From IMG/VR virus record IMGVR_UViG_3300037827_000415, positions 18,867 to 82,866 of that record: DNA of 64,000 nucleotides, one strand, 5' to 3'. Numbering within the stretch: position 1 is the stretch's first letter; the number at the start of each line of letters is the position of its first letter. The notes below the pieces were generated by a model, which saw nothing but the letters and a program-made list of their open reading frames with translations, had not been told where the DNA came from and searched no databases. The stretch is from a virus. Position numbers and translations under genes: made by a program. This document shows positions 1-64,000 of the stretch, piece by piece.

Positions 1-2
1 TC

Positions 3-1085
3 GCGTTCTCCGCTTCAATTCTTGTCCTGTCGCTCCTGATCGCAGAATTTGGGCTGACCTTCGCGGTCAGCAATTCGGTCTCCCAAGGTGACACGACGTT
101 CTACGCTTGGGAAGACTCCGGCAAAACCATTCGCTTTGATCCCGTCCGCGGATATTGGCTCGGCACGACGCCTTCCCGATTCGTTCGCATGGCCGCAGGC
201 GAAGTCGACTGTGCGGGGACAATTCGCGGCAATGCCCAAGGTTATCCCGACGCCCATGATTTTACACTAAGAAAGCCGTCCGGCATCCGTAGACGGTATC
301 TCGTGCTCGGCGATTCGTTCACGGCCGGCTGGGGTCTGGAGACGAATTGGCCGGATCGAATCGAAGCATCGCGGCCGGAGTTGCAGCTTTACAACCTCTC
401 GACGGACGGGGGCGGCCTTGCGAACTGGTGGAGCAATCTGACGCGGTTCGCGATCGCGGAGAATTACCAATTCGACGGCGTGATCTTCGCGGTATTCTAT
501 GGCGACACGAAGCGGAGTTTCACGATCAAGGACCATCGCGACACGGCCGAGCCGCATTTCGCCCGCGTGGGATGGAAGCCGGAGACGTGGCCGCGGATGC
601 AAGCGGAGGCTGACCAATTCTTGAAGCCGCTTGCCGGTGAGTACGCTTCCCACATTCTCTCGACCGAAGACTTTGAGCGTGCCTTGGCGACTCGCAGACT
701 GCCGGTTCACAAGCGTCAACAACCGTGGATCATGTCGCAACTGATGGGTCTGCCGGCGTCAATTCAGCGGTTCACGTTGCCCAGTGATTCGGCGGATGGG
801 AAATACGACGCGGACCAGTTAGCTTTGATCGACGACATTCGCCGCGTTCGCGTGCCGATCATCGTGGTTCGCATTCCGACGCGGGAGAGCCTGATCACTG
901 GCTGGCACGAAGCCGAGCCGGAAGCGTTTGCCAAGTTGCTCGGGGGGAAGTTCTTGGACGGTGCCGACGCCCTTCGGGGTCTAAATCCAACGCAGATTCG
1001 GGGCCTGTTCTTCAAGCACGACGGCCACTGGAATCAGGACGGGTCGAATCGCTTCGCGGCATGGGTGCAGAAGCAGATTCAGTAG
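3..1085 (+). CDS. SGNH/GDSL-type hydrolase, membrane anchored, 5'-truncated by window edge
   Basis: The frame is open from the first bases, so the start lies upstream. The first ~22 residues are hydrophobic (a signal anchor). The GDSFTAGWG block matches SGNH motif I (nucleophile Ser in GDS). HDGHWNQDGSNRFA near the C-terminus matches the motif with catalytic His (DGHWN). Such enzymes remove or transfer acyl groups on cell-surface glycans; a role in altering the host envelope is inferred. The gene ends 7 bp into the convergent lipoprotein gene. An internal ATG at 189 would remove the anchor and is less likely to be the start. Confidence 0.8.
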   Translation, partial: AFSASILVLSLLIAEFGLTFAVSNSVSQGDTTFYAWEDSGKTIRFDPVRGYWLGTTPSRFVRMAAGEVDCAGTIRGNAQGYPDAHDFTLRKPSGIRRRYLVLGDSFTAGWGLETNWPDRIEASRPELQLYNLSTDGGGLANWWSNLTRFAIAENYQFDGVIFAVFYGDTKRSFTIKDHRDTAEPHFARVGWKPETWPRMQAEADQFLKPLAGEYASHILSTEDFERALATRRLPVHKRQQPWIMSQLMGLPASIQRFTLPSDSADGKYDADQLALIDDIRRVRVPIIVVRIPTRESLITGWHEAEPEAFAKLLGGKFLDGADALRGLNPTQIRGLFFKHDGHWNQDGSNRFAAWVQKQIQ

Positions 1086-2275
1086 GTAAAACATCCCTGC
1101 GGCGTGCAGATTGTGCGGCCGCCGTAGAACTGCTGCGTAGGAATATGCTGCACCGGCGGCCTATCCTGCCACTGGTCAGCGGCCCAGTTGTAACAGCGAG
1201 TCGTCTGCCCGTACGCTTGTATCGGAATCGCTTGCTGATAACCGTAGTTCACTGGCTGACTGCAATTCGGAGCCGAGTATTGCACGGCCGGCTGCGAGCA
1301 ATTCGGTGCCGCGTAAGCCTGCGGTGCGGAGCAATTCGGCTGCTGCGAGCTGCGATTCCGCCACGCCTGCCACTCGTCGTACTGGCCATCGACAGCCGGG
1401 GCCTCGGGCGGAAACTTGATGCCCGGCCCAGCCTGCCGCCGATCGCTTCGCGGGTGCTCGTTCATCAGCTTGTCGATCGTCGGTGGGTTGAACCCGTGGT
1501 AGACCGTTTTGACGATGCCGTTCTCCACGATTTCAATCGTCGGGTCGAGCCCGCCCCGTGGCACGGCCTGGACCAGCCAGAAGTGCTTGCTGCGGTCGAA
1601 TCCCACGGTCCAGCCCGCGGGGACGGCTTCGCGAACCAAGCCATTGACCAGATTCATACACGCGACGCAAGCGGGGGCACGACCGTTCGTCGGCTCGAGC
1701 GTTCCGTCCGTCAGCCTTCTCGTTCCCCGCAAGTCGAGTTGGATTCTGATGCCGCTGTAATTGCCGTATGGCGTTGCGGACGGTTCGTCATCCAGTGGAT
1801 CGTGAACGCCGAAGGTCTGGTTGGCCGCGTTCGGCTTCGCTTCCGACGCTGGGGCCTTCGCGGGCGGAGGCGGTTGATCCAGTGCTTTGACGACTTCGGC
1901 CTTCACCCGGTCGGGGACGCCGGTGAGCTTCTGATCGAACGATGCTTGCATGCCGGTCAGGCTCTGCCGCATCGACTCAAACTCGTGGTGCATGACCGTG
2001 GGCTGCTGAGCGAGTTGATCCGCAATCTTGGCGAGCAACGCATCCGTGGTCGACGGCTGGGCCGGCTGCTGAGTTTCGGCCGGCGGATTCTTCAAGTCGT
2101 CGGGGATCGGCGTGCCATCCTCGGGGGCGTTCTTATCTTTGTCCGCATCGTCCGCTGCCCGGTAATGGCGATGGTGCCGGTCGTAATCGTAATCGTCGCG
2201 GTGCGGTCGGCGACGTTCGGGCAAAGAACAGCCCGCGACCGCAAGCAGGCAGACCAAAGAGAGAATCGTTCTCAT
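1079..2275 (-). CDS. Lipoprotein with Pro-Asn-Cys-Ser repeats
   Basis: 398 aa. The N-terminus is a lipoprotein signal with lipobox LAVAGC, so Cys16 is the likely lipidation site. A His/Asp/Arg-rich stretch follows, then a helical segment (about 80-135), a globular middle with a CVAC motif, and a low-complexity C-terminus with three copies of an NCS(Q/A)P repeat spaced about 10-15 residues. It ends in a cysteine-containing tail. The gene is the last of the minus-strand lysis/envelope cluster, 3 bp after the peptidase. The function is unknown. Repeated free cysteines in an exported protein suggest disulfide cross-linking to the envelope (inference). Confidence 0.75.
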   Translation of the reverse strand: MRTILSLVCLLAVAGCSLPERRRPHRDDYDYDRHHRHYRAADDADKDKNAPEDGTPIPDDLKNPPAETQQPAQPSTTDALLAKIADQLAQQPTVMHHEFESMRQSLTGMQASFDQKLTGVPDRVKAEVVKALDQPPPPAKAPASEAKPNAANQTFGVHDPLDDEPSATPYGNYSGIRIQLDLRGTRRLTDGTLEPTNGRAPACVACMNLVNGLVREAVPAGWTVGFDRSKHFWLVQAVPRGGLDPTIEIVENGIVKTVYHGFNPPTIDKLMNEHPRSDRRQAGPGIKFPPEAPAVDGQYDEWQAWRNRSSQQPNCSAPQAYAAPNCSQPAVQYSAPNCSQPVNYGYQQAIPIQAYGQTTRCYNWAADQWQDRPPVQHIPTQQFYGGRTICTPQGCFTY

Positions 2276-2278
2276 GGA

Positions 2279-3121
2279 TCACCGATAGGGTTGATACGTG
2301 GGCGGATTGTTCAGGAAGTCGGCACGGCCGGCGTTGTACACTTCCATGTCGCTGATGCCGGACAGTTCGCATTGCGGAGAACCACACCAAGTGCGAAAGA
2401 CGCTTGAGGCAACCAGTGTCGTTCCGCGGTCGCCCCACTGATCGCCGTGTGAGTTCACCAAGATGATGTAATTATTTCCGTCCGAATCCTTGTCTTCGAC
2501 ATAGCCGACCAGGGCGACACAGTGACCGCCTAGGGATTGGCCTTCAACGCTTTCCACGGGCTCTTTTGTTTGCCGATGATTGGCGAGCGATTCTTGCCAC
2601 GGAATGCCGATGACTACAGCCCCGAGTCCAGCCGCAAGGAAATTGAAGACGTCGTTGTACGAATAAAGTGCGGTATGCGTCCGCACAAGATGATCCTTCG
2701 CCGCGTCGAAGTTTTCTCGCGTCGGCTCAAGATTGTAGTCGCCGGTGTATGGCAAATCTTCTTCAAGCAGAACCCCGTAGTCCTTGGCACCTTGAACCAC
2801 GCCACTGATTGTGCATCCTTGGTCGCCGCGGATGCCGCATTTCATCTGCCCGACGCGATAACTGAACTGCGGGCTCAGGTCGATCACTCCGCCGCGAGTG
2901 GCGAAGTAATTATCAACGCGGGCGGCGGCCGTCAGCCCATGCCCAGCACAGCTTGATTCCATCATCTGGAACCGAATACTCAGCCACTTTCGCGGATCGA
3001 TTGCCTTCGGAGGGGTGTACGCTCCGAAAATGCGAAGTGGCGAACACTTCTCATGCAAATAAGAAGTGTCCTCTTGCTCGGACGCCCAGCCGAGTTTGAA
3101 TTCAAAGTCGCCCACGCTCAT
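2279..3121 (-). CDS. Papain-like (C1A) cysteine peptidase
   Basis: 280 aa. Q52-M-M-E-S-S-C58 has the same Gln-to-Cys spacing as papain Q19/C25 (oxyanion Gln and nucleophile). GGH200CVALVGY is the catalytic His block. N223SHGDQWGDRG matches the papain N-S-W-G-x-x-W-G-x-x-G block, with His in place of the first Trp. No secretion signal or pro-peptide is evident, so export would need another route. It overlaps the upstream lipoprotein gene by ATGA. The gene lies among membrane protein genes with no lysozyme or amidase in sight, so it may be the wall-degrading enzyme of this phage, or it may act in virion maturation. Peptidase call firm, role inferred. Confidence 0.85.
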   Translation of the reverse strand: MSVGDFEFKLGWASEQEDTSYLHEKCSPLRIFGAYTPPKAIDPRKWLSIRFQMMESSCAGHGLTAAARVDNYFATRGGVIDLSPQFSYRVGQMKCGIRGDQGCTISGVVQGAKDYGVLLEEDLPYTGDYNLEPTRENFDAAKDHLVRTHTALYSYNDVFNFLAAGLGAVVIGIPWQESLANHRQTKEPVESVEGQSLGGHCVALVGYVEDKDSDGNNYIILVNSHGDQWGDRGTTLVASSVFRTWCGSPQCELSGISDMEVYNAGRADFLNNPPTYQPYR

Positions 3122-3543
3122 TCGTCGTCTCGCTCGTCGTCGCGGTGAATTGGTTCGTCAGAATTCAAACTGCGAAAGCCGCGTGCGATGGCCCGCACGT
3201 ATTTAGACTCACGCTTGCCGTACTTGTCGCGGTGCTGAGCCCCGATGTTGTCCATCAACTTGTTCATTTCGGCGAAGTCGGCCTTGTACTTTTTGGCAAG
3301 CCCGTCCTTGAGAGCGGTCCACAGTTCGCCCTTGTCGTAGACCTTACCGCCTTCCATGTCGTCGGCGATTTTGTCCCAAGCGTCGGCCTGATCGCGGTCG
3401 TACTTCCGCTGTGCGGACGCGACCATTCGCTCGACGGTCCCATTCTTATTGGGCGTCACGTGGCGGCCGTCGTCGCTCGACACGCATCCCGCGAGCACCG
3501 CGGCGATTATTCCGACAAGGATTGTGCGGCTTGTGTGGCCCAT
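3118..3543 (-). CDS. Small lipoprotein
   Basis: 141 aa. Signal sequence with lipobox VLAGC (Cys20), then a charged, mostly helical domain with no cysteines. It is coupled to the peptidase gene by a 4-bp ATGA overlap, and its 5' end overlaps the 3507-3917 gene by 37 bp. A small outer-membrane lipoprotein next to a lytic-enzyme candidate resembles the o-spanin position in Gram-negative phage lysis cassettes, but there is no sequence match I can point to. Confidence 0.7.
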   Translation of the reverse strand: MGHTSRTILVGIIAAVLAGCVSSDDGRHVTPNKNGTVERMVASAQRKYDRDQADAWDKIADDMEGGKVYDKGELWTALKDGLAKKYKADFAEMNKLMDNIGAQHRDKYGKRESKYVRAIARGFRSLNSDEPIHRDDERDDE

Positions 3544-3917
3544 GTTTGCATATCGCTCCCAAAACTCTCCCGTGCTCCGACGGCACCGGGGGCAGCATAC
3601 TGTTCGTGATAATGGCTTTCCAAGTACGAGATCAGAATCTTGACCGCCAGTTCGATCAGTTTTTTCGTGGCCCAGTCTTCAAGGCGGTCCTTCCATCCGT
3701 GATCGGCCGCGTCGGCTTCGATGTCCGCGATGATGAGTCGCATCGCTTCAGACTCGTCTTCTTTCGACTCCCAGAAGCCGGGGCAATTGGCCAGACGACG
3801 CATTGCGATCGCGTGGGCACGATCCGTCGCTTCCCACGAAGTTTGGCTGTAGGCGATCCGCTCACCGTTGTATTCGATTTGATCGAAGTTCAACTTGCGG
3901 ATTCGTAAGTAGTCCAT
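3507..3917 (-). CDS. Hypothetical helical protein
   Basis: 136 aa, starting MDYLRIRKL. This start is preferred because its ATG shares one base with the TAA stop of the upstream gene (TAATG). The protein is acidic and Trp/Ala-rich in the middle, then has an amphipathic segment (AVKILISYLESHYHEQY). No known domain recognised. It belongs to the tightly packed envelope cluster. Confidence 0.65.
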   Translation of the reverse strand: MDYLRIRKLNFDQIEYNGERIAYSQTSWEATDRAHAIAMRRLANCPGFWESKEDESEAMRLIIADIEADAADHGWKDRLEDWATKKLIELAVKILISYLESHYHEQYAAPGAVGARESFGSDMQTWATQAAQSLSE

Positions 3918-4336
3918 TATTGAATCGCCGGAATGTTCAAGGCTTGTTCGGCCACTTTGACTCTCGCAGCCAGCTTCTCGAATTCCGTTTGAGAAACTCC
4001 CGCAGCCGGAACCGCAACAAGCGGAGCGGGGGCCTCGACGCTCTTCGCCACGGATGGAACATGCGACACAATGGCGTGTGCCCCCTTGCTGAAGCTGTAG
4101 CCGTCGAAGATTGCCCCAACGATCGTGGGCAAGAGAAAGACGCAAAACGCCAGCCAGCGGGCGACCCAGCCGCCGTCCGGCCCGACGCCTTCAATCTCGA
4201 CGAGCGGTTCACCCAATTGGAAGCATTGGAATTGATCCAGCACCACGAACGCGATCGCGGCTAGGACGATCCCAAGAATTACCCGGCCGGCCGTCAATCT
4301 CACGTAGGCGGCGGGGACGGTTGATGCTGTCGCCAT
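3917..4336 (-). CDS. Two-helix membrane protein, holin candidate
   Basis: 139 aa. Two hydrophobic segments are visible at about residues 18-37 and 59-81, followed by a soluble Ala/Val/Pro-rich linker and a short C-terminal helix. It overlaps the upstream gene by 37 bp and the downstream one by 1 bp. Two membrane helices close to a peptidase gene fit a holin or antiholin, but holins share little sequence, so this is positional inference only. Confidence 0.6.
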   Translation of the reverse strand: MATASTVPAAYVRLTAGRVILGIVLAAIAFVVLDQFQCFQLGEPLVEIEGVGPDGGWVARWLAFCVFLLPTIVGAIFDGYSFSKGAHAIVSHVPSVAKSVEAPAPLVAVPAAGVSQTEFEKLAARVKVAEQALNIPAIQ

Positions 4337-4794
4337 TCTGCTCTGGCCCTTTTATTGGCTTCGCTCTCAGGATCGGGCGTGAACGTCACCGGATGCGTCT
4401 GGTCGTTGACCACGTTCTTTGCGGCGTTCCACTTGGCCCAATCATCGTAAGCATTCTTGACCGTGCTGAGAACGCCGACCGTGTGATCCTTGAGTTCGGC
4501 CGTCTGTTGATTGGTCGCGTTCTCGATTTGCTGGGTCTGTTTGGCGTTGGCGTTCGCGATGCTGGATCGGTTCGCAGCGATGCCGACGGCCGTCGTCGCT
4601 GCGGTCGCTAGGCCGGTCATGCCGCCCAAGGCTGTGGTGCGACTCTGCTCTGGGAGTTTTTCGCACCAGACGAGAACGACGATGGCGAGCATCGCGAAGC
4701 CCAGCAGGCCGGCGACCATATAGAGCAGCAGCACGATCGGGTCACGCGGCGGCTTCGGCGTTTCGGCCTTCGGTTTGCGTTTACGTTTCGCCAT
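4300..4794 (-). CDS. Membrane protein with coiled-coil tail
   Basis: 164 aa from ATG at 4794 (MAKRKRKPK); a longer in-frame extension would run into the upstream gene. A Lys/Arg-rich N-terminus precedes a transmembrane segment at about 18-41. A second weakly hydrophobic Ala/Gly stretch and an Asn/Gln/Ala-rich helix follow. The layout suggests a single-pass or hairpin inner-membrane protein. Function unknown; context is the envelope/lysis cluster. Confidence 0.65.
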   Translation of the reverse strand: MAKRKRKPKAETPKPPRDPIVLLLYMVAGLLGFAMLAIVVLVWCEKLPEQSRTTALGGMTGLATAATTAVGIAANRSSIANANAKQTQQIENATNQQTAELKDHTVGVLSTVKNAYDDWAKWNAAKNVVNDQTHPVTFTPDPESEANKRARAEWRQHQPSPPPT

Positions 4795-4799
4795 GTTGC

Positions 4800-5210
4800 T
4801 CAGTGCTTGTTGTATTCCAGTGCGATTTTGACGGCCTCGACCGCGATGCCGGCGAACACCGTCGCGATGAGCGAGATCACCGTCCAAAAGGTTCGGCTTC
4901 GTTCCTTTTGCCGGTTGTGGTGCTCGCTCTCAAGCGTTTTGATCTTGTGTTCATGGATGGCCATTCTCTCGCCAAGGTGGCCGTCGTCTCCACCCTTGAT
5001 GAATTCGTCGATGTCGTCGACCTTGGCCTTCATCAATTCGAGATCGACCATCTTATCCTTGATGAGCCGAACGTCTTTGATCAGGTCGCTCCGCTCCACG
5101 GCCCACGAAGACGTCATGTCGCGAAGCCCGTCCACAAGCTGGGAGATGGCCTCCAAGAGCCTTTCCTGCCCCTCGTGGTCGTTGCCTCTGGATCGCGTAG
5201 ACGACGGCAT
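4800..5210 (-). CDS. Coiled-coil protein with C-terminal membrane anchor (XhlA-like layout)
   Basis: 136 aa. The ATG at 5210 follows GGAGGGGAG at good spacing, so it is preferred over an upstream in-frame start. A long heptad-rich coiled coil (about 20-105) ends in a single transmembrane helix (TFWTVISLIATVFAGIAV) and a short charged tail. This layout resembles hemolysin XhlA/holin-accessory proteins and recurs in the gene at 35921-36400. It is the first gene of the cluster after the terminators at 5426-5548. Confidence 0.65.
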   Translation of the reverse strand: MPSSTRSRGNDHEGQERLLEAISQLVDGLRDMTSSWAVERSDLIKDVRLIKDKMVDLELMKAKVDDIDEFIKGGDDGHLGERMAIHEHKIKTLESEHHNRQKERSRTFWTVISLIATVFAGIAVEAVKIALEYNKH

Positions 5211-5425
5211 GACGTGTCTCCCCTCCAAACCGAGCAGGGGCTCGTGGCCATTTGTCCCGAGGATGCCGACGGGCTCAGAATGGCTGAACGAATTTTCGGC
5301 CGTCATGAATAGACCGCTTTCCCGAAGGCCCGCCAGTGAGGCAACTAACGCTCCCGGAGATGGCGGGAGTTCCTGTTGATTGTGGCCGAAATCGGGGATT
5401 TGTCGAGATTATCCCTTGGCCAATG

Positions 5426-5449
5426 AAAAAAGCCCGCATTTCTGCGGGC
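5426..5449 (-). terminator. Intrinsic terminator
   Basis: Read on the minus strand: a perfect 7-bp GCCCGCA/TGCGGGC stem with a 4-nt loop, followed by six T. It ends transcription coming from the early gene at 5565-6539. The gene-free stretch 5211-5564 holds this and the next terminator; I see nothing else in it. Confidence 0.85.
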
Positions 5450-5508
5450 CGGGGGCCTTCGTTTGGGTCGCATCGACTTCCATGCTGCGATTTTACTGTC
5501 CGGCCCCT

Positions 5509-5548
5509 AAAAAATGACGGTGCGGGTCTCAGGGCCGATTCCCGCACC
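5509..5548 (-). terminator. Intrinsic terminator (first of a tandem pair)
   Basis: Minus strand: 8-bp stem GGTGCGGG/CCCGCACC with a 14-nt loop, then GTCATTTTTT. It lies 16 bp past the stop of the 5565-6539 gene and about 60 bp before the second hairpin, so the early region is closed by two terminators. Confidence 0.8.
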
Positions 5549-5564
5549 GCCGCTCATCCTTGAA

Positions 5565-6539
5565 TCATGCGGCAAGTGCCTTTTCAATCAACTCCCCAAG
5601 CTCGCCGATCCGCTTCACCATCGTCTCCGGTACCCGCTTGGCCTTGTCGATCATGTTGCCCATCGCGGTCAGCTCCTTCGCGTATTGCGTGGCTTCGTCA
5701 CCCATCTTCGCGATCAGCCCGACCGCGTTATTGGCCAGTTGACGGCACTTGCCGACCCATACCGAGACGACGGCCGGATCATCCTCTGGATCGAGCTCAG
5801 CCGGCTTCGCGACCGGCACCGGATGATCGTTGCGGAAGTTCACCAAGCAATCCGTGATCTTGTCGATGGCCGCTTGGCCGAGCCCCTTGATCGCGGACGG
5901 TAGAAACTCGCCGGCACCGATTCGCTTTTCGAGTTCGCCAACGGTTGTGATGCCGGCCTCGATCATCTTTTCCGTGTAGCCTTCCGGGGCGTGGAGTTCG
6001 GCGATTGGCATTGCGGCGGCTTCGTCCACGATCGACTCGATGACGTGTGCGGCAATGTCTTTTGCTGACATGCTGCCGTCGTTTGCCGGCTGCCCATTGC
6101 TCGCGTCAAATGGCAACGCCTTCTGTTTCGTGGCCGCGTTCCGCCTTCGCACGGCGTGCCGCATGTTGGCGATCAACTCTTCCCGCGTGTCCTTCGCGTC
6201 CTTCAACTGGATTTTCAGGTCGGCGATCACGCGGTCCTGCTGGTCGATCTCGTCCTCCAGTTCACGGAGTTCCTGATCGCGAAGGTTCATCTCGTGCAGG
6301 CGGGTTTTGAGACGCTCGAATTCATTGTCGTCGCCAGCCAGACTGCCAATCGTCTCGTAGCCGACGATTCCGAGAGATTCGGCGGAAGCGAGGGTGTCAG
6401 CCCCTTCCTCCAGTGCCGGCGGATCGCTCGGCTTCAATCCGAACTGTGCCGCAGTCGCCGGATCGGACACATTGATCGCGGTCGTGTTCTGTGCCGGTTC
6501 GGGGTGCAGCGGGTGTTCGATGCTGGGATCCCACGCCAT
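5565..6539 (-). CDS. Coiled-coil protein with HhH / RNAP alpha-CTD-like domain
   Basis: 324 aa from ATG at 6539 (MAWDPS), which has a GAGCGAAA Shine-Dalgarno. Regions in order: disordered N-terminus (1-70), a long acidic/basic coiled coil (72-125), a linker, then a helix-hairpin-helix-like segment (about 188-235: EAGITTVGELEKRI and AIKGLGQAAIDKITD). Its GITTV/GLG pattern resembles the C-terminal domain of the RNA polymerase alpha subunit. A second amphipathic helical region closes the protein. DNA binding or contact with host RNA polymerase is an inference. Last gene of the early region, followed by terminators. Confidence 0.6.
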   Translation of the reverse strand: MAWDPSIEHPLHPEPAQNTTAINVSDPATAAQFGLKPSDPPALEEGADTLASAESLGIVGYETIGSLAGDDNEFERLKTRLHEMNLRDQELRELEDEIDQQDRVIADLKIQLKDAKDTREELIANMRHAVRRRNAATKQKALPFDASNGQPANDGSMSAKDIAAHVIESIVDEAAAMPIAELHAPEGYTEKMIEAGITTVGELEKRIGAGEFLPSAIKGLGQAAIDKITDCLVNFRNDHPVPVAKPAELDPEDDPAVVSVWVGKCRQLANNAVGLIAKMGDEATQYAKELTAMGNMIDKAKRVPETMVKRIGELGELIEKALAA

Positions 6540-6553
6540 GTTTTCGCTCGCTT

Positions 6554-6844
6554 TCAAGAAAAGAACGTCGGCAAATCCGGCCCTGGCTGCGACGGTCGGG
6601 CCGCAGGCGTCGATTGTTTCCAGTGTGGCTGATTGTTGCGGATGTGATCCAGTAGAACGTATAGCACTTTAGTCAGCGACTCTTCGGCGGTCTCATCGGT
6701 CAGTTGATCGGCTTCGATGTAGAGCGTCGGCTTGGCCATGCCCCAGTCGATTTGGACCTTGATCGCTCCCGCGTTGGCGTGGGACTCGATGCGGATGAAG
6801 CCGGATTCGCGGGCGAGGTCGCGTATTAGGGTGGCTAGTGTCAT
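6554..6844 (-). CDS. Hypothetical protein
   Basis: 96 aa, beginning MTLATLIRDLARESG. One alpha/beta domain, then a Pro/Gln-rich tail. The ATG overlaps the stop of the HNH gene by 4 bp, so translation is coupled. No family recognised. Confidence 0.6.
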   Translation of the reverse strand: MTLATLIRDLARESGFIRIESHANAGAIKVQIDWGMAKPTLYIEADQLTDETAEESLTKVLYVLLDHIRNNQPHWKQSTPAARPSQPGPDLPTFFS

Positions 6845-7365
6845 GTTTGCATTCGGTTGTACATTCCGGACAATCGCCTCGCCTGCTCCAATTCATTTTG
6901 ATGTTCAGTAATGTGTGCGCTCCTGTCGAGAGAGTTCAGGTTAGATGGATCGTCGTTCAGTGTATTGCGATCTTCATGATGCACGAGCATTCCGGACGGC
7001 AATACGCCATGAACACTTTCCCAAACAACGACGGCACGTAATTTCCAGTCGGCTACATTTCCGTTGTCTGCGATCTTCACCCACGCTCGCGGCTTTCCGT
7101 TTTTATCTTTCCTGATTCGCACAGAACCAATCGGCCGTTTTGTTTTGGGGACTTGCCCTTTTTTGAAGCTGCCGGAGTTTGCTCCGAAAACTCCGATTTT
7201 ACCTTTCATCCACGGCGTGCTGCCCGGATTAAACCTTCCGCGTCCGGATCCGTGTTTTCGATTCCATTCGTGATAGCATCGCTGCGAACAGAATCTAATT
7301 GCCCTCTTTCCGGAACGATGTCGACAGAACTCTTCTCTGCATTCCTCGCAGACCCAAATCGGCAT
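6841..7365 (-). CDS. HNH homing endonuclease, free-standing
   Basis: 174 aa. Two N-terminal CxxC-type zinc knuckles (CEEC and the FCSQRC block) precede a basic linker with Gly/Lys repeats that fits DNA contact. The HNH core is GMLVHHEDRNTLNDDPSNL with a following His (HITEH). AGGA lies 8 nt upstream of the ATG. Free-standing HNH enzymes of this type usually spread as intron-like selfish genes. It sits directly downstream of the intein-bearing methyltransferase gene. Confidence 0.85.
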   Translation of the reverse strand: MPIWVCEECREEFCRHRSGKRAIRFCSQRCYHEWNRKHGSGRGRFNPGSTPWMKGKIGVFGANSGSFKKGQVPKTKRPIGSVRIRKDKNGKPRAWVKIADNGNVADWKLRAVVVWESVHGVLPSGMLVHHEDRNTLNDDPSNLNSLDRSAHITEHQNELEQARRLSGMYNRMQT

Positions 7366-7376
7366 CTCGGTTTTTC

Positions 7377-14766: not shown

Positions 14767-14792
14767 CTTGGTTTGTCAAGTATACAATTCCG
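14767..14792 (-). repeat. Right terminal inverted repeat
   Basis: Inverted copy of 12091-12116 with one difference. The matching 8-bp duplication AATTTTTT follows at 14793-14800. Confidence 0.93.
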
Positions 14793-14799
14793 AATTTTT

Positions 14800-16647
14800 T
14801 CAGTCGCCCAGTTCGTGCCCGTTCTTTTCCGCCCAATCGTCGCCGTCAAAGTCGAAGCTTGTGGCCGCACTGTCCATTGATGCCTCTGGCTTTTCCACGT
14901 GCAGTTTTTGCCGCGATGGCTCAAACCGGCATTTCACCGTGTGCTGATGCGTCGGCCGATTCTTGTTCTTCCCGATGAATACGAAGAATTCCTTTGGGTC
15001 GTGCTTCGCGTCGATCCGGTGCGGCCAAAGTAGGAATAAGATCACATCCGCGTCGCCCTCAATCTGCCCCGACTCACGAAGGTCCGACAGCTTTGGCTTG
15101 AACGTCTCCCGCTTCTCGACTTCTCGGCCAAGCTGGGCCAGTTCGATCATCAGCACTCCGGTTTCCGTGGCGATGTGCTTGAGCATCAGGCTGGTTTCGG
15201 TGACTTGCTCGTAGCGGCTGTTTTTCTTGCCGAGCAGCAGTTGCATGTAGTCCACGACTACGCAGCGAACGCCGTGATCGCGAACGTGCTGGCGGATCGA
15301 CTCGCAGGCCCGTTGCGGCGTGCCGCAGTTCTCGACGACGTAAATCGGGGCTCGCTCGTGAAAGTGGCCGTCCACGTCCTTGAGCACGTCCTCGGAACGG
15401 TGAACCCACGCCTCTTCATTGATCGGGGTTGAATACTGGATCGCCCGTTTGCCCAGCATTAGGCGGGACATTTCGTCTGAGATGATTAGGATCGGGTGTC
15501 CCTCTCCGGCAATGTTGTACGCCGCTTGAAGTGCGGTAGCCGATTTTGCATGGCTCGGCCTCGCCGCGATGATGACCACCTCCGGCGGCTGCACCCCGCC
15601 GCCGATGGCATAATCCACATCACCCAATCCAAGGCTGATGAGCCCTTGCTTCCCGTCCTTCAGGCTGGCCATGTATTCGCGGGCCGACTCGTACAGCGTG
15701 TTGGACGGCGGCGGTTCAGGCGGTGCCTCGTGCTGCGGGACTCTAACCCGGTCCCACTGCATCGGCTGGACGTTTTTTAAGTACCCTCGCTCTCCAGGCA
15801 CCTTGTCGGCCTGCGAAAGTTTGTGGCGAATCTCCCGCTCGTTCCACGGCGGATCGCACAGATTGGACCACTCTGCCATGACCGCGTAGGCGTCAGGCTC
15901 AGTCAGGTCGAACCCGAGCATCAGCGTGCAGGCCACGTGGAACGCCTTGTCGTGTCCCTTCTGTCCGCTCACCGCGATCGGCATCCGGGCGACGTACTTC
16001 CGGGCTCGTTCGACGATTGCCGGCTGGCCGTAGAAGTCTGTCGGGGCTGGTGACCCAAGAGTTTGCGGCTTGAACCACTCGGCACAATAGCGATTCAGGA
16101 CCGCTTGCCGCTCCATCGGTTCTTTGGGGAACTTGCCCACTCGCTTGCCCGTGACGGCGAAGTATCGCAGATGGTCGTAGACTTCGATGCCCGGCTCTTT
16201 CTCGCCGACCGTGGCGACGCCTTCGACTTTGATTTTCTTGCCGGAGTCCATCGGGGCTTTCGCCCGAATGAACATTTTCGCCCCCGTGCCGCTGGGGCTG
16301 AGTTCGGTGTATGTGTTGAAGTCCGACATGATTTGCCGAGCCCAGTCGGCCCACTCGCCGGTTTCGAGGTTGCGGCAACCGTCCAGGTCGATGCCGCAGA
16401 ATTCGTCTTCCGCGGTGAAGACGAATCCGATGCCCGACCATCGGCCGGTGATCCGATTGGCCGTGACGGCGGATTTGAAGTTGCACCAAGTCTGCGGATC
16501 ATTCGACTTGGCTAACTGGCCAGAGAACACGCTGTATGGGAGCTTTGTCGGCTTGTCGCCGTCGCGGGTCACGATTGTCCAGACCAGCCACTGACGAAGT
16601 TCCTGTAACGCTGTCGGCACGCCTTCGGGACAGACCTGGATCAGCAT
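14800..16647 (-). CDS. Primase-polymerase / DnaB-type helicase fusion
   Basis: 615 aa. The N-terminus is an archaeo-eukaryotic primase (PrimPol) domain: GIGFVFTAEDEFCGID87LD89G with the catalytic Asp pair, SPSGTGAKMFIR, and EVYDHLRYFAVTGKRV with the expected His. The C-terminal half is a RecA-like DnaB helicase: ARPSHAKSA (Walker A; the usual Gly before Lys is Ala), CVVVDYMQLL (Walker B) and RESGQIEGDADVILFL. It probably primes and unwinds the phage replication fork. Its TGA shares a base with the transposon target duplication. Confidence 0.88.
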   Translation of the reverse strand: MLIQVCPEGVPTALQELRQWLVWTIVTRDGDKPTKLPYSVFSGQLAKSNDPQTWCNFKSAVTANRITGRWSGIGFVFTAEDEFCGIDLDGCRNLETGEWADWARQIMSDFNTYTELSPSGTGAKMFIRAKAPMDSGKKIKVEGVATVGEKEPGIEVYDHLRYFAVTGKRVGKFPKEPMERQAVLNRYCAEWFKPQTLGSPAPTDFYGQPAIVERARKYVARMPIAVSGQKGHDKAFHVACTLMLGFDLTEPDAYAVMAEWSNLCDPPWNEREIRHKLSQADKVPGERGYLKNVQPMQWDRVRVPQHEAPPEPPPSNTLYESAREYMASLKDGKQGLISLGLGDVDYAIGGGVQPPEVVIIAARPSHAKSATALQAAYNIAGEGHPILIISDEMSRLMLGKRAIQYSTPINEEAWVHRSEDVLKDVDGHFHERAPIYVVENCGTPQRACESIRQHVRDHGVRCVVVDYMQLLLGKKNSRYEQVTETSLMLKHIATETGVLMIELAQLGREVEKRETFKPKLSDLRESGQIEGDADVILFLLWPHRIDAKHDPKEFFVFIGKNKNRPTHQHTVKCRFEPSRQKLHVEKPEASMDSAATSFDFDGDDWAEKNGHELGD

Positions 16648-16726
16648 TCGTTGCCTTTCTTATCCCGTACCGCATCAAGAGAAATTCGACGATTGCTTCG
16701 CCGATGTGCGTTGGTTGATTTGTCAT
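16499..16726 (-). CDS. Possible small gene overlapping the PrimPol start
   Basis: 75 aa. The ATG overlaps the stop of the upstream gene (ATGA), as for most genes here, and the first ~25 residues look natural (MTNQPTHIGEAIVEFLLMRYGIR). The rest lies in another frame of the PrimPol gene and is Arg-rich, like a shadow. It may be only a translational bridge to the ATG at 16647. Confidence 0.3.
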   Translation of the reverse strand: MTNQPTHIGEAIVEFLLMRYGIRKATNADPGLSRRRADSVTGTSSVAGLDNRDPRRRQADKAPIQRVLWPVSQVE

Positions 16727-17649
16727 GCGCCCTCCCGCGTGAGAATCGCGTCGATGGCCTCGTATGTTTGCGTGGGCCCGATGGTCAGGTCGTCAAGGGG
16801 ACCGCGAATCTCCTCCAGCACCCCTCGCAGCCGCTCGGCTTCAGCCTTCAGGTCCCGGTTGTCGAGCAGGGTTTGCTCCATGTTCTCAAGGCACTTGTCC
16901 TGCTCTTCGATGGTCTGCTGGGCGACCTGCAATTCGCGCTCGGCCTCTTCTGCCCGCTTTCGCCATGCGGCATGCATCTCGTTCTCGGTCTGGAGCTTGA
17001 TCCGCCACTCAAGCCCGCAGGTGCAGGCATCGTCGCTGCCTGGATAGGCAGGACAGTTCATGCCGTGCTTTAGCTCCACATGCCGCTCGGCTTCGGACGG
17101 TTGGGCGGCGGGAGCGTCGGCAAGAGATTGATGGGCAACGATGAAGTCATAGCGACACCACTCCCGGTACGGCCAAGCGATGTCAAAGCAGTCTTCGTGA
17201 CGGGCAATCACGGTGACGACGAACACGCGACCTTTTTTGTCGCGTAGGCGGTAATCTCCGAGCCCCGGCGGCGGCCCGTCATGCCACTCCCGCAGCCGCC
17301 GCTCCCGCGCGGTCGCCGCTTTGGCTCTGTCCAGCAGGTCGCGATTTTCTGCCTGAATGATTTCGATTGGAGCTGGCTGGCGACCGCACGATTTGCACGT
17401 CTCTCCCAGCTTATTCACCACAAAACACGACGGGCATCGCTGAAGTCCGACTCTTCTGCAATAAATGTCTCCGAGCGACATGGGGCCTTTCAATCGCTTA
17501 ATCTCGTCGGTCGCCTCTTTGAGCTTGGCGGCAAGGGCACGGTGGGAGTCGAGAAGTTGGTTGGCCTTTTCGTCAGTAAGCGTCAGCCGATCGCAGTTGA
17601 CGTGCTGTGCCATCTCCGCGATCCGGGCGTCGGGCAGGATGTCGGTCAT
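16723..17649 (-). CDS. Coiled-coil protein with central zinc finger
   Basis: 308 aa from ATG at 17649 (ATGA overlap with the replication initiator gene). An N-terminal helix pair, then a zinc knuckle with CPSC...CKSC, a beta-rich middle, a second Cys/His cluster (CPAY...CTCG) and a long C-terminal coiled coil (about 225-295). The place between initiator and PrimPol-helicase suggests a replication accessory or scaffold role (inference). Confidence 0.6.
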   Translation of the reverse strand: MTDILPDARIAEMAQHVNCDRLTLTDEKANQLLDSHRALAAKLKEATDEIKRLKGPMSLGDIYCRRVGLQRCPSCFVVNKLGETCKSCGRQPAPIEIIQAENRDLLDRAKAATARERRLREWHDGPPPGLGDYRLRDKKGRVFVVTVIARHEDCFDIAWPYREWCRYDFIVAHQSLADAPAAQPSEAERHVELKHGMNCPAYPGSDDACTCGLEWRIKLQTENEMHAAWRKRAEEAERELQVAQQTIEEQDKCLENMEQTLLDNRDLKAEAERLRGVLEEIRGPLDDLTIGPTQTYEAIDAILTREGA

Positions 17650-18275
17650 GGTCTCCAATCCTTCAAATCGTCATCACTCGGAACGCGAGAAATCAGTGGC
17701 TTTTGCCCGTTCGTTTTCAATCGATCATTGGAACGCATGAGCCACGAATAGAGGAATCGCCTCATCCCCTTCGCGGTTTTCATCGCCTTAGTTTTCGTAT
17801 GACCCAAGGCATTGTTGCATTCTTCTCGTACGTCGAGCCGTTGAAACTGCGTTTGCCATGTAGCGATTTGTGCCGTGTGCAAATCCCATCTTTCTGGCTG
17901 CCCCGCACAATCGAACGTCATCGCGACAGGAGAACTGTCGATCGGCTCACCCTTGGTCTTTGCTTTCAGCTTCGCCTTGGACAGCCACTTCGCCGCGTTG
18001 GGGATGCGGAGCCCGTCGTCGCCGTCCGCAAGCCAGCCCGCGTCCATGACAGCCTTCCAGAACATCGGCGACGCGGGGACCGCTTCATTCAGGTCGGCCA
18101 GCGTGAGACGCGGAAGGTTGCCCGCAGCGTCGGCGTTCTGGTCGGCCCAGATCCAAAACTCAAGCAGCGTGCCCGCGGCTTCACGGCGTGAAATCGACGC
18201 CTTGCGGGCAATCTCGATGACCTTGCGTTTCCGCGGCATCGAGTGCTCAATCGGGATCGACCGACGATCCGCCAT
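17646..18275 (-). CDS. Phage replication initiator / replisome organiser-like protein
   Basis: 209 aa from ATG at 18275. The N-terminal ~100 residues look like the winged-helix region of phage replication proteins (REAAGTLLEFWIWADQNADAAG, LTLADLNEAV, FWKAVMDAGWL). The C-terminus has the block common to such proteins (LDVREECNNALGH ... AKGMRRFLYSWLMRSNDR). It is the first gene of the minus-strand replication block, so replication may start nearby; I see no clear iteron array in it. Confidence 0.65.
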   Translation of the reverse strand: MADRRSIPIEHSMPRKRKVIEIARKASISRREAAGTLLEFWIWADQNADAAGNLPRLTLADLNEAVPASPMFWKAVMDAGWLADGDDGLRIPNAAKWLSKAKLKAKTKGEPIDSSPVAMTFDCAGQPERWDLHTAQIATWQTQFQRLDVREECNNALGHTKTKAMKTAKGMRRFLYSWLMRSNDRLKTNGQKPLISRVPSDDDLKDWRP

Positions 18276-18479
18276 GCTGGCCGTCCGTGCCGCTTCGTGG
18301 CCCGAAGCGTGGGGGGGAATGAAAAACCCCAATCAGCCCACGCTCGGCCATTGGCAAGCGTCCCGGTGGAAACGCTCGCCCGAACGTGGACTGACAGGGG
18401 CTCAGGACTGGCTCTGTGTTATGCTCATCATCGTCCAATGGCGGGACGGTTCGGCGACAATACACACGAGAGGCGGGTC

Positions 18480-18971
18480 ATGTCAAAACTTTTTTCGACG
18501 ATTTGCGTTCTCTTTTTCGTCATGTCGACGCAAGCCTTTGCCGGCAGTGGGCATCAGGAAACTTCGTTCACGTTGCCCGTCAACGAGAGGCGAGTCTGCC
18601 AGTGGATTGAAGAGCACGCCGACGCAATCACGAAAGCGACCGGGGCCGAAATCGTGCGGAAAAAAGGCGACCGGGCACATTTGATCGTCCGCGACGATGA
18701 CGGCCGAACGTTCGATTTCGTCGTGAGCCGCGAGAAGAATGCGGCAGGGAACCAATTCGACGAAGAGTTAACCAAGGTTGTGAGCGGGCAACTGACGGCT
18801 CAGGCGACGCACGTTGGCGTGGACGCGGTTCCCAACGGTTGCATGGTTCATGTCCGCATGTCGGCCGAAGTGGAAGGCGTCTCTGGGCCGAAACTGGCGG
18901 TCGGGCTCAGGCGGAAGGTGCGGGCGATTCGGGCGATGATTGAGGGGGCGTTCGGGAAGTCGGACCGTTAG
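18480..18971 (+). CDS. Exported protein of unknown function, lone plus-strand gene
   Basis: 163 aa. Cleavable signal peptide (hydrophobic 5-18, likely cut after AFA), then a mixed alpha/beta domain with two Cys. GAGGCGGG precedes the ATG. It is the only plus-strand protein gene of phage origin in the early region and overlaps the converging DUF551-like gene by 65 bp. Lone, oppositely oriented genes like this often act outside the lytic programme ('morons'). No family recognised. Confidence 0.65.
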   Translation: MSKLFSTICVLFFVMSTQAFAGSGHQETSFTLPVNERRVCQWIEEHADAITKATGAEIVRKKGDRAHLIVRDDDGRTFDFVVSREKNAAGNQFDEELTKVVSGQLTAQATHVGVDAVPNGCMVHVRMSAEVEGVSGPKLAVGLRRKVRAIRAMIEGAFGKSDR

Positions 18972-19143
18972 GAAGATCGGCCCAGTGCGTCACGAATCCG
19001 AATGCCCAATGACCCGGCAACGTGGCCCAGCAGTTTAGCTTGTATCCCACGCGAATGGTGCCATCGATGTTTCTCATCAGCACGGCTTCGCCAAGAATAG
19101 GGGGCCGCTTGCCCGCGTCGATCCACTCAATCTCTTCTTTCAT
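18907..19143 (-). CDS. DUF551-like small protein
   Basis: 78 aa. IEWIDAGKRPPILGEAVLM, RVGYKLNCW and FVTHWADLPNGP fit the W--A--P-P--GE-VL ... VTHW--LP pattern of DUF551 proteins found in many phages. The last ~20 residues are low-complexity and antisense to the exported-protein gene. Function unknown for the family. Confidence 0.65.
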   Translation of the reverse strand: MKEEIEWIDAGKRPPILGEAVLMRNIDGTIRVGYKLNCWATLPGHWAFGFVTHWADLPNGPTSRTPPQSSPESPAPSA

Positions 19144-19409
19144 GCCGACACCACATCAATATCTTGGTTGACCTTTTCGAGCACCCGAGCCTTCGCGAAC
19201 GACTTGAGCCGATCGATCACGGCCCGCACGTCGTTCGCCGAGTTGACCAGAACATCGCGATTCGCGTCGAACTTGTGCCGGCAGAAGAGCGTGATTTCAT
19301 AGCCGTCGCCATCATTGGGCAGCAGCTTGTCGACGCCCTCGATGTGAGCCGCAATCGCCAGCCGCATCGCCTCAAGGGGATGTTCGCTGCTTGGGTTTCC
19401 ATCGCTCAT
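19140..19409 (-). CDS. Hypothetical protein
   Basis: 89 aa; ATG at 19409, stop overlapping the next ATG (ATGA). Helix-strand-helix look with a Cys/His pair (FCRHKFDANRD). The 5' end overlaps the Zn-ribbon gene by 38 bp. No family recognised. Confidence 0.6.
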   Translation of the reverse strand: MSDGNPSSEHPLEAMRLAIAAHIEGVDKLLPNDGDGYEITLFCRHKFDANRDVLVNSANDVRAVIDRLKSFAKARVLEKVNQDIDVVSA

Positions 19410-19776
19410 GCGTGCCTCCCCTGTGGTGTGCGGCCGGTGCCCGTTGTTTCTTCCGCTCTTGCTGCTCGATTCGCCGCGTCGGATCGGTGCTCGCGTCCGT
19501 CACGCCGTCGCTCATGTGATCGACGATGCCTTTGCAGTCTGGGCAAACGTACTGATCGCCCACGAGTTTTGCGCGTCGACCACAGAGCGGGCACTTCGGC
19601 ACCGCGTTGATCGCTCGAATTGGCTCGCTGTACGTGATCCGTTCGCACAGCGGGCAGCGGAAGCCGATCAGCTTGCCGCCTTCGTAAAGCCGCTCCATCG
19701 GCACGCGACACTTCGGCTGGCAAAGCGGTGGATGGCCGATGGTCCACCGCATGCCGTCGGTGTGGTTGTCGCTCAT
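19372..19776 (-). CDS. Zinc-ribbon protein
   Basis: 134 aa from ATG at 19776 (MSDNHTDG). Successive Cys pairs (CPLCERI, CPLCGRRAKL, CPDCKG) form two zinc ribbons, and a disordered His/Arg/Gln-rich tail follows. Probably a nucleic-acid or protein adaptor. The frame with these paired cysteines is chosen over an overlapping Arg-rich frame on the same strand. Confidence 0.65.
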   Translation of the reverse strand: MSDNHTDGMRWTIGHPPLCQPKCRVPMERLYEGGKLIGFRCPLCERITYSEPIRAINAVPKCPLCGRRAKLVGDQYVCPDCKGIVDHMSDGVTDASTDPTRRIEQQERKKQRAPAAHHRGGTHERWKPKQRTSP

Positions 19777-19967
19777 CTCCGCTCCCAAGTCTCGGCATTG
19801 TATCGATCGCGCCATTCATTCCGGTCTTTTGTCAGCCGATCGATTTCATCGATTAGCTCTAACGCTTCTCGGTAGCCGGGACACGGAAACGGAGGCGAAT
19901 TTAAAACATCGCTTTGCTTCCAGCACAATGCGTTGCTGCGGATTTTGGCCAAGCGGTTCGGCGTCAT
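19773..19967 (-). CDS. Small helical protein
   Basis: 64 aa from ATG at 19967 (MTPNRLAKIRS), with ATGA overlaps at both ends. The C-terminal half is a charged helix (ALELIDEIDRLTKDRNEWRD). No family recognised. Confidence 0.55.
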   Translation of the reverse strand: MTPNRLAKIRSNALCWKQSDVLNSPPFPCPGYREALELIDEIDRLTKDRNEWRDRYNAETWERR

Positions 19968-20308
19968 GGCTTGGTGGTCGCCGGCACGGCCGCGACCGCG
20001 GGGACCGCTGCAACGGGCGTTGTTGCAACCGGAGCGACCTTCGCCAGCGTGGACGTGAGCCACGGCCCAATTGATGAGACGAGAGCGGACGCGATCGCGG
20101 CCCCAGCCCCGGACGGCAGGCCGACCGTGCTGAGCTTTGCCGTCAGGGCGGTTTCAAGCGTGGGCAGTTCGGCCGCGAGCTTCGTCAGCAACTTGCCCGC
20201 TTCGGTCGACGCGAGCGATTCAATCTCCGGTTCAGCCGCGGTGAATGCCGATTCAATTTCGCTGCCGATTGTGCCGAGTTTCGCTTTCAGGTTGGACGCG
20301 AGAGTCAT
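19964..20308 (-). CDS. Ala/Thr-rich protein, holin-like hydrophobicity
   Basis: 114 aa from ATG at 20308 (MTLASNLKAKL). Amphipathic N-terminal helix, then an Ala/Gly/Ser-rich moderately hydrophobic stretch (GAGAAIASALVSSIGPWLTS) and an Ala/Val/Pro tail. It is the first gene after the terminator that closes the tRNA-like transcript. Confidence 0.55.
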   Translation of the reverse strand: MTLASNLKAKLGTIGSEIESAFTAAEPEIESLASTEAGKLLTKLAAELPTLETALTAKLSTVGLPSGAGAAIASALVSSIGPWLTSTLAKVAPVATTPVAAVPAVAAVPATTKP

Positions 20309-20332
20309 TGTGCCTTTGCTCCTGTTCGATGT

Positions 20333-20370
20333 GAAAGAAAAACTGCGGCCAAAATTGTCCCTGACCGCAG
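20333..20370 (-). terminator. Intrinsic terminator behind the tRNA-like genes
   Basis: Minus strand: CTGCGG/CCGCAG stem with a 16-nt loop, then TTTTTCTTTC. It lies 43 bp after the tRNA-like gene at 20413, so those RNAs appear to form a separate short transcript. Confidence 0.7.
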
Positions 20371-20412
20371 GTCGCGGCACGTCCAACAAGGATGCCCGCT
20401 TTCCCGAGATTC

Positions 20413-20515
20413 GTCACCGGCGGGGATCGAACCCGCATCACACGGTTGAGTTTGCACCCGGTTTCCCGGAGGTTTCTCCATGGCCGTGCATCCTACCAGT
20501 TAGACGAAAGTGACG
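20413..20515 (-). tRNA. tRNA-like gene, Glu-type body with 38-nt anticodon loop
   Basis: 103 nt. 5' GTCACTT TC GTCT and AGGA resemble the acceptor and D arm of tRNA-Glu, with discriminator G. The T arm GCGGG-TTCGATC-CCCGC is perfect. The acceptor pairs for 6 of 7 positions. The anticodon stem CACGG/CCGTG encloses 38 nt instead of 7, holding two mini-hairpins (GGAG/CTCC and CCGG-GAAA-CCGG). No normal 5-bp/7-nt anticodon arm could be found, so the anticodon is unassigned. It may be a decoy, a degenerate tRNA or a specialised RNA. Confidence 0.55.
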
Positions 20516-20577
20516 ACGCTCATTTTTATCGCGACCAATTGCGGGGTGAACGAGCAAACCCAGTCACGCTTTCAATT

Positions 20578-20669
20578 AGTTTCCGGCTGGAGTCGAACCA
20601 GCACCTCACTCAATGACCACCGGATTCTCACCCGGATCGGCGTGCGTGCACCACTGGCACTACGGAAAC
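20578..20669 (-). tRNA. tRNA-like gene with enlarged anticodon loop and T73
   Basis: 92 nt. Acceptor GTTTCCG/CGGAAAC (7 bp), D stem GTGC/GCAC with loop CAGTGGT, T arm GCTGG-TTCGACT-CCAGC, all perfect. The middle 43 nt do not form a standard anticodon arm; the best stem, CGCCG/CGGTG (one G-U), has a 15-nt loop. Discriminator T is rare. It stands 62 bp upstream of the first tRNA-like gene on the same strand. Two well-kept tRNA bodies with odd anticodon arms side by side argue against chance. Confidence 0.55.
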
Positions 20670-20757
20670 TACGGTGCTTTTTCGCGACACCCACGCAGGG
20701 CCAGATTTTCCCCTGACAGCGGTTTGAAACGGACCACTTACCGTACACATCTATTGG

Positions 20758-20976
20758 TCAACCCAGTGGGAAAACCCGCGTTTCAAGTGATTCGATCTTA
20801 TTAAACAGCACGCCCATCCCGAAAAGAATCTGCTCAGCAATAATGGACGTACGCGAACTTTCTTGATCGAGTAGCTCTTTGAGATAAGCCGGATTTGGCA
20901 AAAGCTTTGCACACGGTTCGCAGTAACACGATTCGCCGCTCAGGGGGCGGTCGCAGAGATAGCATCTTGTTCTCAT
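20758..20976 (-). CDS. Small zinc-finger protein
   Basis: 72 aa. MRTRCYLCDRPLSGESCYCEPCAKLL gives paired cysteines (CxxC ... CxCxxC) for one zinc site, followed by an amphipathic helix. The ATG overlaps the exonuclease stop. Function unknown. The stretch 20670-20757 upstream of the tRNA-like genes shows no clear promoter. Confidence 0.65.
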   Translation of the reverse strand: MRTRCYLCDRPLSGESCYCEPCAKLLPNPAYLKELLDQESSRTSIIAEQILFGMGVLFNKIESLETRVFPLG

Positions 20977-21914
20977 TGCACAGTCAACGCCAGCGGCTTC
21001 GGGGCTTTCACAATTCTTGTGTCCACTTTAACAAACGACGAAACAACATGCTCAGCGATGCTCTGCTCTTGCCGCCGAAACGCGGTCCCGTCGCCCAATA
21101 TGCCGTACTGAGCGTCGGCCATTTCAAACAGCCACTTTGACTTGATCGCGGCCTTCCGGGCGTCATTCGCTTTGTTCGATTGGCCAAGGGCTTCGTACTC
21201 GGCCTTCAGCAGCTTCGACTCATCGCTCAGGTCGACGGCCTTCCCGTCCTTCAGACCGAACATGCTCTTGATCGTTCCGAGCGTCGAAGCGTGATCCCAC
21301 GACGGCTCCGGGGCTTCGTGGTCGGCGAGCTTCCGCACGAATTCGCGTTCAATCTCGACCATGCTCGCGATCAGCCGCTCGTTTCGCTGGACGCGATAGA
21401 TTTTGAACGCGGCACCGATTATGACCGGCACCCAGATGACTTCCAATTCAAGCACGGCACACGCCTGTTGACATTGGACGTTATAGCTCGCCGGAATGTC
21501 GTCGGTCCCCGGCTTGCCCCATTGATCGGCCATGAACTGATTGGTCCGCTTGGCTTCGATGCCGTGCGGCTCCGCGATCACGAGTCCGTCGGGACTGACA
21601 GTCATCCAAGGCCATTTCTTGCTGCGATAACTGGGCGGCTTTTGTGTGTAGACCTTCGTGCCGGTTTTAGCTCGGAACATCCGCAGAATCGCGGGCTCGA
21701 AAAACTTCCCCATAAGCATCGAGTCGTTTTCGTCGGGCTCGGGGTCGAGCCCCAGCTTGCGGCGGTAGATGCTCAACGGCGTGTCGTATTCGCTCAGCCC
21801 GCAGACTGCCGCAGCTTCGGAACCGCCGACGCTGTTTTCGCGGGCCGTGTGCCATGCAAGAGAGCCTTGGGCGGCGACGACTTCGGCGGAGTCGAATTGC
21901 GGGAAGTTCGGCAT
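20973..21914 (-). CDS. YqaJ-family phage exonuclease / recombinase nuclease
   Basis: 313 aa. GGSEAAAVCGLSEYDTPLSIY matches the YqaJ N-terminal block. GKFFEPAILRMF, TVSPDGLVIA and GIEAKRT provide the PD-(D/E)xK residues (E, D, E-x-K). These enzymes resect double-stranded ends for single-strand annealing recombination, usually together with a RecT/Erf-type annealase. No annealase is recognised in this window. Confidence 0.85.
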   Translation of the reverse strand: MPNFPQFDSAEVVAAQGSLAWHTARENSVGGSEAAAVCGLSEYDTPLSIYRRKLGLDPEPDENDSMLMGKFFEPAILRMFRAKTGTKVYTQKPPSYRSKKWPWMTVSPDGLVIAEPHGIEAKRTNQFMADQWGKPGTDDIPASYNVQCQQACAVLELEVIWVPVIIGAAFKIYRVQRNERLIASMVEIEREFVRKLADHEAPEPSWDHASTLGTIKSMFGLKDGKAVDLSDESKLLKAEYEALGQSNKANDARKAAIKSKWLFEMADAQYGILGDGTAFRRQEQSIAEHVVSSFVKVDTRIVKAPKPLALTVQ

Positions 21915-21926
21915 GACGAAACCGAT

Positions 21927-22247
21927 TCAGTTCTGTAACGCGAGAGCGGAACGCATGACCGTCACCGCGAAATCGAGAACACGCTCAATCGCCCGATCGC
22001 TCTTTGCGTTGATCGCCTGAGAAAATATCTGAGAACATCCGATGAACTGGATGGTCGTCAGCGAGGTTTTAACCCGTGAGATTTCGTAGCACAGGCTTAC
22101 GAACTGGGCAGTCTGGGAACCGCCGTCGTCAACGCTGTTTATCCACCACAGGCATTCGTCGCAGCCGCACGCGACGAACGCTTCGCACGACTGGCGAAAT
22201 TCTTCGGAGTAGAGTGCGAACGTCTCTTCAAACTGTTGGATCGACAT
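21927..22247 (-). CDS. Hypothetical protein
   Basis: 106 aa from ATG at 22247 (MSIQQFEETF), preceded by GGAACG. Cys pair CGCDEC, then hydrophobic amphipathic helices. No family recognised. The 91 bp between this gene and csrA hold no further gene. Confidence 0.55.
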   Translation of the reverse strand: MSIQQFEETFALYSEEFRQSCEAFVACGCDECLWWINSVDDGGSQTAQFVSLCYEISRVKTSLTTIQFIGCSQIFSQAINAKSDRAIERVLDFAVTVMRSALALQN

Positions 22248-22338
22248 GCTTCGTTCCAAATAGGCGAAGGGACCGGCCGGAGCCGAAAGGTCAGTAACGA
22301 AACCGACCGGCCCCTGTCGCAGACGCGATTCCGTTCGC

Positions 22339-22533
22339 TCAAACAACCGGACTCGCTTCCGGCTGAGATGGGTCGCTCTGTAGCTCTTCGCGAATCACGC
22401 TGATTGATCGGTCGGCGTCGATGCCCAGTCGGCAGTTGTTGGGACCGATTCGCACAACTGCGACCTTGATAATTGGATAGCCAGGAACTTTAATCAGGAT
22501 CGCTTCGTCTTTCTTTCTCGAAAGCACCAACAT
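22339..22533 (-). CDS. csrA: CsrA, global translational regulator
   Basis: 64 aa from ATG at 22533. MLVLSRKKDEAILI, the KVAVVRIGPNNCRLGIDAD core and SVIREEL match CsrA/RsmA along nearly the full length; residues of the RNA-binding strands are present (L4-R6, R44-type region before EE). CsrA binds A(N)GGA in mRNA leaders and usually blocks translation. The csrA leader itself has AAAGGAT at the Shine-Dalgarno position. A phage copy may act on host carbon-storage or motility genes, or time phage translation. Confidence 0.9.
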   Translation of the reverse strand: MLVLSRKKDEAILIKVPGYPIIKVAVVRIGPNNCRLGIDADRSISVIREELQSDPSQPEASPVV

Positions 22534-22574
22534 TGTGAATCCTTTCATGCCCGCATGTCGTTTCGCTCTGCCCC

Positions 22575-22604
22575 TGTTTAGCATTTCACCGGGCATCGGG
22601 TCAA
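22575..22604 (-). promoter_or_regulatory. Promoter TTGACC-18-TAAACA before csrA
   Basis: Minus strand TTGACC (22599-22604), 18-bp spacer, TAAACA (22575-22580), about 40 bp upstream of the csrA ATG. Same spacer as the other phage promoters; csrA probably has its own transcript start. Confidence 0.55.
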
Positions 22605-22612
22605 ATTTTATT

Positions 22613-23212
22613 TCACGAATTTCTCCGAGAGAAGTTTATGTGTGCCAGCGATGGCCTTAACTCTAAAGCGGCCCTATCGTAAGCAGCGGCGGCCTCTTCC
22701 TCGGTGTCGAACAGGCCCAATTTAATGCGTTTTCCGAAATGCGTAATCTTGGCCAGCCAGCGACCGTTTCGCGTTTTAAAAACTCCTTTAAATCTCGATG
22801 TCTCGTGGCCGCGGCTGCGTTTTCTCGTATTCCATTGCTGTTCAGTATTGGTAATCCATCTGCAATTTCCGGGCTCGTAGTTTCCTTCTACGTCGATCCT
22901 GTCAATTCTCAGCCCTTCGCAATATCCATTGCTAATCGCCCATGTGATAAAAGTTGCCGGATCTTTCCATTCATTGCAGACTTCTATTCCCCTTCCCCCA
23001 TAATTGGAAAAGCCGGGCGTTTTCGGATTTTCGCATCTTCTTCTCATGTCCTGATACGCCCTATAAAGCGGCGTTCGCGACATTCGATGAGTGCGTTTTC
23101 TTCCTCCGTGAACTCCGGATAGTACAGAGCATTTGATTCCGCAAAATCTTCTTCTGAACGATGGCGGCGCGAAGAATTGTTTTCCGCAATGTTCGCAATG
23201 GCAGAGAGCCAT
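22613..23212 (-). CDS. HNH endonuclease with AP2 DNA-binding domain
   Basis: 199 aa from ATG at 23212 (MALCHCEHCGK). N-terminal zinc finger (CHCEHC ... FCGIKC), an HNH core of the phage type (DMRRRCENPKTPGFSNYGGRGI, RIDRIDVEGNYEPGNCRW), and an AP2 domain (SRFKGVF, GRWLAKI, KLGLFDTEEEAAAAYDRAAL, INF). It is a typical mobile endonuclease, placed between csrA and the virion genes. Related to the gene at 42474. Confidence 0.88.
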   Translation of the reverse strand: MALCHCEHCGKQFFAPPSFRRRFCGIKCSVLSGVHGGRKRTHRMSRTPLYRAYQDMRRRCENPKTPGFSNYGGRGIEVCNEWKDPATFITWAISNGYCEGLRIDRIDVEGNYEPGNCRWITNTEQQWNTRKRSRGHETSRFKGVFKTRNGRWLAKITHFGKRIKLGLFDTEEEAAAAYDRAALELRPSLAHINFSRRNS

Positions 23213-23364
23213 GAACGAATGCCCTTTGTCTTTTCGGGCCGACGCGACCGGAATGCCGGACAAAGGAAGAACGGCATTCTCGCGGTCGAGTCGCTTGGCC
23301 GGTTCGTAGCTATCGTTCCGGCCGTCCCGAAGTTCGTGAGAACAGATCTATTCTCTCGTATCGC

Positions 23365-24588
23365 TTAACTGAAAGCAATTGGCGGCCGACCCGCCAGCTC
23401 CCAGCTTTCGCCGCAAAAGCTATAACCCCCGATCCGCCCAGAATCCGCGACGATCGGCACCCCGGAGACGGGCAGGAAAAACTTGCGGTCGATCAGCGGC
23501 GTCCCGTCCGCGGACTTGATCTTGCGAATGTGGACGGCCCCTTGCGGATCGGCCCCCGTGCCGTAGATCACATCGCCGCAGCCATCGACCGCGATCGGGC
23601 CGACGTTCAGCCCTTGGACCGCGAACGAATTCGGGGTATGCGTCCAGATGACCGCGAGCGTGTCCAGGTTGACCTTCGTGATAATGCCGCTGCTCTTCAG
23701 GACGAGTCCGTCCGGGGCCGCGTTCAACTGCGACGGGCGAAGCGTGGTGTTTCCGCCGATCACCCATGCCCCCGTGCGGCAGTCATGCTTGGACAGCCAG
23801 CCACTGGGCAAAGCGACAAACACGTTCTGATTCCAGACGAGCCCGTTCTTTTCGGGGGGTCCGATGCAGACCAGTTTGTCGAGTCCCGTGCGTGCTCCGG
23901 TGTACGCGGGGATTGATGCCCCCGTGTGATCGGGATTGACGCTCCAGGTGATTCCGCTGCCGTTGATCGCTTGGCGAATGAGCGTATGCGTGGGATTGGG
24001 CGGACTCCCGGCACTCGCGAAGATGTACCAGTTGCCCGCCCGGTCACAATCGACGCCGGCCGCAGTTGGGAATCCGCCGAATGAACTGTTAATCGTCGTG
24101 ACGACAAGATCGTTCTTGCGGCAGAAGTACCAGTGAGTTTGCCCCGTGACTCCGGTTGTCGTCGTGGTGTAACAGACCCATTCCGCGGGGCCGTTCGACG
24201 CATCAACGATCTTCTCTTGCGTCGTGCCGCCGTTCGGATTCGGAATGGCGAAGGTCATCGACGTATCGCCCTGCCGCCCGAGCGTGCCGTAGGCTCGTGA
24301 GATTGTGCCCCCCGCGACCCAAGCGGCTGAGATGGTTCCGTCTGTCGGATCACACGACGGAAGGTTCGCCGTGTCCATCGCGTCAAAGCCGATCGTGTCG
24401 ATGCTTGACGCCTGCCCTTCGCTCACAATCTGGCCCGCGTCCAAGTCGATGCAATAGACCGTGCCGCCCACTGAGAATTGATACAGCAGAGTCTTCGGTG
24501 CGTACGGGTAAAGCACGTAACCGGGCAGCCGGCTTGGAATCGGCTGGCGGATTCGGAAGGCTTCCCATTGTGGCGTGCGGCCTACCAT
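23365..24588 (-). CDS. Beta-propeller-like tail protein, copy 3
   Basis: 407 aa from ATG at 24588 (MVGRTPQWEA); a longer in-frame reading antisense-like at its start is rejected. Repeated blade-like units with D-x-D-x-x-G-N (GVDCDRAGNWYIF, AVDGCGDVIYG) and Trp-containing strands suggest an NHL/PQQ-type propeller. Such propellers in tail tips bind host receptors (inference). It overlaps the next gene by 7 bp and shares the C-terminal GRIGG/GRIGAF ending with its two neighbours. Confidence 0.6.
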   Translation of the reverse strand: MVGRTPQWEAFRIRQPIPSRLPGYVLYPYAPKTLLYQFSVGGTVYCIDLDAGQIVSEGQASSIDTIGFDAMDTANLPSCDPTDGTISAAWVAGGTISRAYGTLGRQGDTSMTFAIPNPNGGTTQEKIVDASNGPAEWVCYTTTTTGVTGQTHWYFCRKNDLVVTTINSSFGGFPTAAGVDCDRAGNWYIFASAGSPPNPTHTLIRQAINGSGITWSVNPDHTGASIPAYTGARTGLDKLVCIGPPEKNGLVWNQNVFVALPSGWLSKHDCRTGAWVIGGNTTLRPSQLNAAPDGLVLKSSGIITKVNLDTLAVIWTHTPNSFAVQGLNVGPIAVDGCGDVIYGTGADPQGAVHIRKIKSADGTPLIDRKFFLPVSGVPIVADSGRIGGYSFCGESWELAGRPPIAFS

Positions 24589-25526
24589 GCGAACGCCCCG
24601 ATTCTGCCCACGCTCGGCTCGGCCAGCGTCGGCCCGCTTCGGCCGTAGGTCGGACCCGTGCCGCTGATCGACGCCCATCCGCTGAGTCGGTCGCCTTTGG
24701 CGGAGACGAATCCGCCGGAGTTTACCAGTGTGATAATCGGCCCCGAGATGCCGAGAGAATTGGACAACGCGATCAGTCGGCCGCCAGGAATGGCACACGG
24801 GCTCGATAGTGTCGCCGTCGTGGCGAGCACTCCGCCGTTTACCGGACTCACGATATCGACGAGTGATCCAGTGCCGGTGTCCGCCTCACCGTAGACGAAT
24901 TGGTCGCCCACGCTGATCGCGGTGAATGTGAGCGGGGCAGTCCAGTCCTGAACGAGCCCGGAACCGTATTTAATCAGGGCCGTGCCAGCGACGTAGAGAT
25001 TGCTGTCCGCATCGAAGCGGCACGTCGCGGCACCGGCCTGAGCCGCCGTGCTCGACATTACTCCCGTCGCCCCGTCGTAGACTTGGATCGTTCCCGCCGC
25101 CGTGATCGCGACGTTGCCGTTGCGGTCCACATCGATGCCAACGCCGCTCGTGCCGAGCGTCAGCCCGTGATTCGTGGTCCATGCGGTCTGCCAGTTCGCG
25201 GGGTTGATTTCGAGCACTGCGGCCGTCGTGAGCACCGCGATTCGGCTATTCACTGGATCGTAGGCAATCACACGGGCGTTCGTCGTCGCGGCGAAGAATG
25301 CGGCCGACGCGGCGGTATCGAGCAATTGGCCGTAGCCGGCGTTTGTGGAATAGAACTGCTGCTTGCACCCGTTGATCGCGATCCCGCAGTTCGCGACGGT
25401 CGTTCCTGTCGTGAGGCATGACGCGGCGACGCGAAGCGTGGACACGTCGACAACCGAAACCGTCGCCATCACGGGGAACGACATGAACCAGACTGAGAGC
25501 GGCGTAAGGTTGCCGGCTTCTTTCAT
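24582..25526 (-). CDS. Beta-propeller-like tail protein, copy 2
   Basis: 314 aa. Blade-like repeats (VIAYDPVNSRIAVL, GIDVDRNGNVAI, RFDADSNLYVAG, LTFTAISVGDQFVYG) rich in Thr, Ala and Val. Ends GRIGAFAW. ATGA overlap with copy 1. Likely a tail tip or fibre protein, arising by tandem duplication with its neighbours. Confidence 0.6.
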   Translation of the reverse strand: MKEAGNLTPLSVWFMSFPVMATVSVVDVSTLRVAASCLTTGTTVANCGIAINGCKQQFYSTNAGYGQLLDTAASAAFFAATTNARVIAYDPVNSRIAVLTTAAVLEINPANWQTAWTTNHGLTLGTSGVGIDVDRNGNVAITAAGTIQVYDGATGVMSSTAAQAGAATCRFDADSNLYVAGTALIKYGSGLVQDWTAPLTFTAISVGDQFVYGEADTGTGSLVDIVSPVNGGVLATTATLSSPCAIPGGRLIALSNSLGISGPIITLVNSGGFVSAKGDRLSGWASISGTGPTYGRSGPTLAEPSVGRIGAFAW

Positions 25527-26617
25527 GCGAACGTCCCCAGTCGCCCGGCACGCGGTTCAAGCCAGTAGGGATAACCTTGGTTCGTCGGGCCGATTGCGAA
25601 TTGATTGACCGTCGCCCCGGTGCCCCGGCTCAACTGCCAAAGGTTCGTGACCGCTCCGCCTGCCGAAACTGGAGCGGCCCCCACAAGCAGCAAGCCCTTC
25701 AGTTCGCATACGCTGGCCGCGGTGTTGTTCCCGATTCTCTGTGACCACTGCTGAGCCCCGCTCGCCGTGGCGTATGAGAAGACGTTGCTGCCCGTGGTCA
25801 ACGGACCAATGGTCACGAAGGCAAGTCCGTCCGCCGTGATCCAGACCGAAGCGACTGAAATTGTCGTTGTCGAGTTCGGAGCGACAGACCAATTCTGAGC
25901 CCCGGTTGCCGCAGCAAACTGGCGGAGCTCGCATCCCTGATTCCCGGAGTAGCAGCACAGAGTATAGATCGCTCCGGCCGGATCAAATTCGACTTGGACG
26001 CGGCCGGTGATTTGAGAGCCGCCCGGCGGGGTGAACGGCACGACCCACTGCGAGACTCCGAACGCATTCCAATAACCGACCTTGTACGCCGTTCCCGATC
26101 CGGTTGGCGTGAACAGGCAGGCGGCGTTTCCGTTGCGATCGCAGGCCCCGGCGAGAATCGAAATCCCGGTCATGCCGGCGGGCAGGGCATAGGCAATGTC
26201 GTTGCTGTCTGAAATGAGCGTGAGCGGATTGATGGTCGCGAATGCGGTCGCGGTTGGCGTGAGCACGCGGCCGTTTGAGTGGGCGTTGATGAAGCCGACG
26301 CCCACGGATGCCGAGCGGAATTTCCGGCCGTCCAATCGATAGATGAAACTGAACGGCAGGCCCGCGGGGCCGTTGAATCGGCCGCTCAGGATGGACAACA
26401 CCGGATCGCAAAAGAAAGCCGCGTTAAGCGATTGAGACAGTCCCGGAGCCGATGATTTTTCGCCAATTCCGACAACTGGGGCCATTGTCGCGGAATTGAA
26501 TCCGACCACCGATTCTGTGGGGACGGTATTGCCGCTTGTGGACGCGAACAATGCGAACAAGTCCGCCGCGTTATCGCCAAAGAGCGGAGCGAGCGGGGGG
26601 CGAGAGATCGCGGTCAT
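25523..26617 (-). CDS. Beta-propeller-like tail protein, copy 1
   Basis: 364 aa from ATG at 26617 (MTAISRPPLAP). Repeats such as ACDRNGNAACLF, VEFDPAGAIYTLCCY and WITADGLAFVT follow the same D-x-G-x-hydrophobic blade pattern; the end is GRLGTFA. It contains a YWN block typical of structural beta proteins. ATGA overlap with the 26614 gene. Confidence 0.6.
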   Translation of the reverse strand: MTAISRPPLAPLFGDNAADLFALFASTSGNTVPTESVVGFNSATMAPVVGIGEKSSAPGLSQSLNAAFFCDPVLSILSGRFNGPAGLPFSFIYRLDGRKFRSASVGVGFINAHSNGRVLTPTATAFATINPLTLISDSNDIAYALPAGMTGISILAGACDRNGNAACLFTPTGSGTAYKVGYWNAFGVSQWVVPFTPPGGSQITGRVQVEFDPAGAIYTLCCYSGNQGCELRQFAAATGAQNWSVAPNSTTTISVASVWITADGLAFVTIGPLTTGSNVFSYATASGAQQWSQRIGNNTAASVCELKGLLLVGAAPVSAGGAVTNLWQLSRGTGATVNQFAIGPTNQGYPYWLEPRAGRLGTFA

Positions 26618-27819
26618 GTGCCAGCCATTGCGGCAACGGTCGTCGTCGCCCCGCTCGGACCCAAATGCCAAACGACTTCTTCGACCTGCGAGCCGGGATT
26701 GAACGCTTGGATGCCGTCGTAGCACCACAACTTGGGCCGCTCGGCCTGATCGCGGGATTGGTAATACGAATTGATGAGCAACTGAGCCAGCGTGTTGAGT
26801 GCGATCACGTTCGTCGGGTTCTGATTCTGGCAGCACATCTGAGCGTCGAGGGGGGCAAAGATCACGTCCGTCGTGCCCGGCACCGGCGTCGCACCATTGG
26901 GCATCGTCGTGGGACCGCCGTTGAACACGTAATAGGGTGCGGTCGTGATAGATTCTTCCGGTGCTCCCGGATAGATCGCCAAGAACACGACGTCGACCGA
27001 CGCGGGGAACCAGATGTCATCCGACTCAACCGGGTTATTCGCGAAGAGTAAAAAATTCTGGCTGGCCTGTTGAAGCTGCTGAAAGTTCGTGTCAGCCGCA
27101 CCGCGTTGCACGGCGGAGAAACTGCCGCCGTTCGTCGGGTTGTAAACGAGATCCATGAAGAGCGATTGCAGGCATTCGGCGTAGGCCGAAAGGGGGGCCT
27201 GTTCGATGAAGCGGAAGCGCTCGGGATTGGACGTTGGAAAGGTCAGGCCGACCAGCGTTGGGGCGGGGGAGACATACGTCCAAATGCTGCCCAGCATCTT
27301 TTGCCAAGTCCACGGCCCGCGGCCCGGCCCCGGATTGCCGTTGAACAGCACGGCCGCCGCGGGATCCTCAGTCTCACTCCAATACTCCGCGGTCGGGTCG
27401 GCCAAGGTGCGGACGTTGTACGCTTGCGTAAACGTGGACCGCAAACCAATTGCCCGCTCGTCGGCCGCATGAACGATGAATAGCCCGTTCGGATCTTCGG
27501 CCGCCCCGCCGACAATCTGGGTCGCATCAAGGAAAACCATCTTCGCGGCTTGAAGCTGGTTCTGTCCGCAGCCCAAGATCAAGGCGTTATACGGGTCGTT
27601 GCCGAGCGAGATGGCCTGCACGACCTGCACGTCGGAGTAGAGCATCAGAAGCCACGCTTCGCCCGGCATTGCCCCGCGCGGGCAGCGGTATGAGTTGCAG
27701 CGGGCGATTTGCGCGAGGGCGTTCGGGTCGGGGTTGTCCGACTCCGCGATTTGGCGATAGTGCTGGCTGGCGGATTGGATGGATTGACCGCCGAATGAGC
27801 CGTATTCGGTGTCAGCCAT
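26614..27819 (-). CDS. Structural protein, probable tail/baseplate component
   Basis: 401 aa. No known motif; composition (high Gln, Asn, Pro, aromatic; few Lys) and long beta/loop character resemble virion proteins. It is translationally coupled to the propeller genes. A CCQNQNPTN motif and several Cys are present. Role inferred from position only. Confidence 0.55.
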   Translation of the reverse strand: MADTEYGSFGGQSIQSASQHYRQIAESDNPDPNALAQIARCNSYRCPRGAMPGEAWLLMLYSDVQVVQAISLGNDPYNALILGCGQNQLQAAKMVFLDATQIVGGAAEDPNGLFIVHAADERAIGLRSTFTQAYNVRTLADPTAEYWSETEDPAAAVLFNGNPGPGRGPWTWQKMLGSIWTYVSPAPTLVGLTFPTSNPERFRFIEQAPLSAYAECLQSLFMDLVYNPTNGGSFSAVQRGAADTNFQQLQQASQNFLLFANNPVESDDIWFPASVDVVFLAIYPGAPEESITTAPYYVFNGGPTTMPNGATPVPGTTDVIFAPLDAQMCCQNQNPTNVIALNTLAQLLINSYYQSRDQAERPKLWCYDGIQAFNPGSQVEEVVWHLGPSGATTTVAAMAGT

Positions 27820-28528
27820 CGGTCGGCACCCAGCGGTCGCCTTCGAGGTCGATCACGTTTTCGTCAAAATCTGGAGCGACATGCCACACTTTGCCGTGTT
27901 TGAATCCCCAGCCAACTGCCCCGGTCGGGATGTGATGATGGCCAGCCACGCACTTGACCCGCACCCACTTCGGCGGATCGGGCACCTTCGCCTGCGGGGG
28001 ATCCGGGATCAGGAAATGGCGGACGCACCATTCCAATTCATAGCCGCGTCCGGTCTCGTGACTGACGAATGGCGCCCGACACCCGGATGCTTCGGTGAGA
28101 TATCCGACCACGTCTCGGTTGTATTCTTCGCTTCGGATGCGGACAGCGTAAAGCGGGCCGATTTCAGTCGGTGGGCCATCGACCCACCCTGGCGTTTTCT
28201 GCGGATCGACGAGCGAATCCGGCCCCAAACCGCGAGCACACATCTCGTGCAACTGCTCCGGTGAAATGCATGCTCGCCCGTCATTTGGCTTGTCGATTTC
28301 TAGATACTTGCCGTTGGCACTGATCGTGAATTCGCCAATGGTGAATTGGGCGACTTCGCCGCATGTCTCGCGGCAAAGCTGCTCCCACTCGTGAGTCGGG
28401 ACATGCAGGATCGTTCTGTCGTCGTCGGCATCTTCCATGTAGAGCCGATAAGTGTCCCTTTCGGTGGATTTGACGGCAGAGAACAGGCCTTGATCCTTGA
28501 CGGTGATTTCGTGATAGCCGATCGCCAT
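27812..28528 (-). CDS. Hypothetical protein of the tail module
   Basis: 238 aa from ATG at 28528, preceded by AGGAGCGAAAGC and a good phage promoter at 28556-28585. Begins MAIGYHEITVKDQG. Contains several Cys/His (CVRHFLIP, CVAGHHHIP) and Trp-rich strands near the C-terminus (GWGFKHGKVWHVAP). First gene of a transcript covering the propeller genes. No family recognised. Confidence 0.6.
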   Translation of the reverse strand: MAIGYHEITVKDQGLFSAVKSTERDTYRLYMEDADDDRTILHVPTHEWEQLCRETCGEVAQFTIGEFTISANGKYLEIDKPNDGRACISPEQLHEMCARGLGPDSLVDPQKTPGWVDGPPTEIGPLYAVRIRSEEYNRDVVGYLTEASGCRAPFVSHETGRGYELEWCVRHFLIPDPPQAKVPDPPKWVRVKCVAGHHHIPTGAVGWGFKHGKVWHVAPDFDENVIDLEGDRWVPTDG

Positions 28529-28555
28529 GCTTTCGCTCCTAAAAAGGAAAGCGGC

Positions 28556-28585
28556 ATCATCGCGAAAAGACCGGCCTTGCGTCAA
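28556..28585 (-). promoter_or_regulatory. Phage promoter TTGACG-18-GATGAT
   Basis: Minus strand TTGACG (28580-28585), 18 bp, GATGAT (28556-28561), 28 bp upstream of the ATG at 28528, with AGGAGCGAAA between. One of four near-identical sites (also 42436, 43450, 48143). Confidence 0.7.
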
Positions 28586-28590
28586 ATAAT

Positions 28591-29991
28591 TTACGCGGCG
28601 ATCGTTTCGACCGGACGCCAGATGCGTGGGCGAGCCAGAATCGGCTTGTCCTTCTCGTCGCGGAACCGCACGCAAGCCGTGGCATAGCCGCTGAACGTGG
28701 CCGCCGTCGACTTCCACCAGTTCGGGAATTCGGCGTCGCTCTGCACGCTCATCTGCTTCGTTGGATCATCGGCCCGCGCCGCGACGTTCGATTCTTCGTC
28801 GTTCGCACCGGGGAGGCCACTGGGAATCAGGCGATCCACGTCAACTTCAGCCTGCACGTCGTACTCGGTGCTGCCGAAGTTGAGCTCCGCGAGGCAGTCC
28901 CAAATCTGCTCTTTCACCTCTTGCACGAGAGCCCGCAATGCGAGTTGCTGCGACGTGAAGAACGCCATCGCGGGAACCGAACGGCCGGCGAACCCGCCCA
29001 CGCTGGAGACGGCGGTGAGAATGTCGTCAGGGATTTCCAAGCCGTGCAGGATGTCTGATCGCAGTTCGCGAATGTAATCGTGCAAGCCCGTCGCGTCGCC
29101 GTTGATGGCGGGCTGTTCGATCTTCCAGATGGACTCGCCCGGCTTCGCTGGATTGTTCACGAACGGGACCGTGCCGACCCCGCCCGTGCGGATCATTTCG
29201 GCCAGTTGGCGGGCCAAGTCACGATAGGGGATTTTCGTGCCGGGGCTGCCATCGGACCCCATGTTCGTGACGTACTCGCCCGGCGGATGCTGCACCCAAA
29301 ATCCGCTGTAGGCATTCTTGTAGAACCACATGCGGCGGATCGCGAGTGCCCCGCTGAACTGGTCCCACTTGTCGATCCACGGACTGTAAGCTCCCAGCAA
29401 TTCACTCCGGCCGTTCCAAGATCCGAACCGCCGACCGTGGACGTACAGAAACGACTTCGGCGGGAACAGCGTGACCTTCCCCTTGTTGCGGTATCGGTCC
29501 ATCGATTCTGGGCCGTTGCCGTACCAGTTGTTATCGTCCGCGAGCACGGATGCGGCCGAAATCTGAATGCCGGCGAACTGGCCGCCCCGCGTGAGAATCG
29601 AAATGTCGGACGGATAAACGTCGCGGAAGTGGCCCAAGTGAACCTTGCGATCGTCGCCAAGTTTGTAGATCACCTCCCCACCAGCCCGGCTGTACCAGAG
29701 TGCCTCCAGCAGACGGGGAACGACGTAATACCACGTGCGTTCGATTTCCCCAGTCATGAATTCGACAATCTCTGGCCGACCGGAGAGTTTGAACTTCACG
29801 GTCAGCAGCGGGGCGTTTTTGATCGCCATTCCAAGGCGAATGTCGGGATCGTACTTCATCGACTCGACACGCCTCACCGTAAAGATCGGCAGGCCGAGAT
29901 CGATCATGCCGGGGATTTGCAATCCGTAGCCGGACGGGCGATACATGCCCGTCTGCACCTGGAACATCTGGCGGATTGCACCCTGCGACAT
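28591..29991 (-). CDS. Portal protein
   Basis: 466 aa from ATG at 29991 (MSQGAIRQM); a TTG three codons earlier is possible. RRVESMKYDPDIRLGMAIKNAPLL, a FLYVHGRRFGSWNGRSELLGA stretch, and LHDYIRELRSDILHGLEIPDDIL fit DUF935/Mu gp29-type and SPP1-type portals. The portal is the dodecameric ring through which DNA enters the capsid and to which TerL docks. It lies far from terL (59692), which is unusual for tailed phages. Confidence 0.75.
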   Translation of the reverse strand: MSQGAIRQMFQVQTGMYRPSGYGLQIPGMIDLGLPIFTVRRVESMKYDPDIRLGMAIKNAPLLTVKFKLSGRPEIVEFMTGEIERTWYYVVPRLLEALWYSRAGGEVIYKLGDDRKVHLGHFRDVYPSDISILTRGGQFAGIQISAASVLADDNNWYGNGPESMDRYRNKGKVTLFPPKSFLYVHGRRFGSWNGRSELLGAYSPWIDKWDQFSGALAIRRMWFYKNAYSGFWVQHPPGEYVTNMGSDGSPGTKIPYRDLARQLAEMIRTGGVGTVPFVNNPAKPGESIWKIEQPAINGDATGLHDYIRELRSDILHGLEIPDDILTAVSSVGGFAGRSVPAMAFFTSQQLALRALVQEVKEQIWDCLAELNFGSTEYDVQAEVDVDRLIPSGLPGANDEESNVAARADDPTKQMSVQSDAEFPNWWKSTAATFSGYATACVRFRDEKDKPILARPRIWRPVETIAA

Positions 29992-30002
29992 TTCGAGCAA
30001 GG

Positions 30003-30494
30003 TCAGGCCCTTTGTCTAACGGCGGTCAGGCTCCAAACGAACGCGATCACCCAGCCGAGTAGCGTCCAGCCCAAGAGGATGTTGAGGGCTGCGATGGCTG
30101 CGACCTGCTGATGCGATCGAACCGACGCGATAATCGTGGGCAGCAAGTAAATCCCGCCGATCACGAACAGCAAAATTATTCCGCCGGGCTCAACGTGCTG
30201 GCCGTCGCTGCCGGACGCAATGATTGCAGGAACGACAGCCATTGCAAAGATCAGCAGAATTCCCGACAGGGCCACGATTCCAATAACTGATGAAACTGCG
30301 GAAGCGGACCTTACGGCTTCGGCTTTCCTACGCGGCGATTGCATGACGGGCTCCGATTCAATTTCGCGAATCATGTCGAACATCGGCGAGCCCGCAGTCG
30401 CATCGAATTCTGCCGCCGTCTCTTTCTCGTGAATGTCCATAATCATGGGCGGCAGACTGTACGTTTCACGGCAATTCGGACAAGAGAGTTTCAT
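30003..30494 (-). CDS. Superinfection immunity (Imm-like) membrane protein with zinc-ribbon start
   Basis: 163 aa from ATG at 30494, preceded by GGAGGTATCC. N-terminus MKLSCPNCRETYSLP is a half zinc ribbon. Transmembrane segments at about 76-98 and 108-124. The C-terminal IYLLPTIIASVRSHQQVAAI ... NILLGWTLLGWVIAFVW block is the superinfection-immunity domain known from T4 Imm. It likely blocks DNA entry by related phages. It has its own promoter at 30544. Confidence 0.85.
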   Translation of the reverse strand: MKLSCPNCRETYSLPPMIMDIHEKETAAEFDATAGSPMFDMIREIESEPVMQSPRRKAEAVRSASAVSSVIGIVALSGILLIFAMAVVPAIIASGSDGQHVEPGGIILLFVIGGIYLLPTIIASVRSHQQVAAIAALNILLGWTLLGWVIAFVWSLTAVRQRA

Positions 30495-30543
30495 TGGATA
30501 CCTCCATTGTGGCATCCGTGGCCCGGTTTATCTCCCGCCCATC

Positions 30544-30573
30544 ACTCTATCGCTTTAGTCCGTTCCGCGTCAA
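30544..30573 (-). promoter_or_regulatory. Phage promoter TTGACG-18-TAGAGT before imm
   Basis: Minus strand TTGACG (30568-30573) behind a T-run, 18 bp, TAGAGT (30544-30549), 50 bp from the ATG at 30494. Same -10 box as the site at 63524. Confidence 0.65.
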
Positions 30574-30582
30574 AAAAAGTTC

Positions 30583-30777
30583 TCAGGCTCGGCCAGCCAG
30601 CGATGCGTCGATCTTTGCAGTGACTTCATCGGCAACCATTTGCCGATAGGCTTTATCGCCAGCGGCCTCCCCTTCGATCATCGCGATCAGGCTACAGCGG
30701 AATTCTTTGCTGGCATCGTGCTCGGCGATTCGTCGCATGGATTCGATGGCGTCGAGTCGGTCAAGTGCGGAGAGCAT
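30583..30777 (-). CDS. Frameshift extension of tail assembly chaperone
   Basis: 64 aa if read from its own ATG at 30777. The frame is open back to the T8 run at 30848-30855 and is exactly the -1 frame of the preceding gene, so it is probably made mainly as the C-terminal part of a fusion of about 178 aa. Helical, charged. It has no Shine-Dalgarno of its own that I can see. Confidence 0.65.
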   Translation of the reverse strand: MLSALDRLDAIESMRRIAEHDASKEFRCSLIAMIEGEAAGDKAYRQMVADEVTAKIDASLAGRA

Positions 30778-31118
30778 TCCCCAGAATCTTCCGCGGCTGA
30801 CGCTTCGGGGGTCGAATCCGAAACTGCTTGCGAAGCGAGCCTCTTGGAAAAAAAACCGGAGACCCTTTCGTTGAGGTCCAGCACGGCGGCGTAGAACGCC
30901 AGGGACATATTCGGGCTGGCCTCAATGCCATGATCCTCTTTCAGCCTCACGCCGACGATTTTGATGATGTCCTGATTCGTGGGCTGCTTGCCTTCGCCGA
31001 TCGCGTTGCGAAGCCTCTCGATTTCTTCAAGAGGGCTGATCTTGATTTCCTTGCCCCCGATCACGATTGTTGCCCAGCCATCGTCTTCGCCAAGGTCGAT
31101 TTTGAATTTGTCTGCCAT
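30687..31118 (-). CDS. Tail assembly chaperone (G-like), zero-frame product
   Basis: 143 aa. Acidic alpha/beta domain (FKIDLGEDDGWATIVIGGKE, IKISPLEEIERLRN) of about 90 residues, then after the slippery site a Ser/Glu/Pro-rich disordered tail. Size, acidity and the -1 slippery site match lambda G/G-T type chaperones, which bind the tape-measure protein. Position after rather than before the tape-measure candidate is unusual. Confidence 0.65.
   Translation of the reverse strand: MADKFKIDLGEDDGWATIVIGGKEIKISPLEEIERLRNAIGEGKQPTNQDIIKIVGVRLKEDHGIEASPNMSLAFYAAVLDLNERVSGFFSKRLASQAVSDSTPEASAAEDSGECSPHLTDSTPSNPCDESPSTMPAKNSAVA
30848..30855 (-). promoter_or_regulatory. Programmed -1 frameshift slippery site
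   Basis: Minus strand GGT TTT TTT TCC: eight T with zero-frame codons TTT TTT, a T-TTT-TTT heptamer. Slipping back one base opens the frame ending at 30583 and adds about 88 residues. No stimulatory hairpin was worked out. Confidence 0.65.
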
Positions 31119-31138
31119 AACTCGGAAAAGCCCCTTCT

Positions 31139-32932
31139 TTACTGGCCGTCGCTTTGGACGCCGGTCGTCGTTTTCGACAAGTTGTCCGGGAAGTTTTGCA
31201 TGATCGTATCGGGGTTCGCGCCCGAAACGATGTACTCAATGTACCAAGAGAGACCGTGAAGCGTCGCCCCGAAATACTCTCCCCACGTCTGAGCCTTCAC
31301 GTCCGAATGGCCGACCTGAATGTTGGCATTTCCTCCGACGGTGATCGATGGGGTGGGTAATTCTGGCGGAGCATTCGTCCTGACAGCCGATCCTTCAAAG
31401 ATGATTTTCGCCGGTTTCTGTCCGCTGACCTGACTTGATGCCGGCGGCAGCGTCGGGTCAAGTTGTGCGGCCACCGGGGCCCTGTCCGAAGAAATCGTTA
31501 CCGGGGGCTGGCCGCTCGACCCGCTTCCGATACCGCCCCCCGAATTCGGCGGTGCGGACGTCGGAAGGGGAAAGTGTGTGCTCGAATTCGGATACATCAC
31601 GAGTCGCACAGAACCATCGTAATATAGATAAATTTGAGTCGTCGGATCATTTGTCGGAGCCCCCGGATCAAACTGAGCGATGTTGCCAGTCGGATAACCG
31701 CTCGCCAACGTCAACTGCGGAATCGCCGCATTGCACTGGTTGACGATTAGGTCGTTGCTCGGATTGAATCCTTGTCCGTAAAAGCCGCGGGAATACCATG
31801 CGTTTTCGAGCATGGAATTTTGCCACGATAGCCAGTCCGTCGAGCCGACCGGAGAAAACATTCCGGCTTTCAAAAACACATCGCTCCAATTTCCGGGATC
31901 GCCGCCGAACTGCGGTTTTCCATTGTTCAGCGTTCCGGGCTGGCTCTGAAATGCGAAATCAAATGCGACTCTACGGCTATTGAAGACAGGCTCAGTCACG
32001 TTCATGGAAATAATCAGGGCCAGCCGCCCTTGATTTCGCATGTTAGTGATTCGCTCGTTCAAAATCAGAAACACTTTTTGCAAGCCGAGTGCGATGAGTT
32101 GCGGCTTGACCACTTCGACGAAGCCGCTAATCACAATCGTCGGAAGGATGTGCAGGCCGCCGGCTCGCGTCGTGGTCAATCGCTGATCGAATTGAATGTC
32201 CGAGCAATACGTCGGCAGAGCATTGTCGCCAGCGATTTCCTCAAAAATGAACGTGAAGTCTTCGCGGCTCTTGTCTTCGCTCAGGAACCAATCTTGACTC
32301 TTGAGGCGGAATCCTAACGGTGGAACGGGAGCGATCGCCTGCCGGTTCATGTCCGCGGTGAACGCGATGTTAGGCGATCCGGGGGCGGCACGATTGAGCC
32401 CGATTTGGCTGTGCCCGCGAATGACGATAACCGTCAGGCCCGCCTGATCCACGGTCCAGTCGTTCGTATACGTCAATTCGATCAGCGGCCCGACGAAGCC
32501 TTCGATTCCGTTCAATGCACACGGGACGAGGGCCACCTCGCACGTCCACGTGACTCGCATGGCCAGATTTGCCCCGATCGGCTCAATGCTCACCAATCTG
32601 GGCTTCGGGCCGTAGATCACGTCCGCCGGGTTGTCGGCCGTGTTGATCTCGAACGGCCCATAGCCCAATCCTTCAAAGATCAGCACTCCCCCGGCTTGCG
32701 TCATGGTCGCGATAAAATCGACCATGTTGTCGTCAGTTGGGTCGCCGCCGCCAAGCCCGTCGTAATCGCTAGTCAAAACGAATCGGACCATCAATTCGAT
32801 GACGTTGTAAATGACCGTGCGGCCGTCCGATGAATAATGCGGCGTGACGCGCAGCGTGGTTCTTACACGCGGCCCGTTGATGTCGTAGCCGTTGTAACTC
32901 AGTGTTCCGAGCGATTCGAGAGTTTGTGCCAT
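31139..32932 (-). CDS. Virion structural protein
   Basis: 597 aa. N-terminal two-thirds beta-rich (LRVTPHYSSDGRTVIYNVIEL, VTWTCEVALVPC) as in tail or baseplate proteins, then a Pro/Gly/Ser-rich linker (about 475-520) and a C-terminal segment with WGEYFGATLHGLSWYIEYI. Placed between tape-measure candidate and chaperone gene, so a tail protein is likely. No family recognised. Confidence 0.6.
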   Translation of the reverse strand: MAQTLESLGTLSYNGYDINGPRVRTTLRVTPHYSSDGRTVIYNVIELMVRFVLTSDYDGLGGGDPTDDNMVDFIATMTQAGGVLIFEGLGYGPFEINTADNPADVIYGPKPRLVSIEPIGANLAMRVTWTCEVALVPCALNGIEGFVGPLIELTYTNDWTVDQAGLTVIVIRGHSQIGLNRAAPGSPNIAFTADMNRQAIAPVPPLGFRLKSQDWFLSEDKSREDFTFIFEEIAGDNALPTYCSDIQFDQRLTTTRAGGLHILPTIVISGFVEVVKPQLIALGLQKVFLILNERITNMRNQGRLALIISMNVTEPVFNSRRVAFDFAFQSQPGTLNNGKPQFGGDPGNWSDVFLKAGMFSPVGSTDWLSWQNSMLENAWYSRGFYGQGFNPSNDLIVNQCNAAIPQLTLASGYPTGNIAQFDPGAPTNDPTTQIYLYYDGSVRLVMYPNSSTHFPLPTSAPPNSGGGIGSGSSGQPPVTISSDRAPVAAQLDPTLPPASSQVSGQKPAKIIFEGSAVRTNAPPELPTPSITVGGNANIQVGHSDVKAQTWGEYFGATLHGLSWYIEYIVSGANPDTIMQNFPDNLSKTTTGVQSDGQ

Positions 32933-32944
32933 GGCTCCGAAAGT

Positions 32945-34426
32945 CTAGGGGTCGGCCCGAAGAGCACCCGGGAAGAACTTTTTCTTTACCGGATCCCAAA
33001 CCCAGCCGGGACCGCCGACGTTTCTTCCGGCGATCGCTCCCGGTGGCGGAGGCCCTTGGAATCCACCGCCGCCTTGGCCCGCAGGTGCAGCCGCCGCGTT
33101 TGGTCGATTGCCTGCCGGAACTTGCCCGGCCATCGGAACACCGTTCAATCCCGGAAGCCTGAAATTCCAATTGGCACCGGCAAGTGCTGCCGCAAAATCC
33201 TTCGCGACTTCATCGGCCTGTGCTTTTTTTGCCGCGTCTTCCAGTGCCTTCTTGTGGGCAAGATCGCCTTTGACCCATTGCTGGAACGCATCCTTCAAAT
33301 CCTCAAATCCGCCTTTGCCTTGCAGTGCTTTCGGAAGTATCTGCCAAGCTTGATTCAGAATGTTCATTCCACGGCCAATGTTGCCCGTCCAGTCGTGCAT
33401 CGTCGCTTCGCTGATCAATTCTCGCGCTACGTTCAGAGCTTCGATCAGCGTCGGGCCGAACTTCGTCAGTAAGGTCGCCTTGAAGTCCTCCCACTGTTGT
33501 TCCAATTCAAACGACGCTCGCACGTATTTCGACAGAGTGTCGTCAATCCGCTGGGCACGCTGGATATCGCGAATGATTCCTTCGGCCCCTGTCGTCGCGG
33601 TGGCCCCGAGCGTTTGTGGAGCGAAGTTTCCATATCGCTTGACCATTTCATCGAGCGATCGCGTCGCGGCCTGAACCGCGTGCATAAACTCCCCGAGCAC
33701 GCGAGTCCCGAAGTACAGAGCCCCGAGAAACATCGTCACGTTCTGGAGATTCATGCCGCCGACCGCGGGGGCTGGCGGAATGTTGCCCGGTCCTGGAGTG
33801 GGCGGCAATTGCGGCGGAAGTCCTCCGGGCGGTGCCGGTGGAAGCATCATGCCGCCGCCAGCGGCTGCCATGCCCCGTCGCGGAAGGTTCGCCGGTGGCT
33901 GTCCCGGTCCCGGCAGTCGCGGCGGTTGCCAGTCGGGCGGCCGGGGCGGTCCGAGTGCTCCGCCCGGCTGCGTCGCGTCGACCGTGTACTGATCCCGTGG
34001 CAGCGTGATGATGCCCCGACGCGACGCTTCGGCCACGGGAGCGGGCAAGCGTGCGGCCCGCGTGGGCTCCGGCAGTTTGGGAGCCGGTTGCGAAGTTGGT
34101 GGCTGCGGGGGGTTCAACCGCCCCTTGACGACGCTCTCCAGCAACGCGCGATATTGGTCGGCCCCCGGCAACGCCGACTTGGCCGCACCGAGCACCTTGA
34201 GCGTCTCGACCGCCTCTTTGGACGTCTTATCGTTGCGGCCGATCGCTTCGCGGAGAGCGGCCAGATTGGCGGCAACGATCGCGTCCAGGCCCGCACGCTC
34301 GGGGACAGACGGCCCAGATTGAGCGGACGGCTTGCTCGGATCAACGCCCGACTGCGGAGCTGGGGCCTGCTTGCCGGCCGAGTCCTCGCCGGTGATGACG
34401 ATGCGTAGTTCTGGATTGTCGGGCAT
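32945..34426 (-). CDS. Tape-measure-like tail protein
   Basis: 493 aa. Long Pro/Gly/Ala-rich N-terminal half, a hydrophobic stretch (NVTMFLGALYFGTRVLGEFMHAV, about 230-252), a long amphipathic helix region (255-400) and a Gly/Pro end. Hydrophobic helix amid coiled regions and position next to tail-tube and chaperone genes fit a tape measure, though at this length the tail would be short for a siphovirus. Alternative: a tail-tip or ejection protein. Confidence 0.5.
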   Translation of the reverse strand: MPDNPELRIVITGEDSAGKQAPAPQSGVDPSKPSAQSGPSVPERAGLDAIVAANLAALREAIGRNDKTSKEAVETLKVLGAAKSALPGADQYRALLESVVKGRLNPPQPPTSQPAPKLPEPTRAARLPAPVAEASRRGIITLPRDQYTVDATQPGGALGPPRPPDWQPPRLPGPGQPPANLPRRGMAAAGGGMMLPPAPPGGLPPQLPPTPGPGNIPPAPAVGGMNLQNVTMFLGALYFGTRVLGEFMHAVQAATRSLDEMVKRYGNFAPQTLGATATTGAEGIIRDIQRAQRIDDTLSKYVRASFELEQQWEDFKATLLTKFGPTLIEALNVARELISEATMHDWTGNIGRGMNILNQAWQILPKALQGKGGFEDLKDAFQQWVKGDLAHKKALEDAAKKAQADEVAKDFAAALAGANWNFRLPGLNGVPMAGQVPAGNRPNAAAAPAGQGGGGFQGPPPPGAIAGRNVGGPGWVWDPVKKKFFPGALRADP

Positions 34427-34437
34427 CGTCGCTCATT

Positions 34438-34917
34438 TTACGTCGTCGAGAACCAACGCACACCGCCAGACGAGTACGGATAGAACCGCATCGTCAATGG
34501 CGGCATTCTCGCACCGGAGCGGAAGGCGAGTTCGCCGTTGAAATTCTCGTCAATGATGGCCTGACTTCCGGTGAGCGTGTTCGGGGCTCCGACGGCGGTC
34601 GTGCCGGTGACGACCGTGAGGACCATCGAAGCGGAGAGGCCGCTGCCCACGTCGAGTGTTCCGGCTTGTCCGGCGACGCCAAAGGCACCATAGGGCCAGA
34701 ACGGGGCGAGAGCGTACTGATACTCGATGCCCATCCAAATCAGGAACACATCCGCACCGCGGAACACGGCGTCGATGACGGATTCGCCGTACAGGTCGGA
34801 GCGGACGACTTCTTTTGAGACGCTGTAGCGGAGGCGAAAGCCGTCCGAACTTTGTCCCACCGAAGTCGAGTTCCACGCGCCCTGATAGGGGCCGGCCGTG
34901 ATTGACGCGAGGGCCAT
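34438..34917 (-). CDS. Tail tube-like structural protein
   Basis: 159 aa, beta-rich, with TVSKEVV-like strands and a GVRWFSTT end. Small size, beta content and place between connector genes and tape-measure candidate suggest a tail-tube or tail-terminator protein. No motif confirms this. Confidence 0.5.
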   Translation of the reverse strand: MALASITAGPYQGAWNSTSVGQSSDGFRLRYSVSKEVVRSDLYGESVIDAVFRGADVFLIWMGIEYQYALAPFWPYGAFGVAGQAGTLDVGSGLSASMVLTVVTGTTAVGAPNTLTGSQAIIDENFNGELAFRSGARMPPLTMRFYPYSSGGVRWFSTT

Positions 34918-34919
34918 GC

Positions 34920-35372
34920 TTACGTTCCTTTAGCTACGGTTGCCGCGGCCTGAGTCGATGCGAGCGGCCCGGGATCTGACGGCGGCGGAGCAGGTGGAGG
35001 CGGAGGAGTGACCGGGACCACAATGACAGCCGGAGTCGCGACCACCGGCGTTACCGCCTTGGTCTCCGCGGCGAGTTCCGCTTGCTGCTCGGCAGTCATG
35101 GGCAGCCCAGTCCATGCCGGATCGGTCAACTCAACTTCCCGCTCCGTGAGCAACGCGGCCATTGCCTGCTTCCACTGGTCCGTCGCCTTGCACTTGGCAC
35201 AAGTGACCGAATCGGCCTCGCCCGTGGCGTGTTTTGGCATCGTTGCCTTGTTGCCTTGGCACGCGGGCCGGCAAAATCCCTTGTCGACCGTCCGCGTTTG
35301 CGTGTTCGGCCGCATGAACGGAATCTGAGCCGCGGGATCATCCACCATGAAATGAATCTGTGCTTTCGCCAT
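34920..35372 (-). CDS. Zinc-finger protein with Pro-rich tail
   Basis: 150 aa. Two Cys pairs (FCRPAC ... VTCAKC) in the first 65 residues form a probable zinc site. The last ~55 residues are Ala/Val/Pro-rich, with a run of prolines. Its stop shares one base with... the following region is tightly packed, and it abuts the 35372 gene end to start. Function unknown; within the connector/tail gene run. Confidence 0.55.
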   Translation of the reverse strand: MAKAQIHFMVDDPAAQIPFMRPNTQTRTVDKGFCRPACQGNKATMPKHATGEADSVTCAKCKATDQWKQAMAALLTEREVELTDPAWTGLPMTAEQQAELAAETKAVTPVVATPAVIVVPVTPPPPPAPPPSDPGPLASTQAAATVAKGT

Positions 35373-35920
35373 CAGTCCGCCTCGACAGTCTGTTGTGCCC
35401 GCTGGGCCTCGATGAATTGTAATTGCTGGCTCACGCCCAACAGCCCCTTAGCTTCACTATTGCCCCACCACGTTCCCGCTCTCGGCTCGGGGTTCGTCGC
35501 CCGTGCGAAATGCAGCGGCCGGTAAAACTTCCAAATGCCGCCCGTGCTCGCCGTGTTGCCGGGGATCATCGCGTTGGCCGCGGTCATAATCTCGTAGTTG
35601 CCGTGGACCACGTCGATCACGTGGCGAGCGTAGAAATCGAGTCGCCCATCCTGATCGGTGAGGATTTCCGTGCCCCACGCACTGATCGGGATGTCGCCCG
35701 CTTTGACGCTGATCGTGATGTAGATCGAGAACCATTCGTCGATCCAATCCAGGTCGCCGGCCCGATTGTCCCAACTGCCTTCGTGAATCGAGACGAAGAC
35801 GTGCGACGGTGCCCCGATGATTGGGCGGTCGGAATAAGTCATCGCACATTCTTGGGCGTTCCAGTTGAACTTCTCGCGAAGCGTCTCTTGCATTGAGCGT
35901 CTGTAGGCGTAGCTGGACAT
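35372..35920 (-). CDS. Structural protein, head-tail or minor tail
   Basis: 182 aa, Trp/Tyr-rich alpha/beta protein (SSYAYRRSMQETLREKFNW; VFVSIHEGSWDNRAGDLDWIDEWF). It sits between connector-like genes and the tail genes. No family recognised; a tail-completion type protein would fit the place. Confidence 0.5.
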   Translation of the reverse strand: MSSYAYRRSMQETLREKFNWNAQECAMTYSDRPIIGAPSHVFVSIHEGSWDNRAGDLDWIDEWFSIYITISVKAGDIPISAWGTEILTDQDGRLDFYARHVIDVVHGNYEIMTAANAMIPGNTASTGGIWKFYRPLHFARATNPEPRAGTWWGNSEAKGLLGVSQQLQFIEAQRAQQTVEAD

Positions 35921-36400
35921 TCATCTTTTCACTTGCGGAGCCAGCAGCATCACGATCGAAGCGATCGCGACTGCTGCGGCGAAAATCGTGGAAATGATCC
36001 ACATGTTGAACGTGCCCGACTTCTCCGAATGCTGGATCACTCCCGCCTGCTGCGATCGCCAAGATTCTAATTCTCTCAGTCGCTCTCCGTTGGACTCAAA
36101 ATGCGTGTTGGTCAGGCCGGTGAACGTCTCCGTAATCGTCTCCAGCTTTTCTCCGACAGCGTGAAATCGCTGCTCCGATTCCGATCGCGGCATAAATGTC
36201 ATGGCTTGCTGGTTCAATTGTTCGCGGATTTCGTTCATCGACGCCAGCCGACCCATTAATGATGTTTCGGCCTTATGGGTGCTCGTCTCTTGGGCGTCAA
36301 ATCTCTGCTTGTATTGCTGGTCCTTCTCCGCGATCACGCGGTCGAAATGCTCTTTGAGAATGTCTACCGTCCATGCTGATTTGTGTTTTTTTCTCCCCAT
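35921..36400 (-). CDS. Coiled-coil protein with C-terminal membrane anchor
   Basis: 159 aa from ATG at 36400 (MGRKKHKSAW). A coiled coil over ~110 residues, then a transmembrane helix (MWIISTIFAAAVAIASIVMLL) and a basic end. Same layout as the gene at 4800-5210, with a similar WxxxSxIxA anchor start. It seems out of place among virion genes; possibly a lysis or membrane-tether protein. Confidence 0.6.
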   Translation of the reverse strand: MGRKKHKSAWTVDILKEHFDRVIAEKDQQYKQRFDAQETSTHKAETSLMGRLASMNEIREQLNQQAMTFMPRSESEQRFHAVGEKLETITETFTGLTNTHFESNGERLRELESWRSQQAGVIQHSEKSGTFNMWIISTIFAAAVAIASIVMLLAPQVKR

Positions 36401-36417
36401 TGCCGTGATCCGAGCAT

Positions 36418-36951
36418 TTATGCTGCCAACAATCTGCGAACAATTTCGTCGTGAATCCCCGGCAGAATCGCGGCCTGAGCGGCCCGCACGTACGAGTCGG
36501 GAATCGTCCCGTCCGCCGGCCACGCGGGACGTGCCGGAAGTTTCACACTGCCGTCTTCGTTCTTCGTTCCATTGAACACGTAGCCCGCGTATTGCGTCGG
36601 GTCGCGTTTGAGGTTGCCTTTGTTCGTGGCTCGTACGCGGAGCTCGGCCATCGCAGACCGGACCACGTCGCCGGCCAAGGATTCGATCAGTGATCCAGTC
36701 TCAATCAGAGTGAGCCCCCCGCGTTCTTGGGCCGCCTTGCTCTTCTTCCAGCTAATGTCCGCGTCGTCGATGCCGCCATACGCCTTGACGACGTACTCCC
36801 GCTGAATCTGTTTGGCGACGTCGGCCGCGGCCTGTTCGAGCACGCGGACGCCGAAGCTGGTCGAAGCGTGGACCACTTCGGACACGACTTGCTCCACAAT
36901 GCGGCGGACGTTTTCCGCGCTGCAGCGGACGTTGAGGACGCGGGCCGTCAT
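36418..36951 (-). CDS. Virion morphogenesis / gp10-like connector protein
   Basis: 177 aa. Helical N-terminus, then RGGLTLIETGSLIESL and QYAGYVFNGTKN ... PARPAWP, the pattern of HK97 gp10 / Mu gpG-type morphogenesis proteins (ETGxLxxS, YAxxxxxG, PARPF/W). These act at the head-tail joint. It touches the following small gene stop to start. Confidence 0.65.
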   Translation of the reverse strand: MTARVLNVRCSAENVRRIVEQVVSEVVHASTSFGVRVLEQAAADVAKQIQREYVVKAYGGIDDADISWKKSKAAQERGGLTLIETGSLIESLAGDVVRSAMAELRVRATNKGNLKRDPTQYAGYVFNGTKNEDGSVKLPARPAWPADGTIPDSYVRAAQAAILPGIHDEIVRRLLAA

Positions 36952-37179
36952 TCAATGATTCCCGAACAACATCGAAACCGATCGCTGCATCGAATGCTGA
37001 GACTTGGCCGCGGCTTGCGTCGCTTTCTTCATTGCCGCTTCGTGGCCCTTGGCGTTGCCGGACGCGAGATGCCCGATGGCTGCGGCATGGTGGGCTCGGG
37101 CCATCGCCGCGTGCTGACGGGAGTCGGCCGCGTGCTTGATCGCTTTGACGCCTTGCTTGGCTAGTTGATGGAAGGACAT
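36952..37179 (-). CDS. Small Ala/His/Lys-rich helical protein
   Basis: 75 aa, almost entirely helical, with Ala-His repeats (HAAMARAHHAAAIGHL). It may bind nucleic acid or package with DNA. Function unknown; in the connector gene run. Confidence 0.6.
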   Translation of the reverse strand: MSFHQLAKQGVKAIKHAADSRQHAAMARAHHAAAIGHLASGNAKGHEAAMKKATQAAAKSQHSMQRSVSMLFGNH

Positions 37180-37180
37180 T

Positions 37181-37684
37181 TCACCACTCCAGTACGACGT
37201 CTAAAAAATCCCCCTGCCGGGGCTTCTTGGAGCTTTGGTCTCCGGTTGACGCCTCAAAACTGGCCCTAATTTTCCGGTTGAAGTTGACTTGGTCCACTCT
37301 CACGTTACTCATGGTCGGTCCGGGCTCGCTGATCGGATAGGCGTCCGGCACTTCGTACTTGAATTCCTGGATCGATTTCAGTTGCTCTTCGACTTCGTCG
37401 TATTCCTGTTGCAGCCCGTCGTGGGCCGCATTCTTTCGCCGCATGATCATCACGCTCGCCAGTGTCGCACAGGCGAAACGGACGAAGTTGTTTCCCGCCA
37501 ATTGCGTCGGGTCGTACCGCTGGCGAAGGTAATAATCGATCCGCACCGATGCCCATGTAATCGCAGTCGCGAGATTCCCTTGGATCACGGGTATCGCACT
37601 CGCACCGTCGTTCAACAACGCTTGCAGCCCGAATCGGCTGAGCATGAACGTCACGTCGGCTTGAGCACAGTACGAAGTCGTCAC
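37181..37684 (-). CDS. Head-tail connector, gp36/DUF1320-like
   Basis: 167 aa. Begins MTTSYCAQADVTFMLSRFG, as in DUF1320/Mu gp36 proteins (Y-t-a-D---rfG), with ITWASVRIDYYLRQRY and FACATLASVMIMRR. Family members sit at the head-tail junction; the place between capsid and tail genes agrees. Confidence 0.65.
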   Translation of the reverse strand: MTTSYCAQADVTFMLSRFGLQALLNDGASAIPVIQGNLATAITWASVRIDYYLRQRYDPTQLAGNNFVRFACATLASVMIMRRKNAAHDGLQQEYDEVEEQLKSIQEFKYEVPDAYPISEPGPTMSNVRVDQVNFNRKIRASFEASTGDQSSKKPRQGDFLDVVLEW

Positions 37685-37687
37685 GGT

Positions 37688-37858
37688 TTACTTCCGTCGA
37701 AATGCCCACTTAATGAAACTGATCGCCGTCGTGACTGCCCATTGAACGAATCGGGCGTACCAAGGTGATTGGTCGACCACGATATTGACGTCCGCCGTCG
37801 TGTGCTTCATCGGGTGATGATGCGGGTGTGTTTTGTGGGGATGTCCCTTCCCGGTCAT
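37688..37858 (-). CDS. Very small His-rich protein with amphipathic C-terminal helix
   Basis: 56 aa. N-terminus GKGHPHKTHPHHHP, then HTTADVNIVVD and an aromatic hydrophobic helix (WYARFVQWAVTTAISFIKW) with a basic end. The helix could insert in or lie on a membrane. It is preceded by a terminator at 37868-37903 and fills the gap before the connector gene. A pinholin-like role is possible but unsupported. Confidence 0.5.
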   Translation of the reverse strand: MTGKGHPHKTHPHHHPMKHTTADVNIVVDQSPWYARFVQWAVTTAISFIKWAFRRK

Positions 37859-37867
37859 GTCTCACCT

Positions 37868-37903
37868 AAAAAACAAAGGTGGGCAGGCAAAGCCGTACCC
37901 ACC
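37868..37903 (-). terminator. Intrinsic terminator within the virion genes
   Basis: Minus strand: GGTGGG/CCCACC with an inner GGC-TTT-GCC pair, then TTTGTTTTTT. It lies after the 37948 gene, so highly expressed capsid genes are probably separated from tail genes. Confidence 0.8.
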
Positions 37904-37947
37904 CTTGCGAGCGAAAAAGGCACAAGGCGTACTTCCGATTGATTCCT

Positions 37948-38355
37948 TTAAGGCGTGGTCGGGAGCGGCGATGTCCCAGCGATTGGGCCGCCGGACGAAA
38001 CCGCCGACACGGGAGGCGTCGAAGCCGTGACCTGCGGCGGCATGATCGGCGTGGCTGGCGGCACCACAACCGGAGGAGTCACGATTGGCGATGTCACGAC
38101 GACAGGCGTAGGAGCGACAACAGGGGCGGAGCCCGCCGAGGCGTCCTGCCCGCCCTTTTTCACATCCGATGCAATGGGCTTTGACGTTTCCGCCCCTGCC
38201 GTCGTTTTCGGTTCGAGGTCGAGCGGATCCTTGATCTTCATTTCGGCCAAGATCAGGTCAAGCTTCCGCTCGATGGTGCTCAGGTTTGAAGCCGGCATTT
38301 TTCGCTCCACGGGGCTCGACAGTGAATCCAGAATCTGAGTGAGAAGCGACGGCAT
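37948..38355 (-). CDS. Pro/Val/Thr-rich protein
   Basis: 135 aa. Short N-terminal helical part (LTQILDSLSSPVERK; STIERKLDLILAEMK), then ~75 residues of Pro/Val/Thr/Ala low complexity. Similar tails occur in the genes at 34920 and 52723. Possibly a virion accessory protein. Confidence 0.55.
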   Translation of the reverse strand: MPSLLTQILDSLSSPVERKMPASNLSTIERKLDLILAEMKIKDPLDLEPKTTAGAETSKPIASDVKKGGQDASAGSAPVVAPTPVVVTSPIVTPPVVVPPATPIMPPQVTASTPPVSAVSSGGPIAGTSPLPTTP

Positions 38356-38370
38356 TTGTCAGCCTTCGCG

Positions 38371-38790
38371 TTAGCCGATGTTCGCTCCGGCGGAGCAAGG
38401 ATACCAGAGTGCATAGAAGTCCATTTGCCCCGCCGTGATGTTCGCCGTGGCAATCGTCAGGGCGATCGGGCCGTTGGCGATGAACCCCTCGATCTCGTTC
38501 GCGTAGTCGGTTCCCGGCGACGTGCTGGTCCACCATTTATTCGCCGTGATGTTCGTGGCGGTCGTGGCCGCGATCAGGCTGCCCGTGCTGTTTGCCGTTC
38601 CGATCGCCAGCGTGGCGCTCGTGCCCACCAGCGACGTCATGCAAAAACCGCCGAGCGCGAACAGCCAGCAGCGGCCGGTCAGGTTGAAGACGGTCACAGG
38701 CGTTCCCGCGACGCCGTAGGTCACGCCGTCAAACGTGACAGTCTGGCGAGTGAACTTGACCTCGCGTGAGACGATTCCGAAACCGGGCAT
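38371..38790 (-). CDS. Small beta-rich structural protein
   Basis: 139 aa, Thr/Ala/Gly-rich and beta-like (VKFTRQTVTFDGVTYGV; ALTIATANITAGQMDFYALW). Directly downstream of the capsid gene, where capsid stabilising or fibre proteins often lie. No family recognised. Confidence 0.55.
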   Translation of the reverse strand: MPGFGIVSREVKFTRQTVTFDGVTYGVAGTPVTVFNLTGRCWLFALGGFCMTSLVGTSATLAIGTANSTGSLIAATTATNITANKWWTSTSPGTDYANEIEGFIANGPIALTIATANITAGQMDFYALWYPCSAGANIG

Positions 38791-38823
38791 TGTGCCGACT
38801 CCAAAACTCTGCCGTCGAACTGA

Positions 38824-40029
38824 TTAGGCAGCCGTGCCGGTGAAGAACGCGGTGGCCAAGCCGGAAGCGGCCGGGATGTATTCGCAGGGAATCGCGTTGT
38901 CGAGCGTGTAGAGATAGACGCCCGTCGGATCGTACGTGTACGTGGTCCAACTGGTCATGCCCATCTTGTCGACCCACGGCATGTTCGGGCCTTCGCTCAC
39001 GGGCTCGCTGCCCAGTGCGATTTCCCAGAACAGCGGATTCGGGGCCTTGGGGCCGAACCAGAAGCAACCGGCGGGCACGAACTTCGTGTAGGTCTCGGAG
39101 CCGAGAGCCCCCAACTGGAGCACGCTGTCGACGATGATCCACTCCAGCCACGGGAAGGCCCGCAGCCGGCACTTTTTGACGTTCTTCGGGTTGTCGAGTT
39201 CGTTGCTCTCGTCGCGGATGTATTCCGAGAACGGCGACTGGGCGATGCCGGCCTTCGCGATCACGTAGTCGTTTTCCGTGACGGCCTGCCAGATGTCTTC
39301 GCCGCAGATGATCCGGCCCAAGTTGGTGCCGACCGTCGTTTGCAGCGTGACGTCGAGCGACGCGATGTGCTTCGTGATGTCCGTGGACGGATTGGCCCAA
39401 CTCGATTGGATGATCGGAGCCCCGGCAAGTCCCGTGGACGGGTCGGTATTCGCCGTGCCGATCATGTTGAGCTGGTTGTAATTCTCGCCCGTCGACGTCG
39501 AGTTCGGCCGCTGGAAGTCGATCGTGAGCAACGCCCCGGCCGACGTAAAATTGTAATACATATTGTCGCCGGACTTGTGCAGGTACATCTTGCCCTGAAT
39601 CATGCCGGCGAGCATGGCGGCTCGGAAGTTCCCAATCCGCTGGCCCATGAAACGTTGCTGGCGGCGAATGAAACTCGCCCCCATGTTGTCGAATACGGCG
39701 GAACTGCCGCCGATCGGCCGGTAGTTATGCAACTCTTCGGCCAAGAGCGGCAATTTTTCGTGAGCACGGGCGATCGTCACATTGACGCGGCCCACCGGGT
39801 TGCGAGTGACGGTCGCGGCCGGACGCCCCGGTGCCGCGGCCTGAGCCGCCGTACGCACGTTGTTGAACGTGTCATAACCGTGCTGCCGGTGGCCGATCTT
39901 CATTTCGCACGGACCGCCCGGCTCCATGCCGAACAAGCGGAGCAAGGGATTCTCGGCGACGGCGATTCGAGAAATCACCTTCGTCGTGATAATCGGATGC
40001 AGGATTTGCTGGATACTTCCGGTCGTCAT
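38824..40029 (-). CDS. Major capsid protein
   Basis: 401 aa. Gene order (protease-scaffold, decoration, capsid), size and content fit an HK97-fold major capsid protein. Visible: a helix with MGASFIRRQQRFMGQRIGN, the E-loop-like QRPNSTSTGENY region, and an A-domain end with GCFWFGPKAPNPLFWEI and DNAIPCEYIPA. The shell is made of this protein. GGATCTCGGG precedes the ATG. Confidence 0.75.
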   Translation of the reverse strand: MTTGSIQQILHPIITTKVISRIAVAENPLLRLFGMEPGGPCEMKIGHRQHGYDTFNNVRTAAQAAAPGRPAATVTRNPVGRVNVTIARAHEKLPLLAEELHNYRPIGGSSAVFDNMGASFIRRQQRFMGQRIGNFRAAMLAGMIQGKMYLHKSGDNMYYNFTSAGALLTIDFQRPNSTSTGENYNQLNMIGTANTDPSTGLAGAPIIQSSWANPSTDITKHIASLDVTLQTTVGTNLGRIICGEDIWQAVTENDYVIAKAGIAQSPFSEYIRDESNELDNPKNVKKCRLRAFPWLEWIIVDSVLQLGALGSETYTKFVPAGCFWFGPKAPNPLFWEIALGSEPVSEGPNMPWVDKMGMTSWTTYTYDPTGVYLYTLDNAIPCEYIPAASGLATAFFTGTAA

Positions 40030-40083
40030 TTCCCGAGATCCTTACTTGACCATGTTCGGTCAGTGAGCCGCTGACAGCGTGGC

Positions 40084-40896
40084 TTAGCTGAAGGTGACGG
40101 TATTGGTCGGGGCCGAGAGCACTTGGGGGACCCACTTGAGGTTCGTGCCGTCGTAGAACGAGCTGACCTGGACGAAACCGCCGATCTTGTGGGACGCCGT
40201 GACGAACGTGATGTCGTTGTACGTGGCCGAGTTGTCGCCGACGATATTCGCCCCCTCGTTGGAGGCGATGACCATGTTCTGGTTTGCTTCGTTCAGGAAC
40301 CAGATGCTGATGCCGTTGGCGATCGGCGGCAACGTGAACGTGAACTGCCCCGTGCTGTTCGCGATGAACAACTTGCCAGAGTCGGCCGCCACGCAGGCGT
40401 ATGACGCTCCCGTGGTCTGCGGGATAACCTGGAGCCAAGGAAATTGGCGGCCGGGGAAATCGTCATCGAACATGAATCGGGCACGCATCTGGGCACGTGC
40501 CTGACCGTCCAGTCCGATCAACTGGCTCGCCTTCACGGGGCCGCCGCACATGAACATACCGGCGTAACGGCCGGCGACGGCGTTCGTGAACGGGTCGAGC
40601 ATGTTCACTTCGCACGTCAGGATCGCGACGGCGACGTTCGATCCGTCCGTGGCGTTCGCGGAGTACGCCGTATACTGCCCCGGCGTGGCCGCGAGCTGAC
40701 CAAGCAAGAGGCCCGGCCGCAGCACCGTGTTCGGCGTATTGCCGACGTCCGTCGTGGTCGACGACAGCGTGCCATCGGTCCACTGATAGCCACCCCAGAA
40801 CGATCCGCCCCAGCCGATCGTCGCTTCTTGGGACTGAACGAGCCCGGTCGGGCCGGGAGCACCCCAACCGTATCCACCGCTGGCAACGATCCCCAT
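40084..40896 (-). CDS. Head decoration protein with extra C-terminal domain
   Basis: 270 aa. Residues ~58-105 (TVLRPGLLLGQLAAT ... YSANATDGSNVAVAILTCEVN) match the lambda gpD/HDPD pattern (G-vlG-i---g-y--Y---a-DG---a-gil). A long second half, beta-rich with DSGKLFIANSTGQFTFTLPP, is not part of lambda gpD and may be a surface-exposed adhesin-like domain. Confidence 0.7.
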   Translation of the reverse strand: MGIVASGGYGWGAPGPTGLVQSQEATIGWGGSFWGGYQWTDGTLSSTTTDVGNTPNTVLRPGLLLGQLAATPGQYTAYSANATDGSNVAVAILTCEVNMLDPFTNAVAGRYAGMFMCGGPVKASQLIGLDGQARAQMRARFMFDDDFPGRQFPWLQVIPQTTGASYACVAADSGKLFIANSTGQFTFTLPPIANGISIWFLNEANQNMVIASNEGANIVGDNSATYNDITFVTASHKIGGFVQVSSFYDGTNLKWVPQVLSAPTNTVTFS

Positions 40897-40958
40897 TTCT
40901 CAGTTCCCCAAAAAGACTTGTGCGGCAATCCCAATCAAGGTCATGACGGCGTTTGGAG

Positions 40959-42371
40959 TTAGGCGAGGCCCATCGCTTTGAGTTCGGCGTCCACGATCGA
41001 ATTCTGCTCTTCTTCCGACTCGGGCACGACGCCCCCGCCGGTGAAGAATCCGGGCTGCGGCTCGACTTCGAGCTTGCCGCGATCGCTGGCCATTTGCGTG
41101 ATCTTTTGCTTGTCGTCCCAGACGGCACCGGCCGGCATCGACTCGATGATTTCAAGCTTGGCATCGAGCAAGGCGTTCGACTTCGACTCGGCGGAGAACT
41201 GGAACGTCTTCGCCAAGTCGCGAAGCTTGGCCGAGTTGGCGGGGCTCACGCGGCCGGAGCGTTCGGCGTTGCCGATGCGGGCCAGATACTTCTCCTGACA
41301 CATCTCGGTCAACTGCTCACGCATGGCGATTTCCATCGCCGTGGGCTGCGACATTTGCACGGGCTCGACCGGCTTCACTTCGGGCTCATTGCCGTCCAAG
41401 GAAAGCTGAAACGCTTCGATCAGTTCCGGCGTTTCCTTGATCTTTTTGGCCTTGTCGGCGGCCATCTTGCCGGAAGCAACCATCGCGTCTAGTTTGGCGG
41501 CAGCATCTTGGCTCATAACAAGCACCGTTGGTTCGGTTCTGAGGGATCGATCGGAATTCTGGTCGCGGTTCTCAGGCTGATCCTGACGTTGACCGCCGGT
41601 ATTCTGTTCGGCCGCTGCGGATGACTCGGTCGCCGCGAGCAGGATTTTCGGAGCGTTCTTCGCGGCCCACGACCAGCCGTCCGGGAGTACGATGTTGTGC
41701 CCCTTGGCCAAGCATTCGATCAGCCGCTGGAGCGTGGTCGGCTTTTTCTCGCCCGGCTTCTTCTCGTCGTCCGCTTCGGGCTTGTTGTAGTCGTCCGAAT
41801 ACGGGTCGTCCGTCTGGACTTCTTCGTAGGGCGAGTCGCCCAATTGAACTGTCTGGATCGCACCTTTGGCCAAGGCTGCGTCGAGACTCATGGCCGTCGC
41901 CGCGAGGAATTCCTTCGACTGATTCGGGTTGACCGGACGCGGCGTCACGGCAATGTGCGTGATCGCCTTTTCGTATTTCTTGCCGCTGATCGGGTTCGTG
42001 TACGGGCCAAACTGTGGGCTGAGTTTGCGGCCGATCTTTTCGAGCTTGTCGGCGTCGTCGTCGCGAGGGGCATCGAACCGAACAGACAGGTTTCCTTTGT
42101 CGTCCTTGAAAAACTCTTTCACCTCACCGATTTGAAGGCGGTCCCGATCGCGTCGCTCGCGTTCGGCGGTGTCCTCTCGCTTGTAGGGCCAGCCTGTTGG
42201 ATCATCGACGGCCGGATGTCCCCAGTGAACCGGCACGTCCAGGCCGGTTTCGTTCATGTCGGTCCACGCGGACAGGAATTCGTCGTAATCGGACGTCGAA
42301 ACGTCGATGACGGCGGTTTCCGTGAAGAACCGTCCCGGCTCTCCGATATCCTTGGTGAACTGCTTGCCCAT
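40959..42371 (-). CDS. Prohead protease fused to scaffold
   Basis: 470 aa from ATG at 42371, preceded by AGAGCGA. The N-terminal domain (VPVHWGHPAVDDPTGWPYKRED; RLQIGEVKEFF; ITHIAVTPRPVN) resembles Mu I-type prohead proteases. An acidic linker follows, then a helical scaffold-like region. An internal ATG at 41516 (MSQDAAAKLD) would give a separate 185-aa scaffold, as lambda Nu3 is made from within gene C. Confidence 0.7.
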   Translation of the reverse strand: MGKQFTKDIGEPGRFFTETAVIDVSTSDYDEFLSAWTDMNETGLDVPVHWGHPAVDDPTGWPYKREDTAERERRDRDRLQIGEVKEFFKDDKGNLSVRFDAPRDDDADKLEKIGRKLSPQFGPYTNPISGKKYEKAITHIAVTPRPVNPNQSKEFLAATAMSLDAALAKGAIQTVQLGDSPYEEVQTDDPYSDDYNKPEADDEKKPGEKKPTTLQRLIECLAKGHNIVLPDGWSWAAKNAPKILLAATESSAAAEQNTGGQRQDQPENRDQNSDRSLRTEPTVLVMSQDAAAKLDAMVASGKMAADKAKKIKETPELIEAFQLSLDGNEPEVKPVEPVQMSQPTAMEIAMREQLTEMCQEKYLARIGNAERSGRVSPANSAKLRDLAKTFQFSAESKSNALLDAKLEIIESMPAGAVWDDKQKITQMASDRGKLEVEPQPGFFTGGGVVPESEEEQNSIVDAELKAMGLA

Positions 42372-42376
42372 TCGCT

Positions 42377-42406
42377 CTAATCTGGCCCCAAACAGGATCT
42401 TGTCAA
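42377..42406 (-). promoter_or_regulatory. Phage promoter TTGACA-18-GATTAG for the capsid operon
   Basis: Minus strand TTGACA (42401-42406), 18 bp, GATTAG (42377-42382), 5 bp before the ATG at 42371. The transcript would have almost no leader, unless it starts further upstream. Confidence 0.55.
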
Positions 42407-42435
42407 CGTTGTTTTCCGTGGAGGCCGGACTTTTT

Positions 42436-42465
42436 TTGACTCGCCTATGCGGTTTTTGAGATGAT
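42436..42465 (+). promoter_or_regulatory. Phage promoter TTGACT-18-GATGAT
   Basis: TTGACT (42436-42441) behind seven T, 18 bp, GATGAT (42460-42465), 8 bp before the ATG at 42474. Divergent from the capsid promoter. Confidence 0.65.
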
Positions 42466-42473
42466 CGCCATCC

Positions 42474-43427
42474 ATGGGATGCAAGAAAAAACGCCGAAAA
42501 CATCGCAGCAAGGGCAAGCCGCTCGCGTTGCCGACAGTCGTCTTTGACAACTGGAAAGCCTTAACTGTCGGACTTGGCCCGAGGCGGCTCGGCTATCTCG
42601 CGAGGCGGATCTCAGGCGAATCGTTTTCTCAAATTGCGGTGACGGAAGGGATGACCCGACAGGCAATTAGCAATGTCGTGCGGACAGCGTTGAGAAGAAT
42701 GTCACGCAACGCCCGCAAACTGAACATCGATCTCGGGTGCGACATCCTTGCGATCTCAAAAGCACGGTCCACCGCGATTGCCACGCGGGACGGAAAGTTC
42801 TCTTGGCGGCACACACGAAAGCGGGCGATCGCATGCCGACTGAACACTTTGAAAAAAGCATTGAAGGCCGGACCTAACGCTCAGGCATTCTGCTGGAAGA
42901 CGAATTTCCCCAAAGCGGGATGTGATTTTTGCGGTGCAATTTATCGTCGCTGGGCAGGGATCGTGAGCAGATGCACTGATACAACCACTCCGGCATATCG
43001 ATGGTATGGAGCACGCGGAATAACCGTGTGCGAAGAATGGCTGAACAGTTTCAACGCATTTCGTCTCTGGTGCCTTTCAAACGGCTTTGCCTGCAATCTT
43101 CAAATTGATCGCCGCGACGGCAATCTTGGCTATTCTCCGGACAATTGCCGTTTCGTCACTTCACAACAAAATTGCTGGAATTGTGGCAAGACACGCAAAG
43201 TTGGCAGTGGCCTCAAGCAGTCGAAATACAAGGGCGTCTCGTGGTGGGCGGCGGTCGGGTGCCGGGCACGCTGGAAAGCTGCCATTCGCGTAAATCGCAA
43301 GAGTATTCATCTCGGATTGTTTGATAACGAGGAAGATGCCGCCCGAGCCTATGATGCGGCCGTTCTCCGTCATCGCGATCCGCAGTACGCCTACCTCAAC
43401 TTTCCAGATGTGAACGCGGCTAAGTGA
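42474..43427 (+). CDS. HTH - HNH - AP2 fusion endonuclease
   Basis: 317 aa. N-terminal ~85 residues hold a sigma-region-4-like helix-turn-helix (GESFSQIAVTEGMTRQAISN). Then an HNH core (RWAGIVSRCTDTTTPAYRWY, GITVCEEW, QIDRRDGNLGYSPDNCRF) and an AP2 domain (SKYKGVSW ... HLGLFDNEEDAARAYDAAVL, LNF). Probably a mobile endonuclease that has captured or inserted into an HTH gene. No Shine-Dalgarno is visible; translation may be leaderless. Confidence 0.8.
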   Translation: MGCKKKRRKHRSKGKPLALPTVVFDNWKALTVGLGPRRLGYLARRISGESFSQIAVTEGMTRQAISNVVRTALRRMSRNARKLNIDLGCDILAISKARSTAIATRDGKFSWRHTRKRAIACRLNTLKKALKAGPNAQAFCWKTNFPKAGCDFCGAIYRRWAGIVSRCTDTTTPAYRWYGARGITVCEEWLNSFNAFRLWCLSNGFACNLQIDRRDGNLGYSPDNCRFVTSQQNCWNCGKTRKVGSGLKQSKYKGVSWWAAVGCRARWKAAIRVNRKSIHLGLFDNEEDAARAYDAAVLRHRDPQYAYLNFPDVNAAK

Positions 43428-43449
43428 TTCGCCGCCGGCCAAACTTTTT

Positions 43450-43479
43450 TTGACCGCATGGGGGCTGTTTTGGGATGAT
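43450..43479 (+). promoter_or_regulatory. Phage promoter TTGACC-18-GATGAT
   Basis: TTGACC (43450-43455) behind a T-run, 18 bp, GATGAT (43474-43479). AAGGAGCGAGAG and the ATG at 43504 follow. Drives the plus-strand accessory island. Confidence 0.7.
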
Positions 43480-43503
43480 GCGTGGCGAAAGGAGCGAGAG
43501 AAA

Positions 43504-43713
43504 ATGCCGAACAAATCTGTCCCTTTGTCAGAATGCATGGACTATCAGCAGGAGCATCGGGCACGCTCTTATTCGTCCGGGCTCTGCCCCGACTGCAAGT
43601 CCCCTTTGGCTTCCGGCAAGAAACGGTGCAAGGCGTGCCTTGCAAAGGGCCGTGAGCGAGCACGCAAATATCATGAGCGACGACGTGCGGCGAATCGGAA
43701 GGAGGGGCGATGA
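43504..43713 (+). CDS. Small zinc-ribbon basic protein
   Basis: 69 aa from ATG at 43504, after AAGGAGCGAG. CPDCKSPLASGKKRCKACLAKG is one complete zinc ribbon; an Arg/Lys-rich end follows. Probable nucleic-acid binder. ATGA overlap with the methyltransferase gene. Confidence 0.7.
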   Translation: MPNKSVPLSECMDYQQEHRARSYSSGLCPDCKSPLASGKKRCKACLAKGRERARKYHERRRAANRKEGR

Positions 43714-44315
43714 CCCAACTGGAACAACTCGCCGCCGACATGCTCGCCCAAATCGACCGCGACGAAATGCGTCGGCTGGAGCAACTTTACCCCGACTGCA
43801 CTTGGGCCAAGTTCTTCGACGTCGAGCGGTTCGTGATGTGTGCGGCGGATAAGGCGATCGGTGAACTGAGGCTTGACCAGTGGGATTTCCCGCTTCGCAT
43901 TCTCGACTTGGGCAGCGGTTTCGGCTATCTGCCGCTCGCCGCGAAGGTGCTCGGCCACGAAGCGATCGCCCTGGAGTGGCCCAATGAAATCACGCAAGCA
44001 GCATCGCGGTGCGTGCCTGTTCGCTGGGTGTTCCAGCGGATTGAACGTCTCGTTTCGCTGTTCACGATTGGCACATTCGATCTTGTGAACATGACGGGCG
44101 TGAATCTCGTCCATGCTGGCGATTCGCCGCGGCAATTCTGGTCTCAATCCGACTACGAGTTCCTAATCGACGACGTGCTGACCATGCTTCGGCCCGACGG
44201 CCGGTTCATCATCGAATACAACCGCGGGCCGGAGCATAACTGGCTGGCCGGCTGCAATTGGAACGGGCGGCGGCATACCAGTGTTGGGAATCGGATCGTT
44301 TTTACGAAGGAGTGA
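43710..44315 (+). CDS. Class I SAM-dependent methyltransferase
   Basis: 201 aa. Motif I ILDLGSGFGYLPLAAKVLG, acidic motif II ALEW, a post-I FDLVNMTGVNL and the RPDGRFIIEY block (motif III/IV region). The substrate is not evident. With glycosyltransferases downstream it may modify a sugar or a small molecule rather than DNA, since no DPPY-type motif is present. Confidence 0.75.
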   Translation: MTQLEQLAADMLAQIDRDEMRRLEQLYPDCTWAKFFDVERFVMCAADKAIGELRLDQWDFPLRILDLGSGFGYLPLAAKVLGHEAIALEWPNEITQAASRCVPVRWVFQRIERLVSLFTIGTFDLVNMTGVNLVHAGDSPRQFWSQSDYEFLIDDVLTMLRPDGRFIIEYNRGPEHNWLAGCNWNGRRHTSVGNRIVFTKE

Positions 44316-44593
44316 TGATGTTCGACCCGAGCGACCCGGCCATTTCTTCGGCGTACGATGAATGGCTCAAAACGCGCCCGGCTTCCGTGCAAAAACTCGC
44401 GGCCGAATTTCCGCCGGGGACTGCGGTTAATCTCGACGGTGAACAGTGGTTTGTTTTCAGTTACACCGAAGGCGATGAGGTTTCGCTGACTCCGGTTCAC
44501 CCGGCCGACGATTACACGGCGGCATTTAAAGAGCGGCGGCTTGTCCATGCCGAATGCTTGCGAAAGGCGATGGCTACAGATGAATCCACGTGA
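44315..44593 (+). CDS. Hypothetical protein
   Basis: 92 aa. Two ATGs in tandem follow GAAGGAG, and the first overlaps the previous stop (TGATGATG). Beta-rich middle (AVNLDGEQWFVFSYTEGDEV). No family recognised. Confidence 0.6.
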   Translation: MMFDPSDPAISSAYDEWLKTRPASVQKLAAEFPPGTAVNLDGEQWFVFSYTEGDEVSLTPVHPADDYTAAFKERRLVHAECLRKAMATDEST

Positions 44594-44924
44594 CGAACTG
44601 CGGATGCTCGTGCTGTTTTATGTGGGTGGCGTGATTGGGATCGCCGCGCTGAAAGAGCGACTCACTGAAATCGTTAAACGCGAACCGGACAAACGGCGTG
44701 AGCAGTTGATGCTGTCGGCTTCGATGGTCTTGGGTGTCAAAGGCCAGGAGATGCAGAGAGCAATCGAGATGGAAACGGCCGCGATCAGTCTAGCCAACAA
44801 CAGGGCGGAATTGATGCTTGCCGCGTGCAAAGACTACACCGCACCGATCCGTGGCTGGAACGTCGGCGAATTGGCGGATCGCGATCAGATTCTGGTCAAC
44901 AAGTTGAAGGCGGCTGTGCAGTGA
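44580..44924 (+). CDS. Helical hypothetical protein
   Basis: 114 aa from ATG at 44580 (MNPRDELRML), overlapping the previous gene by 14 bp and the next by one base (TGATG). N-terminal hydrophobic stretch, then charged helices. No family recognised. Confidence 0.55.
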   Translation: MNPRDELRMLVLFYVGGVIGIAALKERLTEIVKREPDKRREQLMLSASMVLGVKGQEMQRAIEMETAAISLANNRAELMLAACKDYTAPIRGWNVGELADRDQILVNKLKAAVQ

Positions 44925-45256
44925 TGTTTAAACTGAGGATTTCAGAGCGATTCATTGAACGTCGCGGAAATTTTACGTTCACGTTCAACAAATTAGTCGA
45001 GTTGCCTTTTGCTCCGCAAAACGGGCTCGTAATCTTTATTGCCGGCCAGTTTGAGATTCCGGTCAACCATCTGCTGTGGGACGACAACGAGCAACGGTTC
45101 GACTGTTATGTTGAGCACCGGATGGAAGTCGACGTTGACGGGGAGAGCGGCCGGGAACTGGTTGATTTTGTTGAGCTAAAAATAATTCATGGATGGGATC
45201 CAGATTCCGCACGATCGGACGTTGAATTTTCTCGCATTAAGGACGCCGCGACTTGA
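44924..45256 (+). CDS. Hypothetical protein
   Basis: 110 aa from ATG at 44924 (MFKLRISERF). Beta-rich (FTFTFNKLVELPF; GLVIFIAGQFEIPVNHLLW). Its TGA overlaps the TTG start of the glycosyltransferase. No family recognised. Confidence 0.6.
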   Translation: MFKLRISERFIERRGNFTFTFNKLVELPFAPQNGLVIFIAGQFEIPVNHLLWDDNEQRFDCYVEHRMEVDVDGESGRELVDFVELKIIHGWDPDSARSDVEFSRIKDAAT

Positions 45257-46230
45257 CCACAATCCGCGTCCTAATCATCTCCGATCGCGAAGGCTACTGC
45301 TTCACCCGCCGAGCCGAAGCGATCCAGCGACATGCCCCCGAACGGCTGAGCGTGGAAATCATCCACTACAGCTACGCCGACCTGTCGCAAATCCCGTGGT
45401 CGCAATACGACGTGATCTACTGCTTGCCGCCGCAAGTCGCCCGAGAGGTCCGCGGCAACATGGAAGCGGCCGGAGCGGACGTGCCGCTTGCCGTCGCCTG
45501 GAACAGCGGGGTCGGCCGGATCGGTTACGATGTCGCCGAAGCGTGGCAATCGGCCGACTTCATGGTCTGCAATAATTACGCGGCCTGGATCGACGCCAAG
45601 CGGCGGATCAGCGACTTTCGCGGGTGCCACATTTCCAACGGCGTCGATATCGACGTTTTCCAGTGCAAAGTGCCGATGGCCGAACGGCCTAAGCGAGTGC
45701 TCTGGATTGCGAGCGAACACAAGGCCAACGACCCGTACGACGTGAAGGGCTGGCACACGGTCGCGGCCCCGCTCAAATCACTCTTGGAAGGCACCGGCAT
45801 CGAGTGCGATTTCCGCGTCGTGCCGGAAGCGGAAGAGTTGACCGCGGCCCAGATGTGCGACTGGTACAACACGGGCAGCGTGTTTCTCGTGACGAGCACG
45901 ACCGAGGGGACGCCGAACACGGCCCTGGAAGCTGCGGCATGCGGTTGCTCGCTCTGCACGCTCCCCGTGGGCAATATGCGGGAACTGATCTCCAGCGGCA
46001 TCAACGGGAAGATCATCGAGAAGCGATCCAATTGGAACATCAGTTGGGTTTTCATCGCGGTCAAAGAGGCATTGGCCGATCGTGAGAAGTTCTCGGCCGC
46101 GATGCTGCGGAAGATTCCCGAATGGGACTGGTCGAAGCGAGTGCCGTTTTACGTCGGCGTGTTTGACGCGATGGCCCGGCGGGTACAGTTGGAGAACTTC
46201 AGCTATCTGGATCGTCGGGCCGCTCGGTAA
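45253..46230 (+). CDS. GT4-like glycosyltransferase
   Basis: 325 aa starting at TTG (TTGA overlap with the previous stop). GT-B fold features: an N-terminal domain with SVEIIHYSYADL, CHISNGVDIDVFQ as the link before the donor domain (typical NGVD), and STTEGTPNTALEAAACG, the GT4 nucleotide-sugar block (E-x7-E variant with Glu at the first place). It probably adds a sugar to a phage or host surface component, or to modified DNA. Confidence 0.85.
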   Translation: MTTIRVLIISDREGYCFTRRAEAIQRHAPERLSVEIIHYSYADLSQIPWSQYDVIYCLPPQVAREVRGNMEAAGADVPLAVAWNSGVGRIGYDVAEAWQSADFMVCNNYAAWIDAKRRISDFRGCHISNGVDIDVFQCKVPMAERPKRVLWIASEHKANDPYDVKGWHTVAAPLKSLLEGTGIECDFRVVPEAEELTAAQMCDWYNTGSVFLVTSTTEGTPNTALEAAACGCSLCTLPVGNMRELISSGINGKIIEKRSNWNISWVFIAVKEALADREKFSAAMLRKIPEWDWSKRVPFYVGVFDAMARRVQLENFSYLDRRAAR

Positions 46231-46259
46231 TGTCGCGTTATCTCACGCCTGAAGCACGC

Positions 46260-46529
46260 CTAGAACCACTCGCGACGGTTAGGTGCGACGTACGTCTCCC
46301 GAAATTCGTCATCGGTGCGGGTCAAATAGATCACCGCTTCGACGATTCCCACCACGTGCATCGGAACCGCGCCGATTCCGCATGTGCACACGCTCACCAA
46401 GAGCATGATCAGCCCGGCTTGCCAGTATCCCATGACGAATTTGTGCAGGCCGATCGATCCGGCAAGTATCCCGCAGATTCCAGCCGCGAGCTTCAATCCG
46501 TTGACGGGCTGGGGTTGGTCGGTGCTCAT
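46260..46529 (-). CDS. TM2-domain membrane protein
   Basis: 89 aa. LAAGICGILAGSIGLHKFVMGYWQAG ... IGAVPMHVVGIVEAVIYL matches TM2 domains (two helices with a G--G-H-FY/M-G turn). Ends in a charged tail. Converges with the glycosyltransferase gene. TM2 proteins have no clear single function. Confidence 0.8.
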   Translation of the reverse strand: MSTDQPQPVNGLKLAAGICGILAGSIGLHKFVMGYWQAGLIMLLVSVCTCGIGAVPMHVVGIVEAVIYLTRTDDEFRETYVAPNRREWF

Positions 46530-46566
46530 GCTGGCAGGTTAACTCGGATCGGAGGATCGGAAAAGA

Positions 46567-46842
46567 TCAAAGCGAGAATATCGCGGCGGCAACGCGGAGC
46601 AACTTGCGGATGATTCTCGCCCGACGACGAACGCGGCGAGCCTTCACCCATCTCTGGACTACTGCCTCGGCCTTGTCGACTTCGGACCGATGCTTAGCCC
46701 AACAATTGGAATGCCAGCGGCGACCGTGCTTGTCTTCGTGCCCGCGATAATCCCTGAGCACGAAATTAAAGCTGATTAGTCCGAGGTGCCACTCACCGCA
46801 TCCCGGACATTCATATTGGCGTTCAGCAGTTCTCTGATTCAT
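46567..46842 (-). CDS. Zinc-binding basic protein
   Basis: 91 aa from ATG at 46842 (MNQRTAERQYECPGC). CPGCGEWH and HSNCWAKH could form one zinc site. The C-terminal half is an Arg-rich helix. ATGA overlap with the upstream glycosyltransferase-like gene. Confidence 0.6.
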   Translation of the reverse strand: MNQRTAERQYECPGCGEWHLGLISFNFVLRDYRGHEDKHGRRWHSNCWAKHRSEVDKAEAVVQRWVKARRVRRRARIIRKLLRVAAAIFSL

Positions 46843-47849
46843 CGTGATTCCGTCGCTTGCACAATGTCCGCATAAAGCTGATCCGCCACGTTCTCGACGT
46901 CGAGACTGTCGATCAGGATTCTGCGATTGGCCAGCCTGAAGGATTCTCCGGTTTCGTTCAGCGGCTTCGTGAACGAATAAATCGCACTCTCGACCGCCGC
47001 TTCCAAGTCGGCGAAGTCCGGCCCGCATTGGATGTGCAGCGGGAAATTGCTGACGTGCCGGACATCCGGCTTGATCACCACGCAGCCCGCGAAGACGCCT
47101 TCGCTATCGCGAAAACAGCATTCCCCGAGCCCGTACGGGCTGACCACGACCTTGGACTGAAACAGCATGTCGGCGTACTGGTCCAACTGAAACGGCCGGC
47201 CGCGGTGCACCTCGACGCGATACTTACTGGGCAACTGCGACAACGCCTCAACGCACAGTTCGCGATGCTGCTGGATCAGCGGTGCCCCGTATTCCATCCA
47301 ACCGGCAAAGCACACGTCGATCGGCCGGTCGGCGTTCGCGGCTCGCTCGTCGCCGTAGGCGAGGATCTTTTGCGGATGATCGAACGCTCCGTAGCCGAAT
47401 GGAGCTTTGATGCGGGCGATGCGGTCAACTGGGATTTGCATGGGCGGATCAGGGAACGGCCGCACGACGTTAGTGATCGCGTCCTCGATCAGCAACTCGT
47501 GCCAACGCCCGTGAAAGCGGTTGTACTTCCAGGGGTCGACGTAAACGCTCTTCTTCCAGCAAATCGATGGAGGGAATTCCGAGCAAAGCGTTTTGCGGGC
47601 CACTGAGCAGAGGTCGGCTCCGTCCTTGTTGTCGATTAGCAAAAAAGGCCGCTTGATCGGCAACCGTCCGTCGATCAAAGCTTGGTGGATAATCCCGCAA
47701 TCGAAAGACTCGTCGGATTGCCTGAATGCCAATAAGTCGAGCGGTCCCATTTCATAAAATTCAACCCCCCGCTTCGCCACGGCAGGCAGAAACCGCCGCA
47801 AGGTCTGCGAGTGCGAATCGTCGCCGAGAAGTAGGCCGACTTGGATCAT
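46839..47849 (-). CDS. Exostosin/CgeB-like glycosyltransferase
   Basis: 336 aa from ATG at 47849 (MIQVGLLLGDDS). GT-B-like C-terminal half: DVCFAGWMEYG, QYADMLFQSKVVVSPYGLGECCFRDSEGVFAGCVVIKPD is the pattern of the donor-sugar domain of exostosin/CgeB-type enzymes (the SP-G-ge---R--E---aGc-pvi-p run). Probably a second sugar transfer step of the island. Coupled by ATGA to its neighbour. Confidence 0.75.
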   Translation of the reverse strand: MIQVGLLLGDDSHSQTLRRFLPAVAKRGVEFYEMGPLDLLAFRQSDESFDCGIIHQALIDGRLPIKRPFLLIDNKDGADLCSVARKTLCSEFPPSICWKKSVYVDPWKYNRFHGRWHELLIEDAITNVVRPFPDPPMQIPVDRIARIKAPFGYGAFDHPQKILAYGDERAANADRPIDVCFAGWMEYGAPLIQQHRELCVEALSQLPSKYRVEVHRGRPFQLDQYADMLFQSKVVVSPYGLGECCFRDSEGVFAGCVVIKPDVRHVSNFPLHIQCGPDFADLEAAVESAIYSFTKPLNETGESFRLANRRILIDSLDVENVADQLYADIVQATESR

Positions 47850-48121
47850 GGTTCCACCAACTTCGGCAGCGGGCACCAATCTGGAATCGGAACTTCGGCA
47901 ATCTCGCTGTCTTCGGCGTAGTCGTGGAATTCAGGATAATCGAAACACTCCCGAACCGTCTTTGCCCCTACGTTCACCAATGGATGGCCGCAGTAAATCG
48001 CACGCTTGAGCATCGGAGATTCCGAATCACCGCCCATTTCGATGCCTTCAGAATGATGTGGGCAATAGACGCATGCGACCGTCGTCAGAATTCGCGGTTC
48101 GTTTTGTTTTTTCTTCGGCAT
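47846..48121 (-). CDS. Cys-rich small protein
   Basis: 91 aa from ATG at 48121, preceded by GGAGCGAAAAG and a strong phage promoter. Cysteines at VACVYCPHH, IYCGHP, RECFDYP and WCPLP may bind zinc. No family recognised. First gene of the minus-strand part of the island. Confidence 0.65.
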   Translation of the reverse strand: MPKKKQNEPRILTTVACVYCPHHSEGIEMGGDSESPMLKRAIYCGHPLVNVGAKTVRECFDYPEFHDYAEDSEIAEVPIPDWCPLPKLVEP

Positions 48122-48142
48122 GACTTTTCGCTCCTTCGCCCC

Positions 48143-48172
48143 ATCATCGCAAATCGTGCCCAGTCGCGTCAA
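48143..48172 (-). promoter_or_regulatory. Phage promoter TTGACG-18-GATGAT
   Basis: Minus strand TTGACG (48167-48172) behind eight T, 18 bp, GATGAT (48143-48148); GGAGCGAAAA and the ATG at 48121 follow. The plus-strand gene at 48217 starts just on the other side. Confidence 0.7.
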
Positions 48173-48216
48173 AAAAAATTCGACTCAAGGCCGGGCGGTT
48201 TGGTACAAGCGGTGAC

Positions 48217-48849
48217 ATGGATGATCCACTGAGCATCGACAAGGTGATCCGACGATTCGGCATGCCGGCGACCGTCACGAACGATCCCGGGTGGGACAAC
48301 GTGCTCGCCGTGGCCGGATACTCGACGCCCAACCTTCGTGGGTTGCTCAACAACCTGTGCCGGTTCGAGGGCTGCAATTACTTGGAGTGCGGCACGCTGC
48401 ACGGGGGCACGCTCGCGGCTGCGTCATACGAAAATCGCGGCCAGTTCATGGGCATCGACAACTTTTCGCAGTTCAGCGGCAATGTCGATCGGCTCGAAAA
48501 GACGTTCGCCGCGCTGCAGCCGCATTGCCACGCTCGGTTTCTCAACCGGAATTGCCTCACGGTCGATCTGCTGGAGTTGCCCACGGGGATCAACGTCCTC
48601 TTCTACGACGCCGAGCACTCCGAAGAATGCACGCGGGACACAATCGTCCGCTTCGATCCGCTGCTGGCCGACAAGTTCCTGCTCATCGTGGATGATTATT
48701 CGTGGCTCGGGCCGCGGCGTGGGGCTGAGGCGGCGATTAACCAGTTGGGATGGAACGTCCACATGCGGATCGGGATTGAGGATAATTTCAATCGAAGATC
48801 GTGGGGCGTGGGGCTGCTGATCGTGCTGGCGGAAAAGAGGAAAGCATGA
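48217..48849 (+). CDS. Class I methyltransferase-like protein
   Basis: 210 aa. NYLECGTLHGGTLAAAS is motif I (E/G-T-x-G-G); FMGIDNFSQFSGN is motif II; INVLFYDAEHSEECTRDTI and FLLIVDDYSWLGPRRGAEAAI follow the Methyltransf_24 pattern, as in sugar-linked methyltransferases. The product may methylate a surface glycan made by the neighbouring glycosyltransferases (inference). Confidence 0.75.
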   Translation: MDDPLSIDKVIRRFGMPATVTNDPGWDNVLAVAGYSTPNLRGLLNNLCRFEGCNYLECGTLHGGTLAAASYENRGQFMGIDNFSQFSGNVDRLEKTFAALQPHCHARFLNRNCLTVDLLELPTGINVLFYDAEHSEECTRDTIVRFDPLLADKFLLIVDDYSWLGPRRGAEAAINQLGWNVHMRIGIEDNFNRRSWGVGLLIVLAEKRKA

Positions 48850-49067
48850 GCGAGCAAAGAGACAGGCAAGAGATTTTGCAGGTGATAACTGGGCTTGATC
48901 GATCCGCGGCCCAAATACCCGATGATCCGTTTTTGGCCGGCGGGATGAAAATGGCGGCGGATTTCCTTCGCTGGTCTATCTTCCAGCAACCGAAGCACGG
49001 AATCCAGTCGATACCGATGATGATAATGAACGCAAAGGCGGTTGCTTTAATTGGGACCGACGAATGA
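48846..49067 (+). CDS. Small hypothetical protein
   Basis: 73 aa from ATG at 48846 (MSEQRDRQEI), ATGA overlaps on both sides. Helical; RQEILQVITGLDRSAAQIPDDP. No family recognised, a phage accessory gene by place. Confidence 0.6.
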   Translation: MSEQRDRQEILQVITGLDRSAAQIPDDPFLAGGMKMAADFLRWSIFQQPKHGIQSIPMMIMNAKAVALIGTDE

Positions 49068-49294
49068 CGCGAACACCGCGAAAGCCAAATGGAATCTTCG
49101 TCATCGTGATCGTCCTGCAAGGCAAACCGCTGATTATCACTGACTGCGACGATCCGCTCGCGACACCGGAGCCGCACGTTTTCCCGACTCTTGAAGATGC
49201 CCGCGAATTTACCTGTCAACCGCATGCCGGGATCATGGCAGCCGAATCGATCGTGATCCTCAATTGCATGACCGGCGAGACTGAGACGCTATGA
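49064..49294 (+). CDS. Small hypothetical protein
   Basis: 76 aa. Beta-hairpin start (GIFVIVIVLQGKPLIITDCDDP) and a PHVFPTLEDAREF block like short phage proteins that edit or display values. ATGA couplings. No family recognised. Confidence 0.6.
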   Translation: MTRTPRKPNGIFVIVIVLQGKPLIITDCDDPLATPEPHVFPTLEDAREFTCQPHAGIMAAESIVILNCMTGETETL

Positions 49295-49512
49295 CCATCT
49301 ACATCAGCCGCGATCCCGAGTCCATTTCCACGAGCACGACAGAAATCTACTTCTGGGCACGTGAGCCACATTTGAGCAAGCACGACGGATGGATTCTGCA
49401 CGGCGGGGCTCCTCTTGGCGAGTTGCCCGTGTCGGCGTTCACGAACCCGATTGCTCCGGGGACGTGCGAGGCGATCAAAGGCGTGGCGGTGGAGTTACTT
49501 GAAGGCGAGTGA
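49291..49512 (+). CDS. Small hypothetical protein
   Basis: 73 aa. ITIYISRDPE-type start, then TEIYFWAREPHLSKHDGWILHG. Coupled on both sides (ATGA, TGATG). No family recognised. Confidence 0.6.
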   Translation: MTIYISRDPESISTSTTEIYFWAREPHLSKHDGWILHGGAPLGELPVSAFTNPIAPGTCEAIKGVAVELLEGE

Positions 49513-49739
49513 TGTCCCAGCACTGGTCCGAAATGACGGAAGACGAGCAATCCAATTGGATCGATCGCGTCACGGAGTTCATCGAAGCGGAAAAGCCCGA
49601 TGGCGTCGAAGTGCTGGCCGCGTTCATCTCGGAAGATTCGATCGTTTTCGAGAGCACGCTGACTCCCAAGGATGGCGAGTTCGGGCCGATGCTGCGGCAA
49701 TTGGCGGATTATGCGGACGGGAACGATGGGGCGGTATAA
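49512..49739 (+). CDS. Small acidic hypothetical protein
   Basis: 75 aa from ATG at 49512 (TGATG overlap). Acidic helix start (WSEMTEDEQSNWIDRVTEFIEAE). No family recognised. The end runs over a TATAAT at 49735. Confidence 0.6.
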   Translation: MSQHWSEMTEDEQSNWIDRVTEFIEAEKPDGVEVLAAFISEDSIVFESTLTPKDGEFGPMLRQLADYADGNDGAV

Positions 49740-49751
49740 TCGGGGAGCGAA

Positions 49752-49997
49752 ATGAAAACCGGCGATATCGTTTTCGGAATTGCCTGCATTGTCGTTTTCC
49801 TTGGGTTCACCCACTGGTTCGCGTGGTCGGTCGGCTTGGCAAATGGATGGGATAAAATCCGCACAGACGCCATCGAGAACGGAGCGGCCGAGTGGCGAAT
49901 CACGTACGATGGTCAGCGATATTTCTTCTGGTTTCCACAGCCAAAACGCGACGTGAATAAGATCGTTCACGCGGATCCCAAACCGCCCAAGGAATAA
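49752..49997 (+). CDS. Single-pass membrane protein
   Basis: 81 aa. GGGGAGCGAA before the ATG. Transmembrane helix at about 5-27 (IVFGIACIVVFLGFTHWFAWSV), then a soluble domain with WRITYDGQRYFFWFP. Located just before the large structural gene. Confidence 0.65.
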   Translation: MKTGDIVFGIACIVVFLGFTHWFAWSVGLANGWDKIRTDAIENGAAEWRITYDGQRYFFWFPQPKRDVNKIVHADPKPPKE

Positions 49998-49999
49998 GC

Positions 50000-51331
50000 A
50001 TGGCAATCAATTACACGTCGAGCGGCGGCGTCTTCACGATCGTAGGCAAGCTGATCGGCCGCATCAACAGCTACTTTGCCCTCGGGGCCACAACGCTGCC
50101 CGCCGATCTGGTCACGCTTATCAACGCAATCGCCGCGGGAGAATTCGGCGACCTATTGGCGGGCATCAACGGCAATTACACATCGGCCATCAATTCGATC
50201 GTCAGCCTGCGATCCGCTCTCGCGGCGTTGGCCACGGGGCGAATGCTCGAATCCGATCTTACTGGATCACTCGAACTGACGACGGTCAACATCCAAAGCG
50301 TGATGGCCGCTCTCCTCGCTCAGATGGTCACAGACACGCAAACCGTACTGCAAAGCAATGTCACTGTCGGGAGCGTCACACCGGCCGCGGGCAACGTCGG
50401 CAACGGCACAATCCTGGTCAGCCCAATTCTCGATGGCGTGACCGCCCCGGCCAAGTTCGCGGTCGCCCAACCTGGATACAACGGCCTCACGTCGCAACTG
50501 CCGATCGCGGAGACGATGCTGATTACGTGCGTGAACGACAGCTACAGCGGCAACGTGCAGCCGGGGAATGAGGCGTTCCAAATCACGGGACCGATCGGGC
50601 AAACCAATGTCTGGGGCGTGGGAACCGAAGGCACGGGAGCCGGCCCGACGTTCAACACCGCTCAGGCGTCGTCCCTGTTGAGCAACGGCAGCTTCACCAC
50701 GTTCTCGGGAACGGTCCCCACGAGTTGGACGCTCACCGGACCTACGGCGGACTGTGCTCAGGACGTCACGACAGCAGTCCTTGGATCGTCGTCCGTCAAA
50801 CTCACTGGCGACAGCACGACAAATCCGCTGGTTCTCTCGCAAGCGATCAACCGCAGCAGCTTGACGCCGATGAAGCGGTATCTGGTCTGCGGCTATTACA
50901 AGGCGTCGGCGACGGCGGCCGGCTCGACGCTCACGGTCGCCTTCAGTGGCACCGGCTACAGCCCAGCGGGGAGCGAACAGTTTCAGGTCTCCGGGGCCGC
51001 GTGGGCGACGACCTGGACGTTCTTCTCATTCTGGATCAACTTGCCGAAGACGTTGCCAAGTCCGTGGACGCTCAATATTACGATCACGGGGCCGTTGCCC
51101 ACTGGTACAAGCCTTTGGTTCGACACGTTCGGGGTTGTGCAGGCACAGTTTGAGAACGGCTTGGGTTTCGCTGCCACGACTGGCGGCACGGCGTTCGTAA
51201 AGGGTGACAGTTTCAGCGTGGCGATCGGGAACGATAACGCTGGGGCCTTCCAGTTGTTTGGGCGAAGAAATTGGGGCGTGCAATTCCCCTCGTCCGCGAG
51301 TCCTACCATTCCGAATAGCTTGGCGACATAG
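50000..51331 (+). CDS. Structural protein with carbohydrate-binding-like domain
   Basis: 443 aa. Helical first quarter, then Ser/Thr/Gly-rich beta domains; the segment ~228-375 (SSLLSNGSFTTFSGTVPTSW, GSSSVKLTGDS, RYLVCGYYKAS, WTFFSFWINLP) has the look of a CBM4/9-type jelly roll common in phage fibres. It likely binds glycans. The only plainly virion-like gene on the plus strand, 2 bp after its neighbour. Confidence 0.6.
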   Translation: MAINYTSSGGVFTIVGKLIGRINSYFALGATTLPADLVTLINAIAAGEFGDLLAGINGNYTSAINSIVSLRSALAALATGRMLESDLTGSLELTTVNIQSVMAALLAQMVTDTQTVLQSNVTVGSVTPAAGNVGNGTILVSPILDGVTAPAKFAVAQPGYNGLTSQLPIAETMLITCVNDSYSGNVQPGNEAFQITGPIGQTNVWGVGTEGTGAGPTFNTAQASSLLSNGSFTTFSGTVPTSWTLTGPTADCAQDVTTAVLGSSSVKLTGDSTTNPLVLSQAINRSSLTPMKRYLVCGYYKASATAAGSTLTVAFSGTGYSPAGSEQFQVSGAAWATTWTFFSFWINLPKTLPSPWTLNITITGPLPTGTSLWFDTFGVVQAQFENGLGFAATTGGTAFVKGDSFSVAIGNDNAGAFQLFGRRNWGVQFPSSASPTIPNSLAT

Positions 51332-51340
51332 GAGCGAAAA

Positions 51341-51577
51341 GTGCCGAAGTTTAGAAAAAAGCCGACCGTGATCGAGGCGAATCAGTTCCAGCATCCGGCG
51401 ACCGGAGCACTCGGCACATGTACTGAGGAAGACGGACGAGCGTACGTCGTCACGGCTCACGAGCAAAAGGTCTACCTTGAGCCCGGCGACTGGATCGTGG
51501 CCGAGCCCGGCAAGCCTAATCGCTTCTATCCGATCAAGCCGGATATTTTCGCCGAGACTTACGAGCGAGTCGAATGA
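51341..51577 (+). CDS. Common small phage protein (PGDW-KPDIF type)
   Basis: 78 aa from GTG at 51341, after AGGAGCGAAAA. PTVIEANQF, TAHEQKVYLEPGDWIV and FYPIKPDIFAETYE follow a short protein widely seen in phages (PGDWI---GE-YP-KPDIF--TYE). Function unknown. Confidence 0.7.
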   Translation: MPKFRKKPTVIEANQFQHPATGALGTCTEEDGRAYVVTAHEQKVYLEPGDWIVAEPGKPNRFYPIKPDIFAETYERVE

Positions 51578-51990
51578 CCCGCGCCACCCTCACCCGCGGC
51601 CGTTCAGTCGCCGAACAACTCGGCCTGAAGGCGAAGCATTCCAAGTATCGCAACGTCAAAACCGTCGTGGACGGGATTACGTTCGACTCGCGAGCGGAGG
51701 CCCGTCGTTGGCGAACGCTCCGCATGCTCGAACGTGTCGGAGAGATCATCAACCTGCGGCGTCAGGTGAAGTTCTCGCTCGACGTGAACGGCGTCCACAT
51801 TTGCGATTACGTTTGCGACTTTATCTATGGCCACTGTCGCCAGTCCCGGCCGATCACTGTCATTGAGGACGTGAAATCGATCGCGACCATGACGCCGGCC
51901 TATCGCTTGAAGAAAAAGCTAATGAAGGCCATTTACGGGATTGAAATTGTCGAGGTCGGCGTGCGGAAGAAAAAGCGGAGGCGGAAATGA
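51574..51990 (+). CDS. DUF1064-family nuclease-like protein
   Basis: 138 aa. SKYRNVKTVVDGITFDSRAEARRW, LERVGEIINLRRQVKFSL, YVCDFIYG and VIEDVKSIATMTPAYRLKKKLM match DUF1064, a PD-(D/E)xK-like phage family (E in FDS-AEA, D in CDF, E-D-x-K in IEDVK). Possibly a resolvase-like nuclease. ATGA overlaps. Confidence 0.8.
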   Translation: MTRATLTRGRSVAEQLGLKAKHSKYRNVKTVVDGITFDSRAEARRWRTLRMLERVGEIINLRRQVKFSLDVNGVHICDYVCDFIYGHCRQSRPITVIEDVKSIATMTPAYRLKKKLMKAIYGIEIVEVGVRKKKRRRK

Positions 51991-52175
51991 GCAAGAGCCG
52001 ATTCCCGATCTCGATTCAGGAACTTGAGTCGTCGATTGCTCGTTGCCGAATCGCGATTGCCGCGAAGAAAAAGGAACGCGACGAGTGCGACCGTCTGATT
52101 CGTGAATATGAGGCGATCATCGAAGATGAGCAACGCGGCCTGAACGTGTTGCGGGTGGCCGACGATGCCGCTTGA
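51987..52175 (+). CDS. Small coiled-coil protein
   Basis: 62 aa, helical and charged throughout (IQELESSIARCRIAIAAKKKERDE), a short coiled coil. Overlaps the next gene by 11 bp. Function unknown. Confidence 0.6.
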   Translation: MSKSRFPISIQELESSIARCRIAIAAKKKERDECDRLIREYEAIIEDEQRGLNVLRVADDAA

Positions 52176-52479
52176 ACTGCTCCAGTCACTGGATAACAGG
52201 GACGACCGCAAGCAAATCTGGATCTGCTTGCAATTCCTCACCGACGCCGAGCGGCTCGATTTCCTGCTCTGGTGCCGCGATCAGACCAACGAGCGGATCA
52301 GGCTGCGGCACAACCCTCCGTGGACCTTCGTGAAGGTCGAGAACACGACGTGCGGGCACTTGGCGGAGACGTACACGGACCTCGCTCTCATGTGCAGCGA
52401 GTTTGAACTGGATCAGTCCGTGGTGCTCCGCGAACTGGAGCGTCGAGCGGCGATGAAGCGTGTGAAGTTCGGGATTTGA
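52165..52479 (+). CDS. Hypothetical protein
   Basis: 104 aa, helical (RKQIWICLQFLTDAERLDFLLW) with a Cys/His near the middle (TTCGHLAET). Last plus-strand gene; its 3' end overlaps the converging gene by 92 bp. Confidence 0.6.
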   Translation: MPLELLQSLDNRDDRKQIWICLQFLTDAERLDFLLWCRDQTNERIRLRHNPPWTFVKVENTTCGHLAETYTDLALMCSEFELDQSVVLRELERRAAMKRVKFGI

Positions 52480-52726
52480 GTTCCGACAATTCGGCGATGC
52501 GTTGTGCAATCTGCTGATCGTCAAGCGTGTTTGGATGATCGCGGAGCCAACGCCAAAAATTCTGCTTGCGGCGATGGAATTCGCAGTAGTAATTGCCGTC
52601 TATTGTGGCTTGTCCACATTTTCCGCATAGGCCGTGGCGGCGGTAGAACCTCATTCTCTGCCGCTGCCGTTCTCGGCGACGGTTCCATGCGGGGGTGCCA
52701 CGTTTCGGCTGTCGAAACGGGCTCAT
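52388..52726 (-). CDS. Zinc-finger basic protein
   Basis: 112 aa. Arg-rich N-terminus, then CGKCGQATIDGNYYCEFH (CxxC ... CxxH zinc site) and WRWLRDHPNTLDDQQ. The last ~30 residues are antisense to the 52165 gene and look less natural. Probably an RNA or DNA binder. Confidence 0.6.
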   Translation of the reverse strand: MSPFRQPKRGTPAWNRRRERQRQRMRFYRRHGLCGKCGQATIDGNYYCEFHRRKQNFWRWLRDHPNTLDDQQIAQRIAELSELKSRTSHASSPLDAPVRGAPRTDPVQTRCT

Positions 52727-53241
52727 GCCGTTGGCGTGGTGGCCGGCGTTTCAGGGGCCGCTGCCGCGGGGGTGGTAAGCGTCGGCGTGCTGCCGTCCTC
52801 GGGACGCACGTTCGTCATTTGGAACATCCCATTTGCTGGCAATGTCGCTGCGGCCGGTGCGGTCAAATCGACGACGTAGCTCCCGGTCAGCGGCGGCGAC
52901 TGGACAATTCCGTTGTCCTCGATAATCGACGCTCCAATGCTCGAAGTGTCTGGCACCCCAACAATGGCCAGCGTGTTAACGGCCGGGCCGACGTCCTGAG
53001 TGAGCGGAGCGGATGTGCCGACCGTCGCCGCGAAGTGCTGAACTTTGACGCCGCTTGTCGCCGGAACCCAAGTCACAACCACGTCGCAGATCTGTCCCAT
53101 TTTCCCAGCCCTTATGCGTGTGATCCTGAAATTTAAGAGCACCGCCTGCGGCGTCGGCCGCAGACGTTTCGCGACTTCTTTTGTGACCGCGTCGACCAGC
53201 TTATCAAATGCGTCGGTCGGCTGCGGCTTGTGCTTCGCCAT
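52723..53241 (-). CDS. Hypothetical structural-like protein
   Basis: 172 aa. Short basic helical start (AFDKLVDAVTKEVAKRL), a beta domain of ~95 residues (ITRIRAGKMGQICDVVVTWVPAT) and an Ala/Thr/Pro tail. ATGA overlap with the next gene. The beta domain resembles virion decoration or fibre units, not specific. Confidence 0.5.
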   Translation of the reverse strand: MAKHKPQPTDAFDKLVDAVTKEVAKRLRPTPQAVLLNFRITRIRAGKMGQICDVVVTWVPATSGVKVQHFAATVGTSAPLTQDVGPAVNTLAIVGVPDTSSIGASIIEDNGIVQSPPLTGSYVVDLTAPAAATLPANGMFQMTNVRPEDGSTPTLTTPAAAAPETPATTPTA

Positions 53242-53271
53242 TGGCCCGCTCTTTCGCTCAGTGGGCCAGTC

Positions 53272-53700
53272 TCACCACGCCCGAACGTTCACGCCGAATA
53301 GGCCCGCATGATAGCGATAACGTCGATAGCCGGCCGGAATCTGCGGCGGTGCCGCGGCGTAGGCCGGCACGAACGCGGGGACTGGGGCTGCGTAAACGCT
53401 CACCGCGGGAGCGGCGTAGGCGTAAGAGACGACGGGGGCCGAGACGATCGGTGCGGAATAAACCTCAGTTACCGGGGCCGAGTAGACCGGCGTGCTTGCC
53501 ACGGAATAACTCGGCATCGCGTACGAGTAGCTTGCCGGGGGAGCGGCGAACGCAGCGGCTGGGGCCGAGCAATTCGGGGCGGCACCGAACGATGCGGGCT
53601 GGCTGCAATTCGGAGCAGCCATTGGAGCACCGTAATATTGAGCCTGGGCCGAAGCGGCGAGTGCGATCAGGAGCGAAGCGGCGAGTGCGAAGCAATACAT
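53272..53700 (-). CDS. Secreted Ala/Tyr/Pro-rich protein with Asn-Cys-Ser repeats
   Basis: 142 aa. Cleavable signal peptide (cut likely after AQA), then APNCSQP and APNCSAP, the same motif as in the lipoprotein at 1079-2275, and a long Ala/Pro/Val/Tyr low-complexity stretch (SYSYAMPSYSV ...). Composition resembles structural or adhesive surface proteins. Why a phage encodes two such proteins is unclear. Confidence 0.65.
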   Translation of the reverse strand: MYCFALAASLLIALAASAQAQYYGAPMAAPNCSQPASFGAAPNCSAPAAAFAAPPASYSYAMPSYSVASTPVYSAPVTEVYSAPIVSAPVVSYAYAAPAVSVYAAPVPAFVPAYAAAPPQIPAGYRRYRYHAGLFGVNVRAW

Positions 53701-53710
53701 GGGAATCCTT

Positions 53711-53944
53711 TCAGAACATGGAAGCGAGAAACTTGAGAGCGATCACGCCGACGAACACGGCGACGAGAATCCAAGCGACCGTGAACACCCAGCCGGGGAT
53801 TTCCATCCCCATCGCACGGACGATCACGATTGTAATGGCGATCGCCGCAACAATCACGATCACGATGATGAGCAACTGGACGATGCTGTAACCGCCGAAC
53901 GCCCCAACGCCACCGCCGGCCACTTGTGCGAGAATCGAGAGCAT
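53711..53944 (-). CDS. Two-helix small membrane protein, holin candidate
   Basis: 77 aa. Hydrophobic helices at about 21-43 (IVQLLIIVIVIVAAIAITIVIV) and 51-72, few charges, a Gly-rich start. Size and layout fit small class II holins. An exported-protein gene and Rz1-sized lipoprotein-like genes lie close by. Confidence 0.6.
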   Translation of the reverse strand: MLSILAQVAGGGVGAFGGYSIVQLLIIVIVIVAAIAITIVIVRAMGMEIPGWVFTVAWILVAVFVGVIALKFLASMF

Positions 53945-53947
53945 GGA

Positions 53948-54163
53948 TCACTTTGCCTTCGCCGCATGCCTCTTTATGAGTTCCGCGGTCTTTCGGTTGT
54001 TTTCGGCCACCCAGTGGTTGAACAATTTTCGCTGACGTGCGTCCTCGGCCACGGTGATTGTCGTCGATTCCATTGGCTGAGGCGGGGCCGGCTTAGTGTC
54101 AAACAGCAAGCAGTCCAGTGAGACGTGCAAAGCGACTGCCGCGACGAACCAAAAGCACCTCAT
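53948..54163 (-). CDS. Small exported or membrane-anchored protein
   Basis: 71 aa from ATG at 54163 (MRCFWFVAAVALHVS). Hydrophobic N-terminus, Pro-rich linker, then a charged helix (ARQRKLFNHWVAENNRKTAELI). The layout recalls spanin-like or signal-anchored proteins. Coupled to the gene at 54160. Confidence 0.55.
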   Translation of the reverse strand: MRCFWFVAAVALHVSLDCLLFDTKPAPPQPMESTTITVAEDARQRKLFNHWVAENNRKTAELIKRHAAKAK

Positions 54164-54501
54164 GCCGTTTCCTTTTCCGGCTTGCCCCAACCATTCTTCG
54201 CGGCCTGATCTTCGTTGAACTGGACCATGTTTGGATGCTGGTTGAACAGCGGATGTTCGCCGCAGACGAGCGTTTTCCGCATCGACGTGAACGTCGCAAT
54301 CCAGCCGACGCCAACTCCGCCGTTCTGATGGCCGGGGGCGAGCACCCTCTGCTGCGGGACTGGAATCGGGTGAGAGTCCGGCGGTCGTCGGTGGCAGGCC
54401 ACCTCTGGATAATCCTTCGGTGCCCCCTCCAGCGGGAAGGCGAAGGGGCAGTTGCCACAGCAGACTTCGGGCAGGCGGCCGTCAGTTTTGTATTCGCTCA
54501 T
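54160..54501 (-). CDS. Cys-rich phage protein
   Basis: 113 aa. CCGNCPFAFPLEGAPKDYPEVACHRRPP gives four Cys in the first 35 residues, a pattern I have seen in several phage proteins (GNCPYA--------CH--PP), plus a fifth Cys later. It may bind zinc or an Fe-S cluster. No function known. Confidence 0.6.
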   Translation of the reverse strand: MSEYKTDGRLPEVCCGNCPFAFPLEGAPKDYPEVACHRRPPDSHPIPVPQQRVLAPGHQNGGVGVGWIATFTSMRKTLVCGEHPLFNQHPNMVQFNEDQAAKNGWGKPEKETA

Positions 54502-55160
54502 TTGTGGCCTTTCGCTCGCTCGTCAGGATCGGAAAATCGACCGCCGCAAAAGTTGATCGCCAGTACGCCGACGCCACAAAGTTTCGCGTCAACGAGAATC
54601 AACTTTTTCCCGCGTTTGAACTTCTCAAACCACGGGGTCACGTCTCCAAGATCTGTGCTCAGCATCACGATTCCATAGGCTTTGCCTGTCGGCCCATCAA
54701 AGGTGACTTGTGCCGAATAAACTTCGCCTTTCACCCCTTCAGTCGTCACGAATTCGCACGGCCAATTCTGAACCTTGCGGTAATCAACCCACGGTTTAGC
54801 CCATTGGTAAAACTTCTTCATCTTGGGATTCTTCTGGTCCCATTCGTTTTCGTCCGGCTCGAGAGTCGGCTTGTTCGCCAAGAATAGCGGTACGAATTCT
54901 TCCATCTTCACGAGCGGTCGCGTATCGGGCTTCGGCACCCGCAGCGACGGAATCACCTCCAGTCGCTTCTGCATTTCGTCGATTCGCTTCTCAATTGCCG
55001 CGATACGTTCCTCAACCGTTGGCGCTCCGGGCGGAGGAAACGGTCCTTTTTTTGCTGCGGCTGGCGACCCAGTGAATGCGACAACTGCGGCAATCGCAGC
55101 CACGCAAATGAGTCCACTGGCACTTTTCGCAATTCGCTCTTCAATGCTCATTTCGCTCAC
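54498..55160 (-). CDS. Membrane-anchored protein with coiled coil
   Basis: 220 aa from GTG (GTGA overlap with the upstream stop); an ATG at 55151 with GAGCGAA nearby is an alternative. N-terminal hydrophobic segment, a Pro/Gly linker, a coiled coil (VEERIAAIEKRIDEMQKRLE) and a globular C-terminal domain of ~140 residues with three Cys. Probably periplasmic and anchored. No family recognised. Confidence 0.6.
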   Translation of the reverse strand: MSEMSIEERIAKSASGLICVAAIAAVVAFTGSPAAAKKGPFPPPGAPTVEERIAAIEKRIDEMQKRLEVIPSLRVPKPDTRPLVKMEEFVPLFLANKPTLEPDENEWDQKNPKMKKFYQWAKPWVDYRKVQNWPCEFVTTEGVKGEVYSAQVTFDGPTGKAYGIVMLSTDLGDVTPWFEKFKRGKKLILVDAKLCGVGVLAINFCGGRFSDPDERAKGHK

Positions 55161-55471
55161 TTATCCAAATGGATCGGATCGGTTTTCTTAATCGCTCCGC
55201 CAAGAAACAATTGCTCCGGCCCCTTGCCGTGCAGGATTCGCTCAATCTTGTCGTCGATCGCGTCGAGTTTTGATTCGATCGCAGTCAGTTGCCTGAAGTT
55301 GTTGTTCAGGCACTTTTCTTGCCGATCGGCGATCGCTTCAAGTTCGTGGATTCTCGCGTCGTGATCCTTGGTCGATGACCAAACCTGAACGGGCCACATG
55401 CCAAACCGCCAGCACAAGATGGCGGCAATGACGGCCACTAAGAGGATCGAAGCGAAGGTGGCCTTATTCAT
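55157..55471 (-). CDS. Membrane-anchored coiled-coil protein
   Basis: 104 aa from ATG at 55471 (MNKATFASILLV). One transmembrane helix, then a long coiled coil (HDARIHELEAIADRQEK ... AIESKLDAIDDKIERIL). Similar in layout to i-spanins; it neighbours other membrane-anchored genes. Confidence 0.6.
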   Translation of the reverse strand: MNKATFASILLVAVIAAILCWRFGMWPVQVWSSTKDHDARIHELEAIADRQEKCLNNNFRQLTAIESKLDAIDDKIERILHGKGPEQLFLGGAIKKTDPIHLDK

Positions 55472-55484
55472 GGGTCGGGCCAAT

Positions 55485-56126
55485 TTAATACGAGAACACC
55501 TCGGCATAAGAAAGTGCCACGGTCAGCCGCACCGTTCCCGTCGCCGTAAACACGACTCCCGATTGAATCACGATTCCCTCATTCAAGCTCAGGCAAATCG
55601 GATGCTGCCCGTTCGACGTTTTGGCGTTGTAGACCAGTGGCGGCAGAGCCGTCGCCGTCGACAGATACGATCCACTTGAGGCGAACGGGTTCGCGTCGAG
55701 CGTTCGCACGCCGGCCGTCAGCGGTCCAGTGGTCGCGATCCGCATGTCCGCCATCAGCGACGGCCCCATGATCGTGCGGGCCTTCTGGTAGTTCTGCTTC
55801 GTCGTGGTAAACGGCGTGAAAGCGGTGCCGCCGGAGTCCGCCACGGTGAAGCTGCGGGCGATGAATGCATTCCACGTTAATTCGAGCGGCGACCCGAACG
55901 CCGTGACCGTGGCCCCGGTGACAACCAGACTTGTAATCAGGCACTGCGGATACGACGTGCCGGAAGGATCAGTCTGGGCAGGCGGTGCCCAAAGCAGCGA
56001 GAATACTGGCGAGTTCGCGAGGACGCCCGTGCTTGTGACCAGCCCGGACTGCACGGCGATGTTGTAATGGCCGTACTGGATTCCGGTCGCTTTGTTCGTG
56101 ATGTTGAACGGGCTGTTCCAGGTCAT
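55485..56126 (-). CDS. Virion-like beta-rich protein
   Basis: 213 aa from ATG at 56126 (MTWNSPFNITNK), ATGA overlap with the upstream gene. Thr/Ser/Gly/Ala-rich and beta-like throughout, ends YAEVFSY. Composition resembles tail fibre or decoration proteins; no motif recognised. Confidence 0.55.
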   Translation of the reverse strand: MTWNSPFNITNKATGIQYGHYNIAVQSGLVTSTGVLANSPVFSLLWAPPAQTDPSGTSYPQCLITSLVVTGATVTAFGSPLELTWNAFIARSFTVADSGGTAFTPFTTTKQNYQKARTIMGPSLMADMRIATTGPLTAGVRTLDANPFASSGSYLSTATALPPLVYNAKTSNGQHPICLSLNEGIVIQSGVVFTATGTVRLTVALSYAEVFSY

Positions 56127-56377
56127 TGCGGGGGTCTCTTCTCCCAACTGTGCCGACGCATCTCTCGCTGGAACCTTTCCGGCCGAACAATGGGGCCGCG
56201 AATTTCGTCGAGAGTGTCCGCGTCAACGTCATTACGCAAGACGCGAATCATTCGATGGCCATCACAAATCGTATATCCCATGCCCACGAGCCACTGGGCA
56301 TCCGCGAAACGCCGAACCCAATAAAACTCGCCGTCTTTTAAGTCTGCCGGCTTGACCAAGGGATAGTCTGTAGTCAT
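56123..56377 (-). CDS. Small hypothetical protein
   Basis: 84 aa. Compact beta start (LKDGEFYWVRRFADAQWLVG) then an Arg-rich end. ATGA overlaps on both sides. No family recognised. Confidence 0.6.
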   Translation of the reverse strand: MTTDYPLVKPADLKDGEFYWVRRFADAQWLVGMGYTICDGHRMIRVLRNDVDADTLDEIRGPIVRPERFQREMRRHSWEKRPPQ

Positions 56378-56787
56378 CCGCCGAGCTCCTCCATCGATCC
56401 ATGACGCCCGTATCCAGTCGGCGGCATCGCACGACTGGGCCGCTGCGGCACCGGATCAGGCTTGAACCGCTCCAAGTGCTTCGCGTCCCGCGTGATCGTG
56501 ACAACCGGCTCGGGCTCAAGCACGAATGAAACCGTCGACTGGATCGCTTTGAATTTCGTCAGACTGCGGAGCATGCCAAAGAACGATTCCAAATCCTGCG
56601 GCATCACCTCTTGCTGAGCATGGCCGTGGTCTGGGCCGCCTTGCACCTTGATCGTGAACTGCTGCGGCAGGAACGCCTTGGCCACTGAATTATCCGGCGT
56701 GAGCCGCGTGGATAGCCAGTAGATTGCGAGTACGACGACTGCGATCGATGCGAGGATCACGACCGTGGTTTCGGTGACGGCGAGCAT
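56374..56787 (-). CDS. Membrane-anchored protein
   Basis: 137 aa from ATG at 56787 (MLAVTETTVVILASI). N-terminal transmembrane helix (VVILASIAVVVLAIYWLS), then a soluble domain (QFTIKVQGGPDHG ...; FVLEPEPVVTITRD). A longer upstream reading is in an Arg-rich shadow frame and is rejected. Confidence 0.55.
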   Translation of the reverse strand: MLAVTETTVVILASIAVVVLAIYWLSTRLTPDNSVAKAFLPQQFTIKVQGGPDHGHAQQEVMPQDLESFFGMLRSLTKFKAIQSTVSFVLEPEPVVTITRDAKHLERFKPDPVPQRPSRAMPPTGYGRHGSMEELGG

Positions 56788-56791
56788 TGCT

Positions 56792-57175
56792 TTACCCCTG
56801 CGGCTGCGGTTTCGGTGCCGTCGTGTAGAAGTTCCCGCGTCGTCGGATCGCACAACGGAACGAGTTCGGATTCTCTTGATGCGTGCGGTGCAGGGCTTCC
56901 AGGTGAGCCATGATTTGCGTCCGGCCGATGTTGCCCACGCGGCGATTCCGCTGGGCGATATATTCATAAACCCGCCGGGCCGCGTCAATCCCGTGTTGCT
57001 CGTACATGCCACGCACGAGCATTCGGGCCATCGGCACTTGCATGTCTTCGGCGAGGAACGATGACAGCCAGCGGCAAAGGGCTTGCTCAACCGTCTCACC
57101 TTCGCCGACGAGCGGCGTTTGGCCGGGGAGCAGACCGTTCACGGATTCGTCAGGCTTCTTGCCCTTTTCGCTCAT
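56792..57175 (-). CDS. Hypothetical helical protein
   Basis: 127 aa from ATG at 57175 (MSEKGKKP). Helical (TVEQALCRWLSSFLAEDMQVPMARMLVRGMYEQHG) and basic at the end. ATGA overlap with the 33-aa membrane peptide. No family recognised. Confidence 0.6.
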   Translation of the reverse strand: MSEKGKKPDESVNGLLPGQTPLVGEGETVEQALCRWLSSFLAEDMQVPMARMLVRGMYEQHGIDAARRVYEYIAQRNRRVGNIGRTQIMAHLEALHRTHQENPNSFRCAIRRRGNFYTTAPKPQPQG

Positions 57176-57273
57176 TGGCAGCACGCCCGCAAAAGATATG
57201 AGCCGACCACGATTGCGATGATGAACGCGATCGAACTGCCGGCGATGATGATGGTCGCTTGACGTTCGCTCAT
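57172..57273 (-). CDS. 33-aa single-helix membrane peptide
   Basis: MSERQATIII followed by AGSSIAFIIAIVVGSYLL and RACCQ: one transmembrane helix with a two-Cys end. The ATG overlaps the previous stop and the stop overlaps the next ATG, as for bona fide genes here. Possible pinholin, antiholin or regulator of a membrane enzyme. Confidence 0.6.
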   Translation of the reverse strand: MSERQATIIIAGSSIAFIIAIVVGSYLLRACCQ

Positions 57274-57587
57274 GCGGCGACCCCCGCAGAGGTTAACCGC
57301 CCAAACGCTTCGCGGCAATCCTTCTCTCTCGCCTTGAATCGCGGATTGCCGTGATCGTTCTCCGCACGCAGGAACAACGCATGGACCGCTTGCTCGCACG
57401 GCACGAATGGGCCGCCGTCGAGGAACGCGATCGCGACCGTGCATTCCAGGATTCGTCGCGTGAGTTGAATCTTGCGATGCGAGTCCAGCAGCGAGCCGCG
57501 TTCGCGGAGTTCGTCTTTGGCGTTGACGATGACCGCGTTGAGCACGTCCTTCGCCGTGCGTTGCTTATCGCTCGCGAGTTCGCTCAT
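57270..57587 (-). CDS. Hypothetical protein
   Basis: 105 aa, helical and charged (SDKQRTAKDVLNAVIVNAKDEL), with two Cys. First gene of this coupled set; TTGCAA and CACGAT boxes 18 bp apart lie just upstream. No family recognised. Confidence 0.6.
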   Translation of the reverse strand: MSELASDKQRTAKDVLNAVIVNAKDELRERGSLLDSHRKIQLTRRILECTVAIAFLDGGPFVPCEQAVHALFLRAENDHGNPRFKAREKDCREAFGRLTSAGVAA

Positions 57588-57637
57588 GCCGCCATCGTGG
57601 CAAAGTTAGGGCCGGAATTGCAAGGGGAAATGGGAAT

Positions 57638-58057
57638 TCAGCGACCGGCGACAGTGCTTTGCTGATCGCAACAGTCGACTGCGGATGCTTTCGATTCAGG
57701 CTTGCAGTAGCACCGTTCGCAAAGTCGCTCGTCGCCATGATGATGGTAGCCGGGATCGGCCTCGCTGCTTCCGTCATTTGGAAAGCCGATCGTCGTGCCG
57801 CACCAATCGCATGCGTCCTTCCCCTCAAACCATCGCTTGATCGCGATGCTGTCGCCCACAATTTTGTGAAGCACCTGAACATGGTGCCTGCCGGTAAACA
57901 GGAGTTTGATGCGATCCAGTAATGAAAAGCGAATGTCGATTTCGCTCATCGTCGTGGCGAAAGGGTCGTCAATCGGCTGATTCCTCACGGTCCTTCCGTC
58001 AACGACCGTCTCAGCGGCTAAATGCCGCTTCATAAATCCGCTCATGATGTCTCGCAT
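57638..58057 (-). CDS. Zinc-binding protein
   Basis: 139 aa, preceded by AAGGAGCGAAACA. C-terminal half has CDWCGTTIG, GYHHHGDERLCERCYC, a zinc-ribbon with CxxC pairs and a His cluster, as in phage Zn proteins of unknown function. A basic N-terminal half. Confidence 0.6.
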   Translation of the reverse strand: MRDIMSGFMKRHLAAETVVDGRTVRNQPIDDPFATTMSEIDIRFSLLDRIKLLFTGRHHVQVLHKIVGDSIAIKRWFEGKDACDWCGTTIGFPNDGSSEADPGYHHHGDERLCERCYCKPESKASAVDCCDQQSTVAGR

Positions 58058-58074
58058 TGTTTCGCTCCTTAGTT

Positions 58075-59523
58075 TCAGGCCGCAGCAACACTCATCACGA
58101 CCTTAGTTCCGATCGGCAACGCCCGCACGGCCGGCTCGTTGTACGGGCTCGTCGTTCCGTAGAGTCCGCCAGTTGGAGCAACGACCGTCTCGGTTGTCGG
58201 GCGATAAGCCGGATTCACAAAAACGGCGTTCGCCGCCGCGATTGCTTCCGTGATTTCAGGCACGTTGCGAAGATCGTAAGGCCCGCTCTTTTCCGAGACG
58301 CCCGCAGCCCAGATCGCGTTGATTGCCCACGAGTAGAGATTGCAGGCGTCGACGTCCGCCTTGGCAAACTGAAATGCCGATGACAGCATGTCGCCCGCGA
58401 GGTATTGCTCGGCGTCGAACGGATTGCCAGTTGACTGAAACTGCGGCCCGTACTCGCTGATCACCGTGGGCATCTCTTGGCCCGTGGTCGGCTTAATCCA
58501 TTTACAGGCCCCACAGACCGTCGAGAGTCGCGGCCGTGCGTCGGGCGGATTCGCTCCCGGCAGACCAACGTAGAACCCGGGGCCGTCCGTGAGTGGGCCG
58601 CCAGTGTAGACGTGCCCCGAAATGAAATCGCCGACCGCGAGCGAACTGGCCAGCATCGCGTACGGCCCGTTGCCGAAGAACGTGTTGACCGTGAACAGAG
58701 CGTTCGGCTGAATCTTTTTGAGATTCGTTATCCGCTGATATTGGGCGGCAATTTCCGTGTCTGCCCAAAACTTGTTGACGGCGGTTTGCCCCGTCAGACC
58801 GGGGTTTTGTTTCTGCCAAGCCGTGAACGCTGCCGAGCGGGCGGCCTCCAGCTTCGGCTTCGTCGTGGCACTGAAACTCCACTGGCCGGCTTTGACGACC
58901 GGGTTTTCGTTTTCGAGTTCATAGCCGACAAACGCCTGATCGTCGCCGATCAAGTTGGCGATTTGCGTGTCAAACTGCATCAACAACGGCTGGAGCGTTT
59001 GCGTGTCGAAGAGATCCCACGGTGGCGACTGCCCCGCCTGTCCCGGTTCCCACGACTGAGCAAGGCACTCTTGGGCGAGCGGGCTCGGGTTCGTCCCAAG
59101 ATCGGCCGCACAAAGGAATCGCTTGTAGTGCAGGGGGATCATGTAATAGATGCCCCGCTGCGAGCACTCCGACAGGAACCACTTCAATGCGGCAGCTTTG
59201 CCCGCGTCGAACTGCGTCGTCAGAAAACAGTTGAGCGTCGCACTCCATTGGAAGATCGGATTGATGTTGCAGGCGTCGATGCCGAGAACGCGGATGAAGC
59301 GGACGCCCAGTTTGAGCAAGCGGTCCAGTTCAGCGACATAGACGGCCTGTTGTTTCGGATCGACCTGGAGCACGCCACCCACTGGATTGCAGATGCCCCA
59401 GATGCAACTGGCGTCGAAGTTCACGCCGGGGAACGCGACTCGCTGTCCGCCGATGGCGAAGTGGCCGTTGAGGACGGTTGTGTAGCCGGATCCGACTGGT
59501 GGCGGTGCGAGTGTTGCGGTCAT
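58075..59523 (-). CDS. GH5-like glycoside hydrolase (TIM barrel)
   Basis: 482 aa. Family-like features: RVAFPGVNFDAS start of the barrel, LKLGVRFIRVLG, GYELEN205E206N (NE motif with the acid/base), SGH304VYTGGP and TVISE357YGPQ (nucleophile) follow clan GH-A order. No signal peptide. It may be a virion depolymerase clearing host polysaccharide. ATGA overlap with the small zinc protein next to TerL. Confidence 0.75.
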   Translation of the reverse strand: MTATLAPPPVGSGYTTVLNGHFAIGGQRVAFPGVNFDASCIWGICNPVGGVLQVDPKQQAVYVAELDRLLKLGVRFIRVLGIDACNINPIFQWSATLNCFLTTQFDAGKAAALKWFLSECSQRGIYYMIPLHYKRFLCAADLGTNPSPLAQECLAQSWEPGQAGQSPPWDLFDTQTLQPLLMQFDTQIANLIGDDQAFVGYELENENPVVKAGQWSFSATTKPKLEAARSAAFTAWQKQNPGLTGQTAVNKFWADTEIAAQYQRITNLKKIQPNALFTVNTFFGNGPYAMLASSLAVGDFISGHVYTGGPLTDGPGFYVGLPGANPPDARPRLSTVCGACKWIKPTTGQEMPTVISEYGPQFQSTGNPFDAEQYLAGDMLSSAFQFAKADVDACNLYSWAINAIWAAGVSEKSGPYDLRNVPEITEAIAAANAVFVNPAYRPTTETVVAPTGGLYGTTSPYNEPAVRALPIGTKVVMSVAAA

Positions 59524-59690
59524 TTGTCGCTCGAAACTCGGGTCGTGGGAATCTTGTCAACAGGATCCTTTTCGCTAATCCCGATCCGCTTCATGAATTC
59601 AGAATGCTCGCGTTCGCATTCGTCGCTGCAAAACTCGGGCTGATACACGAGCCCTTTTCCGCAGTTTCGGCATTTATCGCTGCGACTCAT
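59520..59690 (-). CDS. Small zinc-finger protein
   Basis: 56 aa. KCRNCGKGLVYQPEFCSDECEREH is one complete zinc site (CxxC ... CxxxC), then a short charged helix. It fills the gap between terL and the glycosidase, overlapping the latter's ATG (ATGA). Similar to transcript/clip-type phage proteins; no function known. Confidence 0.65.
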   Translation of the reverse strand: MSRSDKCRNCGKGLVYQPEFCSDECEREHSEFMKRIGISEKDPVDKIPTTRVSSDK

Positions 59691-59691
59691 T

Positions 59692-62622
59692 TCACCATCC
59701 CCTCACGCTCGGCAACCCATTCATCCCCGCCCCGAACCCAGTCCCCCGCAGCGGCATGCCCTGCAACTGCAAGCCGGGGATCGCGTCGGTCACAACCTCA
59801 GTCGAGCCCTGCCGCTGCATGTTGTGCTCGCTGGTCACATAATGCACGGCCATCGACACGCAGTCAACAAAATCATCTTTTTTGCTGTCGTCGATGCCGT
59901 CGAATTCGAGCAACTGTCGCACGAGCGGGCCAAGCCAGCCCGGATTCCCGTGCGGGAACCAGACTTGCCCCGACTCGAATCGCTTGCGGGCCACGTTCGC
60001 ACGAGCCAGCTTGTCGCGGTCGCCCGGATCGTACGGAATGATCGTCATGCCATCGGCCCCGGACACGCGGGCCTCTTGGACGATCGAAATGCCGCTCGAC
60101 TTGAATTCGATCATCGCGAAGTCGCAGACGGCCGGGCGAACATTGAAGTCCGCGGCACGCTCGCGGTCCCACGAGCCGAAGTACAGTTCCTTGATCTTCT
60201 CCATGATGTTCGGCGTCTCGACCTTTTGCATCCAGCCGTGACGCAAGATCAGGTCGTACGTGCTCAGGCTCATGGTCCAGATTGTGATGCACGTGTAATC
60301 GCTCCACGACTTGGCCGTGTAAGCCGTGTCGGCCGTCATAAACGTGAGCGTCTCGCCGTTGTCGATGAAGCGGTTGTGAATGTACGGGCGGTTGGGGCTG
60401 TCGCCTCCGATCGATTCGGCGTCCAGTGGATCGCGGAGCAAGAACGAATTGCCGCGGCGAATCCAGGGACGCAGCCACTCGCGGCGGAAGACTTTTCCCT
60501 CGCGGACCACGTCCCAGTCGCCGTCTTCGAGTTGCTTGCGTTCGATCGCCGGCACGTCGGCCATCGAGCGGCGATACTCGGCTTCGTCAATGAACGGATT
60601 ATCCTGCATTCGTGCGGGCAGGAAATAACGCACGGCTTCGCCGACTCCGTCGCAATAAACGCACGCCTTCTTATGAAGGATTCCGGTCCCGCCGCAATCG
60701 CCGCACTCGGATCGTTTCTCCCAAAGTCGAATGTCTTTGAACCGTTCATCTTGACTGGCCCGCAGATATTCGTCCGTAACGTAACGGGCCTTCACCCATT
60801 CGCCGCCGTCATGCGGGCCGCCTGGATTGGTGCCGGCTCTCGCACGTGGAGGCACGTCCGAGCCGGCGTTGCGGCGAAGACGCGAGAACAGGTAGCGGAA
60901 CTGATGCTCGCGTTGGTGTGTGACTTCATCGACTCCCAGAAAGTCGTATTCGAGAGATTGGTACTGAATCTCGTCGCCTTCGTCCTCCATGTAGCCGAAC
61001 GTGAGATAGGCGTCTCCGCCTTTGTTGCGAAACACCCACGACGATTCTTGGGCCGACCAGCGGATATGCGGATAGAGCGGAGCGAACCAGCGGCGAGCCC
61101 GCGTCATCAGCGAATTGGCACCCTTGGACAATTCCTTGAACGTCCGCCGGATCAGCAACGCGGAATAGCCGGGCACGTCAGCGTACTGAATCGCAGCGGC
61201 GAGGAGGTAGGTCGAATTGTGAGTCGGCAGGAACGATCGTCCGCAGAGAAAAAGCCTATCGGAGGAATTCACGACAAGGCACTTCATCGGTCGGCAATGA
61301 ATGCGTTTCGCGTCCAGCAAATAACGGAATTTCACCACTCGCCTTTGGACAGGCAGTTGCCGACGAAGTTTTCTCTGCAACCGGAACACGGGCATCGTCG
61401 GGGTAAACGAGACGCTCCAATATGGGCCGCAATCCTTTCCATAAAGTTTGGCCCGTTTTTCTCGAATGGTCGGCTTCATGCCTAGGCTAGCAGCAAGCGT
61501 TAACGCGGATTCTGCTAGCTGTTTCTTCGTCGAGCAGAACTGCACCTTCCCAGATTTCCCGCATGTGCCGTCCGTATCCAGAAGGCCCTGTAGTAACGCG
61601 AGCCTTTGCTCTTTGCTAGCCCACAGATAGCGATGCGGCACGTGTTTATTACGGAGCACGCTAAGTCGCCGAAGTTTCGCTCTGAGTCCTCCGCGAAAAT
61701 AAAAAGTGCGGGCCTTTCCGGCTTTTCCTTTCTTGCTGATCGACCCGATTACGAATCCCGCTTCGATGAATGCTTCCGCGATCGAAACGTCCATCGTGGT
61801 CATGCTGGGCGAATCGGAATGGCCATCGCCGAGCCAGCATCCCAATAGATATGGATCAAGCGGCAATCGCTTGGGCGGAAGTTCGACCGAATCGCAGACT
61901 GGGATCGCATGACTCGTGCGGCCGCGCACTTTGATCGTCGCCACAATCTCGGCTGTAGTTCGCACGGTCCCTGTCGGCGGCGGAGAAGTGGGCGGACGCA
62001 GAACGGTTTGGTTTCTCGCGGTCAACGACGCCGTGAACAATTCGCTCTTGTTGCCGGTCACGCGAGATTTTCGCGTTTTTCTTCGGGCTGCTCGCCATTC
62101 ATCGTCTCGCCGCGTGAGCGATGCCATTTCATGAATGTCGAACGTCAACCAGCGATGATCGTCGCTGCAAATCGCTGTCGATCCGTCATCGAAGATGAGT
62201 TTCCATCCGTCGCGGAATTCGATGTCAGATTCGGCGATCACATCACAGGGCTTGCCGTCGCGACCAATCACCTGCGATCCGGGCAGAACGTCGATCAGTT
62301 TTTTGAATCCGGTAGGCGTTGGGATTTGCGTGGACAGGTCGAGCGCTTTTCCTCCAGCGGCTCCGCCTCCATATAGCACGTCGCGTTGCGTGAGCGAGAG
62401 AAAGAACTTTCCCTTCGGGCTCACTTGCGGCAGGCACGCATCCAGATACCGATTAGTCCGATATCCACGACCGAGGCTCGCCAGATACCACTTCGCCGAG
62501 TCGAGCTGCTCCGGCGACCACGACTCGGACGCTTTGCCCATCTGGGCTTGGATGTCCGGGGCGAGCGTCAGCCAGCCCTTGGCGACTGCTTGCTCAGTGC
62601 TGAGGATGATCGCTTGCGTCAT
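59692..62622 (-). CDS. terL: Terminase large subunit with in-frame intein
   Basis: 976 aa as translated, 599 after removal of the intein (residues 93-469). The Walker A motif GGGAAGGK-STYLL is rebuilt by splicing. Walker B is LGVDEVTH (about 563-569). The nuclease domain has TADTAYTAKSW (acidic motif I) and DDFVD near the end (motif III). A Cys4 zinc finger (CGDCGGTGILHKKACVYCDG, about 640-659), not part of standard TerL, lies between ATPase and nuclease. TerL packages DNA by ATP hydrolysis and cuts the concatemer. Confidence 0.93.
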   Translation of the reverse strand: MTQAIILSTEQAVAKGWLTLAPDIQAQMGKASESWSPEQLDSAKWYLASLGRGYRTNRYLDACLPQVSPKGKFFLSLTQRDVLYGGGAAGGKALDLSTQIPTPTGFKKLIDVLPGSQVIGRDGKPCDVIAESDIEFRDGWKLIFDDGSTAICSDDHRWLTFDIHEMASLTRRDDEWRAARRKTRKSRVTGNKSELFTASLTARNQTVLRPPTSPPPTGTVRTTAEIVATIKVRGRTSHAIPVCDSVELPPKRLPLDPYLLGCWLGDGHSDSPSMTTMDVSIAEAFIEAGFVIGSISKKGKAGKARTFYFRGGLRAKLRRLSVLRNKHVPHRYLWASKEQRLALLQGLLDTDGTCGKSGKVQFCSTKKQLAESALTLAASLGMKPTIREKRAKLYGKDCGPYWSVSFTPTMPVFRLQRKLRRQLPVQRRVVKFRYLLDAKRIHCRPMKCLVVNSSDRLFLCGRSFLPTHNSTYLLAAAIQYADVPGYSALLIRRTFKELSKGANSLMTRARRWFAPLYPHIRWSAQESSWVFRNKGGDAYLTFGYMEDEGDEIQYQSLEYDFLGVDEVTHQREHQFRYLFSRLRRNAGSDVPPRARAGTNPGGPHDGGEWVKARYVTDEYLRASQDERFKDIRLWEKRSECGDCGGTGILHKKACVYCDGVGEAVRYFLPARMQDNPFIDEAEYRRSMADVPAIERKQLEDGDWDVVREGKVFRREWLRPWIRRGNSFLLRDPLDAESIGGDSPNRPYIHNRFIDNGETLTFMTADTAYTAKSWSDYTCITIWTMSLSTYDLILRHGWMQKVETPNIMEKIKELYFGSWDRERAADFNVRPAVCDFAMIEFKSSGISIVQEARVSGADGMTIIPYDPGDRDKLARANVARKRFESGQVWFPHGNPGWLGPLVRQLLEFDGIDDSKKDDFVDCVSMAVHYVTSEHNMQRQGSTEVVTDAIPGLQLQGMPLRGTGFGAGMNGLPSVRGW
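61216..62346 (-). other. Class 3-type intein with LAGLIDADG endonuclease, in TerL Walker A
   Basis: 377 residues from Ala93 to Asn469. Block A ALDLSTQIPTPTGF; block B with H156 and W158 (DDH-RW); block F with C448 (KCLVV); block G PT467HN469, then Ser470. W/C/T in these places is the class 3 signature. Endonuclease motifs LLGCWLGDG and LLQGLLDTDG. The insertion lies between Lys and Ser of the P-loop, the most common TerL intein site. Confidence 0.9.
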
Positions 62623-62640
62623 GTGTGGATTGTAACGCGA

Positions 62641-62961
62641 TCATCCCGCGGGCCTGCAAGCCGGATCTTGAAGCAGTGCGGACAGGAATTCCGGCGTCAC
62701 GGGCCAGACTTCCGTCACGTCGTTCAGATTCAGGTGATACATCCTTTGCCCGCGGAACGTTTTGCCGGCGACAACCTCTGCGGCAATCACTGGGCCGCAG
62801 ACTTCCACGGCTTTAAATACGATGCTCTCATAAGACCGATCGTATTGAGGTTTTGAATCGGGAATGTCGTCGCCAAACCCAGATGCATAGATAAACGATG
62901 ATCCGCCGAGCTGAAAACCTTTAGTTATCACGAAGAGATCGCCGGGTTCGATTTGCATCAT
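62641..62961 (-). CDS. Hypothetical protein upstream of terL
   Basis: 106 aa from ATG at 62961 (ATGATG; second ATG at 62958). Beta-rich (GDLFVITKGFQLGGSSFIYASG; IVFKAVEVCGPVIAAEVVAG). Gene order makes it a place where a small terminase subunit could be, but no HTH is visible. No family recognised. Confidence 0.55.
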   Translation of the reverse strand: MMQIEPGDLFVITKGFQLGGSSFIYASGFGDDIPDSKPQYDRSYESIVFKAVEVCGPVIAAEVVAGKTFRGQRMYHLNLNDVTEVWPVTPEFLSALLQDPACRPAG

Positions 62962-63293
62962 CCAACAACCTCGATTCGCTTCCACTCGATGCCGAATCCG
63001 CCGCTTTCGAGCGGAATCGCCTTCGCGAGAATCCAGTTGTCGCAATCGTGCCGTTTCTTGGTCCGTCGCTTCCAAGTTCCCCAGCCCATGTAGCCGCGTC
63101 GCGGAACGCTCACGATGGGGACAGAGTTCTGAAAGTGCGGAACTGTGTCGAATTCGTCGCGGCTCATCTTCACGACGGGCAGTGGCTTCGCCACTTCGTC
63201 CCACGGCTGGCGATTCAATCGGGCGATTCGTTCGCTGATCGTGATGCCCGATGCGGCTGCGCGACACTTGATCGCAAGAGGTGATGGCCTCAT
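62958..63293 (-). CDS. Hypothetical protein
   Basis: 111 aa. Basic, with KPLPVVKMSRDEFDTVPHF and GYMGWGTWKRRTKKRHDCDNW. ATGA overlaps on both sides. No family recognised. Confidence 0.6.
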   Translation of the reverse strand: MRPSPLAIKCRAAASGITISERIARLNRQPWDEVAKPLPVVKMSRDEFDTVPHFQNSVPIVSVPRRGYMGWGTWKRRTKKRHDCDNWILAKAIPLESGGFGIEWKRIEVVG

Positions 63294-63517
63294 TGCTTTG
63301 ATTCCTCGTCAAATTCGGCGACGACTAGTTCGCTGACCGAGTTGCACCCGAACAAATGCATGACGCGGCCTTTGGCATCGACGAAGCGTGATCGGCAGTC
63401 GTCGCAAAGAGGATCGGCATTAGCCGGAGTCGACCTGCACGCCCAGTAATGCAGGGTCGTCCCGTGACGATAAAACGGACTCTTGCATTCTGGGCAGCGA
63501 ACGACTTTGGACTTCAT
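63290..63517 (-). CDS. Zinc-ribbon protein
   Basis: 75 aa. CPECKSPFYRHG, CRST and CDDCRSRF form a ribbon; then an acidic tail. Own phage promoter at 63524, 7 bp upstream of the ATG (short leader). Confidence 0.65.
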   Translation of the reverse strand: MKSKVVRCPECKSPFYRHGTTLHYWACRSTPANADPLCDDCRSRFVDAKGRVMHLFGCNSVSELVVAEFDEESKQ

Positions 63518-63523
63518 GCCCGC

Positions 63524-63553
63524 ACTCTACCAATTCAGGGAGTGGCGGGTCAA
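63524..63553 (-). promoter_or_regulatory. Phage promoter TTGACC-18-TAGAGT
   Basis: Minus strand TTGACC (63548-63553) behind seven T, 18 bp, TAGAGT (63524-63529). It matches the imm promoter at 30544 in both boxes. Would start the packaging-gene transcript. Confidence 0.65.
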
Positions 63554-63559
63554 AAAAAT

Positions 63560-63883
63560 CTATTCTGTCCGCAATGGCTGATTCAGCCCGGCAATTACGC
63601 GATTGACGGTCATTGGCGTCGGCGGAACTTCTTTCGGTCCAGTCGAGACGTCAAGTTGCTCTCCGCAGAACGGACAGAACGCCGCGATGACTGGCGGACA
63701 ATCATCAAGGCAACGCAAGTGGCGAAGCCACTGCCCGTCGTGAATGCGAATTCGCGACGTCTCGATGTGTAGAGCGTTCGGAAATTTCGGATCGGTCGTC
63801 AGCTTTCGATTGTGCGATCCGATTTGAGCGTCGACCGCATCGAAGCAGACGTGACGTTCAACTTTCGTTGTGCCCATTGCCAT
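63560..63883 (-). CDS. Zinc-binding hypothetical protein
   Basis: 107 aa, GGAGCGA before the ATG. HIETSRIRIHDGQWLRHLRCLDDCPPVIAAFCPFCGEQL holds five Cys; CPFC with CLDDC may bind zinc. Ends LNQPLRTE. No family recognised. Confidence 0.6.
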   Translation of the reverse strand: MAMGTTKVERHVCFDAVDAQIGSHNRKLTTDPKFPNALHIETSRIRIHDGQWLRHLRCLDDCPPVIAAFCPFCGEQLDVSTGPKEVPPTPMTVNRVIAGLNQPLRTE

Positions 63884-63981
63884 TCGCTCCGTTCTTCCGA
63901 ATCACGCCACCCCATCGAATCGGTCAGTGCCGCTACAAATCCGATGATAATCACGGCCTTCAATTCGATACCACGGCTCAT
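63799..63981 (-). CDS. Small membrane protein, partly overlapping
   Basis: 60 aa. Starts MSRGIELKAVIIIGFVAALTDS, one transmembrane helix; the last ~28 residues overlap the 63560 gene in another frame. Plausible as a small membrane gene; the window ends just upstream of it. Confidence 0.4.
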   Translation of the reverse strand: MSRGIELKAVIIIGFVAALTDSMGWRDSEERSEWQWAQRKLNVTSASMRSTLKSDRTIES

Positions 63982-64000
63982 CTCTGCCTTGTACGAGCCG

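What the first reader, a model, noticed from the sequence alone, without database searches (positions are those of the whole stretch)
20413..20515. tRNA-like gene with a 38-nt anticodon loop
Seen: a Glu-like acceptor, D arm, G73 and an intact T arm, but 38 nt with two mini-hairpins replace the 7-nt anticodon loop. It is too short for a group I intron and bacteria lack the archaeal-type splicing machinery (established). A phage could use such a body as bait for anticodon nucleases or for tRNA-handling enzymes.
Basis: partly seen in the sequence, partly recalled or inferred. Interest (0 to 1): 0.72.

Follow-up and report, generated by a model that had tools for sequence, protein, structure and literature searches.

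The report
Phage glutamate tRNA, interrupted anticodon loop
A bacterial virus carries a gene that is a nearly perfect glutamate transfer RNA except that 31 extra bases sit right before its anticodon, so it could not read codons as it stands; similar 'tRNA bodies without a working anticodon' turn up in many other phages, and in one phage family their odd arm is held together by evolution, which points to a job other than translation.

Summary
On the minus strand, 20514-20412, lies a tRNA-Glu body (acceptor 6/7, D arm, T arm 5/5, anticodon stem 5/5, G73) with a 38-nt anticodon loop. It carries the body determinants of GluRS (G1-C72, U2-A71, U11-A24, U13-G22:A46, no nt 47). Removing 31 nt leaves a predicted tRNA-Glu(CUC). 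It lies in a complete circular phage (82.7 kb; 127-bp terminal repeat) and is identical in a contig from another sample. A second tRNA body with an abnormal anticodon arm lies 63 nt upstream, and a terminator-like hairpin lies downstream. The phage's third tRNA is a Leu body with a Pro anticodon (UGG).

It is not a one-off: 42 viral Glu-type bodies, this one included, have an expanded anticodon-arm region. In eight Bacteroidota-phage homologues all five anticodon-stem pairs show compensatory changes, and a model built from those eight picks out the two window elements first and second (E 3e-6, 2.6e-5). That argues against decay for the class, not for this copy. Best reading: a non-decoding tRNA mimic kept for its body (0.42). 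Rivals: decaying tRNA, spliced mini-intron, Glu-tRNA for a non-ribosomal use. Anticodon-nuclease bait is disfavoured, since no 7-nt loop remains.

The parts
20412..20514 (-). The finding: tRNA-Glu-like gene with a 38-nt anticodon loop (G1 at 20514, G73 at 20412)
   Evidence: class model R1 hit, 31.6 bits, E 3e-6
20484..20488 (-). Anticodon stem, 5' side CACGG (nt 27-31)
   Evidence: pairs 5/5 with 20441-20445 at the canonical offsets
20451..20481 (-). 31-nt insert ATGGAGAAACCTCCGGGAAACCGGGTGCAAA between nt 33 and nt 34
   Evidence: excising it makes ARAGORN call tRNA-Glu(CTC); with it nothing is called. Half of it resembles the 3' flank (15 of 18, p 0.012, one of four comparisons)
20448..20450 (-). 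CTC at positions 34-36 (Glu anticodon CUC), followed by A37 A38
   Evidence: sequence
20441..20445 (-). Anticodon stem, 3' side CCGTG (nt 39-43)
20420..20436 (-). T arm GCGGG-TTCGATC-CCCGC
20578..20669 (-). Second tRNA body: acceptor 7/7, D stem 4/4, T stem 5/5, U73; anticodon arm is an extended hairpin capped by GAGA when the arms are enforced
20333..20370 (-). Intrinsic-terminator-like hairpin and T tract about 42 nt downstream of G73
   Evidence: stem of 12 counted pairs plus TTTTTCTTTC; one found, 1.0 expected in shuffles, so suggestive only
13040..13139 (+). Third tRNA gene: Leu-type body (long variable arm, A73) with 7-nt loop CUUGGAA, anticodon UGG (Pro)
   Evidence: Rfam tRNA, 60 bits

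Best explanation
Shown: it is a tRNA-Glu(CUC)-derived gene of a phage, interrupted by 31 nt just 5' of the anticodon, with body and anticodon stem intact, next to a second tRNA body whose anticodon arm is also abnormal. Inferred: the transcript is processed like a tRNA (RNase P, 3' trimming, CCA addition need only the acceptor/T domain) and folds into an L-shaped body whose anticodon arm ends in an irregular hairpin. It cannot decode, but can still occupy proteins that read the tRNA body: GluRS, EF-Tu, CCA enzyme, RNase P, modification enzymes, or host toxins that act on the acceptor end or on aminoacyl-tRNA. The phage would use it as a non-decoding tRNA mimic (sponge). The protein it binds is not known.
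For: tRNA bodies beyond chance: 3 found, 0.02 expected. All GluRS body determinants listed in PMC9976931 are present. Identical in a contig from another sample. Glu-type bodies with an expanded anticodon-arm region recur in 42 distinct viral elements; the anticodon stem is 5/5 at strict offsets in 13 of 42 against a shuffled mean of 0.23 (maximum 3), this element being one of the 13. In eight Bacteroidota-phage homologues all five anticodon-stem pairs change on both sides while pairing (covariation score 0.447; shuffled 0.171, 0/500; slid 0.065-0.113), and no anticodon is seen at the expected place. A model of those eight, built without the window, ranks the two window elements first and second in 64 kb. 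In the viral set an anticodon-like triplet sits in place no more often than chance. An AGUA...GAA (loop-E-like) motif is enriched in the expanded arms, 9 against 2.1 (chosen after looking).
Against: No transcript data and no sequence variation for this phage. The finding shows class architecture, not demonstrated homology, and lacks the AGUA..GAA motif. R1 also rewards any Glu-like body, so its score is not specific to non-decoding RNAs. Keeping CUC-A-A in place is not needed by a pure mimic. The third tRNA (Leu body, UGG) has a normal-sized loop and would decode. In a control search, phage Glu tRNAs with hairpins in the D loop were about as common as those with expanded anticodon arms (25 against 31 distinct), so phage tRNA loops tolerate insertions generally.
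Confidence: 0.42

Rival explanations
1. Decaying tRNA gene. The phage once carried tRNAs; an insertion, perhaps templated from the 3' flank, broke the Glu gene, and the other two are damaged too. No function.
For: All three tRNAs of the window have anticodon-region defects and no canonical tRNA was found there. AACCTCCGGGAAACCGGG in the insert resembles AATCT-CGGGAAAGCGGG starting 1 nt after G73 (p 0.012, one of four comparisons). Folding energy is ordinary. No homologue outside the species was found.
Against: The lesions are confined to the anticodon region while acceptor, D and T arms are intact in all three; random decay should hit everything. The two bodies are kept together with a terminator-like hairpin in a dense phage genome. 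In the Bacteroidota-phage class the same architecture is held by compensatory changes.
Confidence: 0.3
2. Intron-containing tRNA. The 31 nt are removed from the transcript by an unknown nuclease and ligase, giving a decoding tRNA-Glu(CUC).
For: Excision makes ARAGORN call tRNA-Glu(CTC). Five Deltaproteobacterial genes carry Glu(CUC) with an insert at the same place, and in four of them excision restores U33-CUC. In jumbo phages L044, L257 and L112, excising 38-48 nt between nt 28 and 29 restores stems and loops in Lys- and Glu-type tRNAs (read by hand).
Against: Excision here leaves C33, not U33. No match to tRNA_int_endo or RtcB in the phage. No bulge-helix-bulge in the folds. The Deltaproteobacterial genome checked also has uninterrupted Glu(UUC) and Glu(CUC) genes, so its interrupted copy is spare. 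Most viral members have no anticodon to restore. Too short for a group I intron.
Confidence: 0.15
3. Non-proteinogenic Glu-tRNA. GluRS still charges it through CUC and the body, but it cannot decode, so it supplies glutamate to a non-ribosomal reaction, as the extra tRNA-Gly of Staphylococcus does for cell-wall synthesis (my own knowledge).
For: GluRS body determinants and CUC-A37 are kept (PMC9976931). Interrupted Glu(CUC) genes occur as spare copies in Deltaproteobacteria.
Against: No Glu-tRNA-using enzyme recognised among the phage proteins scanned. The second body has U73 and is not Glu-like.
Confidence: 0.07
4. Bait for host anticodon nucleases (PrrC/RloC/VapC type).
For: CUC with A37 A38 is present on the 3' side of the loop.
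Against: There is no 7-nt loop; in the lowest-energy fold CUC is paired in a GGGU-GCAA-ACUC hairpin. Most viral relatives show no anticodon in place.
Confidence: 0.04

Closest known systems
Canonical phage-encoded tRNA-Glu
   Same: acceptor, D, anticodon stem, T arm, G73, GluRS body determinants, CUC at 34-36
   Different: 38-nt instead of 7-nt loop; no U33 next to the anticodon; not called by ARAGORN or Rfam's tRNA model
Expanded-arm Glu-bodied tRNA-like RNAs of Bacteroidota phages (described here: L031, L116, L070, L038, L267, L271, L269, L274)
   Same: intact body, covarying 5-bp anticodon stem, expanded loop
   Different: no anticodon seen in place; A73 in most; different phages; the finding is larger, G+C-richer and keeps CUC
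Interrupted Glu(CUC) genes of Deltaproteobacteria (L133, L142, L158, L169, L206)
   Same: Glu(CUC), insert immediately 5' of C34, G73
   Different: on bacterial chromosomes; U33 kept in four of five; insert is one long hairpin; sequence unrelated
mascRNA (tRNA-like RNA cut from MALAT1)
   Same: cloverleaf processed by tRNA enzymes, Glu identity determinants, no conserved anticodon loop, not a decoder (PMC9976931)
   Different: mammalian, no common origin
Phage tRNAs with anticodon-loop mutations (van den Berg et al. 2023, PMC10264068)
   Same: phage tRNAs altered in the anticodon loop
   Different: those have point changes and are proposed to keep decoding; here the loop is enlarged five-fold
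Archaeal bulge-helix-bulge tRNA introns
   Same: short insert in the anticodon region; archaeal cases came up in the same scan
   Different: no bulge-helix-bulge in the folds examined, no EndA in the phage, U33 not restored

Membership tests
tRNA (canonical, Rfam RF00005) | acceptor, D and T arms with conserved core bases | tested here: met
tRNA (canonical, Rfam RF00005) | 7-nt anticodon loop with U33 | tested here: not met
   38-nt loop
tRNA (canonical, Rfam RF00005) | reaches the family gathering score / called by ARAGORN | tested here: not met
tRNA-Glu identity | GluRS body determinants G1-C72, U2-A71, U11-A24, U13-G22:A46, no nt 47 | tested here: met
   read from the sequence; determinants from PMC9976931
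tRNA-Glu identity | U34 U35 C36 A37 in a normal loop | tested here: not met
   C34 U35 C36 A37 present, but in a 38-nt loop
Expanded-arm phage tRNA-like class (model R1) | Glu-type body plus 5-bp anticodon stem plus expanded loop | tested here: met
   R1 31.6 bits, E 3e-6, top hit in the window; stem 5/5. The body contributes most of the score.
Expanded-arm phage tRNA-like class (model R1) | AGUA...GAA loop-E-like motif in the arm (a subset of members) | tested here: not met
Archaeal/eukaryotic intron-containing tRNA | bulge-helix-bulge at the splice sites | tested here: not met
   lowest-energy and suboptimal folds
Archaeal/eukaryotic intron-containing tRNA | splicing endonuclease and RtcB available | tested here: inconclusive
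   absent from the phage; the host is unknown and was not searched
Group I intron in tRNA | catalytic core of about 200 nt or more | tested here: not met
   insert is 31 nt; no Rfam intron match
Decoy for anticodon nucleases | cleaved by, or titrates, an anticodon nuclease | not testable with these tools
   needs biochemistry
Prophage attachment-site tRNA fragment | partial tRNA (3' part) at an element border | tested here: not met
   complete body, both ends present, inside a phage genome with terminal repeats

The most novel reading that the evidence does not exclude
Phages of several lineages carry a class of non-decoding RNAs: intact Glu-type tRNA bodies whose anticodon loop has been replaced by a variable, often elaborately structured arm, kept by selection to sequester or steer a tRNA-handling enzyme or a tRNA-targeting defence. 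The window phage carries two of them side by side as one small RNA unit.
Probability: 0.4. Interest if true: 0.8.

Novelty: new variant of a known kind. Interest (0 to 1): 0.58.

Why it matters
Phage tRNAs are usually explained as codon supply or as replacements for tRNAs cut by host defences. Tools such as ARAGORN miss bodies without a working anticodon, so a class of structured RNAs may have been overlooked or filed as 'tRNA'. If real, it would show that phages use the tRNA shape itself as a tool, which can be tested by small-RNA sequencing and pull-downs, and it would widen the known counter-measures to tRNA-targeting defence. If instead the inserts are excised, it would mean short tRNA introns in bacteria and phages, also unexpected.

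Tried and rejected
Loop-to-trailer pairing: found in Bacteroidota L149/L187/L191 but not here. A jumbo-phage insert motif (AGAAAC-hairpin-GCAGCA) looked similar to AGAAACC..GCAAAC in the finding; similarity by eye only, not tested with a model, not claimed. Complementarity between the two neighbouring elements (ACTCAA/TTGAGT) is at chance level by a rough estimate made by hand. CsrA sponge idea (phage CsrA at 22339-22596; GGA in the loop) not supported by anything further. Altered genetic code: the Pro of the DnaB-like ARPSHAKS motif is CCG, so CCN reading as Leu is unlikely. tmRNA: no match in the window. Homologous locus in other phages: none; capsid, helicase and RecE-like queries gave only contigs of this same phage or remote exonucleases. 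Three class members tried were not found in INPHARED by blastn. A first, looser scan gave mostly chance matches until filtered for paired arms. Papers searched describe no such class, within an open-access library without preprints.

Full report
WHAT IS THERE. The feature is on the minus strand, G1 at 20514 and G73 at 20412. It reads GTCACTT-TC-GTCTAACTGGTAGGAT-G-CACGG-[38 nt]-CCGTG-TGAT-GCGGG-TTCGATC-CCCGC-CGGTGAC-G. The acceptor pairs 6 of 7, the anticodon stem and T stem 5 of 5, and U8, A14, G18G19, T54-A58 are in place. A descriptor of tRNA bodies finds exactly three places in the 64 kb window, against 0.02 in Markov-random sequence. ARAGORN calls no tRNA; Rfam's tRNA model reports only the Leu-like gene at 13040-13139.

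IDENTITY. The body carries the GluRS body determinants given in the review PMC9976931: G1-C72, U2-A71, U11-A24, U13-G22:A46 and no nt 47. CTC lies exactly at 34-36, followed by A37 A38. Deleting 31 nt in silico turns 'nothing found' into tRNA-Glu(CTC). The restored loop would have C33, not U33.

THE LOOP. The two obvious hairpins share bases and exclude each other. The lowest-energy arm has two hairpins (CC.UGGAG-AAAC-CUCC.GG type and GGGU-GCAA-ACUC); an extended single hairpin capped by GAAA lies within about 0.8 kcal/mol. Overall folding energy is ordinary (z -0.76). Half of the insert resembles the sequence directly after G73 (p 0.012 for the best of four comparisons), a weak hint at its origin.

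SETTING. The window is part of an 82,866-bp IMG/VR record with a 127-bp direct terminal repeat, hence most likely a complete circular genome. The proteins are those of a tailed phage: DnaB-like helicase-primase, RecE/YqaJ exonuclease, major capsid protein, large terminase with a LAGLIDADG insert, CsrA. Contigs of the same phage occur in three other records with other sample numbers; the one that covers this region is 100% identical. Sixty-three nt upstream of G1 ends a second tRNA body (20578-20669, 7/7, 4/4, 5/5, U73), whose anticodon arm is an extended GAGA-capped hairpin when the cloverleaf arms are enforced. A terminator-like hairpin with a T tract follows at 20370-20333 (one found, one expected in shuffles). 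The third tRNA gene has a Leu body with anticodon UGG. So all tRNA genes found in the window are altered in the anticodon region while their bodies are intact. ARAGORN also finds none in the remaining 18.9 kb of the record; ARAGORN with introns allowed adds only an unlikely Cys with a 979-nt intron.

RELATIVES ELSEWHERE. A pattern for Glu-type D and T arms with too large a gap, filtered for paired acceptor and T stems, gives 42 distinct viral elements in all, this one included; a few of them have a normal anticodon loop and a long variable arm instead. With strict offsets the anticodon stem pairs 5/5 in 13 of 42, against 0.23 in shuffles. Eight homologues, several from proviruses of Bacteroidota, align well: all five anticodon-stem pairs show changes on both sides, covariation score 0.447 against 0.171 shuffled (0/500) and at most 0.113 when slid. 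A covariance model of these eight, with no window sequence in it, ranks the finding first (E 3e-6) and its neighbour second (E 2.6e-5) in the window. The body contributes most of that score, so this shows shared architecture rather than common descent. In the viral set a Glu/Gln triplet sits in place in only 3 elements, as expected by chance, so most are not interrupted decoders.

CONTROLS. The mirrored search, with the expansion placed in the D loop, gave 25 distinct elements, most with an intact anticodon loop, against 31 with expanded anticodon arms. Phage tRNA loops therefore accept hairpins in general, and the anticodon-arm class is not unique in that. Among cellular genomes the same pattern finds many archaeal genes, as expected for known introns, plus five Deltaproteobacterial Glu(CUC) genes with an insert directly before C34. 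One of those genomes, checked in more detail, also has normal Glu(UUC) and Glu(CUC) genes.

INTERPRETATION. Shown: body, anticodon stem and anticodon triplet of a tRNA-Glu(CUC), interrupted by 31 nt; a second abnormal body beside it; the same architecture in other phages, under structural selection in one family. Inferred: processing as a tRNA, no decoding, and a role as a mimic of the tRNA body. The main rivals are a decaying tRNA and an excised insert. The covariation speaks against decay for the Bacteroidota family, but this copy has no homologues with which to test it, hence 0.42 against 0.30 and 0.15. Anticodon-nuclease bait is least likely of the functional readings because the loop such enzymes read is gone.

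LITERATURE. Phage tRNAs with loop point mutations are known (PMC10264068), tRNA gene fragments at integration sites are known (PMC9897764), and mascRNA is a cloverleaf without a conserved anticodon loop (PMC9976931). Nothing found describes this class; the library lacks preprints and most subscription journals.

Noticed in passing
window 13040-13139 (+): Leu-type tRNA body with anticodon UGG (Pro) and an unusually large variable arm; if charged with Leu it would misread Pro codons CCA/CCG, of which CCG is common in the phage genes counted.
   Followed up: partly
L149:1112-1240, L187:2238-2360, L191:4059-4180: Bacteroidota tRNA-like RNAs whose expanded anticodon loop is complementary to a stretch 6-8 nt after nt 73; the pairing changes in step in all three (e.g. 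GAGTAGGGAGT with ACTCCCTACTC), suggesting a loop-trailer pseudoknot or terminator.
   Followed up: partly
L133, L142, L158, L169, L206: Deltaproteobacterial chromosomes carry an extra Glu(CUC) tRNA gene with a hairpin insert between U33 and C34 in four of five (loops of 37-43 nt); normal Glu(UUC) and Glu(CUC) genes coexist in the genome of L169.
   Followed up: partly
L044, L257, L112: Jumbo-phage Lys- and Glu-type tRNAs with 38-48-nt inserts between nt 28 and 29 that share an AGAAA-hairpin-CAGCA/CGGCA core; excision restores stems and 7-nt loops (one loop then reads UCA, an opal suppressor). Possible phage mini-introns.
   Followed up: partly
L282, L284, L292, L297, L301, L318 and others: Phage Glu tRNAs with a hairpin inserted in the D loop, most with an intact anticodon loop; some (L275, L278, L279) also have anticodon loops of only 4-6 nt.
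   Followed up: no
L110, L254, L269, L272, L274, L093, L116, L068, L253: AGUA...GAA, the two strands of a loop-E/sarcin-ricin motif, in expanded anticodon arms: 9 of 42 against 2.1 expected (motif chosen after looking).
   Followed up: partly
L106:2544-2983, L119:1326-1530: Matches to Rfam permuted tmRNA in two viral contigs that also carry expanded-arm tRNA-like elements.
   Followed up: no
window 22339-22596 (-): Phage-encoded CsrA homologue about 1.7 kb upstream of the tRNA-like pair, same strand.
   Followed up: no
window 59692-62622 and 7377-9398 (-): LAGLIDADG/Hint segments inside the large terminase and a DNA methyltransferase gene (probable inteins); an IS1595-type transposase at 13757-14752.
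   Followed up: no
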